Shown: in pieces, positions 1 through 53,612 of the stretch
Layout of the letters: each line of letters begins with the position of its first letter
How positions within the stretch are numbered: the first letter of the stretch is position 1
Assembly: GCA_036000965.1 (NCBI GenBank)
Contig: DASYUT010000152.1
Span: 1-53,612, forward strand
Length of the DNA: 53,612 nucleotides
Direction of reading: 5' to 3'
DNA from: Actinomycetes bacterium
GTDB taxonomy: Bacteria > Actinomycetota > CALGFH01
Notes under the pieces: model-generated
Databases searched by the model: none
Told to the model about the DNA's origin: nothing
The model's input: only the letters and a program-made list of their open reading frames with translations
Made by a program: the position numbers and the translations under genes

Positions 1-2409
<2,409 letters not shown>

Positions 2410-2437
2410 GGCCGCCACCTGTCCCACCCCAGGGATA

Positions 2438-2470
2438 GACGAAGCCCCCGGGTTCTCCGGGGGCTTCGTC
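2438..2470 (+). terminator. Rho-independent-type hairpin after clpC
   Basis: A perfect 14-bp inverted repeat (arms 2438-2451 and 2457-2470) with a 5-base loop lies 29 bases after the clpC stop. It has no long T-run, as is common in actinobacteria. It separates clpC from leuS, and its symmetry could also slow transcription from the other side. Confidence 0.85.
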
Positions 2471-2553
2471 GTTCCGCCAGTCGACTGATCTCCGCCCGCA
2501 ACCCGGTGGCCTGGGGTGCCGGGCGCCTGCGATACTCGAGAAGGGACCGAGCG

Positions 2554-5064
2554 ATGGACGACGAAGCAGCCGCCTACGACCCGGTCGAGGTCGAGGAGCG
2601 CTGGCGGGCGCGGTGGCGGGCCGACCGCCTGCTCGAGGTGGACGTCGAGCGGATCGGCCCGGACACCAAGCTGTACAACCTGGTCGAGTTCCCCTACCCC
2701 TCAGCGGAGGGGCTGCACGTCGGGCACGCCTACACCTACACCGGCGCCGACACCTGGGGGCGGTGGCAGCGCATGCAAGGCCGCGCGGTGTTCCAGCCGA
2801 TCGGCTTCGACTCGTTCGGGATCCACACCGAGAACTACGCGCTCAAGGTGGGCGAGCACCCCAGGACGCTGACCGCGAAGACCATCGCCCACTACCGGGA
2901 GCAGCTGGAGCGGCTCGGTGCGGCCTGGGCCTGGGACCACGAGCTGGCCACCAGCGACCCCGCCTACTACCGCTGGACCCAGTGGGTGTTCCTGCGGCTC
3001 CACCGGGCCGGGCTGGCCGTGCGGCGGGAGGCGCCGGTGGTCTGGTGCCCGTCCTGCCTGACCGTGCTCGCCCACGAGCAGCTCGAGGGGGACCGCTGCG
3101 AGCGCTGCTCGTCCCGGGTCACGACCCGGGTGACCAGGCAGTGGTTCCTGCGCATCACCGCCTACGCCGACGAGCTGGTCGACGGGCTGGACGAGCTGGA
3201 CTGGCCCGAGCTGGCCAAGCGCCTGCAGCGGGAGTGGATCGGGCGCTCGGAAGGCGTCGAGGTCGACTTCCCGGTTCCCCGGCTGGCCGGCAAGCTGGCC
3301 GCGTTCACGACCCGCGTCGACACCCTGTACGGGGTCACGTTCCTGGTCGTGCCGCCCGAGCACCCGCAGGTGGAGGCGCTGGCCGCCGGCACCCCCCAGG
3401 AGGAGGCGGTGCGCGCGTTCGTGGAGGAGGCCCGCGAGCGGGCGGCGCTGCCTCCCGAGCGGGCGACCGGTCCGCGCTCGAGCAGCCGGCGCGGGGTGTT
3501 CAGCGGCACGGCCGCGCGCCACCCGGCCAGCGGCGCCGAGGTGCCCGTCTGGGTCTCCGACTACGTGGTGGCCGGGTACGGGACCGGCGCGGTCATGGGC
3601 GTGCCCGCCCACGACGAGCGGGACTGGGAGTTCGCCGCCGCGATGGGCCTGCCGGCCGTCCCGGTAGTGGCCGGTCCCGAGGGTAGGGCCGGGGCCGGGT
3701 CTGGGTCCGGGTCCGGGGACGGGTCCGGGCATGGGTCTGGGCCGGAGGGCGGGGGTGGGTCCGGCCCGTACACCGGCGAGGGCGTGCTGGTCGATTCGGG
3801 CCCGTTCTCCGGGATGGCGTCCGGCCCGGCACGCGCGGCGATCGCCGGGTGGCTGGAAGAGCGGGGCCTGGGCCGCCGGGCGACCAGGTACCGGCTGCAC
3901 GACTGGCTGATCTCGCGCCAGCGCTACTGGGGGCCGCCGATCCCGGTCGTCTACTGTGGCGCCTGCGGCACCGTGCCCGTGCCAGAGGACGAGCTGCCCG
4001 TGCTGCTGCCCGACGTCCAGGAGTTCCGGCCGACCGGGACCGGGGAGTCGCCCCTGGCCGCGGTGCGGTCGTTCGTGGAGACGACCTGCCCGGCCTGCTC
4101 CGGGCCGGCCCGGCGCGAGACCGACGTGTCCGACACGTTCCTGGACTCCGCCTGGTACTTCCTGCGCTACCCGTCCAGCGACATCCACGACCGGGCGTGG
4201 AGCGAGGAGCGGACATCGAGGCTGCTGCCGGTCGACATGTACGCGGGCGGGCAGGAGCACGTCATGCGCCACCACCTGTACGCCCGCTTCGTGACCCGTG
4301 CCCTGCACGACCTCGGCCTGGTCCCGTTCGCCGAGCCGTTCCCCCGGCTGCGCCTGCACGGCCTGCTGCGCAAGGACGGCGCCAAGATGAGCAAGAGCCG
4401 CGGCAACGTGGTCGACCCCGACGCCTACGTGCGCCGGGTCGGTGCCGACAACCTCCGCATGTACCTGCAGTTCTGCGGACCGTGGGAGGAGGGCGGCGAC
4501 TTCTCCGACGAGGGCATGGCCGGGATCGAGCGGTTCTCGGCCCGGGTGTGGCGCCTGGTGGTCGACCCGTGGACGCCGGGTCCGGGCGGGGTGGATCTCC
4601 GGCCCCTGGACCGGGCGGTGGCAGCGGTCGGCAGCGACCTCGAGCGCCTGAAGTTCAACACCGCCCTGGCCGCGCTGATGGAGCTGGTGCGCTGGGCCCG
4701 GCGGCAGCGCGCGGCCATGTCCGGCCCGGAGTGGAACCGCACCACCCGCACCGTGGTGCTGCTGCTGGCGCCGTTCGCCCCGCATCTGGCCGAGGAGCTG
4801 TGGTCGCGGATCGGCGGGGCGTACTCGGTCCACCAGCAGGCGTGGCCCGCCTACGACCAGGCCGCGCTCGCCGAGGAGGAGATCACGCTGGTGGTGCAGG
4901 TGAACGGCAGACGCAGGGACGCCGTGCCGGCGCCCGCCGGCACGACCAGGGAGCGGGCGCTCCAGCTCGCCCTGGCCAGCGAGAAGGTCCGCCGCCACCT
5001 GGAAGGACGGCCTCTCCGGGACGCCGTGTTCGTCCCCGACCGCCTGGTCAACCTGGTGGTGTGA
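2554..5064 (+). CDS. leuS: Leucyl-tRNA synthetase with Gly/Ser-rich insertion
   Basis: Class I synthetase that charges tRNA-Leu. The HIGH-type motif is PYPSAEGLHVGHA and the KMSKS motif is GAKMSKSRGN. The CP1 editing domain carries the LeuRS signature YGTGAVMGVPAHDERD. Two Cys-x2-Cys pairs (CPSC, CERC) form a zinc-binding insert. The ATG at 2554 was chosen because an AAGGGA box lies just upstream and the product then starts MDDEAAAYDP, close to usual LeuRS N-termini; length is 836 residues. Unusual: bases about 3682-3770 encode a low-complexity Gly/Ser-rich stretch built from repeated hexamers, just after the editing-domain signature. No T-box-like leader was seen. Confidence 0.96.
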   Translation: MDDEAAAYDPVEVEERWRARWRADRLLEVDVERIGPDTKLYNLVEFPYPSAEGLHVGHAYTYTGADTWGRWQRMQGRAVFQPIGFDSFGIHTENYALKVGEHPRTLTAKTIAHYREQLERLGAAWAWDHELATSDPAYYRWTQWVFLRLHRAGLAVRREAPVVWCPSCLTVLAHEQLEGDRCERCSSRVTTRVTRQWFLRITAYADELVDGLDELDWPELAKRLQREWIGRSEGVEVDFPVPRLAGKLAAFTTRVDTLYGVTFLVVPPEHPQVEALAAGTPQEEAVRAFVEEARERAALPPERATGPRSSSRRGVFSGTAARHPASGAEVPVWVSDYVVAGYGTGAVMGVPAHDERDWEFAAAMGLPAVPVVAGPEGRAGAGSGSGSGDGSGHGSGPEGGGGSGPYTGEGVLVDSGPFSGMASGPARAAIAGWLEERGLGRRATRYRLHDWLISRQRYWGPPIPVVYCGACGTVPVPEDELPVLLPDVQEFRPTGTGESPLAAVRSFVETTCPACSGPARRETDVSDTFLDSAWYFLRYPSSDIHDRAWSEERTSRLLPVDMYAGGQEHVMRHHLYARFVTRALHDLGLVPFAEPFPRLRLHGLLRKDGAKMSKSRGNVVDPDAYVRRVGADNLRMYLQFCGPWEEGGDFSDEGMAGIERFSARVWRLVVDPWTPGPGGVDLRPLDRAVAAVGSDLERLKFNTALAALMELVRWARRQRAAMSGPEWNRTTRTVVLLLAPFAPHLAEELWSRIGGAYSVHQQAWPAYDQAALAEEEITLVVQVNGRRRDAVPAPAGTTRERALQLALASEKVRRHLEGRPLRDAVFVPDRLVNLVV

Positions 5065-5107
5065 GACCGCGGCCCCTCGCGGGGAGTCCGGGCCCTACCA
5101 TAGAGCC

Positions 5108-6010
5108 ATGCCATCGACCCCGCCGCCGGTCGACGCCGGGCTGCTGGACGCCGTCCGGGCCGCCGTGCTCGACTGGTTCGCCGCGGCCCGGCGCGACCTG
5201 CCCTGGCGCGGCACCCGCGACCCCTACCGCGTCCTGGTCGCCGAGGTGCTCGCCCAGCAGACGCAGGCGGCCCGGGCCGCGGCCGCCTACCCGCTCTTCC
5301 TCGAGCGCTTCCCAAGCGTTGCCCATCTAGCCGTCGCCAGCCCGGCCGAGGTGCTCCGGGCCTGGCAGGGACTCGGCTACAACCGGCGAGCGCTCGCGCT
5401 GCGGGCCACTGCCCAGGCGGTCGTGGCCCGCGGCGGCTGGCCCGGGACCGTAGCCGGGCTGGCCGAGCTGCCCGGGGTCGGCTCGTACACGGCGCGGGCC
5501 GTGGCTTGCTTCGCCTTCGGCCAGGACGTCGCCCCGGTGGACACCAACGTGGCCCGGGTCCTGGTCCGCTCGCTGGCCGGGGCGGACCCGTCCAGCCTCG
5601 GCCCGGCCGCCCGCCAGGACCTGGCCGATGCCGCCCTTCCCGCCGGCCGGGCCTGGGAGTGGGCCTCGGCCCTGATGGACCTTGGGGCGGCCCACTGCCG
5701 CCCCCGGCCGCGCTGCGAGGGCTGCCCGATCGCCGTGCGCTGCCGGTGGCGGGCGCTCGGCCCGGCCGCGCCGCCGCCCCGTCCACGGGCACAGGCCCCG
5801 TTCGCCGCGTCGGACCGGCGCTGGCGCGGCGCGGTCGTGCGCGCCCTGGCCGCCGAGCCGGCCGGGCTGGACCCCGCCGCCCTGGCCACCGCCGTCGGAG
5901 CGGACACAGCCGAGCGCCCGCCGGGCTGGTTCCCGGACCTGCTCGAACGCCTGCACACCGAGGGGATGATCGCCCGCGACCCCGACGGCCGTCTCCGCCT
6001 CCCCGGCTGA
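5108..6010 (+). CDS. mutY: A/G-specific adenine DNA glycosylase MutY
   Basis: Base-excision enzyme that removes adenine opposite 8-oxoguanine. The HhH-GPD fold is clear: catalytic Glu in AEVLAQQTQA, helix-hairpin-helix LPGVGSYTARAV and catalytic Asp in VDTNVARVL. Four cysteines follow for a [4Fe-4S] cluster, CRPRPRCEGCPIAVRC, with spacing C-x5-C-x2-C-x5-C; the canonical first gap is x6, so one residue is missing. At 300 residues it is short and lacks an obvious C-terminal NUDIX-like 8-oxoG recognition domain. The last ~70 residues look like a small winged-helix region instead. It stands alone between leuS and a repeat-bearing gap. Confidence 0.93.
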   Translation: MPSTPPPVDAGLLDAVRAAVLDWFAAARRDLPWRGTRDPYRVLVAEVLAQQTQAARAAAAYPLFLERFPSVAHLAVASPAEVLRAWQGLGYNRRALALRATAQAVVARGGWPGTVAGLAELPGVGSYTARAVACFAFGQDVAPVDTNVARVLVRSLAGADPSSLGPAARQDLADAALPAGRAWEWASALMDLGAAHCRPRPRCEGCPIAVRCRWRALGPAAPPPRPRAQAPFAASDRRWRGAVVRALAAEPAGLDPAALATAVGADTAERPPGWFPDLLERLHTEGMIARDPDGRLRLPG

Positions 6011-6043
6011 GGCCTGGTTCCTGAAGCGGCGCGGCCGGGCGAC

Positions 6044-6126
6044 GCTCCGCTTGGCCGTGGCGGCCCCGGTGGCTCCGCTTGGCCCGTGGCGGCCCCGGGT
6101 GGCTCCGCTTGGCCGTGGCGGCCCCG
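6044..6126 (+). repeat. Three tandem 28-30 bp repeats in the mutY-MFS gap
   Basis: Copies start at 6044, 6072 and 6102 and share the core GCTCCGCTTGG..GTGGCGGCCCC. They differ mainly by single C or G insertions, which rules out a conserved coding frame. The rest of the 348-base gap (6011-6358) shows no convincing gene, only the upstream region of the MFS gene. Confidence 0.8.
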
Positions 6127-6358
6127 GTCAGGGCGCGCCCGTGGCCTGGCGGCGGGTCCACCGCAAGGACAGGCTGCGACAGCGTGGTCCGAGGTCGCGG
6201 AGTCGTCCTCGGCGCAGCGGGGTCGGTACCTGTGCGGGTGGGGTTGAAGACGTGGTGCGTGGGCCCGACGATGGGCTCGACGCGCCGATCGGCTACCCGA
6301 GGACGGTTCGGTGGCTGGGAGCGCTCCGCCGCCGACCGACACGGAAGGGATGGATGCT

Positions 6359-7909
6359 GTGACCGACCACAGGGACGAAGGGACCCCGGACCCGACCCGG
6401 ACGGTCGAGGAGCAGAACTGGGTCCGGTACGCCTCGCCGGCCGGACGGTGGGTGCTGCTGGCCACCGTGCTCGGCTCGGGCATCGCGTTCCTGGACGGCA
6501 CGGTCGTCAACGTCGCCCTGCCCAGGATCGGCCAGGAGCTGGGCGCCGGCATCTCCACCCTGCAGTGGGTGGTGAACGCCTACACCCTGACGCTGGCCGG
6601 CCTCCTCCTGCTCGGCGGCTCCCTCGGCGACCACTACGGGCGCAGGCGGCTGTTCGTCATCGGGGTGGTCTGGTTCGCGACCGCCTCGCTGCTCTGCGGG
6701 CTGGCGCCGAACGCCGGGGCGCTGGTGGCCGCCCGCGCGCTCCAGGGAGTCGGCGCGGCGCTGCTCACCCCGGGCAGCCTCGCGATCATCGAGGCCAGCT
6801 TCCATCCCGACGACCGGGGCGCGGCGATCGGCGCCTGGTCGGGCCTGGCCGGGGTGACCACGGCGGTCGGACCGTTCCTGGGCGGCTGGCTCGTCGAGGC
6901 GGTGAGCTGGCGGCTGATCTTCTTCATCAACCTGCCCCTGGCCGCCGCGGTGGTCTGGATCGCGCTGCGGCACGTGCCGGAGTCCCGCGACCGGAACCTC
7001 GCCCCCCAGCTCGACTACCTCGGCGCCGCGCTGGCCGCGGTCGGGCTGGCCGGGGTCATCTACGCGCTCACCGACGGGCCGGCCAGAGGCTGGACCTCGC
7101 CGGCCATCCTGGCCGCCGGGCTCGGCGGGGTCGCCGCCCTGGTGCTGTTCATCGAGGTCGAGCGGCGCAGCCCCCACCCCATGCTGCCGCTCGACCTGTT
7201 CCGGTCCCCCCAGTTCACCGGGGCCAACCTCGTCACCTTCGTGGTCTACGGCGCCCTGGGCGGGGCCCTGTTCCTGCTCCCGATCCAGCTCCAGCGCGTG
7301 CTCGGGTACTCCCCGCTCGCCTCGGGCGTGGCCCTCGTCCCGGTCACGGTGCTGATGCTCCTGCTCTCGGCCCGGGCCGGCCGGCTCGCCCAGCGGATCG
7401 GGCCGCGCCTGCCCATGACCGTCGGCCCGCTCGTGGCCGGTGCCGGGCTCGCGCTGCTGGCGCGGGCCGACGTCGGCGCGAGCTATGTGAGCGGCGTCCT
7501 GCCCGGCGTGATCGTGTTCGCGCTCGGCCTGTCGCTGACCGTGGCGCCGCTGACCGCGACGGTGCTCGCCGCGGCCAGCCCTGATCATGCGGGCGTGGCG
7601 AGCGCGGTCAACAACTCCGTGGCCCGGGCGGCGGGGCTGTTCGCGGTGGCGGTGCTGCCCACGGCGGCCGGCATCTCCGGGGCCGGCGCCCTGGACCCGG
7701 CGGGGTTCAGCGCCGGGTTCCGGGCCGCCATGCTGATCGCTGGCGGCGTCTGCGCCGCCGGCGGCCTGCTCGGCTTCGCCACCATCCGCACCGTCCGGCG
7801 TCCCGTCGAGGCGGCCGAGCCGCGCCCCGAGGAGCACGAGCCCTGCATCAGCTGCCCGGTGTCCGTCCCGCCGCCGCGCCGGGTGGCAGCCGGTGCGGGC
7901 CGCTCCTGA
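6359..7909 (+). CDS. DHA2-family (EmrB/QacA) MFS drug exporter
   Basis: Predicted proton-coupled multidrug efflux protein of the inner membrane. It shows the DHA2 14-helix pattern: motif D1-like LDGTVVNVALP in helix 1, motif A GGSLGDHYGRRR between helices 2 and 3, and motif C-like GVTTAVGPFLGG in helix 5. The GTG at 6359 was chosen because a GGAAGGGA box ends 8 bases upstream, giving 516 residues. An ATG at 6350 and a GTG at 6311 are in frame but badly spaced from a ribosome site. The C-terminus is a hydrophilic tail with CISC and Arg-rich residues. There is no adjacent regulator, so the substrate cannot be named. Confidence 0.88.
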   Translation: MTDHRDEGTPDPTRTVEEQNWVRYASPAGRWVLLATVLGSGIAFLDGTVVNVALPRIGQELGAGISTLQWVVNAYTLTLAGLLLLGGSLGDHYGRRRLFVIGVVWFATASLLCGLAPNAGALVAARALQGVGAALLTPGSLAIIEASFHPDDRGAAIGAWSGLAGVTTAVGPFLGGWLVEAVSWRLIFFINLPLAAAVVWIALRHVPESRDRNLAPQLDYLGAALAAVGLAGVIYALTDGPARGWTSPAILAAGLGGVAALVLFIEVERRSPHPMLPLDLFRSPQFTGANLVTFVVYGALGGALFLLPIQLQRVLGYSPLASGVALVPVTVLMLLLSARAGRLAQRIGPRLPMTVGPLVAGAGLALLARADVGASYVSGVLPGVIVFALGLSLTVAPLTATVLAAASPDHAGVASAVNNSVARAAGLFAVAVLPTAAGISGAGALDPAGFSAGFRAAMLIAGGVCAAGGLLGFATIRTVRRPVEAAEPRPEEHEPCISCPVSVPPPRRVAAGAGRS

Positions 7910-7942
7910 GTGCCGGCAGCCCGGCCCTGGTAGACCGTGGGC

Positions 7943-8542
7943 ATGGACGCGACCGGCCCCGAGCCCCCGCTCCGGCGCGGCGCGGCGCGAGCGCTGGCCT
8001 GGCGGCGGTCTGGCGCGGGCAAGCGGGAGTTCGTCCTCCTCGCCGACGGCGCGGTCCTGGCCACGATGTGGACCTCCGGCTACGCAGGCACCAGGGGGGA
8101 GCTGGACGCCGCCGGGCAGCGGTCCGCCCTGCGCGGCCAGCGGTCCGCCCTCCACGGGCAGCGGTTCGCCCTGCGCGGCACCCTCCACGGGCAGCGGTTC
8201 GCCCTGCTGGCGTCCGGCCGCCGGGTGACCGTCACCGACGCCGGTAGCGGGTGGGCCGCCGAGCTGCGGCGCACCTGGACGGGCGCCAGCGGCGTGGTCG
8301 AGCTTCCCGGCGGGGAGCGGCTCACCTGGGCCAGGGCGAGGGGCTGGCGCTCGCGCTACCTCCTCACCGACCAGGCCGGCAACCGGCTCGCCGGCACGAC
8401 CGCGCGGGGCGGGCTGCGCCGCTTCGAGGCCACGGTCCAGGTCGACCCGGCGGCCGCCTCCCGGCCCGACCTGCTGCCGCTGCTCGGCCTGGCCTGGTTC
8501 ACGATGGTGGTGATGCGCAACCAGCCCGTGGTCGCCGCGTAG
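7943..8542 (+). CDS. Hypothetical protein with internal repeats
   Basis: A 199-residue protein (GTG at 7937 is an alternative start) that I do not recognise. Residues about 58-90 carry a repeated GQR(S/F)AL unit encoded by near-identical DNA at 8117-8210, giving four imperfect copies. The C-terminal half reads like beta-strands (VTVTDAGSGWAAEL, GVVELPGGERLTW) ending in a hydrophobic helix, LLPLLGLAWFTMVVM, close to the C-terminus. No ribosome site is visible, so translation may be leaderless. The codon pattern is that of a real actinobacterial gene. Confidence 0.65.
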   Translation: MDATGPEPPLRRGAARALAWRRSGAGKREFVLLADGAVLATMWTSGYAGTRGELDAAGQRSALRGQRSALHGQRFALRGTLHGQRFALLASGRRVTVTDAGSGWAAELRRTWTGASGVVELPGGERLTWARARGWRSRYLLTDQAGNRLAGTTARGGLRRFEATVQVDPAAASRPDLLPLLGLAWFTMVVMRNQPVVAA

Positions 8543-8545
8543 GGG

Positions 8546-8858
8546 TTACCCTGCCGGGCCGTCCACGTCGACGGTGCCGCCGGTGCGCCAGTAGACCTGG
8601 CCGGCCCCCGCTCGAGGAAGCCCTCGTCGATCAGGTAGCGCCGCAGGGTGGCGTAGTCCGCGTTGTAGGCACCGAGGATCTCGTTGACCTCGGTCTCGGG
8701 GTAGTAGCGGCCAGGCTCGAACAGCCTGGCCAGGTGGTCGAGGACGATGCGGCGCTTGGCGTGGCCGGCCGGGATCGAGACCAGGCGGCCGCCACCCGCA
8801 ACCGGTCCTCTTCGGCCAGCAGGCCCAGAATGTCTCTTGGCTCCAATGCGTCGTTCAT
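8546..8858 (-). pseudogene. DUF2087-type winged-helix protein, two frameshifts
   Basis: Reading begins MNDALEPRDILGLLAEEDRL and then leaves frame near 8790. The adjacent frame continues with HAKRRIVLDHLARLFEPGR and YYPETEVNEILGAYNADYAT, the signature of the DUF2087 winged-helix domain often linked to ArsR-like regulators. A second shift near 8605-8609, in a five-C run, is needed to recover QVYWRTGGTVDV and the TAA at 8546. Each shift is repaired by restoring a single base in a GC run, so these are either sequencing errors or a recent pseudogene. The repaired product would be about 100 residues. It is divergent from radA. Confidence 0.7.
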
Positions 8859-8994
8859 GGCGACTCCGCCGGATTCTTGGATCGACGTGCTAGCCTCTTT
8901 TCTATCACCGGGGTATGCGACCCGTACTCACATTGGGGCCACGCGCGGGCTGCGGTCGGAGCGCCAGCGAGCCCGTGGGTGGGAGCCTTCTCAC

Positions 8995-10413
8995 GTGCCG
9001 AAGACCGTTCGTACCACCTATGCCTGCACCGAGTGTGGGACGTCGACCCCGCGCTGGGTCGGTCGCTGCCCCGGCTGCGGCGCCTGGAACACGCTGGTCG
9101 AGGAGGTCGTGGAGCGGGCCGGGCCGCCGCGGGCGTCCGGTCCGGTCGCCGCGGCCGTCGCCATCACCGACGTCGCCCCCCAGGTCGAGGCGCACCGCCC
9201 GACCGGCGTGGGCGAGCTGGACCGGGTGCTCGGCGGTGGCCTGGTCGCCGGCAGCGTCGTGCTGCTCGCGGGCGAGCCCGGCATCGGAAAGTCGACCCTG
9301 ATGCTCGGGGTGCTGGCCGGGCTCGCCGCCGAGGGCCGCGTCCTGTACGTCTGCGCCGAGGAGTCCCGCGAGCAGGTCCGCCTGCGCGCCGAGCGCCTGG
9401 ACGCCCTCCACCCGGACCTGCTCCTGGCCGCCGAGACCGACCTCGGCGCGATCCGCACGCTGATCGACGAGGTGCGCCCGCGGGTGGTGGTGGTGGACTC
9501 GGTCCAGACCGTGGCCGACCCGGAGCTGGCCGGCGCGCCCGGCGGCGTCGGCCAGGTGCGCGAGGTCGCCGCCCAGCTCGTCCGGCTGGCCAAGGAGCGG
9601 GGGATCGCCACCTTCCTGGTCGGCCAGGTCACCAAGGAGGGCGTGGTGGCCGGGCCCAAGACCCTCGAGCACGTCGTCGACGTGGTGCTGAACTTCGAGG
9701 GCGACCAGCACCACGCGCTGCGCCTGGTCCGCTGCACCAAGAACCGCTACGGCCCGGCGTACGAGGTCGGCTGCTTCGAGATGACCGAGGCCGGCCTGGT
9801 GCCCATGGCCGACCCCTCCCGGCTCTTCCTGTCCGCGCGCCAGACCGGGGTGCCCGGGGTGGTCTGCACCGTGAGCCTGGAGGGCCGCCGCCCGCTCGTC
9901 ACGGAGGTCCAGGCCCTGGTGGCGCCCACCGCCGCGCCGATGCCCAGGCGGACCGCGCAGGGGCTCGACCCCGGGCGGCTGGCGATCCTGGTCGCCGTGC
10001 TCGAGCGGCGGGCCCGGGTCGCCCTGGCCGGCCAGGACGTGTTCGCGGCGACCGCTGGCGGGGTGCGCCTGACCGAGCCGGCCGCCGACCTCGCCGTCTG
10101 CCTGGCGCTGGCCTCGGCCGCCCGGGAGTGGCAGGTGCCTGCCGACCTGGTCGCCTTCGGGGAAGTGGGGCTCGGCGGCGAGGTGCGCCAGGTGCCCCAG
10201 CTCCCCCGACGGCTGGCCGAGGCGGCCCGGCTGGGCTTCCGGCGCGCGCTCGTTCCGGCCGGCAGCGAGGCCCGGGCCGACGGCCTCGCGGTCGTGGAGG
10301 TCGACTCGGTGACCCACGCACTCTCCACCTTGCTCGCGTCCGGCCGCGCGCCGGCGCGGCCCGAGCGGCCGCCGGACGGCGCTGCCGTGCCGTCCACGGG
10401 GGGACGTCCATGA
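8995..10413 (+). CDS. radA: DNA repair protein RadA
   Basis: RecA-like ATPase that promotes branch migration during recombination. The N-terminal zinc finger is CTECG...CPGCG, Walker A is GEPGIGKST, the RadA-specific motif is KNRYG, and a Lon-protease-like C-terminal domain follows. The GTG at 8995 places the zinc finger about 10 residues in, as is usual, with GGGAG upstream; length is 472 residues. Its stop overlaps the disA start in an ATGA, so the two are translationally coupled, a common actinobacterial and firmicute pairing. Confidence 0.96.
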   Translation: MPKTVRTTYACTECGTSTPRWVGRCPGCGAWNTLVEEVVERAGPPRASGPVAAAVAITDVAPQVEAHRPTGVGELDRVLGGGLVAGSVVLLAGEPGIGKSTLMLGVLAGLAAEGRVLYVCAEESREQVRLRAERLDALHPDLLLAAETDLGAIRTLIDEVRPRVVVVDSVQTVADPELAGAPGGVGQVREVAAQLVRLAKERGIATFLVGQVTKEGVVAGPKTLEHVVDVVLNFEGDQHHALRLVRCTKNRYGPAYEVGCFEMTEAGLVPMADPSRLFLSARQTGVPGVVCTVSLEGRRPLVTEVQALVAPTAAPMPRRTAQGLDPGRLAILVAVLERRARVALAGQDVFAATAGGVRLTEPAADLAVCLALASAAREWQVPADLVAFGEVGLGGEVRQVPQLPRRLAEAARLGFRRALVPAGSEARADGLAVVEVDSVTHALSTLLASGRAPARPERPPDGAAVPSTGGRP

Positions 10414-11486
10414 CCTCCTCGCAGTTTGACGACCGGCTGATCCAGGCGCTCCAGCAGGTGGCCCCGGGTACCCACCTCCGCGAGGGCCTCGAGCGCATCC
10501 TGCGCGCGGAGAAGGGCGCGCTGGTCGTGCTCGGCGCTCCGCCGCAGGTGCAGGCGCTGTTCACCGGCGGCTTCCGGATCGAGGTCCCGTTCACCGCCCA
10601 GCGACTGTCGGAGCTGGCCAAGATGGACGGCGCCCTCGTGCTCGACACGGCAGCCAGGAACATCCTGTGGGCCAACGTCCACCTGATGCCCGACCCGGCC
10701 ATCCCGACGTCGGAGACCGGCACCAGGCACCGCACCGCCGAGCGGGTGGCCAAGCAGACCGGCGTGCCGGTGGTCACCGTCTCCGAGTCGATGCACATCC
10801 TCACCCTCTACCTGGACGACCTGCGGCACGTGTTCGACAACGTCGCCAACGTGCTCTCGCGCAGCAACCAGACGGTGCAGACCCTCGAGCACTACCGGGC
10901 CCGCTTCGACGAGCTGGCCGGCCACCTCACCGGCCTCGAGCTGGACGGGGCAGCCACCCAGCGCGACGTGCTGGCGGTCCTCGCCCGGGCCGAGATGCTC
11001 TGCCGCATCGCCGAGGAGCTGGAGCGCTACGTCGCCGAGCTGGGCGTGGACGGGCGCCTGCTGCGCCTGCAGCTCGACGAGCTGGCGGCCGGTGTCAACG
11101 AGGCGAAGATGCTGGTGGTGCGCGACTACCTGCCCACGCGGGACAGCCTGGACGTGTCCGGCGTGCTCGCGAAGCTGGCCGGGCTGACCCCGGAGGAGCT
11201 GTCGGACACGGTCGCCCTTGCCAAGGTGGTGAACCTGACCAGGGACCCCGAGGCGCTCGAGGCGGTGCTGGCCCCCCGCGGGTACCGGGCGCTCGCTAAG
11301 GTGCCCGAGCTGCCCGGCTGGGTGATCGACCGGGTGGCCGAGCGCTTCGGCTCCCTCAAGGTGCTGCTGACCGCGAGCCTGGAGGATCTCGAGGAGGTCG
11401 AGGGCATCGACCGCGACCGGGCCAGGCAGGTCCGGGACGGGCTCGGACGCCTCGCCGAGGCGTCGATGGTTGAGTATTACCCCTGA
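10410..11486 (+). CDS. disA: DNA-integrity scanning protein, diadenylate cyclase DisA
   Basis: Makes c-di-AMP from two ATP and scans DNA for lesions. The N-terminal DAC domain has the DGA motif (MDGALVLD) and the RHR motif (TGTRHRTAERV). A helical linker follows, then a C-terminal helix-hairpin-helix region (DLEEVEGIDRDRARQVRDGL). At 358 residues it is full length. It overlaps radA by four bases, so both are likely made together in DNA-damage control. Confidence 0.96.
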   Translation: MTSSQFDDRLIQALQQVAPGTHLREGLERILRAEKGALVVLGAPPQVQALFTGGFRIEVPFTAQRLSELAKMDGALVLDTAARNILWANVHLMPDPAIPTSETGTRHRTAERVAKQTGVPVVTVSESMHILTLYLDDLRHVFDNVANVLSRSNQTVQTLEHYRARFDELAGHLTGLELDGAATQRDVLAVLARAEMLCRIAEELERYVAELGVDGRLLRLQLDELAAGVNEAKMLVVRDYLPTRDSLDVSGVLAKLAGLTPEELSDTVALAKVVNLTRDPEALEAVLAPRGYRALAKVPELPGWVIDRVAERFGSLKVLLTASLEDLEEVEGIDRDRARQVRDGLGRLAEASMVEYYP

Positions 11487-11548
11487 CCACTCTGCGTGGC
11501 GAACCGTTTCTGTCAAGTCGCGATCAGGCCATCTACCTGCGCGTTCAT

Positions 11549-11578
11549 TTGAAGCTGAGGGCGCGAAAGTGCTACGAT
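11549..11578 (+). promoter_or_regulatory. Likely sigma70-type promoter of carD
   Basis: TTGAAG at 11549-11554 and TACGAT at 11573-11578 are separated by 18 bases. They lie 36 bases before the carD ATG, in a locally AT-richer stretch. This is a good match to actinobacterial housekeeping promoters, but it was judged by eye. Confidence 0.55.
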
Positions 11579-11614
11579 GAACTGCTTCATCTCGACGGGA
11601 AGGGGTTTTCGCGT

Positions 11615-12094
11615 ATGTTCAAGGTCGGGGACAGCGTCATCTATCCGCAGCACGGGGCTGCAACGATTGAGGGGTTGCAGGACCGGGAGGTAGGTGGCGA
11701 GACCCGAGAGTATCTTGTGCTCAAGCTGACGTACGGCGACCTCACCCTGATGGTGCCCCGCGACAACTGCCAGGAAGTCGGGATCCGCGAGGTCTGCAGC
11801 TCCGAGGATGTCGAGGGCGTGTTCGACATCCTGCGCACCGGCGAGCCCTCGACCCAGGGCAACTGGAGCCGCCGGTTCAAGGGCAACATCGAGCGGCTGC
11901 AGTCGGGCGACATCTTCCAGGTCGCCGAGGTGGTCCGCGACCTCACCGTCCGGGATCGCGACAAAGGTCTGTCCGCGGGTGAGAAGCGCATGCTGCAGCG
12001 CTCCCGCCAGATCCTCGTGTCCGAGCTCGTGCTCGCCTGCAACTGTGGCGACGACAAGGCCATCAAGATGGTCGACGAGGCGCTGGAGTCCTAG
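11615..12094 (+). CDS. carD: CarD-family RNA polymerase-binding transcription regulator
   Basis: Essential actinobacterial factor that binds the RNA polymerase beta subunit and stabilises open complexes at rRNA and other promoters. The N-terminal RID/Tudor-like domain starts MFKVGDSVIYPQHGAA, and the helical DNA-binding C-terminus follows (WSRRFKGNIERLQSGD, SELVLACNCGDDKA). The ATG at 11615 was chosen over an upstream in-frame TTG because the conserved MFKVGD start and a GGGAAGGGG box fit. Length is 159 residues. It precedes ispD, the normal actinobacterial order, but a large hairpin separates them. Confidence 0.96.
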   Translation: MFKVGDSVIYPQHGAATIEGLQDREVGGETREYLVLKLTYGDLTLMVPRDNCQEVGIREVCSSEDVEGVFDILRTGEPSTQGNWSRRFKGNIERLQSGDIFQVAEVVRDLTVRDRDKGLSAGEKRMLQRSRQILVSELVLACNCGDDKAIKMVDEALES

Positions 12095-12115
12095 CGCGTC
12101 GGCTGGCACGTCCTT

Positions 12116-12143
12116 CGAGGGGCCGCACCGGTGCGGCCCCTCG
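12116..12143 (+). terminator. Perfect 28-base palindrome between carD and ispD
   Basis: The stretch is fully self-complementary with arms of 14 bases, beginning 21 bases after the carD stop and ending 27 bases before the ispD start. It probably terminates or attenuates carD transcription. A bound repressor cannot be excluded, since perfect dyads also serve as operators. Confidence 0.7.
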
Positions 12144-12170
12144 ACCGTTGTGCACAGGAGGGAGACGTTG

Positions 12171-12905
12171 GTGACAGGTCCGGTCGAGGTGGCGGCGGTC
12201 GTCGCGGACCAGCCGGGCGTCGGCCGGCGCCCGGGCGCCGAGGCGCTCGTCCCGCTGGACGGCCGCCCGTTGCTCGCCCACGCCCTGGCCTGCCTGGAGG
12301 CGAGCCGCAGCGTCACCACGGTCGTGGTCGTGGCCGACCCCGACGCCGAGGAGGCGACCGCCAAGGTGGTCGCCGGCGAGGGCTTCGCCAAGGTGACCGC
12401 GGTGGTCCCTGGCGGTCCGACACGCCAGGCGAGCGTCGCCCTCGGGCTGGCCGCGCTGCCACCTGGCCCCGAGTTCGTGGCCGTGCACGACGCGGCCCGC
12501 CCGCTCGCCGGCCCCGGCCTGGTCGACGAGCTGCTCGAGCTGCTCCGGGTGGCCGGCCCGTCCGGGCCGGCCGGTGTCGTGCCCGGTGTGCCGGTGACCG
12601 ACACCGTGCGCCGGGTGGGGAAGGATGGTCGCTCGCTTGGCGTGGTGGACCGCGAGCAGCTTCGCGTGCTCCAGACGCCCCAGCTCTTCGTCCGCGCGGT
12701 CCTCGAGGAGGCCCACCGGCGAGCCGCCCGCGACGGGGTCGAGGCGACCGACGAGGCCGCCCTGGTGGAGTGGGCCGGCCACCGGGTCCGGGTGGTACCC
12801 GGAACGGTCGAGAACCTGAAGGTCACCACGGCCCTCGAGCTGGCTGTGGCCGAGGCGATCGTGGGCCGCCGGGCCGCCAGGCTCGCCCCGCGTCACACGA
12901 GATGA
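12171..12905 (+). CDS. ispD: IspD-type cytidylyltransferase with altered CTP loop
   Basis: Predicted 2-C-methyl-D-erythritol 4-phosphate cytidylyltransferase of the MEP isoprenoid pathway. The C-terminal signatures are intact: VHDAARP, VVDREQL, TPQLF and ENLKVTTALELAVAE, which hold the Asp, Arg and Lys equivalent to E. coli D106, R157 and K213. The N-terminal nucleotide loop is divergent: the usual AAGxGxR followed by PKALVPL reads VADQPGVGRRPGAEALVPL, so the lysine equivalent to K27 appears to be Glu24. The GTG at 12171 follows AGGAGGGA with 7-base spacing; length is 244 residues. It overlaps ispF by four bases, the standard pairing. Confidence 0.88.
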   Translation: MTGPVEVAAVVADQPGVGRRPGAEALVPLDGRPLLAHALACLEASRSVTTVVVVADPDAEEATAKVVAGEGFAKVTAVVPGGPTRQASVALGLAALPPGPEFVAVHDAARPLAGPGLVDELLELLRVAGPSGPAGVVPGVPVTDTVRRVGKDGRSLGVVDREQLRVLQTPQLFVRAVLEEAHRRAARDGVEATDEAALVEWAGHRVRVVPGTVENLKVTTALELAVAEAIVGRRAARLAPRHTR

Positions 12906-13426
12906 GCCCGGAGCCAGGAGTCCGCGCGCCGGTGGCCGCGCCGTTCCGGGTCGGCCAGGGCGTCGACGTGCACCCGCTCGTCAGCGGGCGGCCGCTGGTC
13001 CTCGGCGGGGTCGCCGTCCCGTTCGACCGCGGCCTGGACGGCCACTCCGACGCCGACGTGGTCGCCCACGCCGTCTGCGACGCGGTGCTGAGCGCGGCCG
13101 GGCTGGGCGACCTCGGCCACCACTTCCCGGCCGGCGACCCCGGCTGGACCGGCGCCGACAGCCTGGTCTTCTGCCGCCGGGTGGCCGGGCTGGCCCGGGA
13201 GGCCGGCTGGGTGATCGGGAACGTGGCCGCCACCGTGCTGTGCGACCAGCCGCGGCTCGGGCCCTACCTCCCGGCGATGGTCGAGGCGCTGGCCGGCGCC
13301 CTCGGCGTGGACGACGGGCAGGTCCAGGTCACCCCGAAGTCGTCTGAGGGGCTGGGCTTCGCCGGCCGCGGCGAGGGCATCGCCGCCGTCGCGGTCTGCC
13401 TGCTGGTCGCGGCCGATCCGGGGTAA
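12902..13426 (+). CDS. ispF: 2-C-methyl-D-erythritol 2,4-cyclodiphosphate synthase
   Basis: MEP-pathway enzyme that cyclises the IspE product and releases CMP. Metal ligands are in GVDVHPL (Asp, His) and a later His in GHSDADVVAHAVCDA. The sequence then has GDLGHHFP and the C-terminal TPKSSEGLGFAGRGEGIAA, all typical. The extra N-terminal ~15 residues are Pro/Ala-rich. The ATG overlaps the ispD stop (ATGA), giving coupled translation. Length is 174 residues. Confidence 0.96.
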   Translation: MSPEPGVRAPVAAPFRVGQGVDVHPLVSGRPLVLGGVAVPFDRGLDGHSDADVVAHAVCDAVLSAAGLGDLGHHFPAGDPGWTGADSLVFCRRVAGLAREAGWVIGNVAATVLCDQPRLGPYLPAMVEALAGALGVDDGQVQVTPKSSEGLGFAGRGEGIAAVAVCLLVAADPG

Positions 13427-13568
13427 GGTCCGCCCGGCTGACCGGTCACGGGCCTGCCGCGCAATACCCGCTTCGGGACGGGGTTAGCATAGGAGGGGCG
13501 TGGCAACGCGTTCGCCATGCGAATAAGTTCCCTTGACGACATCCCGAGCCGAATCCTGGAGCCGAATC

Positions 13569-14975
13569 GTGGCCCTGCACCTGACCAACACGCTGATCCG
13601 CCGCAAGGAGCTGTTCGTCCCCAGGGACGAGGGCAAGGTCGGCATCTACCTGTGCGGGATCACGGTCTGGAACGAGCCCCACATCGGCAACCTCCGCAAC
13701 GTGGTGGTCTTCGACGTGCTCCGCAGGCACCTCACCGCCTCCGGCTACGACGTGCTGTTCGTGCGCAACTACACCGACGTCGACGACCGGATCATCGAGG
13801 CGTCCGGCCACGACCCCCTGCGCGCGTTCGTCGTCGCCGAGCACTGGGCCCGCGTGTACGACGAGGTGAACGCCGCGCTCGGCATCATCCCGCCCGACGT
13901 CGCGCCCCGCGCCACCGGGCACATCCCCGAGATGCTGGAGCTCGTGGCCAAGCTCGTCGACGTCGGCCTCGCCTACCAGGCCGGCGACGACGTCTACTTC
14001 TCGGTGGGGAAGTACCCCGACTACGGCAAGCTCTCGGGCCGCGACCCGTCCGAGCTCCTGGCCGGCGCGCGGGTCGACGTCAACCTCGACAAGCGCGACC
14101 CGCTCGACTTCGTGCTCTGGAAGGGCGCCAAGCCGGGCGAGCCGAAGTGGAACTCGCCCTGGGGCCCGGGCCGGCCCGGCTGGCACCTCGAGTGCTCGGC
14201 GATGGCGGCCAAGTACCTCGGCCGCGGCTTCGACATCCACGGCGGGGGGGAGGACCTGATCTTCCCCCACCACGAGAACGAGATCGCACAGTCCGAGGGC
14301 GCCACCGGTGAGCCGTTCGCCCGCTACTGGCTCCACAACGCCTTCCTGCAGCTCCACGGCCAGGCGATGCACAAGTCGACCGGCAACGTGATCTCGCCCC
14401 GGCACCTCTTGCAGCGCTACCGCGGGGTCGTGCTCCGCTACGCGCTGATGAGCGCCCACTACCGCAGCCCGCTGGAGTTCTCCACCGAGGTGCTCGACGA
14501 AGCCGCGGCCGCCTACGAGCGGCTGGCCACCTTCGCCACCAACGCCGCCCGCGCGCTGCCCGAGCGGGTCGGCGTGGGCGGCACCGAGGAGGGCGGCTGG
14601 CGCGAGCGGTTCGTCGCCGCCCTCGACGACGACCTCAACATCCCGGCCGCCCTGGCCGTGTTGTTCGACCTCGTGGGCGCGGCCAACCCGCTCATCGCCC
14701 GGGCCGAGCGCGGCGTGCCCGAGGCCGTCGCCGAGCTGCACTCCCGGCTGGTCACGTTCAGCGACCTGGCCGCCCGGCTCGGCTTCACCCCGCTGCTCGA
14801 CCTGCCCGAGCCGACCAAGTTCCCGGCCGTGCTCAAGCTCGTGCTCGAGCTGCGCGAGCGGGCCAGGGCCGCCCGCGACTTCGCAGCCGCCGACCTCGTC
14901 CGCGACCGGCTTGCCGCGGTCGGCATCCGGGTCGAGGACCGGGCCGGAGGCCCCCGGTGGCACCTCGCCCCCTAG
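13569..14975 (+). CDS. cysS: Cysteinyl-tRNA synthetase
   Basis: Class I synthetase that charges tRNA-Cys. Signatures are [17 protein letters not shown] (zinc Cys plus HIGH-type motif), [23 protein letters not shown] (zinc ligands) and a KMSKS-type AMHKSTGN. The GTG at 13569 is preceded by GGAG at 7-base spacing and gives the usual VALHLTNT start; length is 468 residues. The downstream rlmB starts inside its last 19 bases. The 142-base leader contains a TAGCAT -10-like box near 13485 but no clear T-box. Confidence 0.95.
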
Positions 14976-16249
14976 GCGGGCCCCGCCCAGGGTCGTCCGG
15001 GTCGGGGAAGCCGCCCCGGGACCGCCGCCAGCGTCCGCAGCGCCCGCCAGCAGCCGGTCGCCCGGCCAGGCGGGACGGGGCCGGGACCGGACCCTCAGCC
15101 GGTCGGGACGGGGCCGGGACCGGTTCCCCGGCCGGTCGGGACGGGGGCGGGATCGGACCCCTGGCCGGTCGGGACGGAGGCGGGACCGGATCCTCATCCG
15201 GGCGACCGGGCGCTGCCGGGACCAGAGCCGGCAAGCCGGCGGATCCCGGAGCCCACGGGGACCGCGACCGGCGGACCGCGGACGGCCGGGGTGGGGAGGC
15301 CGCGCACGGCCGGGGTGGGGAGGCCGCGGTCCAGCGACCCCGGGCTCCGGCCGAGAAGCGGCGGGCCACCAGGCCGGGATCCGGGCTCGGCTCCGCATCC
15401 GCCGCGCGCACCGCCAAGCAGGCCCGCCGCCGTGACCAGCTCGACGCGGCCCGGGCCGCCGTCCGCCCCGGTCCCGACCGGGAGCTGATCGAGGGCCGCC
15501 GCCCGGTGCTCGAGGCGCTGCGGGCGGGCCGGCCCGTCGACCGGGTCCTGGTCGCCTCCGGCGGGTCCACCGGCGCCACCCTGGCCGACCTGCTCGCGCT
15601 CGCCCGTGACCGCCGGGTCCGGGTCGAGACGGTGCCCCGCTCGGTGATCGACGCCGAGGCGCAGACCGGCGCCCACCAGGGGGTCCTGGCCGTGGTGGCT
15701 CCCATCGAGCCGATCAGTCTGGACGAGCTGCTCGCCGTCCCGCTCGGTACCGTTGAGCCGCCCTTCTTCCTCGCTCTCGACGGGGTCGAGGACCCCCGCA
15801 ACCTCGGGGCGCTGGCCCGCAGCGCCGACGCGGCCGGCTGCCACGGCATGATCGTTCCCAGGCACCGGAGCGCCCCGCTGTCGGCCGTGGCGGTGAAGTC
15901 GTCGGCCGGGGCGCTCGCCCATCTCCCGGTCGCCGAGGTCGCCAACCTGACCCGTGCCCTCGACCGGCTGCGCGAGTCCGGCGTCTGGTGCGTCGGCCTC
16001 GACAGCGAGGCCGACGCCGGCCTGTTCGACCTCGACCTGGCCACCGAGCCCGTCTGCGTGGTCGTCGGCAGCGAGGGTGCCGGCCTCCACCGCCTCGTCC
16101 GCGAAGCCTGCGACGTGGTCGTCCGCATCCCCATGACCGGCCACGTCGAGAGCCTGAACGCCTCTGTCGCCGGCGCCCTGGCGCTGTTCGAGGTCCGCCG
16201 CCGCCGCAGCGGCCCACCGGGCCCGCAGGCCGCCCCCCCGGGTCCCTGA
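14957..16249 (+). CDS. rlmB: 23S rRNA 2'-O-ribose methyltransferase RlmB, long disordered N-terminus
   Basis: SPOUT-fold methyltransferase expected to modify 23S rRNA G2251. The substrate-binding N-domain starts around residue 175 (LIEGRRPVLEALRAGRPVDRVL). The three SPOUT motifs are present: NLGALARSADAAG, VVGSEGAGL and IPMTGHVESLNASVAGA. The first ~170 of 430 residues are Arg/Gly/Pro-rich and built partly from a repeated GRDG(A/G)GTG unit. Such tails occur in actinobacterial RlmB, but this one is long. The GTG at 14957 overlaps cysS by 19 bases, indicating translational coupling. Confidence 0.93.
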   Translation: MAPRPLGGPRPGSSGSGKPPRDRRQRPQRPPAAGRPARRDGAGTGPSAGRDGAGTGSPAGRDGGGIGPLAGRDGGGTGSSSGRPGAAGTRAGKPADPGAHGDRDRRTADGRGGEAAHGRGGEAAVQRPRAPAEKRRATRPGSGLGSASAARTAKQARRRDQLDAARAAVRPGPDRELIEGRRPVLEALRAGRPVDRVLVASGGSTGATLADLLALARDRRVRVETVPRSVIDAEAQTGAHQGVLAVVAPIEPISLDELLAVPLGTVEPPFFLALDGVEDPRNLGALARSADAAGCHGMIVPRHRSAPLSAVAVKSSAGALAHLPVAEVANLTRALDRLRESGVWCVGLDSEADAGLFDLDLATEPVCVVVGSEGAGLHRLVREACDVVVRIPMTGHVESLNASVAGALALFEVRRRRSGPPGPQAAPPGP

Positions 16250-16299
16250 GCATTCCGCCTGGCCTGCCCTTGGCCCACCCGGTACGCTCTCCTCATCCC

Positions 16300-16372
16300 G
16301 CTGGCGTGGCGCAACCGGCAGCGCAGCTGTCTTGTAAACAGCAGGTTGGGGGTTCGAGTCCCCCCGCCAGCT
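16300..16372 (+). tRNA. tRNA-Thr(TGT)
   Basis: Acceptor arms GCTGGCG (16300-16306) and CGCCAGC (16365-16371) pair fully. The anticodon stem GCTGT/ACAGC encloses loop CTTGTAA with anticodon TGT. The T-arm is GGGGG-TTCGAGT-CCCCC, with discriminator T and no encoded CCA. It marks the edge between the housekeeping block and accessory DNA. Confidence 0.96.
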
Positions 16373-16500
16373 CTCATAGCTGCAGGTCACAGGCCCTTTC
16401 CTGCTTCCTCTGCGAGCCACGGCCTGAGCCGCCGAGGAGTCTCTGGCGATCTCCGAGTTGCGCTGCCAGGAAATCGCGGATGCGCAACGGTGGCGCGCGG

Positions 16501-16740
16501 CTACGCCGCTGGCGTGGTCAGCATGACCGCTGCCACCGTGGTCGGTGCCGGGACAGACTCGCCCTGCTCGCGGAGCCCCTCCAAATGGAAGGCGATGGCC
16601 TCGCGCATCTGGCGCTCGGTGTCCTCGATGGTGTCGCCGAGCGCAACGCAGCCAGGCAGGTCGGGCGCCCAGGCGCCGTAGCCGCCGTCATCGGCACGTT
16701 CGATGACGATCAGGTAACTGGGTGGCCTGGTGTCGGGCAT
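16501..16740 (-). CDS. hicB: HicB-like antitoxin
   Basis: 79 residues with the HicB fold: YLIVIERADDGGYGAWAPDLPGC, then a VALGDTIEDTERQMREAIAFH helix. It would bind and neutralise HicA and usually represses its own operon. It lacks the longer C-terminal HTH/RHH domain of some HicB proteins. Its start lies 31 bases inside the hicA 3' end, an unusually long overlap that suggests coupled expression. Confidence 0.85.
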   Translation of the reverse strand: MPDTRPPSYLIVIERADDGGYGAWAPDLPGCVALGDTIEDTERQMREAIAFHLEGLREQGESVPAPTTVAAVMLTTPAA

Positions 16741-16955
16741 GGCATGGCTCCGAATGGCTGACGTTGGTCTCCGAGGAGGCCGGCTTGTCTGAGGATGCTC
16801 CGCTGCAGCCCGACCGGCAAGTCCTTGGCGGGCTTGCCCGGGATCGTGACGAGCCCCGGTCTGGTGGGATGCTTGTACTGGCGGTGGCTACCACGCGTCC
16901 GGCTGAGCACCCAGCCGTCCTCCTCGATGAGTCTGATGACCTCCCGGACCTTCAC
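16710..16955 (-). CDS. hicA: HicA-like mRNA-interferase toxin
   Basis: 81 residues with the dsRBD-like HicA core: VKVREVIRLIEEDGW, the catalytic-His motif RTRGSHRQYKHP (His24), then GLVTIPGKPAKDLPVGLQRS and ILRQAGL. HicA toxins cleave mRNA. The GTG at 16955 follows AGGAG at 9-base spacing. The usual family ends near ILRQAGL, so the last ~20 residues are an extra tail that overlaps hicB. It lies just after a tRNA gene, consistent with acquired DNA. Confidence 0.83.
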   Translation of the reverse strand: MKVREVIRLIEEDGWVLSRTRGSHRQYKHPTRPGLVTIPGKPAKDLPVGLQRSILRQAGLLGDQRQPFGAMPCPTPGHPVT

Positions 16956-17147
16956 CCGACGCGACTCCTCGGCTGGTTCGTGTGCCCAGAACCTACCGAG
17001 CTGACGGGACCCGTGGGTCGTGCCATCCACAGCCGGAACGAAGGTCAGGATCTGCGCCGTCGCCAGCGGCCAGGACGCAGCGAAGGTGGCGAGCTGCGCG
17101 AGCCTTACAACTAGCCCTTGCTCGTCGTCCAGGCGCAGCGAAGGCGC

Positions 17148-17321
17148 GACCCAGGAGCGCAGCGACTCGGTGCCGACCCCGAGCTGGCGCGCCACCCGAG
17201 TGATCACCCCGAAGCGCTCGCCGGTCTGCTCGATCGCCTCCTGGACCATGCGGACGGCCCGCTCACGCAGCTCGGGCGGGTACCGCTTCTGGGATGGGTG
17301 GGTGTTCCGGTTGTCTGCCAT
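17148..17321 (-). pseudogene. IS3-type transposase OrfA remnant
   Basis: The 5' 58 codons encode an HTH_Tnp_1 domain: KRYPPELRERAVRMVQEA, then FGVITRVARQLGVGTESLRSWV. This is the start of IS3-family OrfA proteins. Similarity stops at SLRSWV; the frame then runs on through unrelated sequence to hicA. No OrfB, DDE motif or clear terminal inverted repeats were found. It is a decayed fragment that supports past insertion next to the tRNA. Confidence 0.75.
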
Positions 17322-17396
17322 GACTCCATCTTCCCTTCCAAGCGATGGAGCCTCCAGGAAAACCCAGGGTGAATCACTTGCTTGACTCCCGGGCGC

Positions 17397-18518
17397 CTAG
17401 ATGGGCTCCAGCAGGGGCCGGTAGTTGGACCGGAAGATCCGTCGCCCGAAGGCCCGCAGGGTGAGGTCGCGCAGGACCGGCGGGAGGTTGCGGGTCTGGT
17501 CGCGGCGGTGGGTCTGGGCGCGGACCCAGCCGGTGCGCCGGCCTCGCCGGGCCACGAACCCGGTCACCGCGTCGGTGACCGTGGCCGCGTCGCGCAGGCA
17601 GGCGGCCAGGACCAGGGCGTCCTCGAAGGCCAGGGAGGCACCCTGGGCCATGTTGGGCGACATGCCATGGGCGGCGTCGCCGACCAGCACCACCACCCCG
17701 CGACCCCACCGCTCCTCGGCGACCTGCTCGATCGGCGCCACATGGATCCGGGCCGGGTCCTCCAGCTGGTCCAGCAACTGCGGGACCGGGGCGGCGAAGC
17801 CGGCGAACCGCTCGCGCAGCCTCCCGACCGGGTCGCCGTCCAGGCCACCGCTGAGGGCGGCGCTGTCAGTGGTGACGTCGGCGTAGCCGTAGGCCAGCCC
17901 GTTGCCGACCGGGACGGTCAGAAACGACGCCCCTTGGCCCAGCAGCACCGTCCAGGTGGTGACCTGGGGTGGGCAGGCGGCCAGGAACCGCCAGCTGTGC
18001 TGGCCGACCGGGATGGGCGGCCGCTGGTCGACGGCCAGCCGCCGGATGGCGGAGCGCAGCCCATCGGCGCCGACGACCAGGTCGTAGTCGTCGCTGCGGC
18101 CGTCGTCGAAGGTGACCTGGACCGGCCCGTCCAGGCGCTCCAGTGAGCGGACGGTCCGGCCCAGCTGTACCGGCACGTACTGCCGGAGGACCTGGTGCAG
18201 CTCGGCCCGGGGCAGCGCCAGGCAGGGGCCGACGTCCGCCCACAGCTGGTGCAGGTCGATGTCGGCGAGCAGGCGCCCGCGGTGGTCCAGCAGGCGCTGG
18301 CGGGGGATCCGGGCCGCCCTTGCGGCCACGGCGGCCTCCAGGTCCAGCGCCCGCAGGGCGCGCACACCGTTGGCGGGCAGGTACATGCCGGTCCCGGCGA
18401 TATCCCAGCCGGCCTCCCGTTCGATCAGCTCTGGGGCGAGCCCGGCCTGGCCCAGCGCCCTGGCCAACGCCAGGCCGGCAAGCCCTGCCCCCACAATCAG
18501 GATCCGGTAGTGCTTCAT
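17397..18518 (-). CDS. FAD-dependent monooxygenase, aromatic hydroxylase family
   Basis: Single-component group A flavoprotein (PHBH/salicylate hydroxylase-like fold). The N-terminal Rossmann motif is ILIVGAGLAGLALARALG, the DG motif is YDLVVGADGLRSAIR, and the GD motif is VLVGDAAHGMSPNMAQGAS. The ATG at 18518 follows AGGA at 7-base spacing; length is 373 residues. It lies downstream of another flavoprotein and a LuxR regulator on the same strand. It could hydroxylate an aromatic or a secondary metabolite; the substrate is not deducible. Confidence 0.85.
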   Translation of the reverse strand: MKHYRILIVGAGLAGLALARALGQAGLAPELIEREAGWDIAGTGMYLPANGVRALRALDLEAAVAARAARIPRQRLLDHRGRLLADIDLHQLWADVGPCLALPRAELHQVLRQYVPVQLGRTVRSLERLDGPVQVTFDDGRSDDYDLVVGADGLRSAIRRLAVDQRPPIPVGQHSWRFLAACPPQVTTWTVLLGQGASFLTVPVGNGLAYGYADVTTDSAALSGGLDGDPVGRLRERFAGFAAPVPQLLDQLEDPARIHVAPIEQVAEERWGRGVVVLVGDAAHGMSPNMAQGASLAFEDALVLAACLRDAATVTDAVTGFVARRGRRTGWVRAQTHRRDQTRNLPPVLRDLTLRAFGRRIFRSNYRPLLEPI

Positions 18519-18549
18519 TCGGCAGTCCTCCATCCTGGCTGGCCCACTC

Positions 18550-18669
18550 CTAACCGGCAGCGACTCCTACCGGCTGCGCGCGACCCGCTCGGCCAGGAAG
18601 GGAGCCGCCTAGGGTGCCGTTCTCGCCCGCCGGCGCGAGCTGGAATTGTCGGCCGTCCTGGATCGTCAT
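18550..18669 (-). CDS. Possible 39-residue small protein
   Basis: A small open frame (MTIQDGRQFQLAPAGENG..., ending QPVGVAAG) starts 10 bases after the stop of the upstream flavoprotein gene. A GAGG ribosome site overlaps that stop at about 8-base spacing. I recognise no family. It could be a coupled small gene between two flavoprotein genes or chance; the ribosome-site placement is the only positive evidence. Confidence 0.3.
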   Translation of the reverse strand: MTIQDGRQFQLAPAGENGTLGGSLPGRAGRAQPVGVAAG

Positions 18670-18679
18670 GGCTTCGTCC

Positions 18680-20071
18680 TCAGGCGCCTGGACCGATGGC
18701 GGGCATGCCCGCTTTGGTGGCGTCGATCGGTGGTGCAGGGCGCCGGCGCAGGTTGCCGAGCAGGACGCGTAGCGCGGTGGAGGGCCGGAACAGCCGCTTG
18801 GCCGGGTTCTGGAGAGCGGCGACTCGGAGGAACTGCTCAGCCACCGCGGGGTCGCGTTCGGCCGCGGTCAGCACCCGGTTGACGTAGGCGTTGATGACCC
18901 GGACCGGCAGCGGCCGTGGTCCCTGCACCTGGGGCAGAGCCAGGTCGGCGCCGACCGTCAGCTGCCAGGCGATGCTGACGGGCTTGGCGGCGGCCCGGAA
19001 GAACCGCCGGGCCAGATCACCCTCGCCGCGCACCAGCGAGTCCTGCAGTGCTGCCGCCTGCAGCGCGGCCACCGACATGCCCAGGGCGTACACCGGGTTC
19101 GAGCTGCAGAGCGCGTCGCCGAAGACGAGCAGCCCGGCCGGGAAGCGGCGCAGCCGCTCGTAGCGGCGGCGAAGGTTGGCCGGGAACCGGTAGGCGACGA
19201 TGTCGTCGAGCGGCTCAGCGTCGCGGATCGCGGCGAAGACGTCGGGTGGGGCGGCGGTCTCGACGAAGGCGAGGAAGGCTTCGGGGTCGGCCGGCGGGTG
19301 GTGTCCGTGGTACCCGATCAGCGTCAGGACCCACCGGTCCTCCTCCTCCGCGAACAGCACGAAGCCGGTGGGCCGGCCCGGCTCGGCACCGATGGCGACG
19401 AACTTCTGGCCGCGCAGGGCGCCGGGGCGCAGGCGCAGGTGTCGGCTGGCGTACTTCAGGTGGATCGTGAGCCGCTCTTGCGGCGGCTGGTCGTAGCCGA
19501 TCGTCGCCAGCCAGGCCGTCGCACGGCCGCTGCGCCCGGTCGCGTCGAGGACCAGATCGGCGCCGAGGGTCTCCTCGACGCCGCCGGCGCTGCGCAGGAT
19601 CCGCACCCCGGTGACGCGGTCTCGGGCCGCGGTGGTGACGAGCCCGACGACGTCGCACCGGTCGACGATCTCGACCGTGGGCAGCGCCCGGACCCGGGCG
19701 CGCACCTGACCTTCCAGGTAGGGCCGGCTGGCTTGGTAGGTAGTGGCCTCCGGGGGGTGGCCCTTGAGGCAGAGCGGATGGCCGCCCGGGGAGAAGCGCA
19801 ACTCCGCGAGGTCCCGTACCACCGGTGCGCCACCCGCGACGAGGTCGTCGAGCAGTCCCGGAAAGAGCTCGTCGAGGATCTGCGCCCCTCGGGCCCACAG
19901 CACATGGGCGTGCCGGCCCTGGGGTACACCCCGCCGATGCTCAGCCGTCTTCGGGAGCGGGTCGCGCTCGACGACGGTGACCCGCTCGTACGCGTCGGCC
20001 AGCACCCGGGCGGCGAGGAGCCCGGCCATGCTTGCCCCGAGGACCACCGCGTGGTCACCGATCTTCCGCAT
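18680..20071 (-). CDS. FAD-dependent oxidoreductase/halogenase-like flavoprotein
   Basis: 463 residues. The N-terminal dinucleotide-binding motif is AVVLGASMAGLLAARVLAD followed by VTVVERD, then GVPQGRHAHVLWARG, typical of a family near geranylgeranyl reductases and flavin halogenases. A later FAD motif is ADLVLDATGRSGRA and the C-terminal one is GLLVFGDALCSSNPVYALGMSVA. The ATG at 20071 has AGGAGG at 6-base spacing. It is probably co-transcribed with the downstream monooxygenase. The Cys in GDALCSSNP replaces the more usual Ala/His of GDAAH motifs. The substrate is unknown. Confidence 0.85.
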   Translation of the reverse strand: MRKIGDHAVVLGASMAGLLAARVLADAYERVTVVERDPLPKTAEHRRGVPQGRHAHVLWARGAQILDELFPGLLDDLVAGGAPVVRDLAELRFSPGGHPLCLKGHPPEATTYQASRPYLEGQVRARVRALPTVEIVDRCDVVGLVTTAARDRVTGVRILRSAGGVEETLGADLVLDATGRSGRATAWLATIGYDQPPQERLTIHLKYASRHLRLRPGALRGQKFVAIGAEPGRPTGFVLFAEEEDRWVLTLIGYHGHHPPADPEAFLAFVETAAPPDVFAAIRDAEPLDDIVAYRFPANLRRRYERLRRFPAGLLVFGDALCSSNPVYALGMSVAALQAAALQDSLVRGEGDLARRFFRAAAKPVSIAWQLTVGADLALPQVQGPRPLPVRVINAYVNRVLTAAERDPAVAEQFLRVAALQNPAKRLFRPSTALRVLLGNLRRRPAPPIDATKAGMPAIGPGA

Positions 20072-20134
20072 CTCGCACCTCCTGCGTTGTGACAGGTGCT
20101 TCGACGCTAGGAAGGCGAGGGGTCTGGCGCCTTC

Positions 20135-20179
20135 GGGAGAACCACCCAACCGGGGACGCCGAGGGCCTGGGTAGTTCTT
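20135..20179 (-). promoter_or_regulatory. Imperfect inverted repeat between LuxR gene and flavoprotein gene
   Basis: Arms at about 20135-20147 (GGGAGAACCACCC) and 20169-20179 (GGGTAGTTCTT) are nearly complementary with a ~21-base spacer. It lies 15 bases past the LuxR-gene stop and ~64 bases before the flavoprotein start, so it could be a terminator or an operator. Confidence 0.4.
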
Positions 20180-20193
20180 CTCTGCAGGCGCGG

Positions 20194-21831
20194 CTACAGG
20201 AGGCGGTGCTGGTAGGCGTAGGCGGTGGCCGCTGCGCGTGAGGACACGTCCAGCTTGGTGAAGATGTTGCTCACGTGGCGGTGGACCGTCTTCTCGGCCA
20301 GGACCAGGTCGGTAGCGATGGCGTGGTTGGTCTTGCCGGTCGCCAGCAGCCGCAGCACTTGCAGCTCACGCTCGGTCAGCCCGTGGGCCTTGGAGGCGGC
20401 CTCCGACCGGGCGAGCGCCTCGAGGCGGGCGAGGTCGGGCGCGGCGCCAAGCTGCGCGAACACGCTGCGGGCGGCGTCCATCTCCATCGCCGCGGCCTCC
20501 TGATCCCCGAGCTGGCGGCAGGCGAGTCCGACCAGCACGCGCACCCGAGCGGCCTCGTACGGCGCTTGGAGCTCCCGCCAGACCTGCCACGCACCGCGCA
20601 GCGCGACCAGCGCGGCCTGGGCGTCGCCGTCGGCGAGCAGCACCGCACCCCGGGCATGGTCGGCCACCGCCCGCAGCGCCGGCGTGCCATAACCGCCGGC
20701 GATCTCGGTCAGCTCATTGGCGGCGTCGCGTGCCGCCCGGAGGTCGCCGACCGCCAGCATGATCTCGACCTGGGCGGGCAGCAGCTTGGCCCGCCTGAAC
20801 CGCTCGCTCGTCTCGGCGACGACACGGCGGCTCGCCGCCGCGGCCGCGTCGGTCTTGCCCTGCGACAGCCGCAGCAGGGCCAGCCCCGGCTGCGGCTCGC
20901 GGCCCCACTGGCTGGCCTGCTGGTAGGCGTCCTCGGCCGCCGTGAAGTCCCCGGAGAGCCGGTACAGCTCCGCCTGCTGGTAGAAGGCCGCGCCGCTGGC
21001 GTAGTCGTCGGCAGCGTGGGCGAACCGTTCACCCGCCCGCTTGGCCTCCTGGACCGCCTCCGGCCATGCCCCGTGCAGCTGCAGGATCTCGGCGCGGTGG
21101 ACCAGGCACTGGCCGGTGAAGGTGACCATGTCCGGCTGCTTCCCGCACCAGGCCGTCAGCGCCTCGGTCCACTCCTGGGCGCGCCGCAACTCGGCGATCT
21201 CCTGGCAGATCTCGATCATCCCGCAGTAGACCGTGCCGGCGACGGTGGGTGACAGCTCGCCGGCCACCACCGCCACCATGGCCTCGTCCAACAGGGCCAG
21301 GCCCTCGCCCACCCGACCCTCCCACACCAGGGCGCGGCCCTGCAGGTACCGCGCGAAGGCGACCAGATCGGCGTCACCGGTGCGAGCGCCGATCCCGGCC
21401 GCCTGGGCCAACGTCTCCCGCGCCCCCGGGTAGTCACCCGCCAGCAGCTGCTGGAACGCGGCCGAAATCAGCAGGTAGCCGTGCTCGGCACACTCCTGCC
21501 GCTCATGCTCAAGGAGCCGGCTGGCCCGGCCGAACCAACCACTCGCCTGGGCCAGATCCCCTCGAATGCTCAGGTGAAACCCCAGCCAGCCCGCACACCG
21601 CGCGGCCCGCCGTCGGTCGCCGCCCTCGGCATACAGCTGCTGGGCGCGCTGCAGCGCCCCGAGACAGTCCTCCACGCGGCCGAGGAGGTAGGCCGCGGTC
21701 GCCAGCAGCTCCAGATCCTGGGCTGCCAAGGGGGACGACTGGTCGGCCAGCGACAGCGCGGTGTAGGCATCCGCCCACGCCAGCCGCTCGGCGGCCTCCC
21801 GGCCCCGGGCAAGCTCACCGTCCCCACCCAC
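20194..21831 (-). CDS. LuxR-family regulator with TPR-like N-terminal region
   Basis: About 545 residues. Residues ~15-450 form helical TPR-like repeats (ELARGREAAERLAWADAYTAL, then repeated A-x2-Y/F-L patterns). The C-terminal LuxR/GerE HTH is LTERELQVLRLLATGKTNHA plus KTVHRHVSNIFTKLDVSSR. There is no N-terminal ATPase with a Walker A, so it is a short relative of the MalT/LAL type. The GTG at 21831 was chosen because homologous proteins begin just before ELARGREA. An in-frame start at 22056 would add 75 low-complexity residues read through a DNA repeat. It probably controls the two flavoprotein genes downstream. Confidence 0.82.
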   Translation of the reverse strand: MGGDGELARGREAAERLAWADAYTALSLADQSSPLAAQDLELLATAAYLLGRVEDCLGALQRAQQLYAEGGDRRRAARCAGWLGFHLSIRGDLAQASGWFGRASRLLEHERQECAEHGYLLISAAFQQLLAGDYPGARETLAQAAGIGARTGDADLVAFARYLQGRALVWEGRVGEGLALLDEAMVAVVAGELSPTVAGTVYCGMIEICQEIAELRRAQEWTEALTAWCGKQPDMVTFTGQCLVHRAEILQLHGAWPEAVQEAKRAGERFAHAADDYASGAAFYQQAELYRLSGDFTAAEDAYQQASQWGREPQPGLALLRLSQGKTDAAAAASRRVVAETSERFRRAKLLPAQVEIMLAVGDLRAARDAANELTEIAGGYGTPALRAVADHARGAVLLADGDAQAALVALRGAWQVWRELQAPYEAARVRVLVGLACRQLGDQEAAAMEMDAARSVFAQLGAAPDLARLEALARSEAASKAHGLTERELQVLRLLATGKTNHAIATDLVLAEKTVHRHVSNIFTKLDVSSRAAATAYAYQHRLL

Positions 21832-21935
21832 CGTTCGGCTCGCCTCCCAGCTGGCGCCTGATCCGCACCCCGGTAGCGTAGCGAGGCCCGAGCATGTCAA
21901 TCCCGGTGTCAGCCCATCAGCTAGCAGTCTCCGTA

Positions 21936-21993
21936 GGGAAGCGGCGCCGGTCATTCCGAGGGAAGCGGCGCCGGTCATTCCGTTGGTCATTCC
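21936..21993 (+). repeat. Two perfect 23-bp direct repeats plus a partial copy
   Basis: Identical 23-base copies at 21936-21958 and 21960-21982 (period 24), followed by a partial GGTCATTCC copy. They lie upstream of the chosen start of the LuxR-type regulator and downstream of the Rieske ferredoxin gene. Confidence 0.8.
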
Positions 21994-22015
21994 ACCCGGC
22001 GCCAGTCGCCGCGAC

Positions 22016-22426
22016 TTACTGTGCGCCGGTCCGTGCGTGTTCGAGCAGGATCTCACGCCATGACCGAGTTGGTGGAGCGGGCGTTACGGTCACCCGCACC
22101 TCGCCGTCCACCACCCGCACCGGGCAGACGTCGAGGCGCGGTCCCGGTTGGCCGAGCCGCGCGCCCGTGCGGACGTCGTAGCGCCACCAGTGCAGCGGAC
22201 ACTGCAGCACCCAGCCGTCAAGGTGGCCGCACGCCAGCGGCCCGCTGCGATGCAGGCAGGCGTCGTCGACGGCGAACAGGCAGCCCCGCGCGTTGCCTAC
22301 GGCGATCCGGCGGCCCGCCACCTGCACCAGGCGCACGGTGCCAACCGGGAAGTCCTCCAGGCGTCCCGCGGGCGCCTCGATCGGCGGGTGCGCGATGTGG
22401 TCGGCCGCGCCGGGCTCAGGGGACAT
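22016..22426 (-). CDS. Rieske-type [2Fe-2S] ferredoxin
   Basis: 136 residues with the Rieske ligand pairs C-x-H (DACLHRSGPLACGH) and C-x2-H (LQCPLHWWRYDVRTG). Such ferredoxins pass electrons from a flavoprotein reductase to a Rieske oxygenase. It is the last gene of the - strand catabolic run, overlapping the dehydrogenase by 11 bases. It is the only dedicated redox partner seen for the oxygenase at 35254-36516. The C-terminal ~20 residues (TRSWREILLEHARTG) form an extra helix. A fragment of an oxygenase alpha subunit is unlikely because the length matches free ferredoxins. Confidence 0.88.
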   Translation of the reverse strand: MSPEPGAADHIAHPPIEAPAGRLEDFPVGTVRLVQVAGRRIAVGNARGCLFAVDDACLHRSGPLACGHLDGWVLQCPLHWWRYDVRTGARLGQPGPRLDVCPVRVVDGEVRVTVTPAPPTRSWREILLEHARTGAQ

Positions 22427-23870
22427 GCTGGGTCACGACCGCTTTCGCCTCGGTGAACAGCTCCTCGCTGTACGGGCCGCCCTCGCGGCCGATGCCCGAG
22501 TTCTTCATGCCGCCAAACGGCGCACGCAGGTCGCGCAGGAAGAAGCAGTTCACCCAGACGGTCCCGGCGCGCACGGCTCCCGCGACCCGGTGGGCGGTGT
22601 CCAGATCCTGCGTCCAGACCATGGCCGCCAACCCGTACGGGCTCGCGTTGGCCAGGGTGACCGCCTCCTGCTCGGTGTCGAAGGGCATGCACACCTGGAC
22701 GGGACCGAAGATCTCCTCCTGCGACACCCGCCACGAGTTGTCCACGTCGGCGAACACGGTCGGAGCGAGGTAGTTCCCGCGGGCGAGCGCTCCGTCGGTG
22801 ACGCGGTTTCCGCCGGTGAGCAGCTTTGCGCCCTCCTGCTGGCCGAGCTCGACGTAGGAGGTGACCTTGCCGAGGTGCTCCACGGACACGACCGGGCCGA
22901 TGCGGGTCGCGGGGTCGAGCGGGTTGCCGACGGCCAGCGCCTCGGCCTGCGCGACGAAGCGTGCGAGGAACTCCTCGTACACCGGCCGCTGGATCAGGAG
23001 CCGGCTCCCGGCCAGGCAGACCTCGCCCTGGTTGCGGAAGCTCGCGTCGATCGAGACGGCGACGGCGCGGTCCAGGTCGGCGTCGGCGAACACGATGTTG
23101 GGGCTCTTGCCGCCGAGCTCGAACGACAGCTTCTTCAGGGTGGGCGCGGCGTTGGCCATGATCGCCCTGCCGGTCGCGCTCTCTCCGGTGAACGACACGA
23201 GATCGACGCCCGGGTGCGTGGTGAGCCGCTCGCCGGCGGCATCTGGCCCGAAGCCCTGCACGACGTTGAGCACGCCCTCCGGCACGCCAGCCCCGGCGCA
23301 GATCTCGGCCAGGATGGACGCGGTCACAGGGCTCTGCTCGGCCGGCTTGAGCACGGCGGTGCAGCCGAATGCGAGCGCCGGAGCCACCTTCCAGGTCGCG
23401 AGCATGAGCGGGAAGTTCCACGGGGAGATCAGCGCGGCCACGCCCGCGGGCTCTCGCACGGTGTAGGTGAACATGCCGCCCGGGGCATGGAGCGCCGTGT
23501 CGTGCGCCTGGACGGCGCAGTCGGCGAAGAAGCGGAAGTTGTGGGCGGCGCGGGGCACGTCCTTGGTGCGCGCTTCGGTCAGCGGCTTGCCCATGTCGCG
23601 GGTCTCCCACTCCGCGAGCTCGTCCAGCCGCGCCTCGATGCTGTCGGCCACGCGGTGCAGCACCTTGCCACGCTCGGCGGGCGTCATCCGTGGCCACGGG
23701 CCGGCGTCGAAGGCCTGGCGGGCCGCCTCGACGGCTCGGTCGGCATCCTCGACGGCGCCGTCGGCCACCGTGGCACACACGGTGTTGTCTATCGGGGAGA
23801 CGGAGTCGAACGTGCGTCCGGACAGTGATCCGACGAACTCCCCGCCGATGAAGTGCCGGACATGGGTCAT
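22416..23870 (-). CDS. dmpC: 2-hydroxymuconic semialdehyde dehydrogenase (ALDH family)
   Basis: NAD-dependent oxidation of the catechol ring-cleavage product to 4-oxalocrotonate. ALDH signatures: WNFPLMLATWKVAPALAFGC, catalytic Glu251 in FELGGKSPN, catalytic Cys285 in NQGEVCLAGSRL, and C-terminal EEIFGPVQ. Length is 484 residues, full size. The sequence and its neighbours fit the DmpC/XylG/HpaE branch. The start overlaps the tautomerase stop (ATGA) and its stop overlaps the ferredoxin start. HpaE-type 5-carboxymethyl specificity cannot be excluded. Confidence 0.9.
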   Translation of the reverse strand: MTHVRHFIGGEFVGSLSGRTFDSVSPIDNTVCATVADGAVEDADRAVEAARQAFDAGPWPRMTPAERGKVLHRVADSIEARLDELAEWETRDMGKPLTEARTKDVPRAAHNFRFFADCAVQAHDTALHAPGGMFTYTVREPAGVAALISPWNFPLMLATWKVAPALAFGCTAVLKPAEQSPVTASILAEICAGAGVPEGVLNVVQGFGPDAAGERLTTHPGVDLVSFTGESATGRAIMANAAPTLKKLSFELGGKSPNIVFADADLDRAVAVSIDASFRNQGEVCLAGSRLLIQRPVYEEFLARFVAQAEALAVGNPLDPATRIGPVVSVEHLGKVTSYVELGQQEGAKLLTGGNRVTDGALARGNYLAPTVFADVDNSWRVSQEEIFGPVQVCMPFDTEQEAVTLANASPYGLAAMVWTQDLDTAHRVAGAVRAGTVWVNCFFLRDLRAPFGGMKNSGIGREGGPYSEELFTEAKAVVTQHVP

Positions 23871-24088
23871 GGCTGGCTCCCCTCCTGGGACGACGACGAG
23901 CCTCGGGCGACGGAGTACGGGACGCCCCCGATGCCCCAGAGATCGGGGTCGACCTCCGAGACGAGAACACGCACCCGATCGATCGGCGTGTCGAGGGTCC
24001 GCGCCACGGTCCGCGACACCTCCTCGACCAGCAGCATGAGCACCGCCTTGTCGCGGCCGCGGACGAGGTCGATGCGGACGAAGGGCAT
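23867..24088 (-). CDS. dmpI: 4-oxalocrotonate tautomerase
   Basis: 73-residue 4-OT family enzyme. The ATG at 24088 was chosen because it gives the N-terminal MPFVRIDLVRG, leaving the catalytic Pro1 after Met removal; an upstream in-frame start would bury it. The later DRVRVLVSEVDPDLWGIGG matches the family's beta-alpha unit. The C-terminal Ser-rich tail is somewhat longer than usual. It isomerises the enol product to the keto form used by the decarboxylase. There is a 19-base gap to the upstream gene and a 4-base overlap with the dehydrogenase. Confidence 0.9.
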   Translation of the reverse strand: MPFVRIDLVRGRDKAVLMLLVEEVSRTVARTLDTPIDRVRVLVSEVDPDLWGIGGVPYSVARGSSSSQEGSQP

Positions 24089-24107
24089 GAGGACCTCCTC
24101 GGGCGCC

Positions 24108-24896
24108 TCAGCGCACGGGTAACTCGACAGTACCGATCCGGTCGAAGCTGGCGAGGACGACATCGCCTGGTGCAACCGCCACAGCCTCGGTCAGCGCGCC
24201 CGAGAGCACGATGTCGCCCGCGGTGAGGCCACGGCCGCGGCGCGCCAGCGCGCGAACCAGCCAGGCGACGGCGCCCGCCGGGTGGCCGAGTGCGGCCGCA
24301 CCGGCGGCGGTCGCGACCAGCCTGCCGTTGACCTCGAGCAGGCAGCCGACGAGCCGTAGGTCCAGGCGGTCGGCGGGATGGCGCACCCCGGCGAGGACCA
24401 GGCGCGCGGCCGAGGCGTTGTCGGCGACGACGTCGGCCAGGGTGAACGCGTAGCCGGCGTAGCGCGAGTCGAGCACGTCCAGCGCCGGGGTCACCGCCGC
24501 GGTCGCCGCCAGGACCTGCGCCGCCCCGACCCGCTCGCCGGCCAGATCGGCGCCGATGAGGAAGGCGATCTCTGGCTCGACCCGCGGCTGGAGGTGCTCG
24601 GCGGCGACCAGCGGCTCGCCGACGTCCAGCAGCATCGCGTCGGTCAGCTCTCCGTACAGCGGCTCGTCGACGTGCATCTGCCGCTGCTTCGCCCGACTCG
24701 TCAGGCCGAGCTTGTAGCCGATCAGGCGCTCGCCCGCGTCGGTCAGGAGCCGGACGCCGGCCTCCTGCACGCCGTACGCGGCGTCGAGGTCCAGGCCCGG
24801 GTGGTCGACGGTGAGGCCCTGACCCGCCACGCGCTCCAGCCGGCACGTGGCGAGACGCTGGGCCAGCGCCGCGACGTCCACGGGAGGCGGGCTCAC
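24108..24896 (-). CDS. dmpH: 4-oxalocrotonate decarboxylase (hydratase/decarboxylase family)
   Basis: 262-residue member of the FAH-fold 2-oxopent-4-enoate hydratase/4-oxalocrotonate decarboxylase family. Motifs: [20 protein letters not shown], metal-site [12 protein letters not shown], and the [20 protein letters not shown] region. The GTG at 24896 overlaps the aldolase stop (GTGA). The family contains both enzymes, and the DmpH call rests on the E-F-G-H-I order: this copy follows the aldolase and precedes the tautomerase. The family assignment is firm; decarboxylase versus hydratase is less so. Confidence 0.8.
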
Positions 24897-25966
24897 GTGC
24901 GCACCTCTTGATCCACCCGGGCGCCCCCTCGGGGTTCCCTGGACCCCTCCGCCACGGACGGTTCGGCGAGCCCGCGGGCCAGCTCGAGCGCGACGTCGAG
25001 GATCATGTCCTCCTGGCCGCCGACGACCTTGCGCCGCCCCAGCTCGAGCAGGATGTCGCCGACGTCGACGCCGAAGCGCTCCGCCGCCCGCTGCGCGTGC
25101 AGCAGGAACGAGCCGTAGACGCCGGCGTAGCCGAGCAGCAGCCCGGCCCGGTCGATCACGCCCATCGCCGGGCGCAGCGGCCGCACCAGGTCCTCGGCCA
25201 CGTCGAGCACGCGCAGCGGGTCGACCCCGGTGTCCAGGCCGAGCTTGTCGCAGGCGGCCACCAGCACCTCGGTCGGGCAGTTGCCCGCGCCCGCGCCGAG
25301 CCCGGCCGCGCACCCGTCGAGCTGGGCGGCGCCGACGTCGAGCGCGGCGAGCGAGTTCGCCACGGCGAGCGAGAGGTTGTTGTGGGCGTGGTGGCCCACC
25401 TGGCAGCCGAGCCTCTCGGCGAGCAGGCCGACGCGGGCACGCGCGTCCGCGGTGGTCATCGCGCCCGCCGAGTCGACCACGTAGACGCAGTCCGCGCCGT
25501 AGGACGCCATCAGCCGGGCCTGCCCCAGCAGCTGCTCCGGCTCGATCATGTGGCTCATCATGAGGAACCCGACCGCCTCCATGCCGAGCCGCTTCGCCAG
25601 GCGGATGTGCTGCTCGGCGATGTCCGCCTCGGTGCAGTGGGTCGCGATCCTGGCCACCTGCGCGCCGCGCTCGCGCGCCTCACGCAGGTCGTCGGCCACC
25701 CCGATGCCCGGTAGCAGCAGCACGGCGATGCGCGCCCGCCTCGCCGCAGCCACGGCGGCGGAGATCAGGTCGCGCTCGTCGATCTTGGAGAAGCCGTAGT
25801 TGAATGACGAGCCGCCCAGCCCGTCGCCGTGGCTGACCTCGATGACCGGCACGCCGGCCGCGTCGAGGCCGCGCACGATCGAGGCGACCTGCTCGGGGGT
25901 GAACTGGTGCGACAGCGCGTGCGACCCGTCGCGCAGGGTGGAGTCGGTCAGCCGGAACGCGGTCAT
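24893..25966 (-). CDS. dmpG: 4-hydroxy-2-oxovalerate aldolase
   Basis: 357-residue DRE-TIM metallolyase that splits 4-hydroxy-2-oxoacids into pyruvate and an aldehyde. The active-site motif is [15 protein letters not shown], catalytic [13 protein letters not shown] follows, and metal-binding [11 protein letters not shown] lies near residue 200. The C-terminal DmpG/communication domain continues to the end. The ATG at 25966 overlaps the acetaldehyde dehydrogenase stop (ATGA). In this family the aldolase and dehydrogenase form a complex that channels the aldehyde. Confidence 0.96.
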
Positions 25967-26871
25967 GCCGGCACCCCCGCCCGCGCCTCCGCCCGCGACT
26001 CGGCGACCCTGACCGCCGCCGCCGTCATGATGTCGAGGTTGCCGGCGTACGGCGGCAGGTAGTCGCCCGCACCCTCCACCTCCAGCAGCACCGCGACCCG
26101 GGCCGGCGCCGTCCCGCCGGGAGTTCGGTACGGTCCCTCCTCGAAGACCGGCGCGCTCTTCAGCCGGTAGCCGGGGACATAGCTGGCGACGCGGGCGACC
26201 ATCCGCTCGATCGACGCGGCGACCGCCCCCTGGTCGCAGCCCTCGGGCAGGGCACAGAACACCGTGTTGCGCATGAGGATCGGCGGCTCGGCCGGGTTGA
26301 GGACGATGATCGCCTTGCCGCGCCGCGCGCCGCCGACCTCCTCGAGGCTCCGGGCCGTGGTTCGGGTGAACTCGTCGATGTTCTGGCGGGTGCCTGGGCC
26401 GGCCGAGCGGGAGGACACCGTCGACACGATCTCCGCGTACGGCACCGCGCAGGCCTGGCTGACCGCCGCGACGATCGGCACGGTCGCCTGGCCGCCGCAG
26501 GTGATCAGGTTGACCTCGGGCGCGTCCACGTGATGGAGCAGGTTGACGCTCGGCACGACCGCCGGCCCGAGCTTGGCCGGGGTCAGGTCGACCGCCGCGA
26601 CGCCCGCCGCGCGCAGCCGCGGCGCGTGCCGCACGTGCACCCGCGCGCTGGTCGCCTCGAAGGCCAGGTCGATCTCGTCCGCGTGCGCCGTCACCCAGTC
26701 GATCCCCTCGGCGGTGGCGTCGACTCCCAGCGCCCGTGCTCTCGCGAGCCCGTCGGAGTCCGGGTCGATGCCGACGAGGGCGCGCAGGCGCAGCGTCGGG
26801 GAGCGCAGCAGCTTGTGCATGAGGTCGGTCCCGATGTTCCCGGACCCGATGACGACGCAGGACAGCGTCAC
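25963..26871 (-). CDS. dmpF: Acetaldehyde dehydrogenase (acylating)
   Basis: 302 residues. The NAD-binding motif is [17 protein letters not shown] and the catalytic Cys125 is in [12 protein letters not shown]. The dimerisation/aldolase-interface region includes [12 protein letters not shown]. It converts acetaldehyde or propanal plus CoA and NAD to the acyl-CoA, the last step of the meta pathway. The start is a GTG 3 bases after the upstream hydratase stop. It should complex with the adjacent aldolase. Confidence 0.96.
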
Positions 26872-26874
26872 GGT

Positions 26875-27666
26875 TCAGCTCCCTTCTCGCACGGCGACGA
26901 CCCAGACCGGACCGAGCCGGTCGAACTCGGCCCGGAACACGTCGCCCTCGCCGAGCGGGACGGCGGCGTGCAGGGCGCCGGTCATCACCACGTGCCCGGC
27001 CGCCAGGGTCGCCCCGAGCGGGTGCAGCGTGTTGGCGAGCCAGGCGACGGCGTGCAGCGGGTCGCCCAGCGCCGCCGCGCCAGCGCCGGTGGCGACCAGC
27101 TCGCCGTTGCGGGTGAACACCATGCCGATCAGGCGAGGGTCCAGGCCCTGCAGCGGCACCAGCCGGCTGGACAGCGCGATGGCGCCGCTGGAGGCGAGGT
27201 CGGCGACGGTGTCGGCGAGCCGGATGCGCCAGTTCTCCACCCGCGAGTCGACGATCTCGATCGCCGCGACCGCGCCGGCCGCCGCCCGGCGTGCGTCCAG
27301 TGCCGTGCATCGCGGCCCGGACAAGGGCTCGCGCAGGACGATCGCGATCTCCGCCTCGACCTTCGGCTGGATCAGCCGGCCGACGTCGATCCGCACCCCG
27401 GCGGGACGGACGTGCGCGGCGAGCACGGGTCCGTAGTCCGGCTGGTCGACGCCGAGCAGCTCCTGCATGGGACGGCTGGTCAGGCCGAGCTTGTAGCCGA
27501 CCACCTCGCCCTCCCCGTCGGCCTGCAGCAGCCCGACCAGATGCTGCTGGACCGCGTAGGCGTCGGCCGCGGTCATGTCCGGCCAGGCGTCGGTCAGCGG
27601 CGGGATCGCGACCCGGTCGCGCCGCGCCCGGTGCAGCGCCCGGGCCAGTTCCTCGACGGCGGTCAC
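26875..27666 (-). CDS. dmpE: 2-oxopent-4-enoate hydratase (2-hydroxypentadienoate hydratase)
   Basis: 263-residue homolog of the protein at 24108-24896. Motifs: [21 protein letters not shown], acidic metal site [11 protein letters not shown], and [17 protein letters not shown]. It adds water to 2-hydroxypenta-2,4-dienoate to give 4-hydroxy-2-oxovalerate. The GTG at 27666 overlaps the IclR-gene stop (GTGA). Position ahead of the dehydrogenase and aldolase matches dmpE; the alternative is the decarboxylase role. Confidence 0.82.
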
Positions 27667-28505
27667 GAGGCACCTCCCGCGACGGCGTCGGGCCGGTAGC
27701 CGAGCCGCGCGGAGATGGCGTCGGCGGCCTGGACCACGGAGGAGCAGAAGAACCGGCGCAGCGACTCGCCGTCCAGCCGCAGGACCGGCCCGGCGACGCT
27801 CACCGAGGCGATCACCTCGCCGCGGGCGTTGCGGATGGGTGCCGCGACGCTGGCCACGCCGACCTCGCTCTCGCTGATGTTGGTCGCCCAGCCGCGGGCG
27901 CGCACGCGCTCCAGCTCCTCCCGCAGCTTCGGGCACTGCCAGATCGTGTAGGCGGTCCTGCGCTCCGGCCGCCAGCCCCTGAGCAGCGCCTCGCGCCGGT
28001 CCTCGGGCAGGTGGGCGAGCAGCACCTTGCCGTTGCTGGTGCAGTGCGCCGAGTTGCGGTGCCCGATCCTGCCGAACAGGCGCAGGGTGTGGGGGCTCTC
28101 CAGGCGCTCGACGTAGACCACCTCGCGGCTGTCGAGCACGGCGATCTGGACTGTCTCCTTGGTCGCGTTGCGCAGCGCCTCGAGGATCGGCGTCGCGGCG
28201 TCGTGGAGCACGCGGTGCACCGACACGCGCGCGCCGAGCTCGTAGATGACCAGACCCAGCCGGTAGGTCCCACGGGCGGGGTCGTGCTCCAGGATGCGCT
28301 CGTCGGTGAGCGTCGCGAGCAACCGGTGCACGGTCGACTTGCCCAACCCGAGCCGGCGGGACAGCTCGCTCACGCCCAGCTCCCGCTCGCCGGAGCCGAA
28401 CTCCTTGAGCAGCCGCGCCGCGTTCTGGACCGACGACAGCCTGGACCCGTCGCGCCCGCCCGGCGCAGTCTTCGTCGCTCCTTCGCGCCCGCCCGGCGCA
28501 GTCAT
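27663..28505 (-). CDS. IclR-family transcriptional regulator
   Basis: 280 residues. The N-terminal winged HTH is [20 protein letters not shown] plus [20 protein letters not shown], and the C-terminal IclR effector domain includes GNSAHC-like [20 protein letters not shown]. Members sense aromatic or small organic acids and control nearby catabolic operons. It is the second gene of the - strand run, overlapping both neighbours by four bases. The nearby palindrome at 29220-29241 is a candidate operator. Whether it activates or represses is not shown. Confidence 0.93.
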
Positions 28506-29188
28506 CGTCGCTCCTTCCCGCCCAGCGCGTGCAGCAGCGCCGCCCGCAGCGTCCCGGGCTCGACGGCGGCCGCCTCGACCGCCTTGTCGCCCGGGGCGAT
28601 GGCGCGGGCCAACAGCGCCTGCGCCCGGACCAGACCGGCGATCGTCGCCCCGGCCAGCTCGTCCACCAGCTCCTCGCGGCCGGGCGCCTGGGCGCGGATC
28701 GCCTCGAGCTCGCGCGCGGCGGTCGCGTGGGCGTTGGCCAGCCCGGCGCCGGCGTGGGTCGCGTGGTGGGGCGTGAGCTGCGAGCCGGGCTGCACGACCA
28801 GGTGGTAGAGGTAGGTCCGCAGCCCGAGGATGCGTCGCACCTCCGCCGGCGCGGCCCCGGCCGACTCGTCGACCAGGCCGAGCGGCGGCAGCACGACCGG
28901 GTCGAAGAAGCGCAGGTCCCAGGCCAGCCCCTCGGCCTCGCCGCTGACCTCGACCTCCTGCCCGACGGGCGCCGGCAGCTCCTCCGACGTGGCCAGCACG
29001 TGCAGGTTGCGCGCCCCGGCCGCGGCCACGGTCAGCCGCCCCGCGCGCAGCAGGGGAAGCCGCGCCCGCTCGGCGGGCGGCAGGAGCCGGGCCTGGGCGA
29101 GGTAGGCCTCGTGCACCGCGGCCACGAAGTCCGCCATCGCCTGGCGCATCTGCTCCGGGCTTCCGGGTTGCGGTCGCGTGTCCGTCAT
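28502..29188 (-). CDS. Unknown protein, first gene of the meta-pathway run
   Basis: 228 residues, no family recognised. The N-terminus has a helix (QMRQAMADFVAAVHEAYLAQ). The middle looks beta-rich (GRLTVAAAGARNLHVL, VGQEVEVSGEAEGLAWDL), followed by a His-rich turn QLTPHHATHAGAGLANAHA and a helical C-terminus. No membrane segment or CBS domain is seen, so it is not an obvious third subunit of phenylphosphate synthase. It is the promoter-proximal gene, fused translationally (ATGA) to the IclR gene, which suggests a real role in the pathway: a small-molecule binding, accessory or regulatory protein. Confidence 0.72.
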   Translation of the reverse strand: MTDTRPQPGSPEQMRQAMADFVAAVHEAYLAQARLLPPAERARLPLLRAGRLTVAAAGARNLHVLATSEELPAPVGQEVEVSGEAEGLAWDLRFFDPVVLPPLGLVDESAGAAPAEVRRILGLRTYLYHLVVQPGSQLTPHHATHAGAGLANAHATAARELEAIRAQAPGREELVDELAGATIAGLVRAQALLARAIAPGDKAVEAAAVEPGTLRAALLHALGGKERR

Positions 29189-29219
29189 GGTCCGCCGACC
29201 ATACCTCCCGTTCCTCCAT

Positions 29220-29241
29220 GCGGGAAGGTGTTCTTTCCCGC
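29220..29241. promoter_or_regulatory. Palindrome in divergent promoter region, candidate IclR operator
   Basis: Perfect 7-bp arms GCGGGAA (29220-29226) and TTCCCGC (29235-29241) around an 8-base centre, 32 bases upstream of the 28502-29188 gene. Size and placement fit an IclR-type operator, but this is by eye only. Confidence 0.45.
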
Positions 29242-29270
29242 GGAGCGGGACGGTCGTAACGTCGGCGCCA

Positions 29271-29370
29271 CACAGACGCCACGGCCCCGTCCGTCACACC
29301 AGACACAGACGCCACGGCCCCGTCCGGTCACACCAGACACAGACGCCACGGCCCCGTCCGGTCACACCAT
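29271..29370. repeat. Three 33-34 bp direct repeats before the dioxygenase operon
   Basis: Near-perfect copies begin at 29271, 29304 and 29338, each containing CACAGACGCCACGGCCCCGT; the first lacks one G. The array ends 10 bases before the first dioxygenase ATG, so it occupies the 5' leader or promoter. It may be a cluster of binding sites or a recent duplication. Confidence 0.85.
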
Positions 29371-29380
29371 CGGAGCGCAC

Positions 29381-30292
29381 ATGGGCATCCTTCGACTCTC
29401 CCACGTGGACGTGCGCGTCCCCGACCTCGACCTCGCCACCGCGTACTACACCGAGGTGCTCGGGCTGCTGGAGGTCGAGCGCACCGCCGGCGAGGTCTTC
29501 CTCAAATGCTGGGACGAGACCGACCACCACTCGCTCAGGCTCAGCTACGCGCCGCGTGTGGGCCTGGATCTGATCAGCTTCAAGGTCGAGCGGGACGAGG
29601 ACCTCGCCTCCCTGGAGTCGCGGGTCGAGGCCTACGGCTTCCCGGTGCGCCGGATCTCGCGCGGCGAGGCGGTCGGCCAGGGCGAGTCGATCCGCTTCGA
29701 GACGCCCTCCGGGCAGCTCATGGAGCTGGTGCGCGAGGTCGAGAAGGTTGGCGGGCTGCTGCCGAAGGTGAACCCGCCGCCGTTCCCGCCCCAGGGCCTG
29801 CGCGGCATCGCCCCGCCCCGCATCGACCACGTCCTGGTCACCGCGGAGGAGGTGGGCGAGGCCACCCGGTTCTACATGGACCTGCTCGGGTTCCGGCTCA
29901 CCGAGCAGCTGCTCGACGGCAACGGCCACCAGATCGGCGTCTGGCTGGAACGCTCGCACTCCCCCCACGACCTGGCCGTCGTCACCGGAGCCAACGGCGG
30001 GCTGCACCACTTCGCCTTCTGGCTCGACGACTGGGACCACGTGCGCAAGGCGGCCGACATCCTCGCCTACAACGGCGTGCAGATCGACGTCGGCCCGACC
30101 CGCCACGGGATCACCCGCGGCAACACCATCTACTTCTTCGACCCGCTCGGGACGCGCAACGAGGTCTTCACCGGCGGCTACCGCCCAGACCCGGACTTCC
30201 CGACGATCACCTGGACCGAGGACAACATCGGGCGCGCGATCTTCTACTACGAGGGCGAGCTCAGCGAGCGCTTCATGAAGGTGCACACGTAG
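29381..30292 (+). CDS. Type I extradiol dioxygenase (catechol 2,3-dioxygenase-like), copy 1
   Basis: 303 residues of two VOC domains. The N-terminal one starts LSHVDVRVPDLDLATAYYT. The C-terminal catalytic domain holds the Fe(II) triad: His150 (RIDHVLVT), His209/210 (GGLHHFAFWLDDW) and Glu261 (GTRNEVFTGGY). It cleaves a catechol next to the hydroxyls to a 2-hydroxymuconic semialdehyde, which feeds the - strand pathway. GGAG lies about 6 bases before the ATG, just after the direct repeats. The second copy follows after 8 bases. Exact substrate (catechol or a substituted catechol) is unknown. Confidence 0.93.
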   Translation: MGILRLSHVDVRVPDLDLATAYYTEVLGLLEVERTAGEVFLKCWDETDHHSLRLSYAPRVGLDLISFKVERDEDLASLESRVEAYGFPVRRISRGEAVGQGESIRFETPSGQLMELVREVEKVGGLLPKVNPPPFPPQGLRGIAPPRIDHVLVTAEEVGEATRFYMDLLGFRLTEQLLDGNGHQIGVWLERSHSPHDLAVVTGANGGLHHFAFWLDDWDHVRKAADILAYNGVQIDVGPTRHGITRGNTIYFFDPLGTRNEVFTGGYRPDPDFPTITWTEDNIGRAIFYYEGELSERFMKVHT

Positions 30293-30300
30293 GAGGGAGC

Positions 30301-31209
30301 ATGGGCGTCCTGCGCCTGTCGCACGTGGAGGTCCGGGTCCCCGACCTCGAGCTGGCTACGGCCTACTACACCGAGGTGCTCGGCCTGCTCGAGACCGGGC
30401 GAGAGGCGGAGCGGGTCTTCCTCAAGTGCTGGGACGAGCACGAGCACCACTCGGTGATGCTGCGCTACGCCCCGACCTACGGCCTGGAGCACATGGGCTT
30501 CAAGGTCGAAGACGCCGACGACCTCGAGGAGTGTGAGCGGGTGGTCGAGAAGTACGGCGGCCAGGTGACCCGCCACGCCCGCGGCGAGCTCGCCCCGGGG
30601 CACGGCGAGGCGATCCGCTTCGACACGCCCACCGGCCACCGCTGCGAGCTGGTGCACGGCATGGAGAAGGTGGGCAACCTGCTGCCCCGCACCAACCCGC
30701 CGCCGCGGCCCCTCGGCCTGGTCGGGATCGCGCCGCCGCGGCTGGACCACATCTTCGTCACCGCCGAGGACGTCGAGGAGGGCACACGGTTCTTCAAGCT
30801 GCTCGGCTTCCGGCTGACCGAGCAGATCCTCGCCGACGACGGGCACCAGCTGGCGACCTGGCTGGAGGTGTCCCACACCCCGCACGACATCGCGCTGGTG
30901 ACCGGCCCCAACGGCGGGCTGCACCATTTCGCCTTCTGGCTGGACGACTGGAACGACGTGCGCTCCGCGGCGGACACGCTCGCCTACCATGGGGTGCCGA
31001 TCGACGTCGGCCCCACCCGCCACGGCGCGACGCGCGGCTTCACCGTGTACTTCTTCGACCCGGCCGGCAACCGCAACGAGATGTTCACCGGCGGCTACTG
31101 GGTCGACCCCGACCACGAGCCGGTCACCTGGACCGAGGCCGAGATGGGCCGCGCGATCTTCTACTACGAGGGTGCCGTCAACCAGCGCTTCTTCACCGTG
31201 CACAGCTAG
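30301..31209 (+). CDS. Type I extradiol dioxygenase, copy 2
   Basis: 302 residues, a paralog of the preceding gene with clear similarity throughout. The ligands are intact: His150 (PPRLDHIFVT), His208/209 (GGLHHFAFWLDDW) and Glu260 (GNRNEMFTGGY), so it should be active. It differs from copy 1 in the N-terminal domain and lacks one residue in the FFKLLGF loop. GGAGGG lies just upstream of the ATG. Tandem copies suggest different catechols or a tandem duplication followed by divergence. Confidence 0.93.
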   Translation: MGVLRLSHVEVRVPDLELATAYYTEVLGLLETGREAERVFLKCWDEHEHHSVMLRYAPTYGLEHMGFKVEDADDLEECERVVEKYGGQVTRHARGELAPGHGEAIRFDTPTGHRCELVHGMEKVGNLLPRTNPPPRPLGLVGIAPPRLDHIFVTAEDVEEGTRFFKLLGFRLTEQILADDGHQLATWLEVSHTPHDIALVTGPNGGLHHFAFWLDDWNDVRSAADTLAYHGVPIDVGPTRHGATRGFTVYFFDPAGNRNEMFTGGYWVDPDHEPVTWTEAEMGRAIFYYEGAVNQRFFTVHS

Positions 31210-31219
31210 AGGGGACGAC

Positions 31220-32299
31220 ATGGCCTCCGACGACCCGCCCGCCCGCCCGGCGTTCCCCAGGACCGAGCGGCAGGACCCGCCGCTGTACCTCGCCCGCTAC
31301 CTGGAGCGGCAGGCGCGCGGGAGCGGGGAGGGGGACGGGGACGACGACCCGGCGACCCCGCTGTACCTGCGCCGGTTCCGGGAGCGGCGGGCGCGCCCGG
31401 ACGCCCTGCAGGCGCCGCCGCCGGTCATGGAGGGCGAGCCGCCCGGCGTGACCCGCTCGTGGGCGGACATCACCCGGACCAAGGAGATCGTCCCGCCGGC
31501 ACCCGCGGACACCGTGCGGGTCGCGGCGCAGATCCACCTCATCCGGCACGGGGAGACGCAGGGCTACTCCACCGAGAGCGGGCTGACGCCGCTGGGCGGC
31601 TGGCAGGCGCACCGGCGCGGCTTCGACCTGTCCAAGGGGATCCGCGACGGCGAGCAGGTGCGGATCGTGTGCGCCGACACCAACCGCGCGCGCCAGACCG
31701 CCGAGCACCTTCACCGCGGCCTGCTCGACGGGCTGGACCTGTGGCGGCGCGACGCCAAGGTCGGCGAGCCCCAGCCGATGGCGGAGTTCCGCAACTTCCA
31801 GGTCGCCACCCCGGAAGGCCTGCGCGACGTCACCAGCGCCTTCCGGATCTACCAGGCGGTGATGGAGCGTTACGAGCGGGTCGCGCTCGGTGACCGCCCG
31901 ATGTGGCTGGTCGAGCTGGACCGCTTCTGGAACGTGCAGCAGGGCGGCGCGGACCCCATCTACCACTGGCTGACGGTCCCGATGCTGCACTTCGAGCCGC
32001 CGGCGAGCTGCGTGCGCCGCTTCTGGGCCGGGTTCGGCCGCCTGGTCGACGAGGCGCCGGGCGCCCGCATCCTGTGCGCCACCCACTCCGGGCCGATCCG
32101 GGCGTTCGCCACCTGGGCGCTGGGCTACGACCCCGGCGAGCCCTACAACACCGAGGAAGTGCTGGTGAAGCTGAAGGAGGGCGGCCAGGAGGCGCTCGTC
32201 GCCTGCCGCAACCGGGTCCAGGAGGTCCACGTCCCGCCGCTGGCCGACCTGCCCGACTGGTGGCAGGGCATCGTCCTCGCCGGGAGGGAGTCGCCATGA
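31220..32299 (+). CDS. Histidine phosphatase superfamily protein with N-terminal extension
   Basis: 359 residues. The phosphoglycerate-mutase-like fold has the RHG motif IHLIRHGETQGYS (His110) and the second catalytic His in CATHSGPIRAF (His289). About 100 residues precede it, Pro/Asp-rich and with a duplicated segment, PLYLARYLERQAR and PLYLRRFRERRAR. It overlaps the kinase gene by four bases (ATGA), so it probably works with it. Likely roles are removal of phosphate from an aryl phosphate or rescue of a dead-end product, both inference. Activity on sugar phosphates cannot be excluded. Confidence 0.88.
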   Translation: MASDDPPARPAFPRTERQDPPLYLARYLERQARGSGEGDGDDDPATPLYLRRFRERRARPDALQAPPPVMEGEPPGVTRSWADITRTKEIVPPAPADTVRVAAQIHLIRHGETQGYSTESGLTPLGGWQAHRRGFDLSKGIRDGEQVRIVCADTNRARQTAEHLHRGLLDGLDLWRRDAKVGEPQPMAEFRNFQVATPEGLRDVTSAFRIYQAVMERYERVALGDRPMWLVELDRFWNVQQGGADPIYHWLTVPMLHFEPPASCVRRFWAGFGRLVDEAPGARILCATHSGPIRAFATWALGYDPGEPYNTEEVLVKLKEGGQEALVACRNRVQEVHVPPLADLPDWWQGIVLAGRESP

Positions 32300-33384
32300 C
32301 CTTCGTCGTCTGGCTGCACGAGTACGACCCGGCGCAGCGGCCGCTCCTCGGCGGCAAGAACGCGAGCCTCGCCGAGCTGCTCTCCGCCGGGCTGCCCGTG
32401 CCGCCGGGCTTCGCCGTGACCGTCGGCGCCTACCACACGCTGCGCGACCACGCCGACCTGCGGCGGGAGGTCGGGCGGCTGCTCGCCGAGATGGACCTGG
32501 GCGACGCGGCCGGCCTCGAGCAGCTCAGCGCCACGATCCGCGGGCGCCTCGAGCAGGTCCCCATGCACGACGGCGTCGCGCGGGCGGTGCGCTCGGCCTA
32601 CGAGGCGCTGTGCGAGCGCTGCCAGCTCGAGGCCGTGCCCGTGGCGGTCCGCTCCTCGGCCACCTCCGAGGACCTGCCGGACGCGAGCTTCGCGGGCGAG
32701 CACGACACCTACCTGTGGGTCCGCGGCGCCGCCGACGTCTTGCGCCAGGTGACCCGCTGCTGGTCGAGCCTGTTCACCGCAAGGGCCATCTCCTACCGGC
32801 GGGAGATGGGACACGACCACGACGTCGTCTCGATGTCGGTCGGGGTGCAGAAGATGGTCCACCCGCGAGCGTCCGGGGTGGCGTTCACCCTCAACCCGAG
32901 CGACGGCGACCGCTCCCAGGTCGCCGTCGAGTCGGCATGGGGGTTCGGTGAGGGCGTCGTGTCGGGCGAGGTGACGCCCGACAGCTTCCTGGTCGACAAG
33001 GTGCTGGGGACGATCGCGCGGCGCACGGTCTCCGACAAGGCATTCGAGTACCGCCTCACCGACGGCGACACGGTCGGGCGGGTGGCCGTGGAGGAGGCCA
33101 GGCGCACGGCCCCGAGCCTCACCGACGATGAGGTCTGCGCCGTCGCGCGCCTGGCCCGCCGGGCCGAGAAGCACTACGGCTGCGCGCAGGACGTCGAGTG
33201 GGCCGTGGACCGCGACCTGCCGGCGGGGGACAACGTGATCCTGCTGCAGGCCCGTCCCGAGACGGTCTGGAGCAGGCGGGAGCCGACCCCGGTGGCCGTG
33301 CCGGGGACCGACTTCATGTCCAGCATCGTCAGGACGCTGCTGTCGCCGCTGCACGCGCGCCCCACCCAGGAGCGGCCACCCTAA
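32296..33384 (+). CDS. PEP synthase-like ATP-binding subunit of an aryl kinase (PpsB/CreI/HpeI-like)
   Basis: 362 residues matching the N-terminal ATP-grasp domain (PPDK_N) of PEP synthase: GGKNASLAELLSAGLPVPPGFA (Lys21), VAVRSSATSEDLPDASFAGE (Arg119), and the C-terminal DVEWAVDRDLPAGDNVILLQ with ARPETVW. It has no swivel or PEP/pyruvate domain, which is on the next gene. Split pairs like this make aryl phosphates: Thauera phenylphosphate synthase, Corynebacterium CreHI (p-cresol) and Rhodococcus HpeHI (hydroxyphenylethanones). It should autophosphorylate the partner with ATP, giving AMP and phosphate. An unusual PEP synthase is the alternative. Confidence 0.88.
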   Translation: MTFVVWLHEYDPAQRPLLGGKNASLAELLSAGLPVPPGFAVTVGAYHTLRDHADLRREVGRLLAEMDLGDAAGLEQLSATIRGRLEQVPMHDGVARAVRSAYEALCERCQLEAVPVAVRSSATSEDLPDASFAGEHDTYLWVRGAADVLRQVTRCWSSLFTARAISYRREMGHDHDVVSMSVGVQKMVHPRASGVAFTLNPSDGDRSQVAVESAWGFGEGVVSGEVTPDSFLVDKVLGTIARRTVSDKAFEYRLTDGDTVGRVAVEEARRTAPSLTDDEVCAVARLARRAEKHYGCAQDVEWAVDRDLPAGDNVILLQARPETVWSRREPTPVAVPGTDFMSSIVRTLLSPLHARPTQERPP

Positions 33385-33432
33385 GGCGGCGCCGAGCCTC
33401 TCGCCACCAGCCTGCACGGAAAGGACACTGGC

Positions 33433-35241
33433 ATGGCCGACAGGTTTCCCAGTCCCTTCGACATCGAGACCCCACCGGGTGCCGAGGGATGGCAGGAGCT
33501 GTACACCTACTCCCTGCCGTTCAGCGAGGACCGCCGCGAGTACGAGGACTCGATGTTCTGGTTCCAGGACGGCGTCCACTGGCCGGAGGCGCTGACGCCG
33601 TGGGATGCCACGTTCCTGGAGTACGCGCTCGCGTCGCTGTCGCAGTACAACACCCGCCACTACCTGATCCCGCCGGCGCTCGGCGTGGACTACCGGGTGC
33701 TCAACGGCTACACCTACCTGTCCCCGGTGGGTGTCGCGGACCCGGCGGAGGTCGAGGCGAGGGTTCCGCACTTCCTCGAGCGCGCCGGCTTCTACTTCCA
33801 GAACTGGGACACGCTGTACGAGCAGTGGATGACGAAGATCCGCGGGCTCATCGGCGAGATGGAGACGCTGCGCTTCGAGCCGCTGCCGGCCATGGAGGAC
33901 CTCGCGGTCGTCACCGAGGGCCGCGGCGTCGGCTCGGGCTTCGAGATCCAGCGGAGCTACCACAAGCTGCTGGACCTGGCGCTGCAGCTGTGGCAGTACC
34001 ACTTCGAGTTCCTCAACCTGGGCTACGCCGCCTACCTCGACTTCTTCGGCTTCTGCAAGCAGGTCTTCCCGAGCATCCCCGACCTGGCGATCGCCAAGAT
34101 GGTCGCCGGCGTCGAGGTGGACCTGTTCAAGCCCGACGAGGAGCTGAAGAAGCTCGCCCGCCTGGCGGTCGAATCGGGCGTCGGCGACGCGTTCGGCGCG
34201 ACCCCGCCCACGACGGTCATCGAGGCGCTGCGGGCCAGCGACGCTGGCCGGGCGTGGCTGGCGGAGTGGGAGGCGTCCGCGCAGCCGTGGTTCAACTTCT
34301 CCGCGGGCAGCGGCTTCTACCACACCGACGAGATCTGGCTCGAGCACCTGGAGATCCCGTTCGGGTTCGTGCGCGACTACATCGCCAAGCTCCGCTCCGG
34401 CGTGGACATCAGCCGGCCGATCGAAGCGATCCGCGCCGAGCGCGACCGCATCGTGGCCGAGTACGGCGAGCTGCTCGCGACCGACGAGGACCGGGCCGCG
34501 TTCGAGCAGAAGCTCGGGCTCGCGCGGGTGGTGTTCCCGTACGTGGAGAACCACAACTTCTACGTCGAGCACTGGAGCCACTCCGTGCTGTGGCGCAAGA
34601 TGCGCCAGCTCGGCGGCGTGTTTGTCAAGGAAGGGTTCTTCGGCGACGAGAACGACGTGTTCTACCTCAAGCGCGACGAGGTCCCAGAGGCGCTGTGGGA
34701 CATGTACAGCGCGTGGGCGGTCGGGGTGCAGCCGCGCGGCCCGAAGTACTGGGGGCGCGAGCTCGAACGGCGCAAGCGCATCCTCACCGCGCTCAGGAAC
34801 TGGTCGCCGCCGCCGGCACTCGGCGAGCCGCCCGAGGTGGTCACCGAACCGTTCACGATCATGCTGTGGGGCATCACCGGCGAGAGCGTCAAGCAGTGGC
34901 TGGGCGCCTCGGGGACCGACGGCGGCCTCAAGGGCTTCGCGGCCTCGCCGGGTGTCGCCGAAGGGGAGGCCCGGGTCATCTTCTCGGCCGACCAGATCGG
35001 CGAGGTGCGGGAAGGCGAGATCCTGGTGGCCCCGCTGACCGCGCCGAGCTGGGCGCCGATCTTCGGCAAGATCCGGGCGACCGTCACCGACGTCGGCGGC
35101 ATGATGGCCCACGCCGCGATCGTGTGTCGAGAGTACGGGCTGCCGGCCGTCACCGGCACGGCCTTCGGCACCAAGACCATCAAGACCGGCCAGCGCATCC
35201 GCGTGGACGGCAACGCCGGCACGGTCACCCTCCTGGACTGA
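33433..35241 (+). CDS. PEP-utilizing-type phosphohistidine subunit of an aryl kinase (PpsA/CreH/HpeH-like)
   Basis: 602 residues. A long aromatic-rich helical domain (residues ~1-490, with many Trp/Tyr such as SMFWFQDGVHWPEAL) precedes a C-terminal swivelling domain with phosphohistidine motif GGMMAHAAIVCREYGLPAVTG (His560). The C-terminal VDGNAGTVTLLD ends it, as in PEP-synthase swivel domains. There is no PEP/pyruvate TIM barrel, so it is not a normal PEP synthase. Together with the previous gene it forms the split kinase; the long domain likely binds the phenolic acceptor. GGAAAGGA lies ~8 bases before the ATG. Confidence 0.87.
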   Translation: MADRFPSPFDIETPPGAEGWQELYTYSLPFSEDRREYEDSMFWFQDGVHWPEALTPWDATFLEYALASLSQYNTRHYLIPPALGVDYRVLNGYTYLSPVGVADPAEVEARVPHFLERAGFYFQNWDTLYEQWMTKIRGLIGEMETLRFEPLPAMEDLAVVTEGRGVGSGFEIQRSYHKLLDLALQLWQYHFEFLNLGYAAYLDFFGFCKQVFPSIPDLAIAKMVAGVEVDLFKPDEELKKLARLAVESGVGDAFGATPPTTVIEALRASDAGRAWLAEWEASAQPWFNFSAGSGFYHTDEIWLEHLEIPFGFVRDYIAKLRSGVDISRPIEAIRAERDRIVAEYGELLATDEDRAAFEQKLGLARVVFPYVENHNFYVEHWSHSVLWRKMRQLGGVFVKEGFFGDENDVFYLKRDEVPEALWDMYSAWAVGVQPRGPKYWGRELERRKRILTALRNWSPPPALGEPPEVVTEPFTIMLWGITGESVKQWLGASGTDGGLKGFAASPGVAEGEARVIFSADQIGEVREGEILVAPLTAPSWAPIFGKIRATVTDVGGMMAHAAIVCREYGLPAVTGTAFGTKTIKTGQRIRVDGNAGTVTLLD

Positions 35242-35253
35242 AGGAGATCCACC

Positions 35254-36516
35254 ATGCTCACGGCCGACCAGAACGCCGAGCTGACCCGCGTGGGTCCCGG
35301 GACGCCGATGGGTGAGGTCCTGCGGCGCTACTGGTACCCGGTGGCGTTCACCCGCCAGCTCGACGAGTTCCCGGTCAGGCGGGTCCGCCTGCTCGGCGAG
35401 AACTGGACGGTATACCGCACCCCTGGCGGCGCGTACGGCGTGGTGGAGGAGCACTGTCCCCACCGGCGGGCCTCGCTCGGGTACGGCGTCGTCGAGGCCG
35501 ACGGCATCCGCTGCGGCTACCACGGATGGCTGTTCGGCCTCGACGGCACCTGCCTCGACCAGCCGGCGGAGATGGACAAGACCTCGTTCAGGGACCGGGT
35601 CAAGGCCAGGGCGGGCGAGGCGCAGGAGCTCGGCGGCATGGTCTGGGTCTACGTCGGCCCGCAGCCGGCCCCCTTGCTGCCGCGCTACGACGTCTACCTC
35701 ATGGACGGCCTGCGTGACGCCGGCCACGCGACCCTGCCCTGCAACTGGCTGCAGACCATGGAGAACGCGGTCGACCCACACCACGTCGAGTGGCTGCACG
35801 GCCGCTATTTCGACTTCCTCGGCAAGACGCTCGGCTTCGAGGCCCCGAAGTCCTTCCAGCGCCGGCACGTGAAGGTGGCCTTCGACGAGTTCGAGCACGG
35901 CATCATCAAGCGCCGGCTGCTCGAGGGCCATACCGAGCAGGACGACGACTGGGCGATCGGGCACCCGCTGGTCTTCCCGTACTGCATGCGGGTCGGCGGC
36001 GCCGGGATCGACCAGATGCAGATCCGCGTGCCGGTCGACGACACGGTCACCTGGTTCGTGCTCTACACGGTCCACCACCCCGACGGCGGCAGCTGGGAGC
36101 CGCAGGCGGCGATGGTGGACTACGAGCTGCCCTGGCTCGACGAGCGCGGCAACCACATCGTCGACTACGTCGAGGGGCAGGACATCATGGCCTGGGTGAC
36201 CCAGGGGGCGATCACCGACCGGACGGTGGAGCACCTCGGGAAGTCCGACGTGGGCGTCGCGCTGATGCGCAAGATGTACAAGCAACAGCTCGTCGCGGTG
36301 GCCGAGGGCCGCGACCCGATCGCCGTCGTGCGCGACCCGGCCGCCAACGAGCGCATCGACCTGCCGTGCGAGAAGAACAAGTTCGGCGCGGGCAGCGAGT
36401 TCGCCATCCAGTGGATCAACCAGGGCTTCTCCCGCTACTCGCCACAGCTCAAGGAGCTGCTGCGCCTGCACGTCGACGCGGCCGCCGCCCGCACCGAGGC
36501 GCCAGCCGGTGCCTGA
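35254..36516 (+). CDS. Rieske ring-hydroxylating oxygenase, large subunit
   Basis: 420 residues. The N-terminal Rieske centre is CPHRRASLGYGV...CGYHGW (Cys68, His70, Cys87, His90). The mononuclear iron site carries ENAVDPHHVEWLH (Asp174, His177, His182). A strong AAGGAG lies 7 bases before the ATG. No small beta subunit is nearby, so it resembles the phthalate 4,5-dioxygenase/O-demethylase group of alpha-only oxygenases. It follows the kinase directly, suggesting the phosphorylated phenol is the substrate (inference). Dihydroxylation or O-demethylation are both possible. The zinc-ribbon gene starts 8 bases before its end. Confidence 0.9.
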   Translation: MLTADQNAELTRVGPGTPMGEVLRRYWYPVAFTRQLDEFPVRRVRLLGENWTVYRTPGGAYGVVEEHCPHRRASLGYGVVEADGIRCGYHGWLFGLDGTCLDQPAEMDKTSFRDRVKARAGEAQELGGMVWVYVGPQPAPLLPRYDVYLMDGLRDAGHATLPCNWLQTMENAVDPHHVEWLHGRYFDFLGKTLGFEAPKSFQRRHVKVAFDEFEHGIIKRRLLEGHTEQDDDWAIGHPLVFPYCMRVGGAGIDQMQIRVPVDDTVTWFVLYTVHHPDGGSWEPQAAMVDYELPWLDERGNHIVDYVEGQDIMAWVTQGAITDRTVEHLGKSDVGVALMRKMYKQQLVAVAEGRDPIAVVRDPAANERIDLPCEKNKFGAGSEFAIQWINQGFSRYSPQLKELLRLHVDAAAARTEAPAGA

Positions 36517-36745
36517 GGAGTGGGCCGCGGCCACCGCCTGGTTCGCCCCCGACGCCGAGCGCCACCTGCTCGACGCGCCCAGGCACTGCCCCCGCTGCGG
36601 CGCGCCGATCTCCGGCCGCGGCGGGCTGGTGGTGGAGTACTGGGCCGCCGAGGACCGCGTCTTCTACTGCTGGTGCGGTTCGTGCGACTGGACGGGGACC
36701 GTCGTCCAGGTCGAGCGGCACGTCGGGCACGAGGCGGCCGGGTAG
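36509..36745 (+). CDS. Small zinc-ribbon protein coupled to the Rieske oxygenase
   Basis: 78 residues. A CPRC pair (Cys27, Cys30) and CWCGSC (Cys54, Cys56, Cys59) would bind one zinc, with an aromatic strand VVEYWAAEDRVFY between them. The GTG start lies 8 bases before the oxygenase stop, so it is translated with it. No known family is recognised. It could be a stability or assembly factor or a metal-binding partner. Confidence 0.72.
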   Translation: MPEEWAAATAWFAPDAERHLLDAPRHCPRCGAPISGRGGLVVEYWAAEDRVFYCWCGSCDWTGTVVQVERHVGHEAAG

Positions 36746-36816
36746 CGCCGGTGTGGGGCGGCGAGGTCGAGGCGCCCGCGGCGGGTGTCGGTGTCCGTGC
36801 GGCGGGCGGGGCCCGG

Positions 36817-37473
36817 ATGAGGGCGCTCGTGCTCGACTTCGGCGGGCCGGTGCTGCGGACACCATTCGAGCTGCTGCGGGCGACCGAGCGCCGGCTCGGG
36901 CTGCCGCCGCGGACCTTCGACTGGCGGGGCCCGTTCGATCCTGGCGCCGATCCGCTGTGGCGGAGCCTGGCGGCCGGCGCAGTCAGCGAGCCGGAGTACT
37001 GGACCGCCCGCGCCGCGGAGTTCGGCGCCGTGACCGGTGTGTCGGGGGTGCCGGCCATGATGCGGCAGGTCTATTCGGGCCCTGAGGACGAGATCGTGCG
37101 ACCGGAGGCGACCGCGGCCATCCGCTCGGCCCGGGCGCGAGGTGTCCGGGTCGGCGTCCTGAGCAACGACCTGACGCTGTTCCACGACCCCGACTGGATC
37201 GACGGCGTTCGCGTGCTGTCGCAGCTGGACGCACTGGTGGACGCGGCGACCGTCGGCGTCCGGAAGCCTGAGCCGGCGGCCTACCGGACGGTTCTCGAGG
37301 CGCTCGCCGTGACCGCGCCGGATGCGGTGTTCGTCGACGACCAACCAGTCAACGTGGACGGCGCACGCGCCGCCGGCATGCGCGCCGTGCTGTTCGACCC
37401 GACTCGCCCCGCCGAGTCCTACGCCCGCGCCCTCGCACTGCTCGACGGCAGCCACGACAACGCCTCAGGTTGA
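36817..37473 (+). CDS. HAD-superfamily hydrolase (YihX-like)
   Basis: 218 residues. Motif I is LVLDFGGPV (Asp7, second Asp replaced by Gly, as in the DxG type HAD proteins), motif II is VGVLSND, the lysine is in VGVRKPEPAAY, and motif IV is VFVDDQPVNVDGA. The ATG at 36817 was chosen; an in-frame GTG at 36751 would add 22 residues. It may dephosphorylate a small sugar or aryl phosphate. It lies after the zinc-ribbon gene and could be part of the same operon or a neighbour. Confidence 0.8.
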   Translation: MRALVLDFGGPVLRTPFELLRATERRLGLPPRTFDWRGPFDPGADPLWRSLAAGAVSEPEYWTARAAEFGAVTGVSGVPAMMRQVYSGPEDEIVRPEATAAIRSARARGVRVGVLSNDLTLFHDPDWIDGVRVLSQLDALVDAATVGVRKPEPAAYRTVLEALAVTAPDAVFVDDQPVNVDGARAAGMRAVLFDPTRPAESYARALALLDGSHDNASG

Positions 37474-37601
37474 GGCCATGAAGGTCGGCCGACCCAGGGC
37501 GCGGCAGGACCTAGGGCGCGGCAGTAGGTAGGTCACCGGGGCCGATCACCTCCGGCGCTGGGTAGACGACCGGCGGGAGGGCGGGCCAGACTTGCCCTGC
37601 C

Positions 37602-38498
37602 ATGAACGTCACGTCGTTTGCGCTCGCCCTGCCCGACGGCCGGTCGCTCGAGGTCAGCGTCTCGGGTCCAGACGAGGGGACGCCGCTGGTGGTCCACCAC
37701 GGTACGCCGTCGGCGCGGACCCAGTTTCCGCCCTTCGCGAAGGCCACGGCGGTGCGGGAGTTGCGGCTGGTCTCCTACTCACGGCCCGGGTACGGCGGCT
37801 CGGCACGGCAGCCGGGTCGTGCGATCGCCGACTGCGCCGCCGACACTCTCGCGATCATCCAACAGCTCGGCGCGAGCCGGTTCTACACAGCCGGCTGGTC
37901 GGGCGGCGGTCCGCATGCGCTCGCCTGCGCCGCGCTCCTGCCCGACCGGGTGCTTTCGTGCGCCACGATCGCCGGCGTCGGGCCGTTCGGCGCCGCCGGG
38001 CTCGATTTCCTTGAGGGGATGGGCCGGGAGAACCACGAGGAGTTCGGCGCGGCGCTGGCCGGCCCGTCGGAGCTGCAGGCCTATCTGGAGCGCGAAGCCC
38101 GGGCGTTCGCGGGACTGACCGGGGAGCAGGTGGCTGCGGCGCTTGGCGACCTGGTCTCGCCAGTCGACGTCACGGCGCTCACCGGCGATTTCGCTGCGTA
38201 CGTGGCGGCGTCGTTCCGGCAAGCCGTGTCGAACGGCATTTGGGGCTGGTTCGATGACGACCTGGCGTTTACGCGGTCGTGGGGCTTCGGGCTGGACGAT
38301 ATCCGCGTGCCGGTGGTGGTGTGGCAGGGCGGTCAGGATCGGATGGTGCCGTTCGCACATGGCCGGTGGCTCGCAGCCCACGTGCCGGGCGCGCGGCCGA
38401 GGCTCCTTGCCGAGGAAGGACATCTTTCGATCGCGGTCGCCTCATTCGGCGAGATCGTGGACGACCTTCTCGCAAGCGGTCCGCCGGTCGGCAGGTGA
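37602..38498 (+). CDS. Alpha/beta hydrolase
   Basis: 298 residues. The oxyanion motif is HHGTPS, the nucleophile elbow GWSGGGPHA (Ser), the acid is probably in WQGGQDRMVP and the base is in EEGHLSI (His). It is a typical cytoplasmic serine hydrolase. Relatives include meta-cleavage-product hydrolases (DmpD), which would complete the other branch of the meta pathway, but also ordinary esterases. It has no good ribosome site and is 128 bases after the HAD gene, so operon membership is uncertain. Confidence 0.82.
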   Translation: MNVTSFALALPDGRSLEVSVSGPDEGTPLVVHHGTPSARTQFPPFAKATAVRELRLVSYSRPGYGGSARQPGRAIADCAADTLAIIQQLGASRFYTAGWSGGGPHALACAALLPDRVLSCATIAGVGPFGAAGLDFLEGMGRENHEEFGAALAGPSELQAYLEREARAFAGLTGEQVAAALGDLVSPVDVTALTGDFAAYVAASFRQAVSNGIWGWFDDDLAFTRSWGFGLDDIRVPVVVWQGGQDRMVPFAHGRWLAAHVPGARPRLLAEEGHLSIAVASFGEIVDDLLASGPPVGR

Positions 38499-38567
38499 GC
38501 ACCCCGGACAGGCAGAGCGTCAGGGGCCTGGAGCCCGGGAACAAGCCGCTCCACCTGGCTGCTGGGG

Positions 38568-40292
38568 TCAGTCGTGCGAGGCGTCCGGCTGCGGCTGCGC
38601 GGCCAGCCAAGCGACCAGCTCGGCTGCGGGCATCGGCCGGGCGAGGTAGTAGCCTTGCACGGTGTCACAGCCGAGGGTGGCCAGCTCCTGCCAGGTCGCC
38701 TCGTCCTCGACACCCTCGGCGACCACCCGTAGGCCCAGGTTGTGGCCGAGATCCACCGTCGAGCGGACGATCACCGCGTCGCTCTGGCTGTGGCGCAGGT
38801 GCGTTACGAACGAGCGGTCGACCTTCAATTCGTGCACCGGGAGGCTCTTGAGGTAGGCCATCGAGGAGTAGCCGGTGCCGAAGTCGTCGATCGCCAGCTG
38901 CACGCCCAGCGTGTGCAGGCGGTTGAGGATCTCCAGCGCCCGGGTCGGGTCGGTCATGATCGCGCTCTCGGTGATCTCCAGCACCAGGCGTTCGGGGGCG
39001 ACCGCGGTGTCCTCAAGCAGCCGGGCGATCTGGTCGGGCAGGGTGAGGTCGAGGAGGCAGCGGACGGACAGGTTGACCGCCACTGAGAGCTCGCGGCCGG
39101 CGTCCAGCCAGGCGCGGCACTGGCGCAGGGCGGCGTCGAGCACAAAGGAGGTGAGCGGGCGGATCAGCCCGGTTGTCTCGGCGAGCGGGATGAACTCGCC
39201 CGGGCCGAGCAGGCCGTGCTCGGGGTGCTGCCAGCGCACCAGCGCCTCGACGCCGAGGATCCGCGCGGAGCGTACATCGGCCTTGGGCTGGTAGTGCACC
39301 ACCAGCTCGCCGGCCGCGAGCGCGCGGCGGAGCTGGCCGAGCAGGCCGAGCCGCCGCGGACTGTGCTGGTCGAGGGTGGGGTCGTAGACCGTGTATCCGG
39401 CGTGGGCGGCCTTGGCGGCGTACATCGCCACGTCGGCGCGCTGCAGCAGCTCGTCAGCGTCGGTGGCGTGGTCGGGGTAGGTCGCCACGCCGATGCTGGC
39501 GTCGATATCCAAGGTCAGCCCGCCGACCGTGAACGGCGCCTCGATCGCCGCGCTGAGCTTGTCGGCAACGGCAGTCGCGTCTTGGACGCTGGCGATCTGC
39601 GGCAGCAGCACGGCGAACTCGTCGCCGCCGAGGCGCGCGACCGTGTCGCTGTCGCGCGTGGTGCCGTGCAGGCGTTCGGCGACCTGTTGCAGGAGCAGGT
39701 CACCGTGGTGGTGGCCGAGGGTGTCGTTCACCTCCTTGAAGCGGTCCAGGTCAACCAGCAGCAGCGCGGCGGTCAGACCCTGCCGGCCGGCGAGACGCAG
39801 CGCCTGCTGGGTGCGGTCGTGGAGGAGGGTGCGGTTGGGCAGGCCGGTGAGCTGATCGGAGAACGCATGGCGGGTGAGGGCGCGCTCGAGCTGCTTGCGC
39901 TCGCTCACGTCGCGCAGGGTGAGCAGCACCCCGCGCACGGCCTCGTCGCCGAGCAGGTTGCGGCCTAGACCCTCGACATCACGCCAGGTGCCGTCCGGCC
40001 GGCGCAGGCGGAACTCGACCACCTCCTCGCAGCCCGCAGTGCCGAGCAGTTGCTGCAGCTTGGCGGTGAGGTGGCTGGCGTCGTGGGGGTGGACGTGGCG
40101 CTGGACGAACGCCGCCATCGGATGCCCGTGTAGCTCGTCGGCGGGCAGGTGCAGCACTCGCGCGGCCGACGAGCTGACGTAGGCGACCTCGCCGGCTGCG
40201 CCGAGCACGATGGTGGTGTCAGAGGATCCGGCCAGCAGCGCGTGGAAGCGGCGCTCGTCGTGCTCGCGCAGCTGATCGCGACCGCCAGGCAC
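38568..40292 (-). CDS. PAS-GGDEF-EAL c-di-GMP turnover protein (3' half of a FIST-linked gene)
   Basis: 574 residues from a possible GTG at 40292. PAS domain (RRFHALLAGSSDTTIV), intact GGDEF (RLGGDEFAVLLPQ) and intact EAL (GVEALVRWQ, with DDFGTGYSSMAYLKS and KVDRSFV), so both cyclase and phosphodiesterase motifs are present. The upstream FIST sensor is in another frame, overlapping by 328 bases. The natural protein is probably FIST-PAS-GGDEF-EAL, broken by a frameshift near 40260-40290, or it restarts at the GTG. Frame choice is firm after ~40270. Confidence 0.85.
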   Translation of the reverse strand: MPGGRDQLREHDERRFHALLAGSSDTTIVLGAAGEVAYVSSSAARVLHLPADELHGHPMAAFVQRHVHPHDASHLTAKLQQLLGTAGCEEVVEFRLRRPDGTWRDVEGLGRNLLGDEAVRGVLLTLRDVSERKQLERALTRHAFSDQLTGLPNRTLLHDRTQQALRLAGRQGLTAALLLVDLDRFKEVNDTLGHHHGDLLLQQVAERLHGTTRDSDTVARLGGDEFAVLLPQIASVQDATAVADKLSAAIEAPFTVGGLTLDIDASIGVATYPDHATDADELLQRADVAMYAAKAAHAGYTVYDPTLDQHSPRRLGLLGQLRRALAAGELVVHYQPKADVRSARILGVEALVRWQHPEHGLLGPGEFIPLAETTGLIRPLTSFVLDAALRQCRAWLDAGRELSVAVNLSVRCLLDLTLPDQIARLLEDTAVAPERLVLEITESAIMTDPTRALEILNRLHTLGVQLAIDDFGTGYSSMAYLKSLPVHELKVDRSFVTHLRHSQSDAVIVRSTVDLGHNLGLRVVAEGVEDEATWQELATLGCDTVQGYYLARPMPAAELVAWLAAQPQPDASHD

Positions 40293-41221
40293 CCGGCGCC
40301 GGTGTCCTGGCCGCGGCGGGCCTGCCGCCCGGCCGTCGCGGCGCCTTCCACCAACCGGTCGAAGTTCGCCCGCATCAGCTGGACCCGGCCGCCTTGCGGC
40401 ACGTCGCCAGCGAAGGTCATCGACTGCTCGGCCTCGTCGACCGCCAGGACGGTGCGGACCAGCCCAGCCCCGCCGTCGTCGGCGCACAACGCCAGGGGGA
40501 ACAGCAGCGCCGTGGCGGGCAGCCCGGCCGCACGGTCGCCCAGGTACCGTCTGTACAGCGCCAGCGCGGGCTCGCCGTCCAGTTCGTACAGCACGTTGCC
40601 GTCCGAGCGGGTCACCTGCCGCTCCACCCCGAAGCTGTCCCAGCCACCCCGCGAGCCATGCCCGACCTGGATCAGGTCGCCGTACAGGCCGACCGCCGAG
40701 ACGACCCCGGCGGTCGGGCGGCCTTGGCACACTACCCACGTGGCCGCGAAGCGGTCGCCGTCGCCAGCGAGCCCGCCGCTGACCACCACACCGGCAGGCA
40801 GCACCTCCTTGACGCCGTTGAGCAGCTCGGTGCCGTTGACCCGCAGCCCGTCGGACAACACCAGCACCCCGCGCAGTCCCGGCGCGACCAGCGCCCCTGC
40901 CAGTTCACGGCCCGCCCGCCGCGAGTCGGTCGGGGCCGCGACGTCCACCTCAGCGCGCCGTAGGGTGGTGTGGGTGAAGCGGGCGACGGCCACGCTCATG
41001 CCGCCGTCTGCCACCCGCCGGTCCAGGATCTCCCCGGCGGTCGAGCAGCCGGCCAGCTGCGCCTGCGGCAGCGCCGCCGCGAGCTCGGCAAGCCGCGCCG
41101 CCGCCACCTCCTGCGGAGGCGACCCGAACGCCAACACCAGCGTCGAGGGTCCGTCGAGCTTGCCGGGCAACGGGGCTGACCAGCCGGTCGACGGCTCCCA
41201 TGCAAGCAACCGGACGTCCAT
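39965..41221 (-). CDS. FIST sensory domain, frame-disrupted from GGDEF-EAL
   Basis: The first ~318 residues are a FIST domain pair: FIST_N (LAWEPSTGWSAPL, STLVLAFGSPP, LAGCSTAGEI) and FIST_C (ATALLFPLALCADD...VQLMRANFDRLVEGA). Homology stops at CLAVAISC near 40270; the usual VGRRLVLGQR tail is missing and the remaining ~100 residues are out-of-frame PAS/GGDEF sequence. FIST domains are thought to bind amino acids or small ligands. The open frame is real, but its tail is an artefact of the frameshift or deletion. Confidence 0.75.
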   Translation of the reverse strand: MDVRLLAWEPSTGWSAPLPGKLDGPSTLVLAFGSPPQEVAAARLAELAAALPQAQLAGCSTAGEILDRRVADGGMSVAVARFTHTTLRRAEVDVAAPTDSRRAGRELAGALVAPGLRGVLVLSDGLRVNGTELLNGVKEVLPAGVVVSGGLAGDGDRFAATWVVCQGRPTAGVVSAVGLYGDLIQVGHGSRGGWDSFGVERQVTRSDGNVLYELDGEPALALYRRYLGDRAAGLPATALLFPLALCADDGGAGLVRTVLAVDEAEQSMTFAGDVPQGGRVQLMRANFDRLVEGAATAGRQARRGQDTGAGCLAVAISCASTTSAASTRCWPDPLTPPSCSAQPARSPTSARRPRECCTCPPTSYTGIRWRRSSSATSTPTTPATSPPSCSNCSALRAARRWSSSACAGRTAPGVMSRV

Positions 41222-41555
41222 GCACGAGCTCCTCCAGCAGGGCCGGGCCCGGTCACGGTCCGGCGTTCGTCTGGATCATCGACACGACCAGGCACGGACA
41301 TGAAGATCCCGATGCGCTGGCCGCCGGCGGGTCAAGGCAGCTCCCGACCGTCACAAGTCCGCCGCGAGCTGCCTGGCCGGCTGGCTTGCGACCCCTCCAC
41401 GGCACCAGACAGGGCCAAGGGTGGGTGGACAGGCTCAGCCCTCGCGAGGTCGGAGGTGCGGCCTGAAGCTGGGGGCGGCAGCACCAGGCAGTCGTCGCCG
41501 ACCACCAAAGTCGAGGCGGCTGGTCGCCAGATGCAACAGTGTCTCCGAACCTGCC
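41222..41555. other. Intergenic region, no gene seen
   Basis: 334 bases between the FIST start and the lipoprotein stop, both on the - strand. No convincing coding frame, repeat or RNA structure was noted; it presumably holds the promoter of the FIST gene. Confidence 0.5.
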
Positions 41556-42506
41556 TCATGGCGATCGCTTGGCCGGTGCGGAGCCGGCGAACACCTCCTT
41601 GGCAGTGCTCCTCGCGTGCTCGTCGAGCTTCATCGCCTGCGCACTGGCCTCGGCCAGCCCCTGGGGCGTCAACTGGATGACGTTGACCAACGCTTCCTTC
41701 TCCTGCTCGCCGCCGGAGTAATTGGGCTCGGTGGCGATGGCGCCCACACCAGCGGCGTAGTACTTGAACTCGCTGCCTGCCTCGAGGATGGCCAGCACAT
41801 TCGAGAAGCACCGGAAGGGGACGCACTTGGACTTGCCAAGCTTCGCCACCTCGGCGGTGAGGATCTCGCGACCGGGAATGCGGGCCTGCACGTACGAGGG
41901 CATCCCCACCTTCGGGTCGGCCATCATGGCGATGCCCGCCGTGGCCCCCTTCACGCCGGCTAGCCAGGCGTCGTTGGCGTTCACGAACTGACCGCCCTCG
42001 TAGCTCTCGGTGTACGACCCGAGGTACCAGACGTTGCCGTACTTGTCCTGGGCGTAGTAATCGAGTGCCTGCTCGGCGATCTGACCCGCGTCGATGTCCT
42101 GGTCGAGGACGAGCACCGTACGCACCCCGTTCACCTCCTTCAAGACGTCGGTGACGGTGTAGCGGCGCCGGTGATGAAGCTTCCTGTGGCCACGGAAGAG
42201 CGTACCGTCCCTCACTGACTGGTAGCCGGGGACCAACGGCAGCCAGGCATTGGCATCACCAACCGGCTTACCGAAGTCTTTCGGGTCGAACTTGTCGGGG
42301 TCGGCGTTGACCCGAGGCGCGGCCCTCGTGGTGGCCGTGGACGTCCCGGTCGGGGAAGACCTCGAAGATGTGGTCTCCTGGCGAGCAGCCGCGGTGGACG
42401 CCGGCGTCGACGACGTTCGGCTGTCACATCCGGCGACGGCCGCCGCGAGGCAGATCGCGGCCGCCAGGGCAACGATCGTGCCGCGCGGTCGTGGTTCCTC
42501 AGCCAT
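41556..42506 (-). CDS. Secreted lipoprotein of unknown function
   Basis: 316 residues. The signal peptide has a hydrophobic core and lipobox LAAAVAGC, so it should be anchored outside the membrane. A Ser/Thr-rich linker follows (about residues 30-65). The C-terminal domain starts NADPDKFDPKDFGKPVGD and contains YYAQDKYGNVWYLGSY, CVPFRCF and YYAAGVGAIATEP; it reads as a beta-rich ligand- or surface-binding fold. I do not recognise a family. It is next to, but 264 bases away from, the ABC permease stop on the same strand. Confidence 0.75.
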   Translation of the reverse strand: MAEEPRPRGTIVALAAAICLAAAVAGCDSRTSSTPASTAAARQETTSSRSSPTGTSTATTRAAPRVNADPDKFDPKDFGKPVGDANAWLPLVPGYQSVRDGTLFRGHRKLHHRRRYTVTDVLKEVNGVRTVLVLDQDIDAGQIAEQALDYYAQDKYGNVWYLGSYTESYEGGQFVNANDAWLAGVKGATAGIAMMADPKVGMPSYVQARIPGREILTAEVAKLGKSKCVPFRCFSNVLAILEAGSEFKYYAAGVGAIATEPNYSGGEQEKEALVNVIQLTPQGLAEASAQAMKLDEHARSTAKEVFAGSAPAKRSP

Positions 42507-42770
42507 ACGCTCGACGGTAACACGTCGCTCCCTGAAGAGAACCTGAACGCGCCCTCACGAGGGTCACCTCACCTGACGGCGGCGAACGGCCAGGCCGGGA
42601 GCAGGCCCTTCATCGATGGCACAGTGATCGCCACGGGAGGAACACCGCTCGCGTTGGGAGTGCGCTCGGTGGTCACCGTCGCTCGCGGCGGGCCGTCGTC
42701 AGTGACCCCGAGATGCGCGGGGCGCCTGAACCACTCCGGAAACGCTCTCGCGGCTCATCGGTATCTGGGG

Positions 42771-45700
42771 CTACTCGTCGCGCAGGAGCTCCGTGGGAGG
42801 CAGGCGGTTGATCAGCGTGGTGGCCGCGAGCGATGCGACCAACGACACACCCAGGACGAGCGCCGTGAGGGTGGCGATCCCGGTTGCCGGGATCACGATC
42901 GGCGGGCGCAGCACGAACAGCGGGCGCAGCACGTTCACGAGGAAGTACGCCATGCCGCCACCGACGAGCAACCCAGCCACGCATCCGAAGACCACGACCC
43001 CACCCGCCTCCATGACGAGGAGGGATCGGATCTCGCCGGCATGCATCCCCTGGGCGCGCAGCGTGACATACTCCCTCCTCCGCTGGAGGAGCAGCCCGAA
43101 CACGAAGACCGTGATCGCGGTCGCCGCCATGGCCAACGCGTAGGCAGAATCAAGCGTCAGCAGGCCGCGGATGTTCAGCGCCGCCAGGCTCGACTGGTCT
43201 TTGTCGAGTGTGGTTTCCCGCGTGTCGATCTGCAGCGCGTCGACGGACCCTGGGCCGTCGCGAAGGGCCGAGACCGCTCGCTCCAGCGTGACGGAATTGG
43301 GGTCGGTCGTCCGCGCCAGGAAGAAGCTTGCGTTGGTCGAGGGAATGAGGCTCACCTGTCGCTGGAGGTTGGCGAGCACATCGGCGCCTTCAGGGAAGCC
43401 GGGGAGACGCTCGAACAGCCCGATGACCTTCATATCCGACAGCTTCTGCTCCTTCGTCCCGCGGGCGAACAAGACCTGCACCGGGTCGCCGGGTCCGAGC
43501 GCGAGGAAGTCGGCGAGATCGGTACTGACGAAGACGCCGCCCGGGTCGCGCCTCAGGGCGTCCATCGCGCTCGCCGCCGTCCGGTCGACGAAGTTCGAAT
43601 CGGCGAGCGCCGCGACACGTCCGAAGGTGGCGGGATCGACCGCGGCCATGTTGGCCGCGTCCTCGTTGAACTCGCTTTGCAGGACGGCGTTCTGCAGGCT
43701 GAACACCACCGGGGTCGCCGTCTGGACGCCGGGGACATCGAGCGCGTCGACATATCCCGGCGGATGCTCGACCGTGCTCGTCGGACTCGGCGTCACCCGC
43801 ACGTCGGATCCGACGACGAATCTCGCGTCCGCCGCCTTGGCCCGGTTGTACGACGCGGTGAACGAGGCGACGCTCGTCCCGAGGGCGAAGATCAGCCCGA
43901 CGATGATCACCCCGCCAGTGGCAGCCCAGGAGCGCCGGCGGACGCTGCGGGTCAGGATCCCCCAGAGCGGCCGGCCGAAGCGGGGCGGGGTCGGCAGCGG
44001 CAGGCGGGAGAAGAACCGCTCGACCACCCGCGCCGAGAGAAGGATGCCTGCGATCCAGACGCCGATCGGAACGATCACCAGATGCATCCGGAGGGACACG
44101 GACCGTCCGTTGTAGACCGAGCCAGCGGCGCCCTCGAAGGCGCCGGCGCGCAACGCGACCCCTTCGGCGACCGCTACGATCACCAGCGCTGCGATGTCGA
44201 GCCGGAGACGCCGCCAGGCGGGCGGGCGCGACGAGAGCTGGGCCCGTTCTTCGCTGATGTCCCGGTTGATGGCGCGACGGCCCGAGGCGTACAGCGCTGC
44301 GCCGGTGGCGAGGAATCCCCCGCCGGCACCCAGCAGCGCCGAGGCGACGAGGCTGGTGGTCGGGGCGCGGGCCAGCGCATCCGCGGAGAGGACGGCGATG
44401 GCGGAGGCCATCCCGAGGCCGAGACCGATTACCGAGCCGGCGCCGGCGAGGGCGAGCGTGCGCAGGGCGTGCATGCGGAGCAGGTGCCGGCGGTTGGCAC
44501 CGCGGACACGCAGGATCGCTTGCTCGCGTCGTAGTGCGTTGGCCAGGACGCCGCCTGCGTACGCCGCGAGGATCGCGGCTAGGAGGGCGCCGGGCACGCC
44601 GAGGAACACGAACATGCGCTTGGCGACGCGGGCGTCGTCGCGTGCGACCTGAAGGGTGTTGGAGATGTTGTCGATTAGGTAGTCCTGGCCGGGCGCGATA
44701 TCGGTGACGGCGCTGGCGGCCGCCTTGGTCTGCGCGAGCGCGGTTCCCGGATCGGCGTCGAGCCGCTCGCGCTCGACGCCGATGTCGACCTCGAGGATCG
44801 GATTGCTCTTGACGACGTCGCCGCTGGTCGTCGTCGCCTTCTGGAAGGCGGACACGATCGCCCTGGCGAACACCTCCGGTTCGATCACCACAGCGTTCGG
44901 GACGTAGAGGAACTGCTCGAGCTGCTGGCCCTGCCGGCTGTAGAAGAGGGACTTGGCCCGCGACAGATCGGTGATCCCGCTGATCGGGACGGACAGGGGC
45001 CTGTCGAGGCCGGGCACGTCGACGCGAACGACGTCGCCGGGCTTGACCGACAGCGCCTTGGCCGCCTCCGCGCTGAGCAGGCCGTGACCCGGTTGATACG
45101 ACCCGCTGACGATCTGGATCGAGTCGTTGTGCTCGCGGTACAGGTCGTCGAAGCCGAAGACGCGCACCGCCCCGGCCGCCTGCTTCGAGCCCGATCGGAG
45201 CGAGCCGGGCGCGAGGTCGACGAAGGACAGCTGGTCGGCCGTTACAACGCCGGGTACCTCGGCGATCCTGCGGGTCAGTTCGGCCAGCCCCACCGGACCG
45301 GGCGCGTTGGCCTGGACCGGTGCGTCGATCTCGCGGCTGGAGAAGGTCGCACGGAGATCTAGTGACGTGACCGAGTTCACGGCCGACCTCGCCGCCGCGC
45401 TGTAGGCCACCGTCACGCTCGTCTTCGGGGGTACCGTGCCCAGGTTGAGGCCGAGCTTGGCCGCGCCTTGGGCGAGGGGACTGTCCCCCCCGCGGTCGGC
45501 GACGCGAGCCCCGTCGATCGTCGTCGAGCCGGGGACGTAGGTGAGGGGCGCCGGAGGCTCGTCCCGGATGACGACCTCGTTGGCGGGCCGTGCGCTGTCG
45601 TTGGCGAGGACGAGCTCGACACGCGCGGTGTCGCCGGGCTGGAGCCGCGCGGCGGGTGTGACCCGCTCGGCCAGTCGGATCTCCTCACCGAGTGGGGCCG

Positions 45701-45884
45701 TCAGTATTCGCTGCATGTCGAGGGGAAGCGGCGCGATGGCGCGTTGGGTCATCGACGCCGAGGAACCGTCGATGAAGAAGAGGACGGCCGAGAACAGACC
45801 GACACCGAGCGTGATCCCGGCGAGCGTCGCCAGGCTCCTTCTCGGGTTACGGGCGAGGTCGCGCCAGACGTACCTAGCGATCAT
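42771..45884 (-). CDS. MacB/FtsX-type ABC permease with extracytoplasmic DUF11-like domain
   Basis: 1037 residues. The first helix is at residues ~18-40, then a large exterior part begins with a DUF11-like Ig-like segment (GDTARVELVLANDSARPANE, then PPAPLTYVPGS). FtsX-like helices lie at ~430-560 and after ~600, with a second exterior domain, and three C-terminal helices. The ATG at 45884 overlaps the ATPase stop by 11 bases. It likely forms an exporter or a mechanotransmission system with the two ATPases. The DUF11-like insert is unusual. Substrate unknown. Confidence 0.86.
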   Translation of the reverse strand: MIARYVWRDLARNPRRSLATLAGITLGVGLFSAVLFFIDGSSASMTQRAIAPLPLDMQRILTAPLGEEIRLAERVTPAARLQPGDTARVELVLANDSARPANEVVIRDEPPAPLTYVPGSTTIDGARVADRGGDSPLAQGAAKLGLNLGTVPPKTSVTVAYSAAARSAVNSVTSLDLRATFSSREIDAPVQANAPGPVGLAELTRRIAEVPGVVTADQLSFVDLAPGSLRSGSKQAAGAVRVFGFDDLYREHNDSIQIVSGSYQPGHGLLSAEAAKALSVKPGDVVRVDVPGLDRPLSVPISGITDLSRAKSLFYSRQGQQLEQFLYVPNAVVIEPEVFARAIVSAFQKATTTSGDVVKSNPILEVDIGVERERLDADPGTALAQTKAAASAVTDIAPGQDYLIDNISNTLQVARDDARVAKRMFVFLGVPGALLAAILAAYAGGVLANALRREQAILRVRGANRRHLLRMHALRTLALAGAGSVIGLGLGMASAIAVLSADALARAPTTSLVASALLGAGGGFLATGAALYASGRRAINRDISEERAQLSSRPPAWRRLRLDIAALVIVAVAEGVALRAGAFEGAAGSVYNGRSVSLRMHLVIVPIGVWIAGILLSARVVERFFSRLPLPTPPRFGRPLWGILTRSVRRRSWAATGGVIIVGLIFALGTSVASFTASYNRAKAADARFVVGSDVRVTPSPTSTVEHPPGYVDALDVPGVQTATPVVFSLQNAVLQSEFNEDAANMAAVDPATFGRVAALADSNFVDRTAASAMDALRRDPGGVFVSTDLADFLALGPGDPVQVLFARGTKEQKLSDMKVIGLFERLPGFPEGADVLANLQRQVSLIPSTNASFFLARTTDPNSVTLERAVSALRDGPGSVDALQIDTRETTLDKDQSSLAALNIRGLLTLDSAYALAMAATAITVFVFGLLLQRRREYVTLRAQGMHAGEIRSLLVMEAGGVVVFGCVAGLLVGGGMAYFLVNVLRPLFVLRPPIVIPATGIATLTALVLGVSLVASLAATTLINRLPPTELLRDE

Positions 45885-46569
45885 CGGATGCCAACGATCC
45901 TGTAACGCGCCCGTCGCGGAGCCCGATGCGCCGGTCCATCCGGCTCGCTGCGCCCGGGTCATGGGTGACCATGACGAGCGTCGCGCCGATCTCGCGCTGC
46001 ACCTCGAGAAGCAGGTCGATGACAGCTGCGGCGTTCGCGGCGTCGAGCGCGCCGGTCGGCTCGTCGGCGAGGATGACCTCGGGCCGGTGCACGACCGCTC
46101 GGGCCACCGCCGCACGTTGGCGCTGGCCGCCCGAAAGGTGGTCGGGAAGCCGGTGCGCCTCGTTCGCAAGGCCGAGCTTGTCGAGCAGGTCGAGGGACCG
46201 GTCCACGGCGGTGGATTCTCCGTCGAGGGCGAACTGAAGCCCGACGTTCTCGACGACGGTGAGGAACGGGAGCAGGTTGTCGGCCTGGTAGACGAACCCG
46301 ACGTGGGTGCGCCGGAAGTCGGAGCGCCGGCGCTCCGACAGCGACGAGATCTCCTCCCCGCCGATCCGCACGGCGCCCGCGGTCGGGAGGGCGAGACCCC
46401 CGAGGACTCCGAGCAGCGTCGACTTGCCGCACCCGCTGGGTCCGGTGACCGCCACGCTCGACCCGGCGTCGACCGTGAAGGAGACCCCGTCGAGCGCGCA
46501 AACGGGGCCACTCGCTGTGGCGTGCTCGACCACCACTGACTCGACGTGGATCGACGCGTCCATGGTCAC
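45874..46569 (-). CDS. ABC transporter ATP-binding protein (LolD/MacB-type), A
   Basis: 231 residues. Walker A GPSGCGKST, signature LSGGQRQR, Walker B VILADEPTGALD and His switch VTHD are all intact. The X-loop-type DNLLPFLTVVENV is characteristic of MacB/LolD ATPases. The GTG at 46569 overlaps the stop of the preceding ATPase gene (GTGA); an ATG at 46563 is the alternative. It should energise the permease at 42771-45884. Confidence 0.93.
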   Translation of the reverse strand: MTMDASIHVESVVVEHATASGPVCALDGVSFTVDAGSSVAVTGPSGCGKSTLLGVLGGLALPTAGAVRIGGEEISSLSERRRSDFRRTHVGFVYQADNLLPFLTVVENVGLQFALDGESTAVDRSLDLLDKLGLANEAHRLPDHLSGGQRQRAAVARAVVHRPEVILADEPTGALDAANAAAVIDLLLEVQREIGATLVMVTHDPGAASRMDRRIGLRDGRVTGSLASDDR

Positions 46570-47258
46570 GCCGGCACGATCCGGCGGTCGGCGAGGCGCA
46601 GCGAGTGCTGGGCCTCGCGGGCGAGCTGCTCGTCGTGGGTCACGTACAGGACGGCGAGGTCGCGCTCGCGAGAGGCGGCGAAGATGAGTTCGGTGACATA
46701 CGCCGCGGTGGAAGAATCGAGCTGTCCGACGACTTCGTCGGCGAGCAGGAGGTCCGGTTCGTTGGCGAGCGCCACGGCCACTGCCACCCGTTGCGCCTCC
46801 CCACCGGACAGCTGCCGCGGGAGATGGTCCATGCGGTCACCGAGCCCGAGCTCGGACAGCAGCTCTCGGGCTCGGCTCATCGACCGGCGACCCGGAGCGA
46901 AGCCTCTGGCCAGCTCCACGTTTTCGACGGCGGTCAGGAACGGGAGCAGGTTGTCGGCCTGGAGGACGACGCCGATCCGCTCAGCGCGAAGCCTCGCACG
47001 GCCGGCCTCGTCCAGCTTGTTCGTCTGCTGCCCACCAATGTGGATGTGTCCGGCGTCGGGACGCATGAGCCCGGCGATCAGCGAGATGAGGGTGGACTTC
47101 CCACTTCCCGATCGGCCGACCAGGCTCGTGGTCTCGCCGCACCGGAGGTCGAGGTCGACCCTGTCGAGCACGTGGAGCTGGTTCGGACCGGTGCCGTAGG
47201 ACTTCGACACCCCCTCGAGGCGCACGAGCGGTGGCGAGTGTCGCTGGGCGTTGCTCAC
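46566..47258 (-). CDS. ABC transporter ATP-binding protein, B, altered Walker B
   Basis: 230 residues. Walker A GRSGSGKST and signature LSGGEAQRVAVA are intact, with the same DNLLPFLTAVENV region as ATPase A. The D-loop region reads LLLADEVVGQLDS: the catalytic Glu is kept but the usual Pro-Thr after it is Val-Val. The GTG at 47258 lies 14 bases after the FxLYD stop. Two ATPases with one large permease suggest a heterodimeric motor. Confidence 0.9.
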   Translation of the reverse strand: MSNAQRHSPPLVRLEGVSKSYGTGPNQLHVLDRVDLDLRCGETTSLVGRSGSGKSTLISLIAGLMRPDAGHIHIGGQQTNKLDEAGRARLRAERIGVVLQADNLLPFLTAVENVELARGFAPGRRSMSRARELLSELGLGDRMDHLPRQLSGGEAQRVAVAVALANEPDLLLADEVVGQLDSSTAAYVTELIFAASRERDLAVLYVTHDEQLAREAQHSLRLADRRIVPA

Positions 47259-47272
47259 CTGGCCCTGTCCGC

Positions 47273-48436
47273 TCAGCCGCCGGGCGTGAGGAGGTCCTTG
47301 GGATTGGCGTAGACCTCGGACTTTGCGACCCCCGCCAGGGTGGTGGAGGTGTCGAGCAGCACCGGGACCGACCCGCCGGCGGGGACGACGTCGACGTTCT
47401 CGGCCTGGCCGCCGATGATCCGCCCGGCCTGGTCGTAGTAGACCGCGACGACGTCGGCGCCGCTGAGGGGTTGTCCGAGCGTGGAGTGCAGGGTGGCGGT
47501 GGTCGTCAGCTTGCCCGCCACGAACGAGGTCCGCACGCCGTCCGCGCTGAGGTTGCCTGCCAGGCCCTGCGCGGGCGCCCAGCTGCCGCCGAGGATCTGC
47601 ACGCGCAGCCCGGTCACCCCTGTCGCGCTGGTGGTGTCGGCGACCGCGGCCGTCTGCCCGGGCAGTAGTGCGTCGAGCCCCTCGTCCTTGATCTTGACGG
47701 TGGCGCCGTTGGCGCCAGTGAAGGTGAGGACCGCGCGAACGTCCACCGCGACCTGGTCGTTTCTGGGGTTGCGGAGCACCACGGCGTAGATCACCTTGGC
47801 GTCGCCGTCGGCCTGGGGTGGGAGCTGGGTGAACCCTTGGCGCACGGCCTGGACGGTGCCGGCCCCGGTCCCAGCAGCCACGCCCGCCTGGCTGGTCTGG
47901 CTCGCGCCGGCCGTCTGGCCTGGCGTCACGCCTGCCTGCGCCGTCCCTGCCGCGGGCCCGGTCGGGGCCGTCGTGGCCTTGTGGCTGCCGGTGAGCGAGG
48001 GCCGCGCCAGGGCGGCGACGGCCACCAGCGCGACGACCGCGGCGGCGGTGCCGACCACCACGCCGGTGCGCGGACGGCGGCGCCTGGACTGCGCGCCCAC
48101 CGTTGGCGGCTCGCCGGCCTCCGACCGGCGCGCCCGCGCCCACGCCGGGGCGTCGAGCGGCAGCGGCACGAACTGCTCGGTTCGCTTGCTCCGGTTCACG
48201 GGCCGCTCGGCCGATCCCGCTGGCGAGCCCTGTGCCGGGCGTTCCTCCACCGCCGCAGAGGCCGGTTGCGCGTGCGCCGCCACCGGCGCGGTCTGCGACG
48301 CGGCCGTCTCGGGCGCCACGACCGGCAGCTCCGCGGTCGGTTCCGCGGCCGGTTCCGCAGGCTCCGCCTCGCCCGGCGCACCGTACTGCTCGACGGGCTT
48401 GTTCATCCCGGTGTCCCTCGGAGACTCGGTGGCCAT
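47273..48436 (-). CDS. Single-pass membrane protein with FxLYD-like domain
   Basis: 387 residues. A long Ala/Pro/Glu-rich cytoplasmic part with Arg-rich SRRRRPRTG precedes one helix (VVVGTAAAVVALVAVAALA) at about residues 125-145. A Gly/Ala/Thr-rich linker leads to an exterior FxLYD-like fold (KVIYAVVLRNPRNDQVAVDV, then VVAVYYDQAGRIIGG). The ATG at 48436 has GGGGAGG at 7-base spacing and is preferred to one 24 bases upstream. It is the first gene of the ABC operon and may be its accessory or sensor. Confidence 0.8.
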   Translation of the reverse strand: MATESPRDTGMNKPVEQYGAPGEAEPAEPAAEPTAELPVVAPETAASQTAPVAAHAQPASAAVEERPAQGSPAGSAERPVNRSKRTEQFVPLPLDAPAWARARRSEAGEPPTVGAQSRRRRPRTGVVVGTAAAVVALVAVAALARPSLTGSHKATTAPTGPAAGTAQAGVTPGQTAGASQTSQAGVAAGTGAGTVQAVRQGFTQLPPQADGDAKVIYAVVLRNPRNDQVAVDVRAVLTFTGANGATVKIKDEGLDALLPGQTAAVADTTSATGVTGLRVQILGGSWAPAQGLAGNLSADGVRTSFVAGKLTTTATLHSTLGQPLSGADVVAVYYDQAGRIIGGQAENVDVVPAGGSVPVLLDTSTTLAGVAKSEVYANPKDLLTPGG

Positions 48437-48783
48437 GATGATGCCTCCCCGTTTGCACATCGGCCTGCTTGCACCGCTTCAGTATCCGGCCGGCCCGACG
48501 CCGATTCGCTGCTGTCTGGGAAGATGTTCCTCCCGGACGGTGCTGGCAAGGAGGAATGCGATACAGGCGGCTGGCCGAGGCGTCGCGCAGCGGCAACAGT
48601 GCGGAGCGCCGGCCGGGGTCGTCGAGGTCATCGGTCCTCCGCAGGTGTCCTGCGCCAGTTCTTCGGGAGAGGTGGCAGTCGCGTGAGAGGTGGCAGTCGC
48701 GTAAGGATGTAATCAACTGACCGCCGGCGAAGCAACAGGCACCTCGCGGCGCGGCCGGCGCCGATGGTGCCCGCACGACGTGA
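48437..48783. repeat. Intergenic region with a perfect tandem 18-bp repeat
   Basis: 347 bases upstream of the FxLYD gene and downstream of the GH15 gene (both - strand). Two identical 18-base copies occur at 48667-48684 and 48685-48702. A short + strand open frame here lacks any coding evidence; nothing else was recognised. Confidence 0.6.
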
Positions 48784-50748
48784 TCAGGGCTGACGCTGCC
48801 GGGGCGGGATGAACTGCAGCGTGGGTCTGGGGTCCTCGGCACGGATCAGGTGCATCACCGCATTGATGAGCGCCAGGTGGGTGAATGCCTGGGGGAAGTT
48901 GCCCAGGTGCCGGCCAGTGCGCGGGTCCAGCTCCTCGGCGTACAGCCCCAGCGGGCTGGCGTAGGACAGCAGCTTCTCGCACAGCTGTCTGGCCCTGGCC
49001 ACTTCGCCGACCTCGACCAGGGCCGACACCAGCCAGAACGAGCAGATCGTGAAGGCGCCCTCCTCGCCCGCGAGCCCGTCGTCGGTCTGGTCGGTCCGGT
49101 AGCGCAGCACCAGCCCGTCGATGCTCAGCTCCTCGGCCACGGCCAGGACGGTGGCGCGGACGCGTTCGTCGTCGGCCGGCAGGAAGCGGACCAGCGGCAG
49201 CAGCAGGACCGAGGCGTCCAGCGCGGTGGTGTCGTAGTGCTGGACGAACACCCCACGCGCGTCCAGGCCCTTGGCCAGGACGTCGGCGTGGATCTCGTCG
49301 GCCGCCTTCTGCCAGCGCTCGGCGCTGTCGGGCTCGTCGTGCAGCCGGGCCAGCCGCGCCCCGCGGTCGCAGGCGACCCAGCACATCAGCTTGGACGAGG
49401 TGAAGTGCCGCGGCGGTCCGCGCAGCTCCCAGATGCCCTGGTCGGGCTCGTGCCAGTGCTCGATGGCCTGCTCCACCTGCCGCTTGAGGGCCGGCCACAG
49501 GTGCTCCGGCAAGTGGTCGCGTGACTTGGCGTGCAGCCAGACCGAGTCCAGCACCGCCCCCCAGACGTCGTTCTGGCGCTGCCGGCAGGCGGCGTTGCCG
49601 GTCCGCACCGGCCGGGCACCCTGGTAGCCGGACAGGTGCTCCAGGGTCGACTCCGGCAGCTCCCGTTCCCCCCCGACGCCGTACATGATCTGCAGGTCCT
49701 CGTCGCCGGCGCTGGCGTCGGCGACGAAGTAGAAGAAGTCGTTGGCCTCCCGGTCAAGGCCAAGGGTGTACAGGCCCCACAGCGCGAAGGTGGCGTCGCG
49801 GATCCAGGTGTAGCGGTAGTCCCAGTTGCGCTCCCCGCCCGGGGTCTCGGGCAGGGAGGTGGTGGCGGCGGCCAGCAGCGCCCCGGTCGGCGCGTAGGTC
49901 AGCCCCTTGAGGGTGAGGGCGCTGCGTTGCAGGTAGCCCTGCCAGGGGTGGTCGGGGAACTCGCCCTGGTTGATCCACTGCCGCCAGTACTCGGCGGTCT
50001 GCCACATCCGCTCGGCGGCGTCCGCCCAGGTCCGCGGCGGCGCATGCTCCGACCACGACAGCGCCGCGAACACGTCGTCGCCTTCGGTGAGTCGGGTGCG
50101 GGCGCGGGCGCCGCGCCCCTCGAAGCCGAGGCGGAGATTCGTCGTCAGCCGCAGCTCCAGCTCGCCGCCGGGCGCGACGGCGACCGCCTCGCCGTAGCCC
50201 TCGCCGACGTAGGCCCACTGCGCCGGGACGCGCCCGTAGTCGAACACCGGCTCGCAGTCCAGCGCGAGCTCCACGCTGCCGTTCACGCACCGCACCGTCC
50301 GCAGCAGCACGTGCTCTGGCTCGTAGTCGGCCGGGGCGCGGCGGTGGGTCGTCAAGCGGCGCTGGTCGTGGTACCAGCGGCATACGCACAGCGCGTCACG
50401 GACGATCAGCCAGCCGGTCCTGGTCTTCCAGGTCGTCTCGACCATGAGCGAGCCGGGCAGGTAGCGACGGGCGGCAGGCACGGCCACGTCGGCCGGGCCG
50501 ATCCGGAAGCCGCCTGCGGCGCGGTCCAGGATGGCGGCGAACACGCTCGGGCTGTCGACCCGCGGCAGGCACAGCCACTCGACGTTCCCGCCCGGGGCGA
50601 CCAGCGCGGTGACCTCGCAGTCAGACAGGAACGCGTACTCGGCGATCGGCGGGAACGGGCTGTGCGTGGCCGGTTCGCCGCCCCAGCCCTGGGCGGGCGG
50701 GTCGGTCGCGGCGCGGCCGCGTGCGCCGCGAGTGGCCCTCATGCTCAT
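48784..50748 (-). CDS. GH15 glucosidase (trehalase/glucoamylase family)
   Basis: 654 residues. The N-terminal beta-domain starts PIAEYAFLSDCEVTALVAPG. The (alpha/alpha)6 catalytic barrel contains RDATFALWGLYTLG, the general-acid motif GIWELRGPPRHFTSSKLMC plus WVACDRGARLAR, and a C-terminal Glu in LYAEELDP. It fits GH15 trehalase-type enzymes of mycobacteria and glucoamylases; the two cannot be separated here. No signal peptide is visible, so it is probably cytosolic. The ATG at 50748 follows GAGG at 10-base spacing; an in-frame upstream start would add 31 Arg-rich residues. Confidence 0.88.
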   Translation of the reverse strand: MSMRATRGARGRAATDPPAQGWGGEPATHSPFPPIAEYAFLSDCEVTALVAPGGNVEWLCLPRVDSPSVFAAILDRAAGGFRIGPADVAVPAARRYLPGSLMVETTWKTRTGWLIVRDALCVCRWYHDQRRLTTHRRAPADYEPEHVLLRTVRCVNGSVELALDCEPVFDYGRVPAQWAYVGEGYGEAVAVAPGGELELRLTTNLRLGFEGRGARARTRLTEGDDVFAALSWSEHAPPRTWADAAERMWQTAEYWRQWINQGEFPDHPWQGYLQRSALTLKGLTYAPTGALLAAATTSLPETPGGERNWDYRYTWIRDATFALWGLYTLGLDREANDFFYFVADASAGDEDLQIMYGVGGERELPESTLEHLSGYQGARPVRTGNAACRQRQNDVWGAVLDSVWLHAKSRDHLPEHLWPALKRQVEQAIEHWHEPDQGIWELRGPPRHFTSSKLMCWVACDRGARLARLHDEPDSAERWQKAADEIHADVLAKGLDARGVFVQHYDTTALDASVLLLPLVRFLPADDERVRATVLAVAEELSIDGLVLRYRTDQTDDGLAGEEGAFTICSFWLVSALVEVGEVARARQLCEKLLSYASPLGLYAEELDPRTGRHLGNFPQAFTHLALINAVMHLIRAEDPRPTLQFIPPRQRQP

Positions 50749-50854
50749 GCTGTCAGCACCTCGCTCTTCGGGCCGGCGGGGTGGTCTGGCCAGCCCTTGA
50801 TCGCGCCGTGGCCGCCTGCCCGGCTCATTCGCCGCCCACATCGTTCGGTGACCG

Positions 50855-51673
50855 TCACCTTCCGAAGGCCGAGCGCGCGCCTTGCAGGCCGATGCTCGCC
50901 CGCTCCCAGAACGTGTAGGTCCCCTCCGCGCTCAGTTCCCGCGCCGCTTCGATCACAGCCCCCAGGGCAGCGAAGGCGAACGCGCCGCCGACCGAGACCC
51001 GGCTGACCCCGACGGCCGCGAGCTCCGACACCGCTGGAGCCCCGGGTCGCGCCAGGACGTTGACGGGCCGGTCCACCGAAGCAACGAGTTGGCGGATGTC
51101 TTCCAGGCGGCGCAGGCCCGGAGCGTAGAGCACGTCGGCGCCGGCTTCCTGACAGGCCTGCAGCCGGCCGATCGTGTCGGACAGATCCGGCCGACCGTGC
51201 AGGTAGTTCTCGGCCCGTGCGGTGAGCACCAGGTGCACAGGCCCACCATGGGCGACCTGTGCCGCAGCCGCGACCCGCTCTGCGGCGAGGCCGGCGTCGT
51301 AGATGGGCGCGTCCTCCCGCCCGGTGAAGTCCTCCACCGAACACCCGGCCAGCCCGGCGTCGAGGGCGAGCCGCAGCGTGTCCGCGACGTCGGCCGGCTG
51401 GTCGCCGAAGCCGTTTTCCAGGTCGGCGGAGACCGGCAGATCGGTCGCCTGGACGATCGACGCAGCGTGTCCCACGGCCTCGTCGCGGGTCACCGATCCG
51501 TCGAGCCGGCCAAGGGTCGCGGCATAGCCGCTGCTCGTGGTGGCCAGGGCTTGGAAGCCCAACGACGCGAGCAGCCTTGCCGAACCCCGATCCCAGGGAT
51601 TGGGCAGGAGCAGGGGACGCTCGCCACGGTGCAGGGCCATGAACCGTCTGGCCTTCTCAGCGTGTCCGGTCAC
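50855..51673 (-). CDS. Isocitrate lyase/PEP mutase family protein
   Basis: 272 residues of an ICL/PEPM TIM barrel: LLLPNPWDRGSARLL, TTSSGYAATLGRLDGSVTRD, the metal site VSADLENGFGDQ, and VEDFTGREDAPIYD. The catalytic Cys of isocitrate lyase (KKCGH) is absent, so it belongs to the small PEP mutase/oxaloacetate hydrolase/2-methylisocitrate lyase-like group. The start is a GTG. No phosphonate genes are nearby. Substrate unknown. Confidence 0.85.
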   Translation of the reverse strand: MTGHAEKARRFMALHRGERPLLLPNPWDRGSARLLASLGFQALATTSSGYAATLGRLDGSVTRDEAVGHAASIVQATDLPVSADLENGFGDQPADVADTLRLALDAGLAGCSVEDFTGREDAPIYDAGLAAERVAAAAQVAHGGPVHLVLTARAENYLHGRPDLSDTIGRLQACQEAGADVLYAPGLRRLEDIRQLVASVDRPVNVLARPGAPAVSELAAVGVSRVSVGGAFAFAALGAVIEAARELSAEGTYTFWERASIGLQGARSAFGR

Positions 51674-51803
51674 TGCTTTGGGCGCTCCTCATGCGGCAGT
51701 CGGCTCCGATCCGCTGTGAGTGTGCCAGAGCCAGCGTCGGCCGCGTGCTGGTGAAGTACTGGCCTGGGTGCACGAACAGCGACGACGACGCTTAAGGCCT
51801 GGC

Positions 51804-52952
51804 TCAGGGGGTGAGGGTGGTCAGGGCGAGCCGCCGCTGGCGGAGCCCGGTGATGATCTGGGGCAGGGCGGCCACCGTGGCCGAGCGGTCCCCGCCGCCG
51901 TCGTGCAGCAGCACGATCGCACCCGGCCGGGCGGCGCCGAGCACCCGGCTGGTGATCTGCGCGGCGGTGGTCCCCGGCTGCCAGTCGGCCGGGTCGACCG
52001 ACCACAGCACCGTGCGCAGCCGCTCCCGGCTGGCTGCGGCCAGCACCGTCGGCGACCAGCCGCCCCCAGGCGGCCGGAACAGGCTGGGGTGCATGCCGAG
52101 CCCGGCCAGGGTGGCCGCGCCCTGGCCGATCTCGGCGCGCATTCGGTCGGGCGGCAGGGCGGCGAACCCCTGCGGGTGGCTGAACGAGTGGGTGCCGACC
52201 GTCATGCCCGCCCGCACCTCCTGTCGGACCAGTTCCGGGTGGCGCAGAACCTGGCGGCCGACCACAAAGAAGGTGGCGGGTGCGTGCGCCTGCCGCAGGA
52301 TGGCGAGCACCTTGGCGGTCGAGTCCGGCCAGGGCCCGTCGTCGAAGGTGAGCGCGACCGCCCGGGGCACGTGCCGGGGGCCGCTGGGCACGAACACCGC
52401 GCCGGCCAGCCGCCCGGAGATCGAGCCGCTTGTCAGCACCTCGTGGCCTGGCCCGGTGACCAGCGTGCCCTGCGGGTTGCGGGGCTGGTCCGGCCCTACC
52501 GGCGGCAGCAGGGTGCGCCGCACCGGCTCGACCCGGTCCCGGCCGGCCAGCAGCGTGACCCGGTCGTCGCGCTCCAGCGGGGTGGCGGCCGGGGCGGGGC
52601 GGCCGTTGAGCAGCACCCGACCCGGGTAGACGGCCGGCCGCAGCACGGTCCGGTCGACCGCCAGCAGGCTCCCCGCCGGTGGGCGCAGACCCAGCTGGGC
52701 CACGCAGCCGGCCAGGGTCGTGCCGGCCGGCAGCAGGCGCCGCCGCCCCAGCACGCTGACCGCGATCGGGAGCGGCCCGTGGGTGCTGCTCACCGTCAGC
52801 GGTGGTGCCGGCAAGGTCGTAGCCGGTCCGGACCGGCCTGGGGGTGACGGCTCGGCAGCGCCGCTGCCGGCGAGCAGGGCCGCCGCGAGCAGCACCAGCA
52901 GCGCCGGACGGACCCGGTGGACAAGCGGCCAGTCCGGCCAGCGGAGCTGCAT
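51804..52952 (-). CDS. Exported polysaccharide deacetylase (NodB family)
   Basis: 382 residues. Arg-poor hydrophobic N-terminus (RPALLVLLAAALLAGSGA) gives an export signal or anchor. A ~90-residue beta-grasp-like region precedes the NodB domain: TFDDGPW (catalytic Asp and metal Asp), THSFSHPQG (metal His pair), RPPGGGWSP (catalytic Arg; usual aromatic replaced by Gly) and VLLHDGGG. It likely removes acetyl groups from peptidoglycan or other cell-wall sugars. The ATG at 52952 was chosen because it directly precedes the signal peptide. Confidence 0.88.
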   Translation of the reverse strand: MQLRWPDWPLVHRVRPALLVLLAAALLAGSGAAEPSPPGRSGPATTLPAPPLTVSSTHGPLPIAVSVLGRRRLLPAGTTLAGCVAQLGLRPPAGSLLAVDRTVLRPAVYPGRVLLNGRPAPAATPLERDDRVTLLAGRDRVEPVRRTLLPPVGPDQPRNPQGTLVTGPGHEVLTSGSISGRLAGAVFVPSGPRHVPRAVALTFDDGPWPDSTAKVLAILRQAHAPATFFVVGRQVLRHPELVRQEVRAGMTVGTHSFSHPQGFAALPPDRMRAEIGQGAATLAGLGMHPSLFRPPGGGWSPTVLAAASRERLRTVLWSVDPADWQPGTTAAQITSRVLGAARPGAIVLLHDGGGDRSATVAALPQIITGLRQRRLALTTLTP

Positions 52953-53196
52953 GGCCGGCAGCCTACTACGTCTGGCCGGCCCTGCCCGTAAGCGGGCCAG
53001 CGACCAGGGCCTCGTTGCGGCAACCGCGGCGCGGACCGTACTCCACCCGGCGCGGACTGGCCACCCTGAACTGCGAGGATGGCACCGGGCTTCGATTCCC
53101 AGCCAACTTCCAGGGAGCTTTGAAGTCGGGCACAGGTCTCGCCGCCACCATCGTCCTACCCGGCTCGACAGGAGCCATCGACGAAGGAGGCACGAC

Positions 53197-53612
53197 ATGG
53201 ACAACACCAGCGAGCGTCGCGGCTGGCGGCGCTGGGGTGGTGCGGCGGCGCTCGTCGCCAGTGGGCTCTTGGTTGGCGGTGTGCTGGCGGGAACGCTGAC
53301 CGCAGGCGCGGCCAGCACGACCACCAGCGCGGCGGACCCGTACGCCGCGACCGCGCCTGGGGCCGCGCCGCGGGGCGGCGCCGTTGACGAGTCGAAGAGC
53401 CAGCGGCCGGACGAGAAGCTGCTTACCGGGGACACTGCCAGCAAGGTTCGGGCGGCGGCCCTGGCCAAGTACCCGGGCGCGACCGTGCTGCGGGTGGAGA
53501 CCGACTCCGACGGCGTCTACGAGGCCCACCTCACCACCGCGAGCGGGGAGCGGGTCACCGTCGAGGTCGGCAAGGACTCCAAGGTGACGGGCCTGGAGTC
53601 CGCGCCCCGCCG
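53197..53612 (+). CDS. PepSY-like exported protein, 3' end outside window
   Basis: The open frame runs off the end after 138 codons. AAGGAGG lies 6 bases before the ATG at 53197. A hydrophobic segment (AAALVASGLLVGGVLAGTL) forms a signal or membrane helix after an Arg-rich start. The exterior part has an LTGDTASKVRAAALAKYPGA helix and GVYEAHLTTASGERVTVEVG plus KDSKVTGLE, matching a PepSY domain. Such domains are often protease inhibitors. It is divergent from the deacetylase. Confidence 0.82.
   Translation, partial: MDNTSERRGWRRWGGAAALVASGLLVGGVLAGTLTAGAASTTTSAADPYAATAPGAAPRGGAVDESKSQRPDEKLLTGDTASKVRAAALAKYPGATVLRVETDSDGVYEAHLTTASGERVTVEVGKDSKVTGLESAPR

Follow-up and report, generated by a model that had tools for sequence, protein, structure and literature searches.

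The window, a stretch of 53,612 nucleotides from an actinobacterium, carries a minus-strand run of five genes that raises a simple question: what kind of ABC machine is encoded here, and which of the genes belong to it? A preliminary description had listed four parts packed in one operon, namely a large FtsX-type permease with a DUF11-like exterior domain, two non-identical ATPases and a membrane-anchored FxLYD protein. We found that three of these four genes form a conserved set, that the fourth was misassigned, and that the corrected system has a testable partner rule. The features are listed here in the order of the run.

47273..48436, minus strand: FxLYD-like protein, 387 aa, with one transmembrane segment (residues 122-150) and an outer part that contains an FxLYD-like domain.
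46566..47258, minus strand: ATPase B (upstream slot), 230 aa, GTG start, with GRSGSGKS, LSGGE, catalytic DE and H-loop histidine; DEVVG replaces DEPTG.
45874..46569, minus strand: ATPase A (downstream slot), 231 aa, with GPSGCGKS, LSGGQ, DEPTG and H-loop histidine.
42771..45884, minus strand: permease, 1037 aa, double FtsX type with about 10 predicted transmembrane helices, a MacB_PCD-type outer domain and a DUF11-like insert (from profiles, alignment, hydropathy and a low-confidence model).
45312..45710, minus strand: DUF11-like insert, permease residues 59-191 (from alignment and profile matches; beta-rich in the low-confidence model).
41556..42506, minus strand: lipoprotein partner, 316 aa, with the lipobox AVAGC and a predicted YmcC/LolA-type barrel, in the clade of operonic partners.

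The reading frames of ATPases B and A overlap by 4 bases and those of ATPase A and the permease by 11 bases. The FxLYD gene precedes ATPase B by 14 bases, and the lipoprotein gene follows the permease on the same strand after a gap of 264 bases. The preliminary description covered 42771-48436; the co-conserved LolA-like lipoprotein gene sits just outside that range and was missed. A scan of 41000-48900 returned no promoter-like site, a result that says little, and four terminator-like sites against 2.2 expected; none of these falls between the permease and the lipoprotein, which also says little. Upstream of the system, profiles identify a GH15 gene (48784-50841) and a polysaccharide deacetylase (51804-53468). 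At 38568-41221, the ORFs 39965-41221 and 38568-40739 resemble, by eye, one sensor-GGDEF-EAL gene split over two frames. The window genome has 10 WhiB matches, and in a control set of 14 genomes such matches were found in Corynebacterium only, which identifies the host as an actinobacterium.

The permease is of the FtsX type, as had been proposed, with two FtsX stretches and a MacB_PCD domain over the Pfam cut-offs (FtsX 69.5 bits, cut-off 25.5; MacB_PCD 33.4, cut-off 27). Hydropathy analysis gave nine clear hydrophobic regions, and a further helix region appears in the structural model, which is poor (mean pLDDT 48) and usable for secondary structure only; the helix count suggests a resemblance to YbbP-type double permeases. 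When compared with solved structures, the permease profile matched YtrF, LolF, LolE, LolC, YbbP and MacB, all weakly (E 3e-6 to 6e-3), and the permease itself reached only 18.7 of 622.3 bits with the NCBIfam profile for ADOP duplicated permeases (TIGR03434). The system has the features of a type VII ABC machine: FtsX-type transmembrane domains, a MacB_PCD-type outer domain, and ATPases that belong to the LolD/MacB/FtsE group and carry the catalytic motifs.

The insert is a 133-residue block that follows the conserved PLDxQ stretch behind TM1 and precedes the first outer domain; in alignments it is absent as a clean block from the DUF11-less relatives. The window copy scores 22.5 bits with PF01345, just under the cut-off of 24.6, and 28.4 bits with TIGR01451, a DUF11-type repeat profile, over the cut-off of 24. 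Six other permeases carry the insert (DUF11+); five of these exceed the Pfam cut-off (26.9-30.6), and the copy from Cryobacterium gelidum (L010) lies under it (23.4). Thus, the DUF11-like assignment of the exterior domain holds in profile search.

Both ATPases are present and non-identical, and ATPase B does contain the DEVVGQLDS stretch that had been pointed out. Their best NCBIfam matches are LolD for ATPase A (202.2 bits) and YbbA for ATPase B (198.3), both under the equivalog cut-offs; with the LolD profile alone, the two score 202.2 and 190.5 against an equivalog cut-off of 307.75. Walker A, signature, catalytic DE and H-loop histidine were found in each. We considered whether DEVVGQLDS makes ATPase B a dead enzyme and rejected the idea, because Walker A, LSGGE, the catalytic DE and the H-loop histidine are all present. 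DEV in place of DEP also occurs in four of the five other DUF11+ up-slot ATPases that were compared; the fifth, from C. gelidum, has DEA.

In a tree of 58 ATPase rows from 29 systems (loci L149 and L150 are not in it), the up-slot and down-slot copies are split by one branch, with support of 97/89 and presence in 98% of bootstrap trees. The distinction between the two ATPases therefore predates the divergence of these systems, and the pair has been retained since. The natural reading of these sequences is that ATPases A and B would form a heterodimer. With a strict signature pattern, matches were obtained for 6 of the 29 up-slot ATPases and for 24 of the 29 down-slot ones. Most of the others that were inspected have SGGE or SGGQ with different flanking letters; this second look hit the wrong place for the up-slot copy of L068 and the down-slot copy of L070, and says nothing either way about those two. 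DUF11-less up-slot copies mostly have LSGGExxR, without the usual Q. The up-slot ATPases of L108, L109, L111, L112 and L113 carry AEVS or AEIS after Walker B, where the others have GxLD or GxVD; in these five, one ATP site may be weakened.

Among named genome contigs, two relatives were found, one in MAG nzgw112 (L009, 55% identity) and one in C. gelidum (50%). At E 1e-40, the permease family was found in 14 of 246 genomes of a phylum sample, and a DUF11+ profile matched 16 of 396 genomes, five of which, among them the window's genome, match along the full DUF11+ length. A sample of Cryobacterium's class gave 18 of 296, with DUF11+ length in Cryobacterium only; fragment G366, without its N-terminus, is unclassifiable. 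The compared set comprises 32 systems, 7 DUF11+ and 25 DUF11-less. Four fragmentary permease matches (G244, G298, G331 and G366) were left out of the counts, and G657, an apparent duplicate of G406 by contig number and position, was not added. Both ATPases are linked to the permease in 31 of the 32 systems, the last (L110) being cut by the contig end.

The partner gene differs with the insert. All seven DUF11+ systems have a LolA-like lipoprotein, which lies directly upstream of the up-slot ATPase in six (the C. gelidum copy in two frames); these upstream genes end at or over the start of ATPase B. Among the DUF11-less systems, the same slot holds a PsbP-like secreted protein in 24 of 25, the 25th again being L110 with its cut contig, and six of these 24 had served as seeds for the PsbP-like profile. 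Pfam PsbP was matched at E 0.1 or better by 7 of 12 members scanned, the best at 4.9e-5, which is borderline; against the PDB, the only matches of these partners were weak ones located in the leader (E 0.13 or worse). When residues 1-120 of each open frame were scanned loosely, a lipobox-like pattern turned up in about 20 of the 24, and the L072 partner has a plain leader without cysteine. MAG nzgw112 has a tandem arrangement of a DUF11+ and a DUF11-less system, and each of the two is preceded by its own partner gene. The second of these (L009, 12064-16989) is the DUF11-less one; its upstream partner is a PsbP-like lipoprotein, and an extra LolA-like copy lies downstream.

In an unrooted permease tree, the DUF11+ sequences group in a single clade (100/100); L074, with its permease in two frames, was omitted from this tree only. 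Therefore, insert and partner change together on one branch, as one joint change that has been kept since. Because this is one event on the tree, the counts of 7 and 24 are not 31 independent observations.

The FxLYD-like protein behaves differently from the other three genes of the preliminary description. It does have one hydrophobic segment, together with a long N-terminal part and no lipid anchor, and its FxLYD-like domain falls just under the cut-off of the NCBIfam profile NF038353 (21.0 bits, cut-off 23); no Pfam match was found at E up to 1. A search of 12 genomes found it in its own genome only, the 11 others being 9 carriers of the permease family and 2 members of the window's family. 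At E 0.001, its outer 205 residues gave matches in 7 genomes out of 396, its own and six more, and none of these six belongs to the 16 genomes with a permease match. On these grounds (1 of 12 genomes, and an outer part whose six other matches do not co-occur with the permease matches) we rejected FxLYD as a conserved subunit. The proposed four-gene set is thus borne out for the permease and the two ATPases, which share one operon, and fails for FxLYD, which was not found with the relatives and is thus refuted as a member by the linkage test that the preliminary description itself had set; the lipoprotein gene is co-conserved instead. FxLYD holds the slot that the lipoprotein occupies in the six other DUF11+ systems, and the lipoprotein has moved downstream in the window. 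FxLYD may be a recent addition to this operon.

A model of the lipoprotein, built from seven rows, is confident over residues 71-316 (pLDDT block means 79-97). Its best match is the YmcC-like structure 3fzx (VIA Z 11.5, rmsd 4.0, 172 aligned; Foldseek E 5.4e-05, prob 1.00, TM 0.33/0.47), followed by lipoprotein 4fvs (Z 11.0), DUF1849 (10.1), RseB (8.5), VioE (8.4) and LmcA (7.7). LolA 2w7q reached Z 8.4 (rmsd 4.3, 151 aligned), near the level that unrelated models reach according to the tool's note, and autotransporter barrels matched at Z 7.0-7.7. Foldseek gave two matches only with E < 0.001, LolA not among them; the LolA and LolB chains came at E 0.01-0.07. The partner is therefore predicted to have a YmcC/LolA-type barrel, with a moderate fold match. 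We take most of these matches (YmcC-like, RseB, LolA and so on) to belong to one LolA-like superfamily. Sequence searches gave no PDB match, nothing meaningful in Pfam or NCBIfam and no sequence kinship to LolA, and the profile search found no known enzyme or hydrolase profile.

In a tree of 36 members of the lipoprotein family (again without L149 and L150), the window copy falls among six operonic ones, itself included, with support of 100/96 and apart from the 30 other members, one of which is a second copy beside the Cryobacterium system. The family also occurs without ABC genes: 20 of 20 other chosen loci have no permease nearby, some of them on short contigs, and 36 of 246 genomes have the lipoprotein family versus 14 of 246 with the permease. 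Two further LolA-like family members in the window's genome, L116 (C206) and L126 (C258), lie away from the operon. In C. gelidum, the split upstream lipoprotein gene (L010, 4531-5551) may reflect a sequencing error, phase variation or decay, and an intact LolA-like relative lies downstream of the system (10205-11125). Upstream of the DUF11+ system in G682 there is a second LolA-like lipoprotein gene (L149, 2-937).

What would such a system do? Passages of PMC12646458 describe type VII machines as doing ATP-driven work outside the membrane and class them by their partner proteins; in the account given there and in PMC9595528, LolCDE extracts lipoproteins and delivers them to LolA. The reading we favor, to which we give slightly less than an even chance, is a type VII (MacB/LolCDE/YbbAP-like) ABC machine with paired unlike ATPases that hands hydrophobic cargo to its own lipoprotein. 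The large permease would consist of two FtsX-type halves joined, seated on two different ATPases. Binding and hydrolysis of ATP by the pair would drive motions of helices and outer domains, by which a hydrophobic molecule, either a lipid or a lipoprotein's lipid anchor, would be extracted from the outer leaflet and given to the partner lipoprotein, with the DUF11-like insert as the likely dock for this partner. We infer the physical contact, the cargo, the direction and the docking role by analogy. Linkage is no proof of contact, and both the occurrence of the lipoprotein family away from ABC genes and the broken gene order of the window weigh against this reading. So do the moderate fold match, the similar fold of the sensor RseB, the C. 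gelidum lipoprotein gene in two frames, the poor permease model and the envelope-acting genes near some systems.

The main rival, which we judge unlikely, is signalling or activation of the FtsEX or RseB kind, in which ATP-driven motion would switch the lipoprotein between states and the lipoprotein would regulate a wall enzyme, a protease or a sensor, with nothing carried. According to PMC12646458, mechanical action on a partner is common among type VII systems, which suits this idea. The lipoprotein fold is also matched, at Z 8.5, by RseB, a stress sensor, and with the polysaccharide deacetylase and GH15 genes in the window and a sortase near L066, a cell-wall role is possible. However, in a scan of 10 neighbour ORFs (taken from L066, L067, L068 and L009), no such envelope gene recurs, and none of the ORFs matched a profile for histidine kinases or peptidoglycan hydrolases. 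Moreover, the LolA-type barrel is best known for carrying hydrophobic cargo.

Detoxification of the MacB/BceAB kind is less probable again. A membrane-active antibiotic or peptide would be removed and the compound captured outside by the lipoprotein; the MacB_PCD and FtsX domains, and a permease profile that reaches MacB and YtrF, are consistent with this, but the scanned part of the neighbours contains no histidine kinase, resistance profile or MacA-like gene. We find it very doubtful that FxLYD took over as the working partner in the window lineage, leaving the downstream lipoprotein as a leftover. Its position in the partner slot, immediately before ATPase B, would fit such a takeover, yet the lipoprotein gene has an unbroken reading frame, belongs to the operonic clade and has remained adjacent in the same orientation, whereas FxLYD is unmatched in the 11 other genomes, 9 of them with the permease family, and has its long N-terminal part and transmembrane segment instead of a lipid anchor.

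The favored hand-over of hydrophobic cargo can be taken one step further, to a Lol-like transfer of lipids or lipoproteins outside LPS bacteria, in which obligate unlike ATPases would drive a double permease and DUF11 would set the carrier (LolA-like with the domain, PsbP-like without it). We put this forward tentatively and consider it somewhat unlikely. If it is true, then partner choice in type VII machines is modular and readable from sequence. The comparison amounts to a natural experiment, with one outer domain tied to one partner class within one phylum and even in tandem in L009, and the dependence of partner type on the presence of an outer domain hints at how such machines choose their cargo. 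It would also mean that a LolA-type barrel, as predicted here, is wired to an ABC machine in actinobacteria. To our knowledge, actinobacterial lipid traffic outside mycobacteria has been little studied.

Among the papers returned by literature searches, no title or abstract opening described this system; the DUF11-FtsX match that we examined concerned other DUF numbers, and no match was found for PsbP with FtsX and lipoprotein. The preliminary description was right that this is not a standard LolCDE or MacAB, as there is one double-FtsX chain, two unlike ATPases and no fused ATPase, and its suggestion of a cell-envelope machine stays the best reading. MacAB-TolC shares the FtsX and MacB_PCD domains; MacB has a fused ATPase and the partners MacA and TolC, whereas the ATPases here are separate genes, not fused to the permease. 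YtrBCDEF of Bacillus subtilis includes a related permease with a solved structure, YtrF, and two ATPases, YtrB and YtrE; as far as we know, it has several permeases and no LolA-like lipoprotein. YbbAP-TesA, with a single permease of about 10 transmembrane helices (a number also predicted here) and a dedicated outer partner, resembles the present system, but it has one ATPase kind and a hydrolase partner in place of two ATPases and a lipoprotein without an enzyme profile. According to PMC12646458, YbbAP probably extracts hydrophobic molecules from the membrane on behalf of TesA.

LolCDE with LolA/LolB, which works on the outer leaflet (PMC9595528), is similar to the present system in its type VII permease, its LolD-like ATPases and a partner whose barrel resembles the one predicted here. 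In contrast to LolC plus LolE and two copies of LolD, the system here has one double permease, a single 1037-aa chain that reaches 23.9 of the 362.45 bits of the lolCE equivalog profile, and two unlike ATPases from two old clades; it also has the DUF11 insert and an actinobacterial host. The DUF11-less sister systems of Actinomycetota share the order secreted partner, ATPase, ATPase, permease, with permeases that are 24-28% identical, and differ in having no DUF11 insert and a PsbP-like partner.
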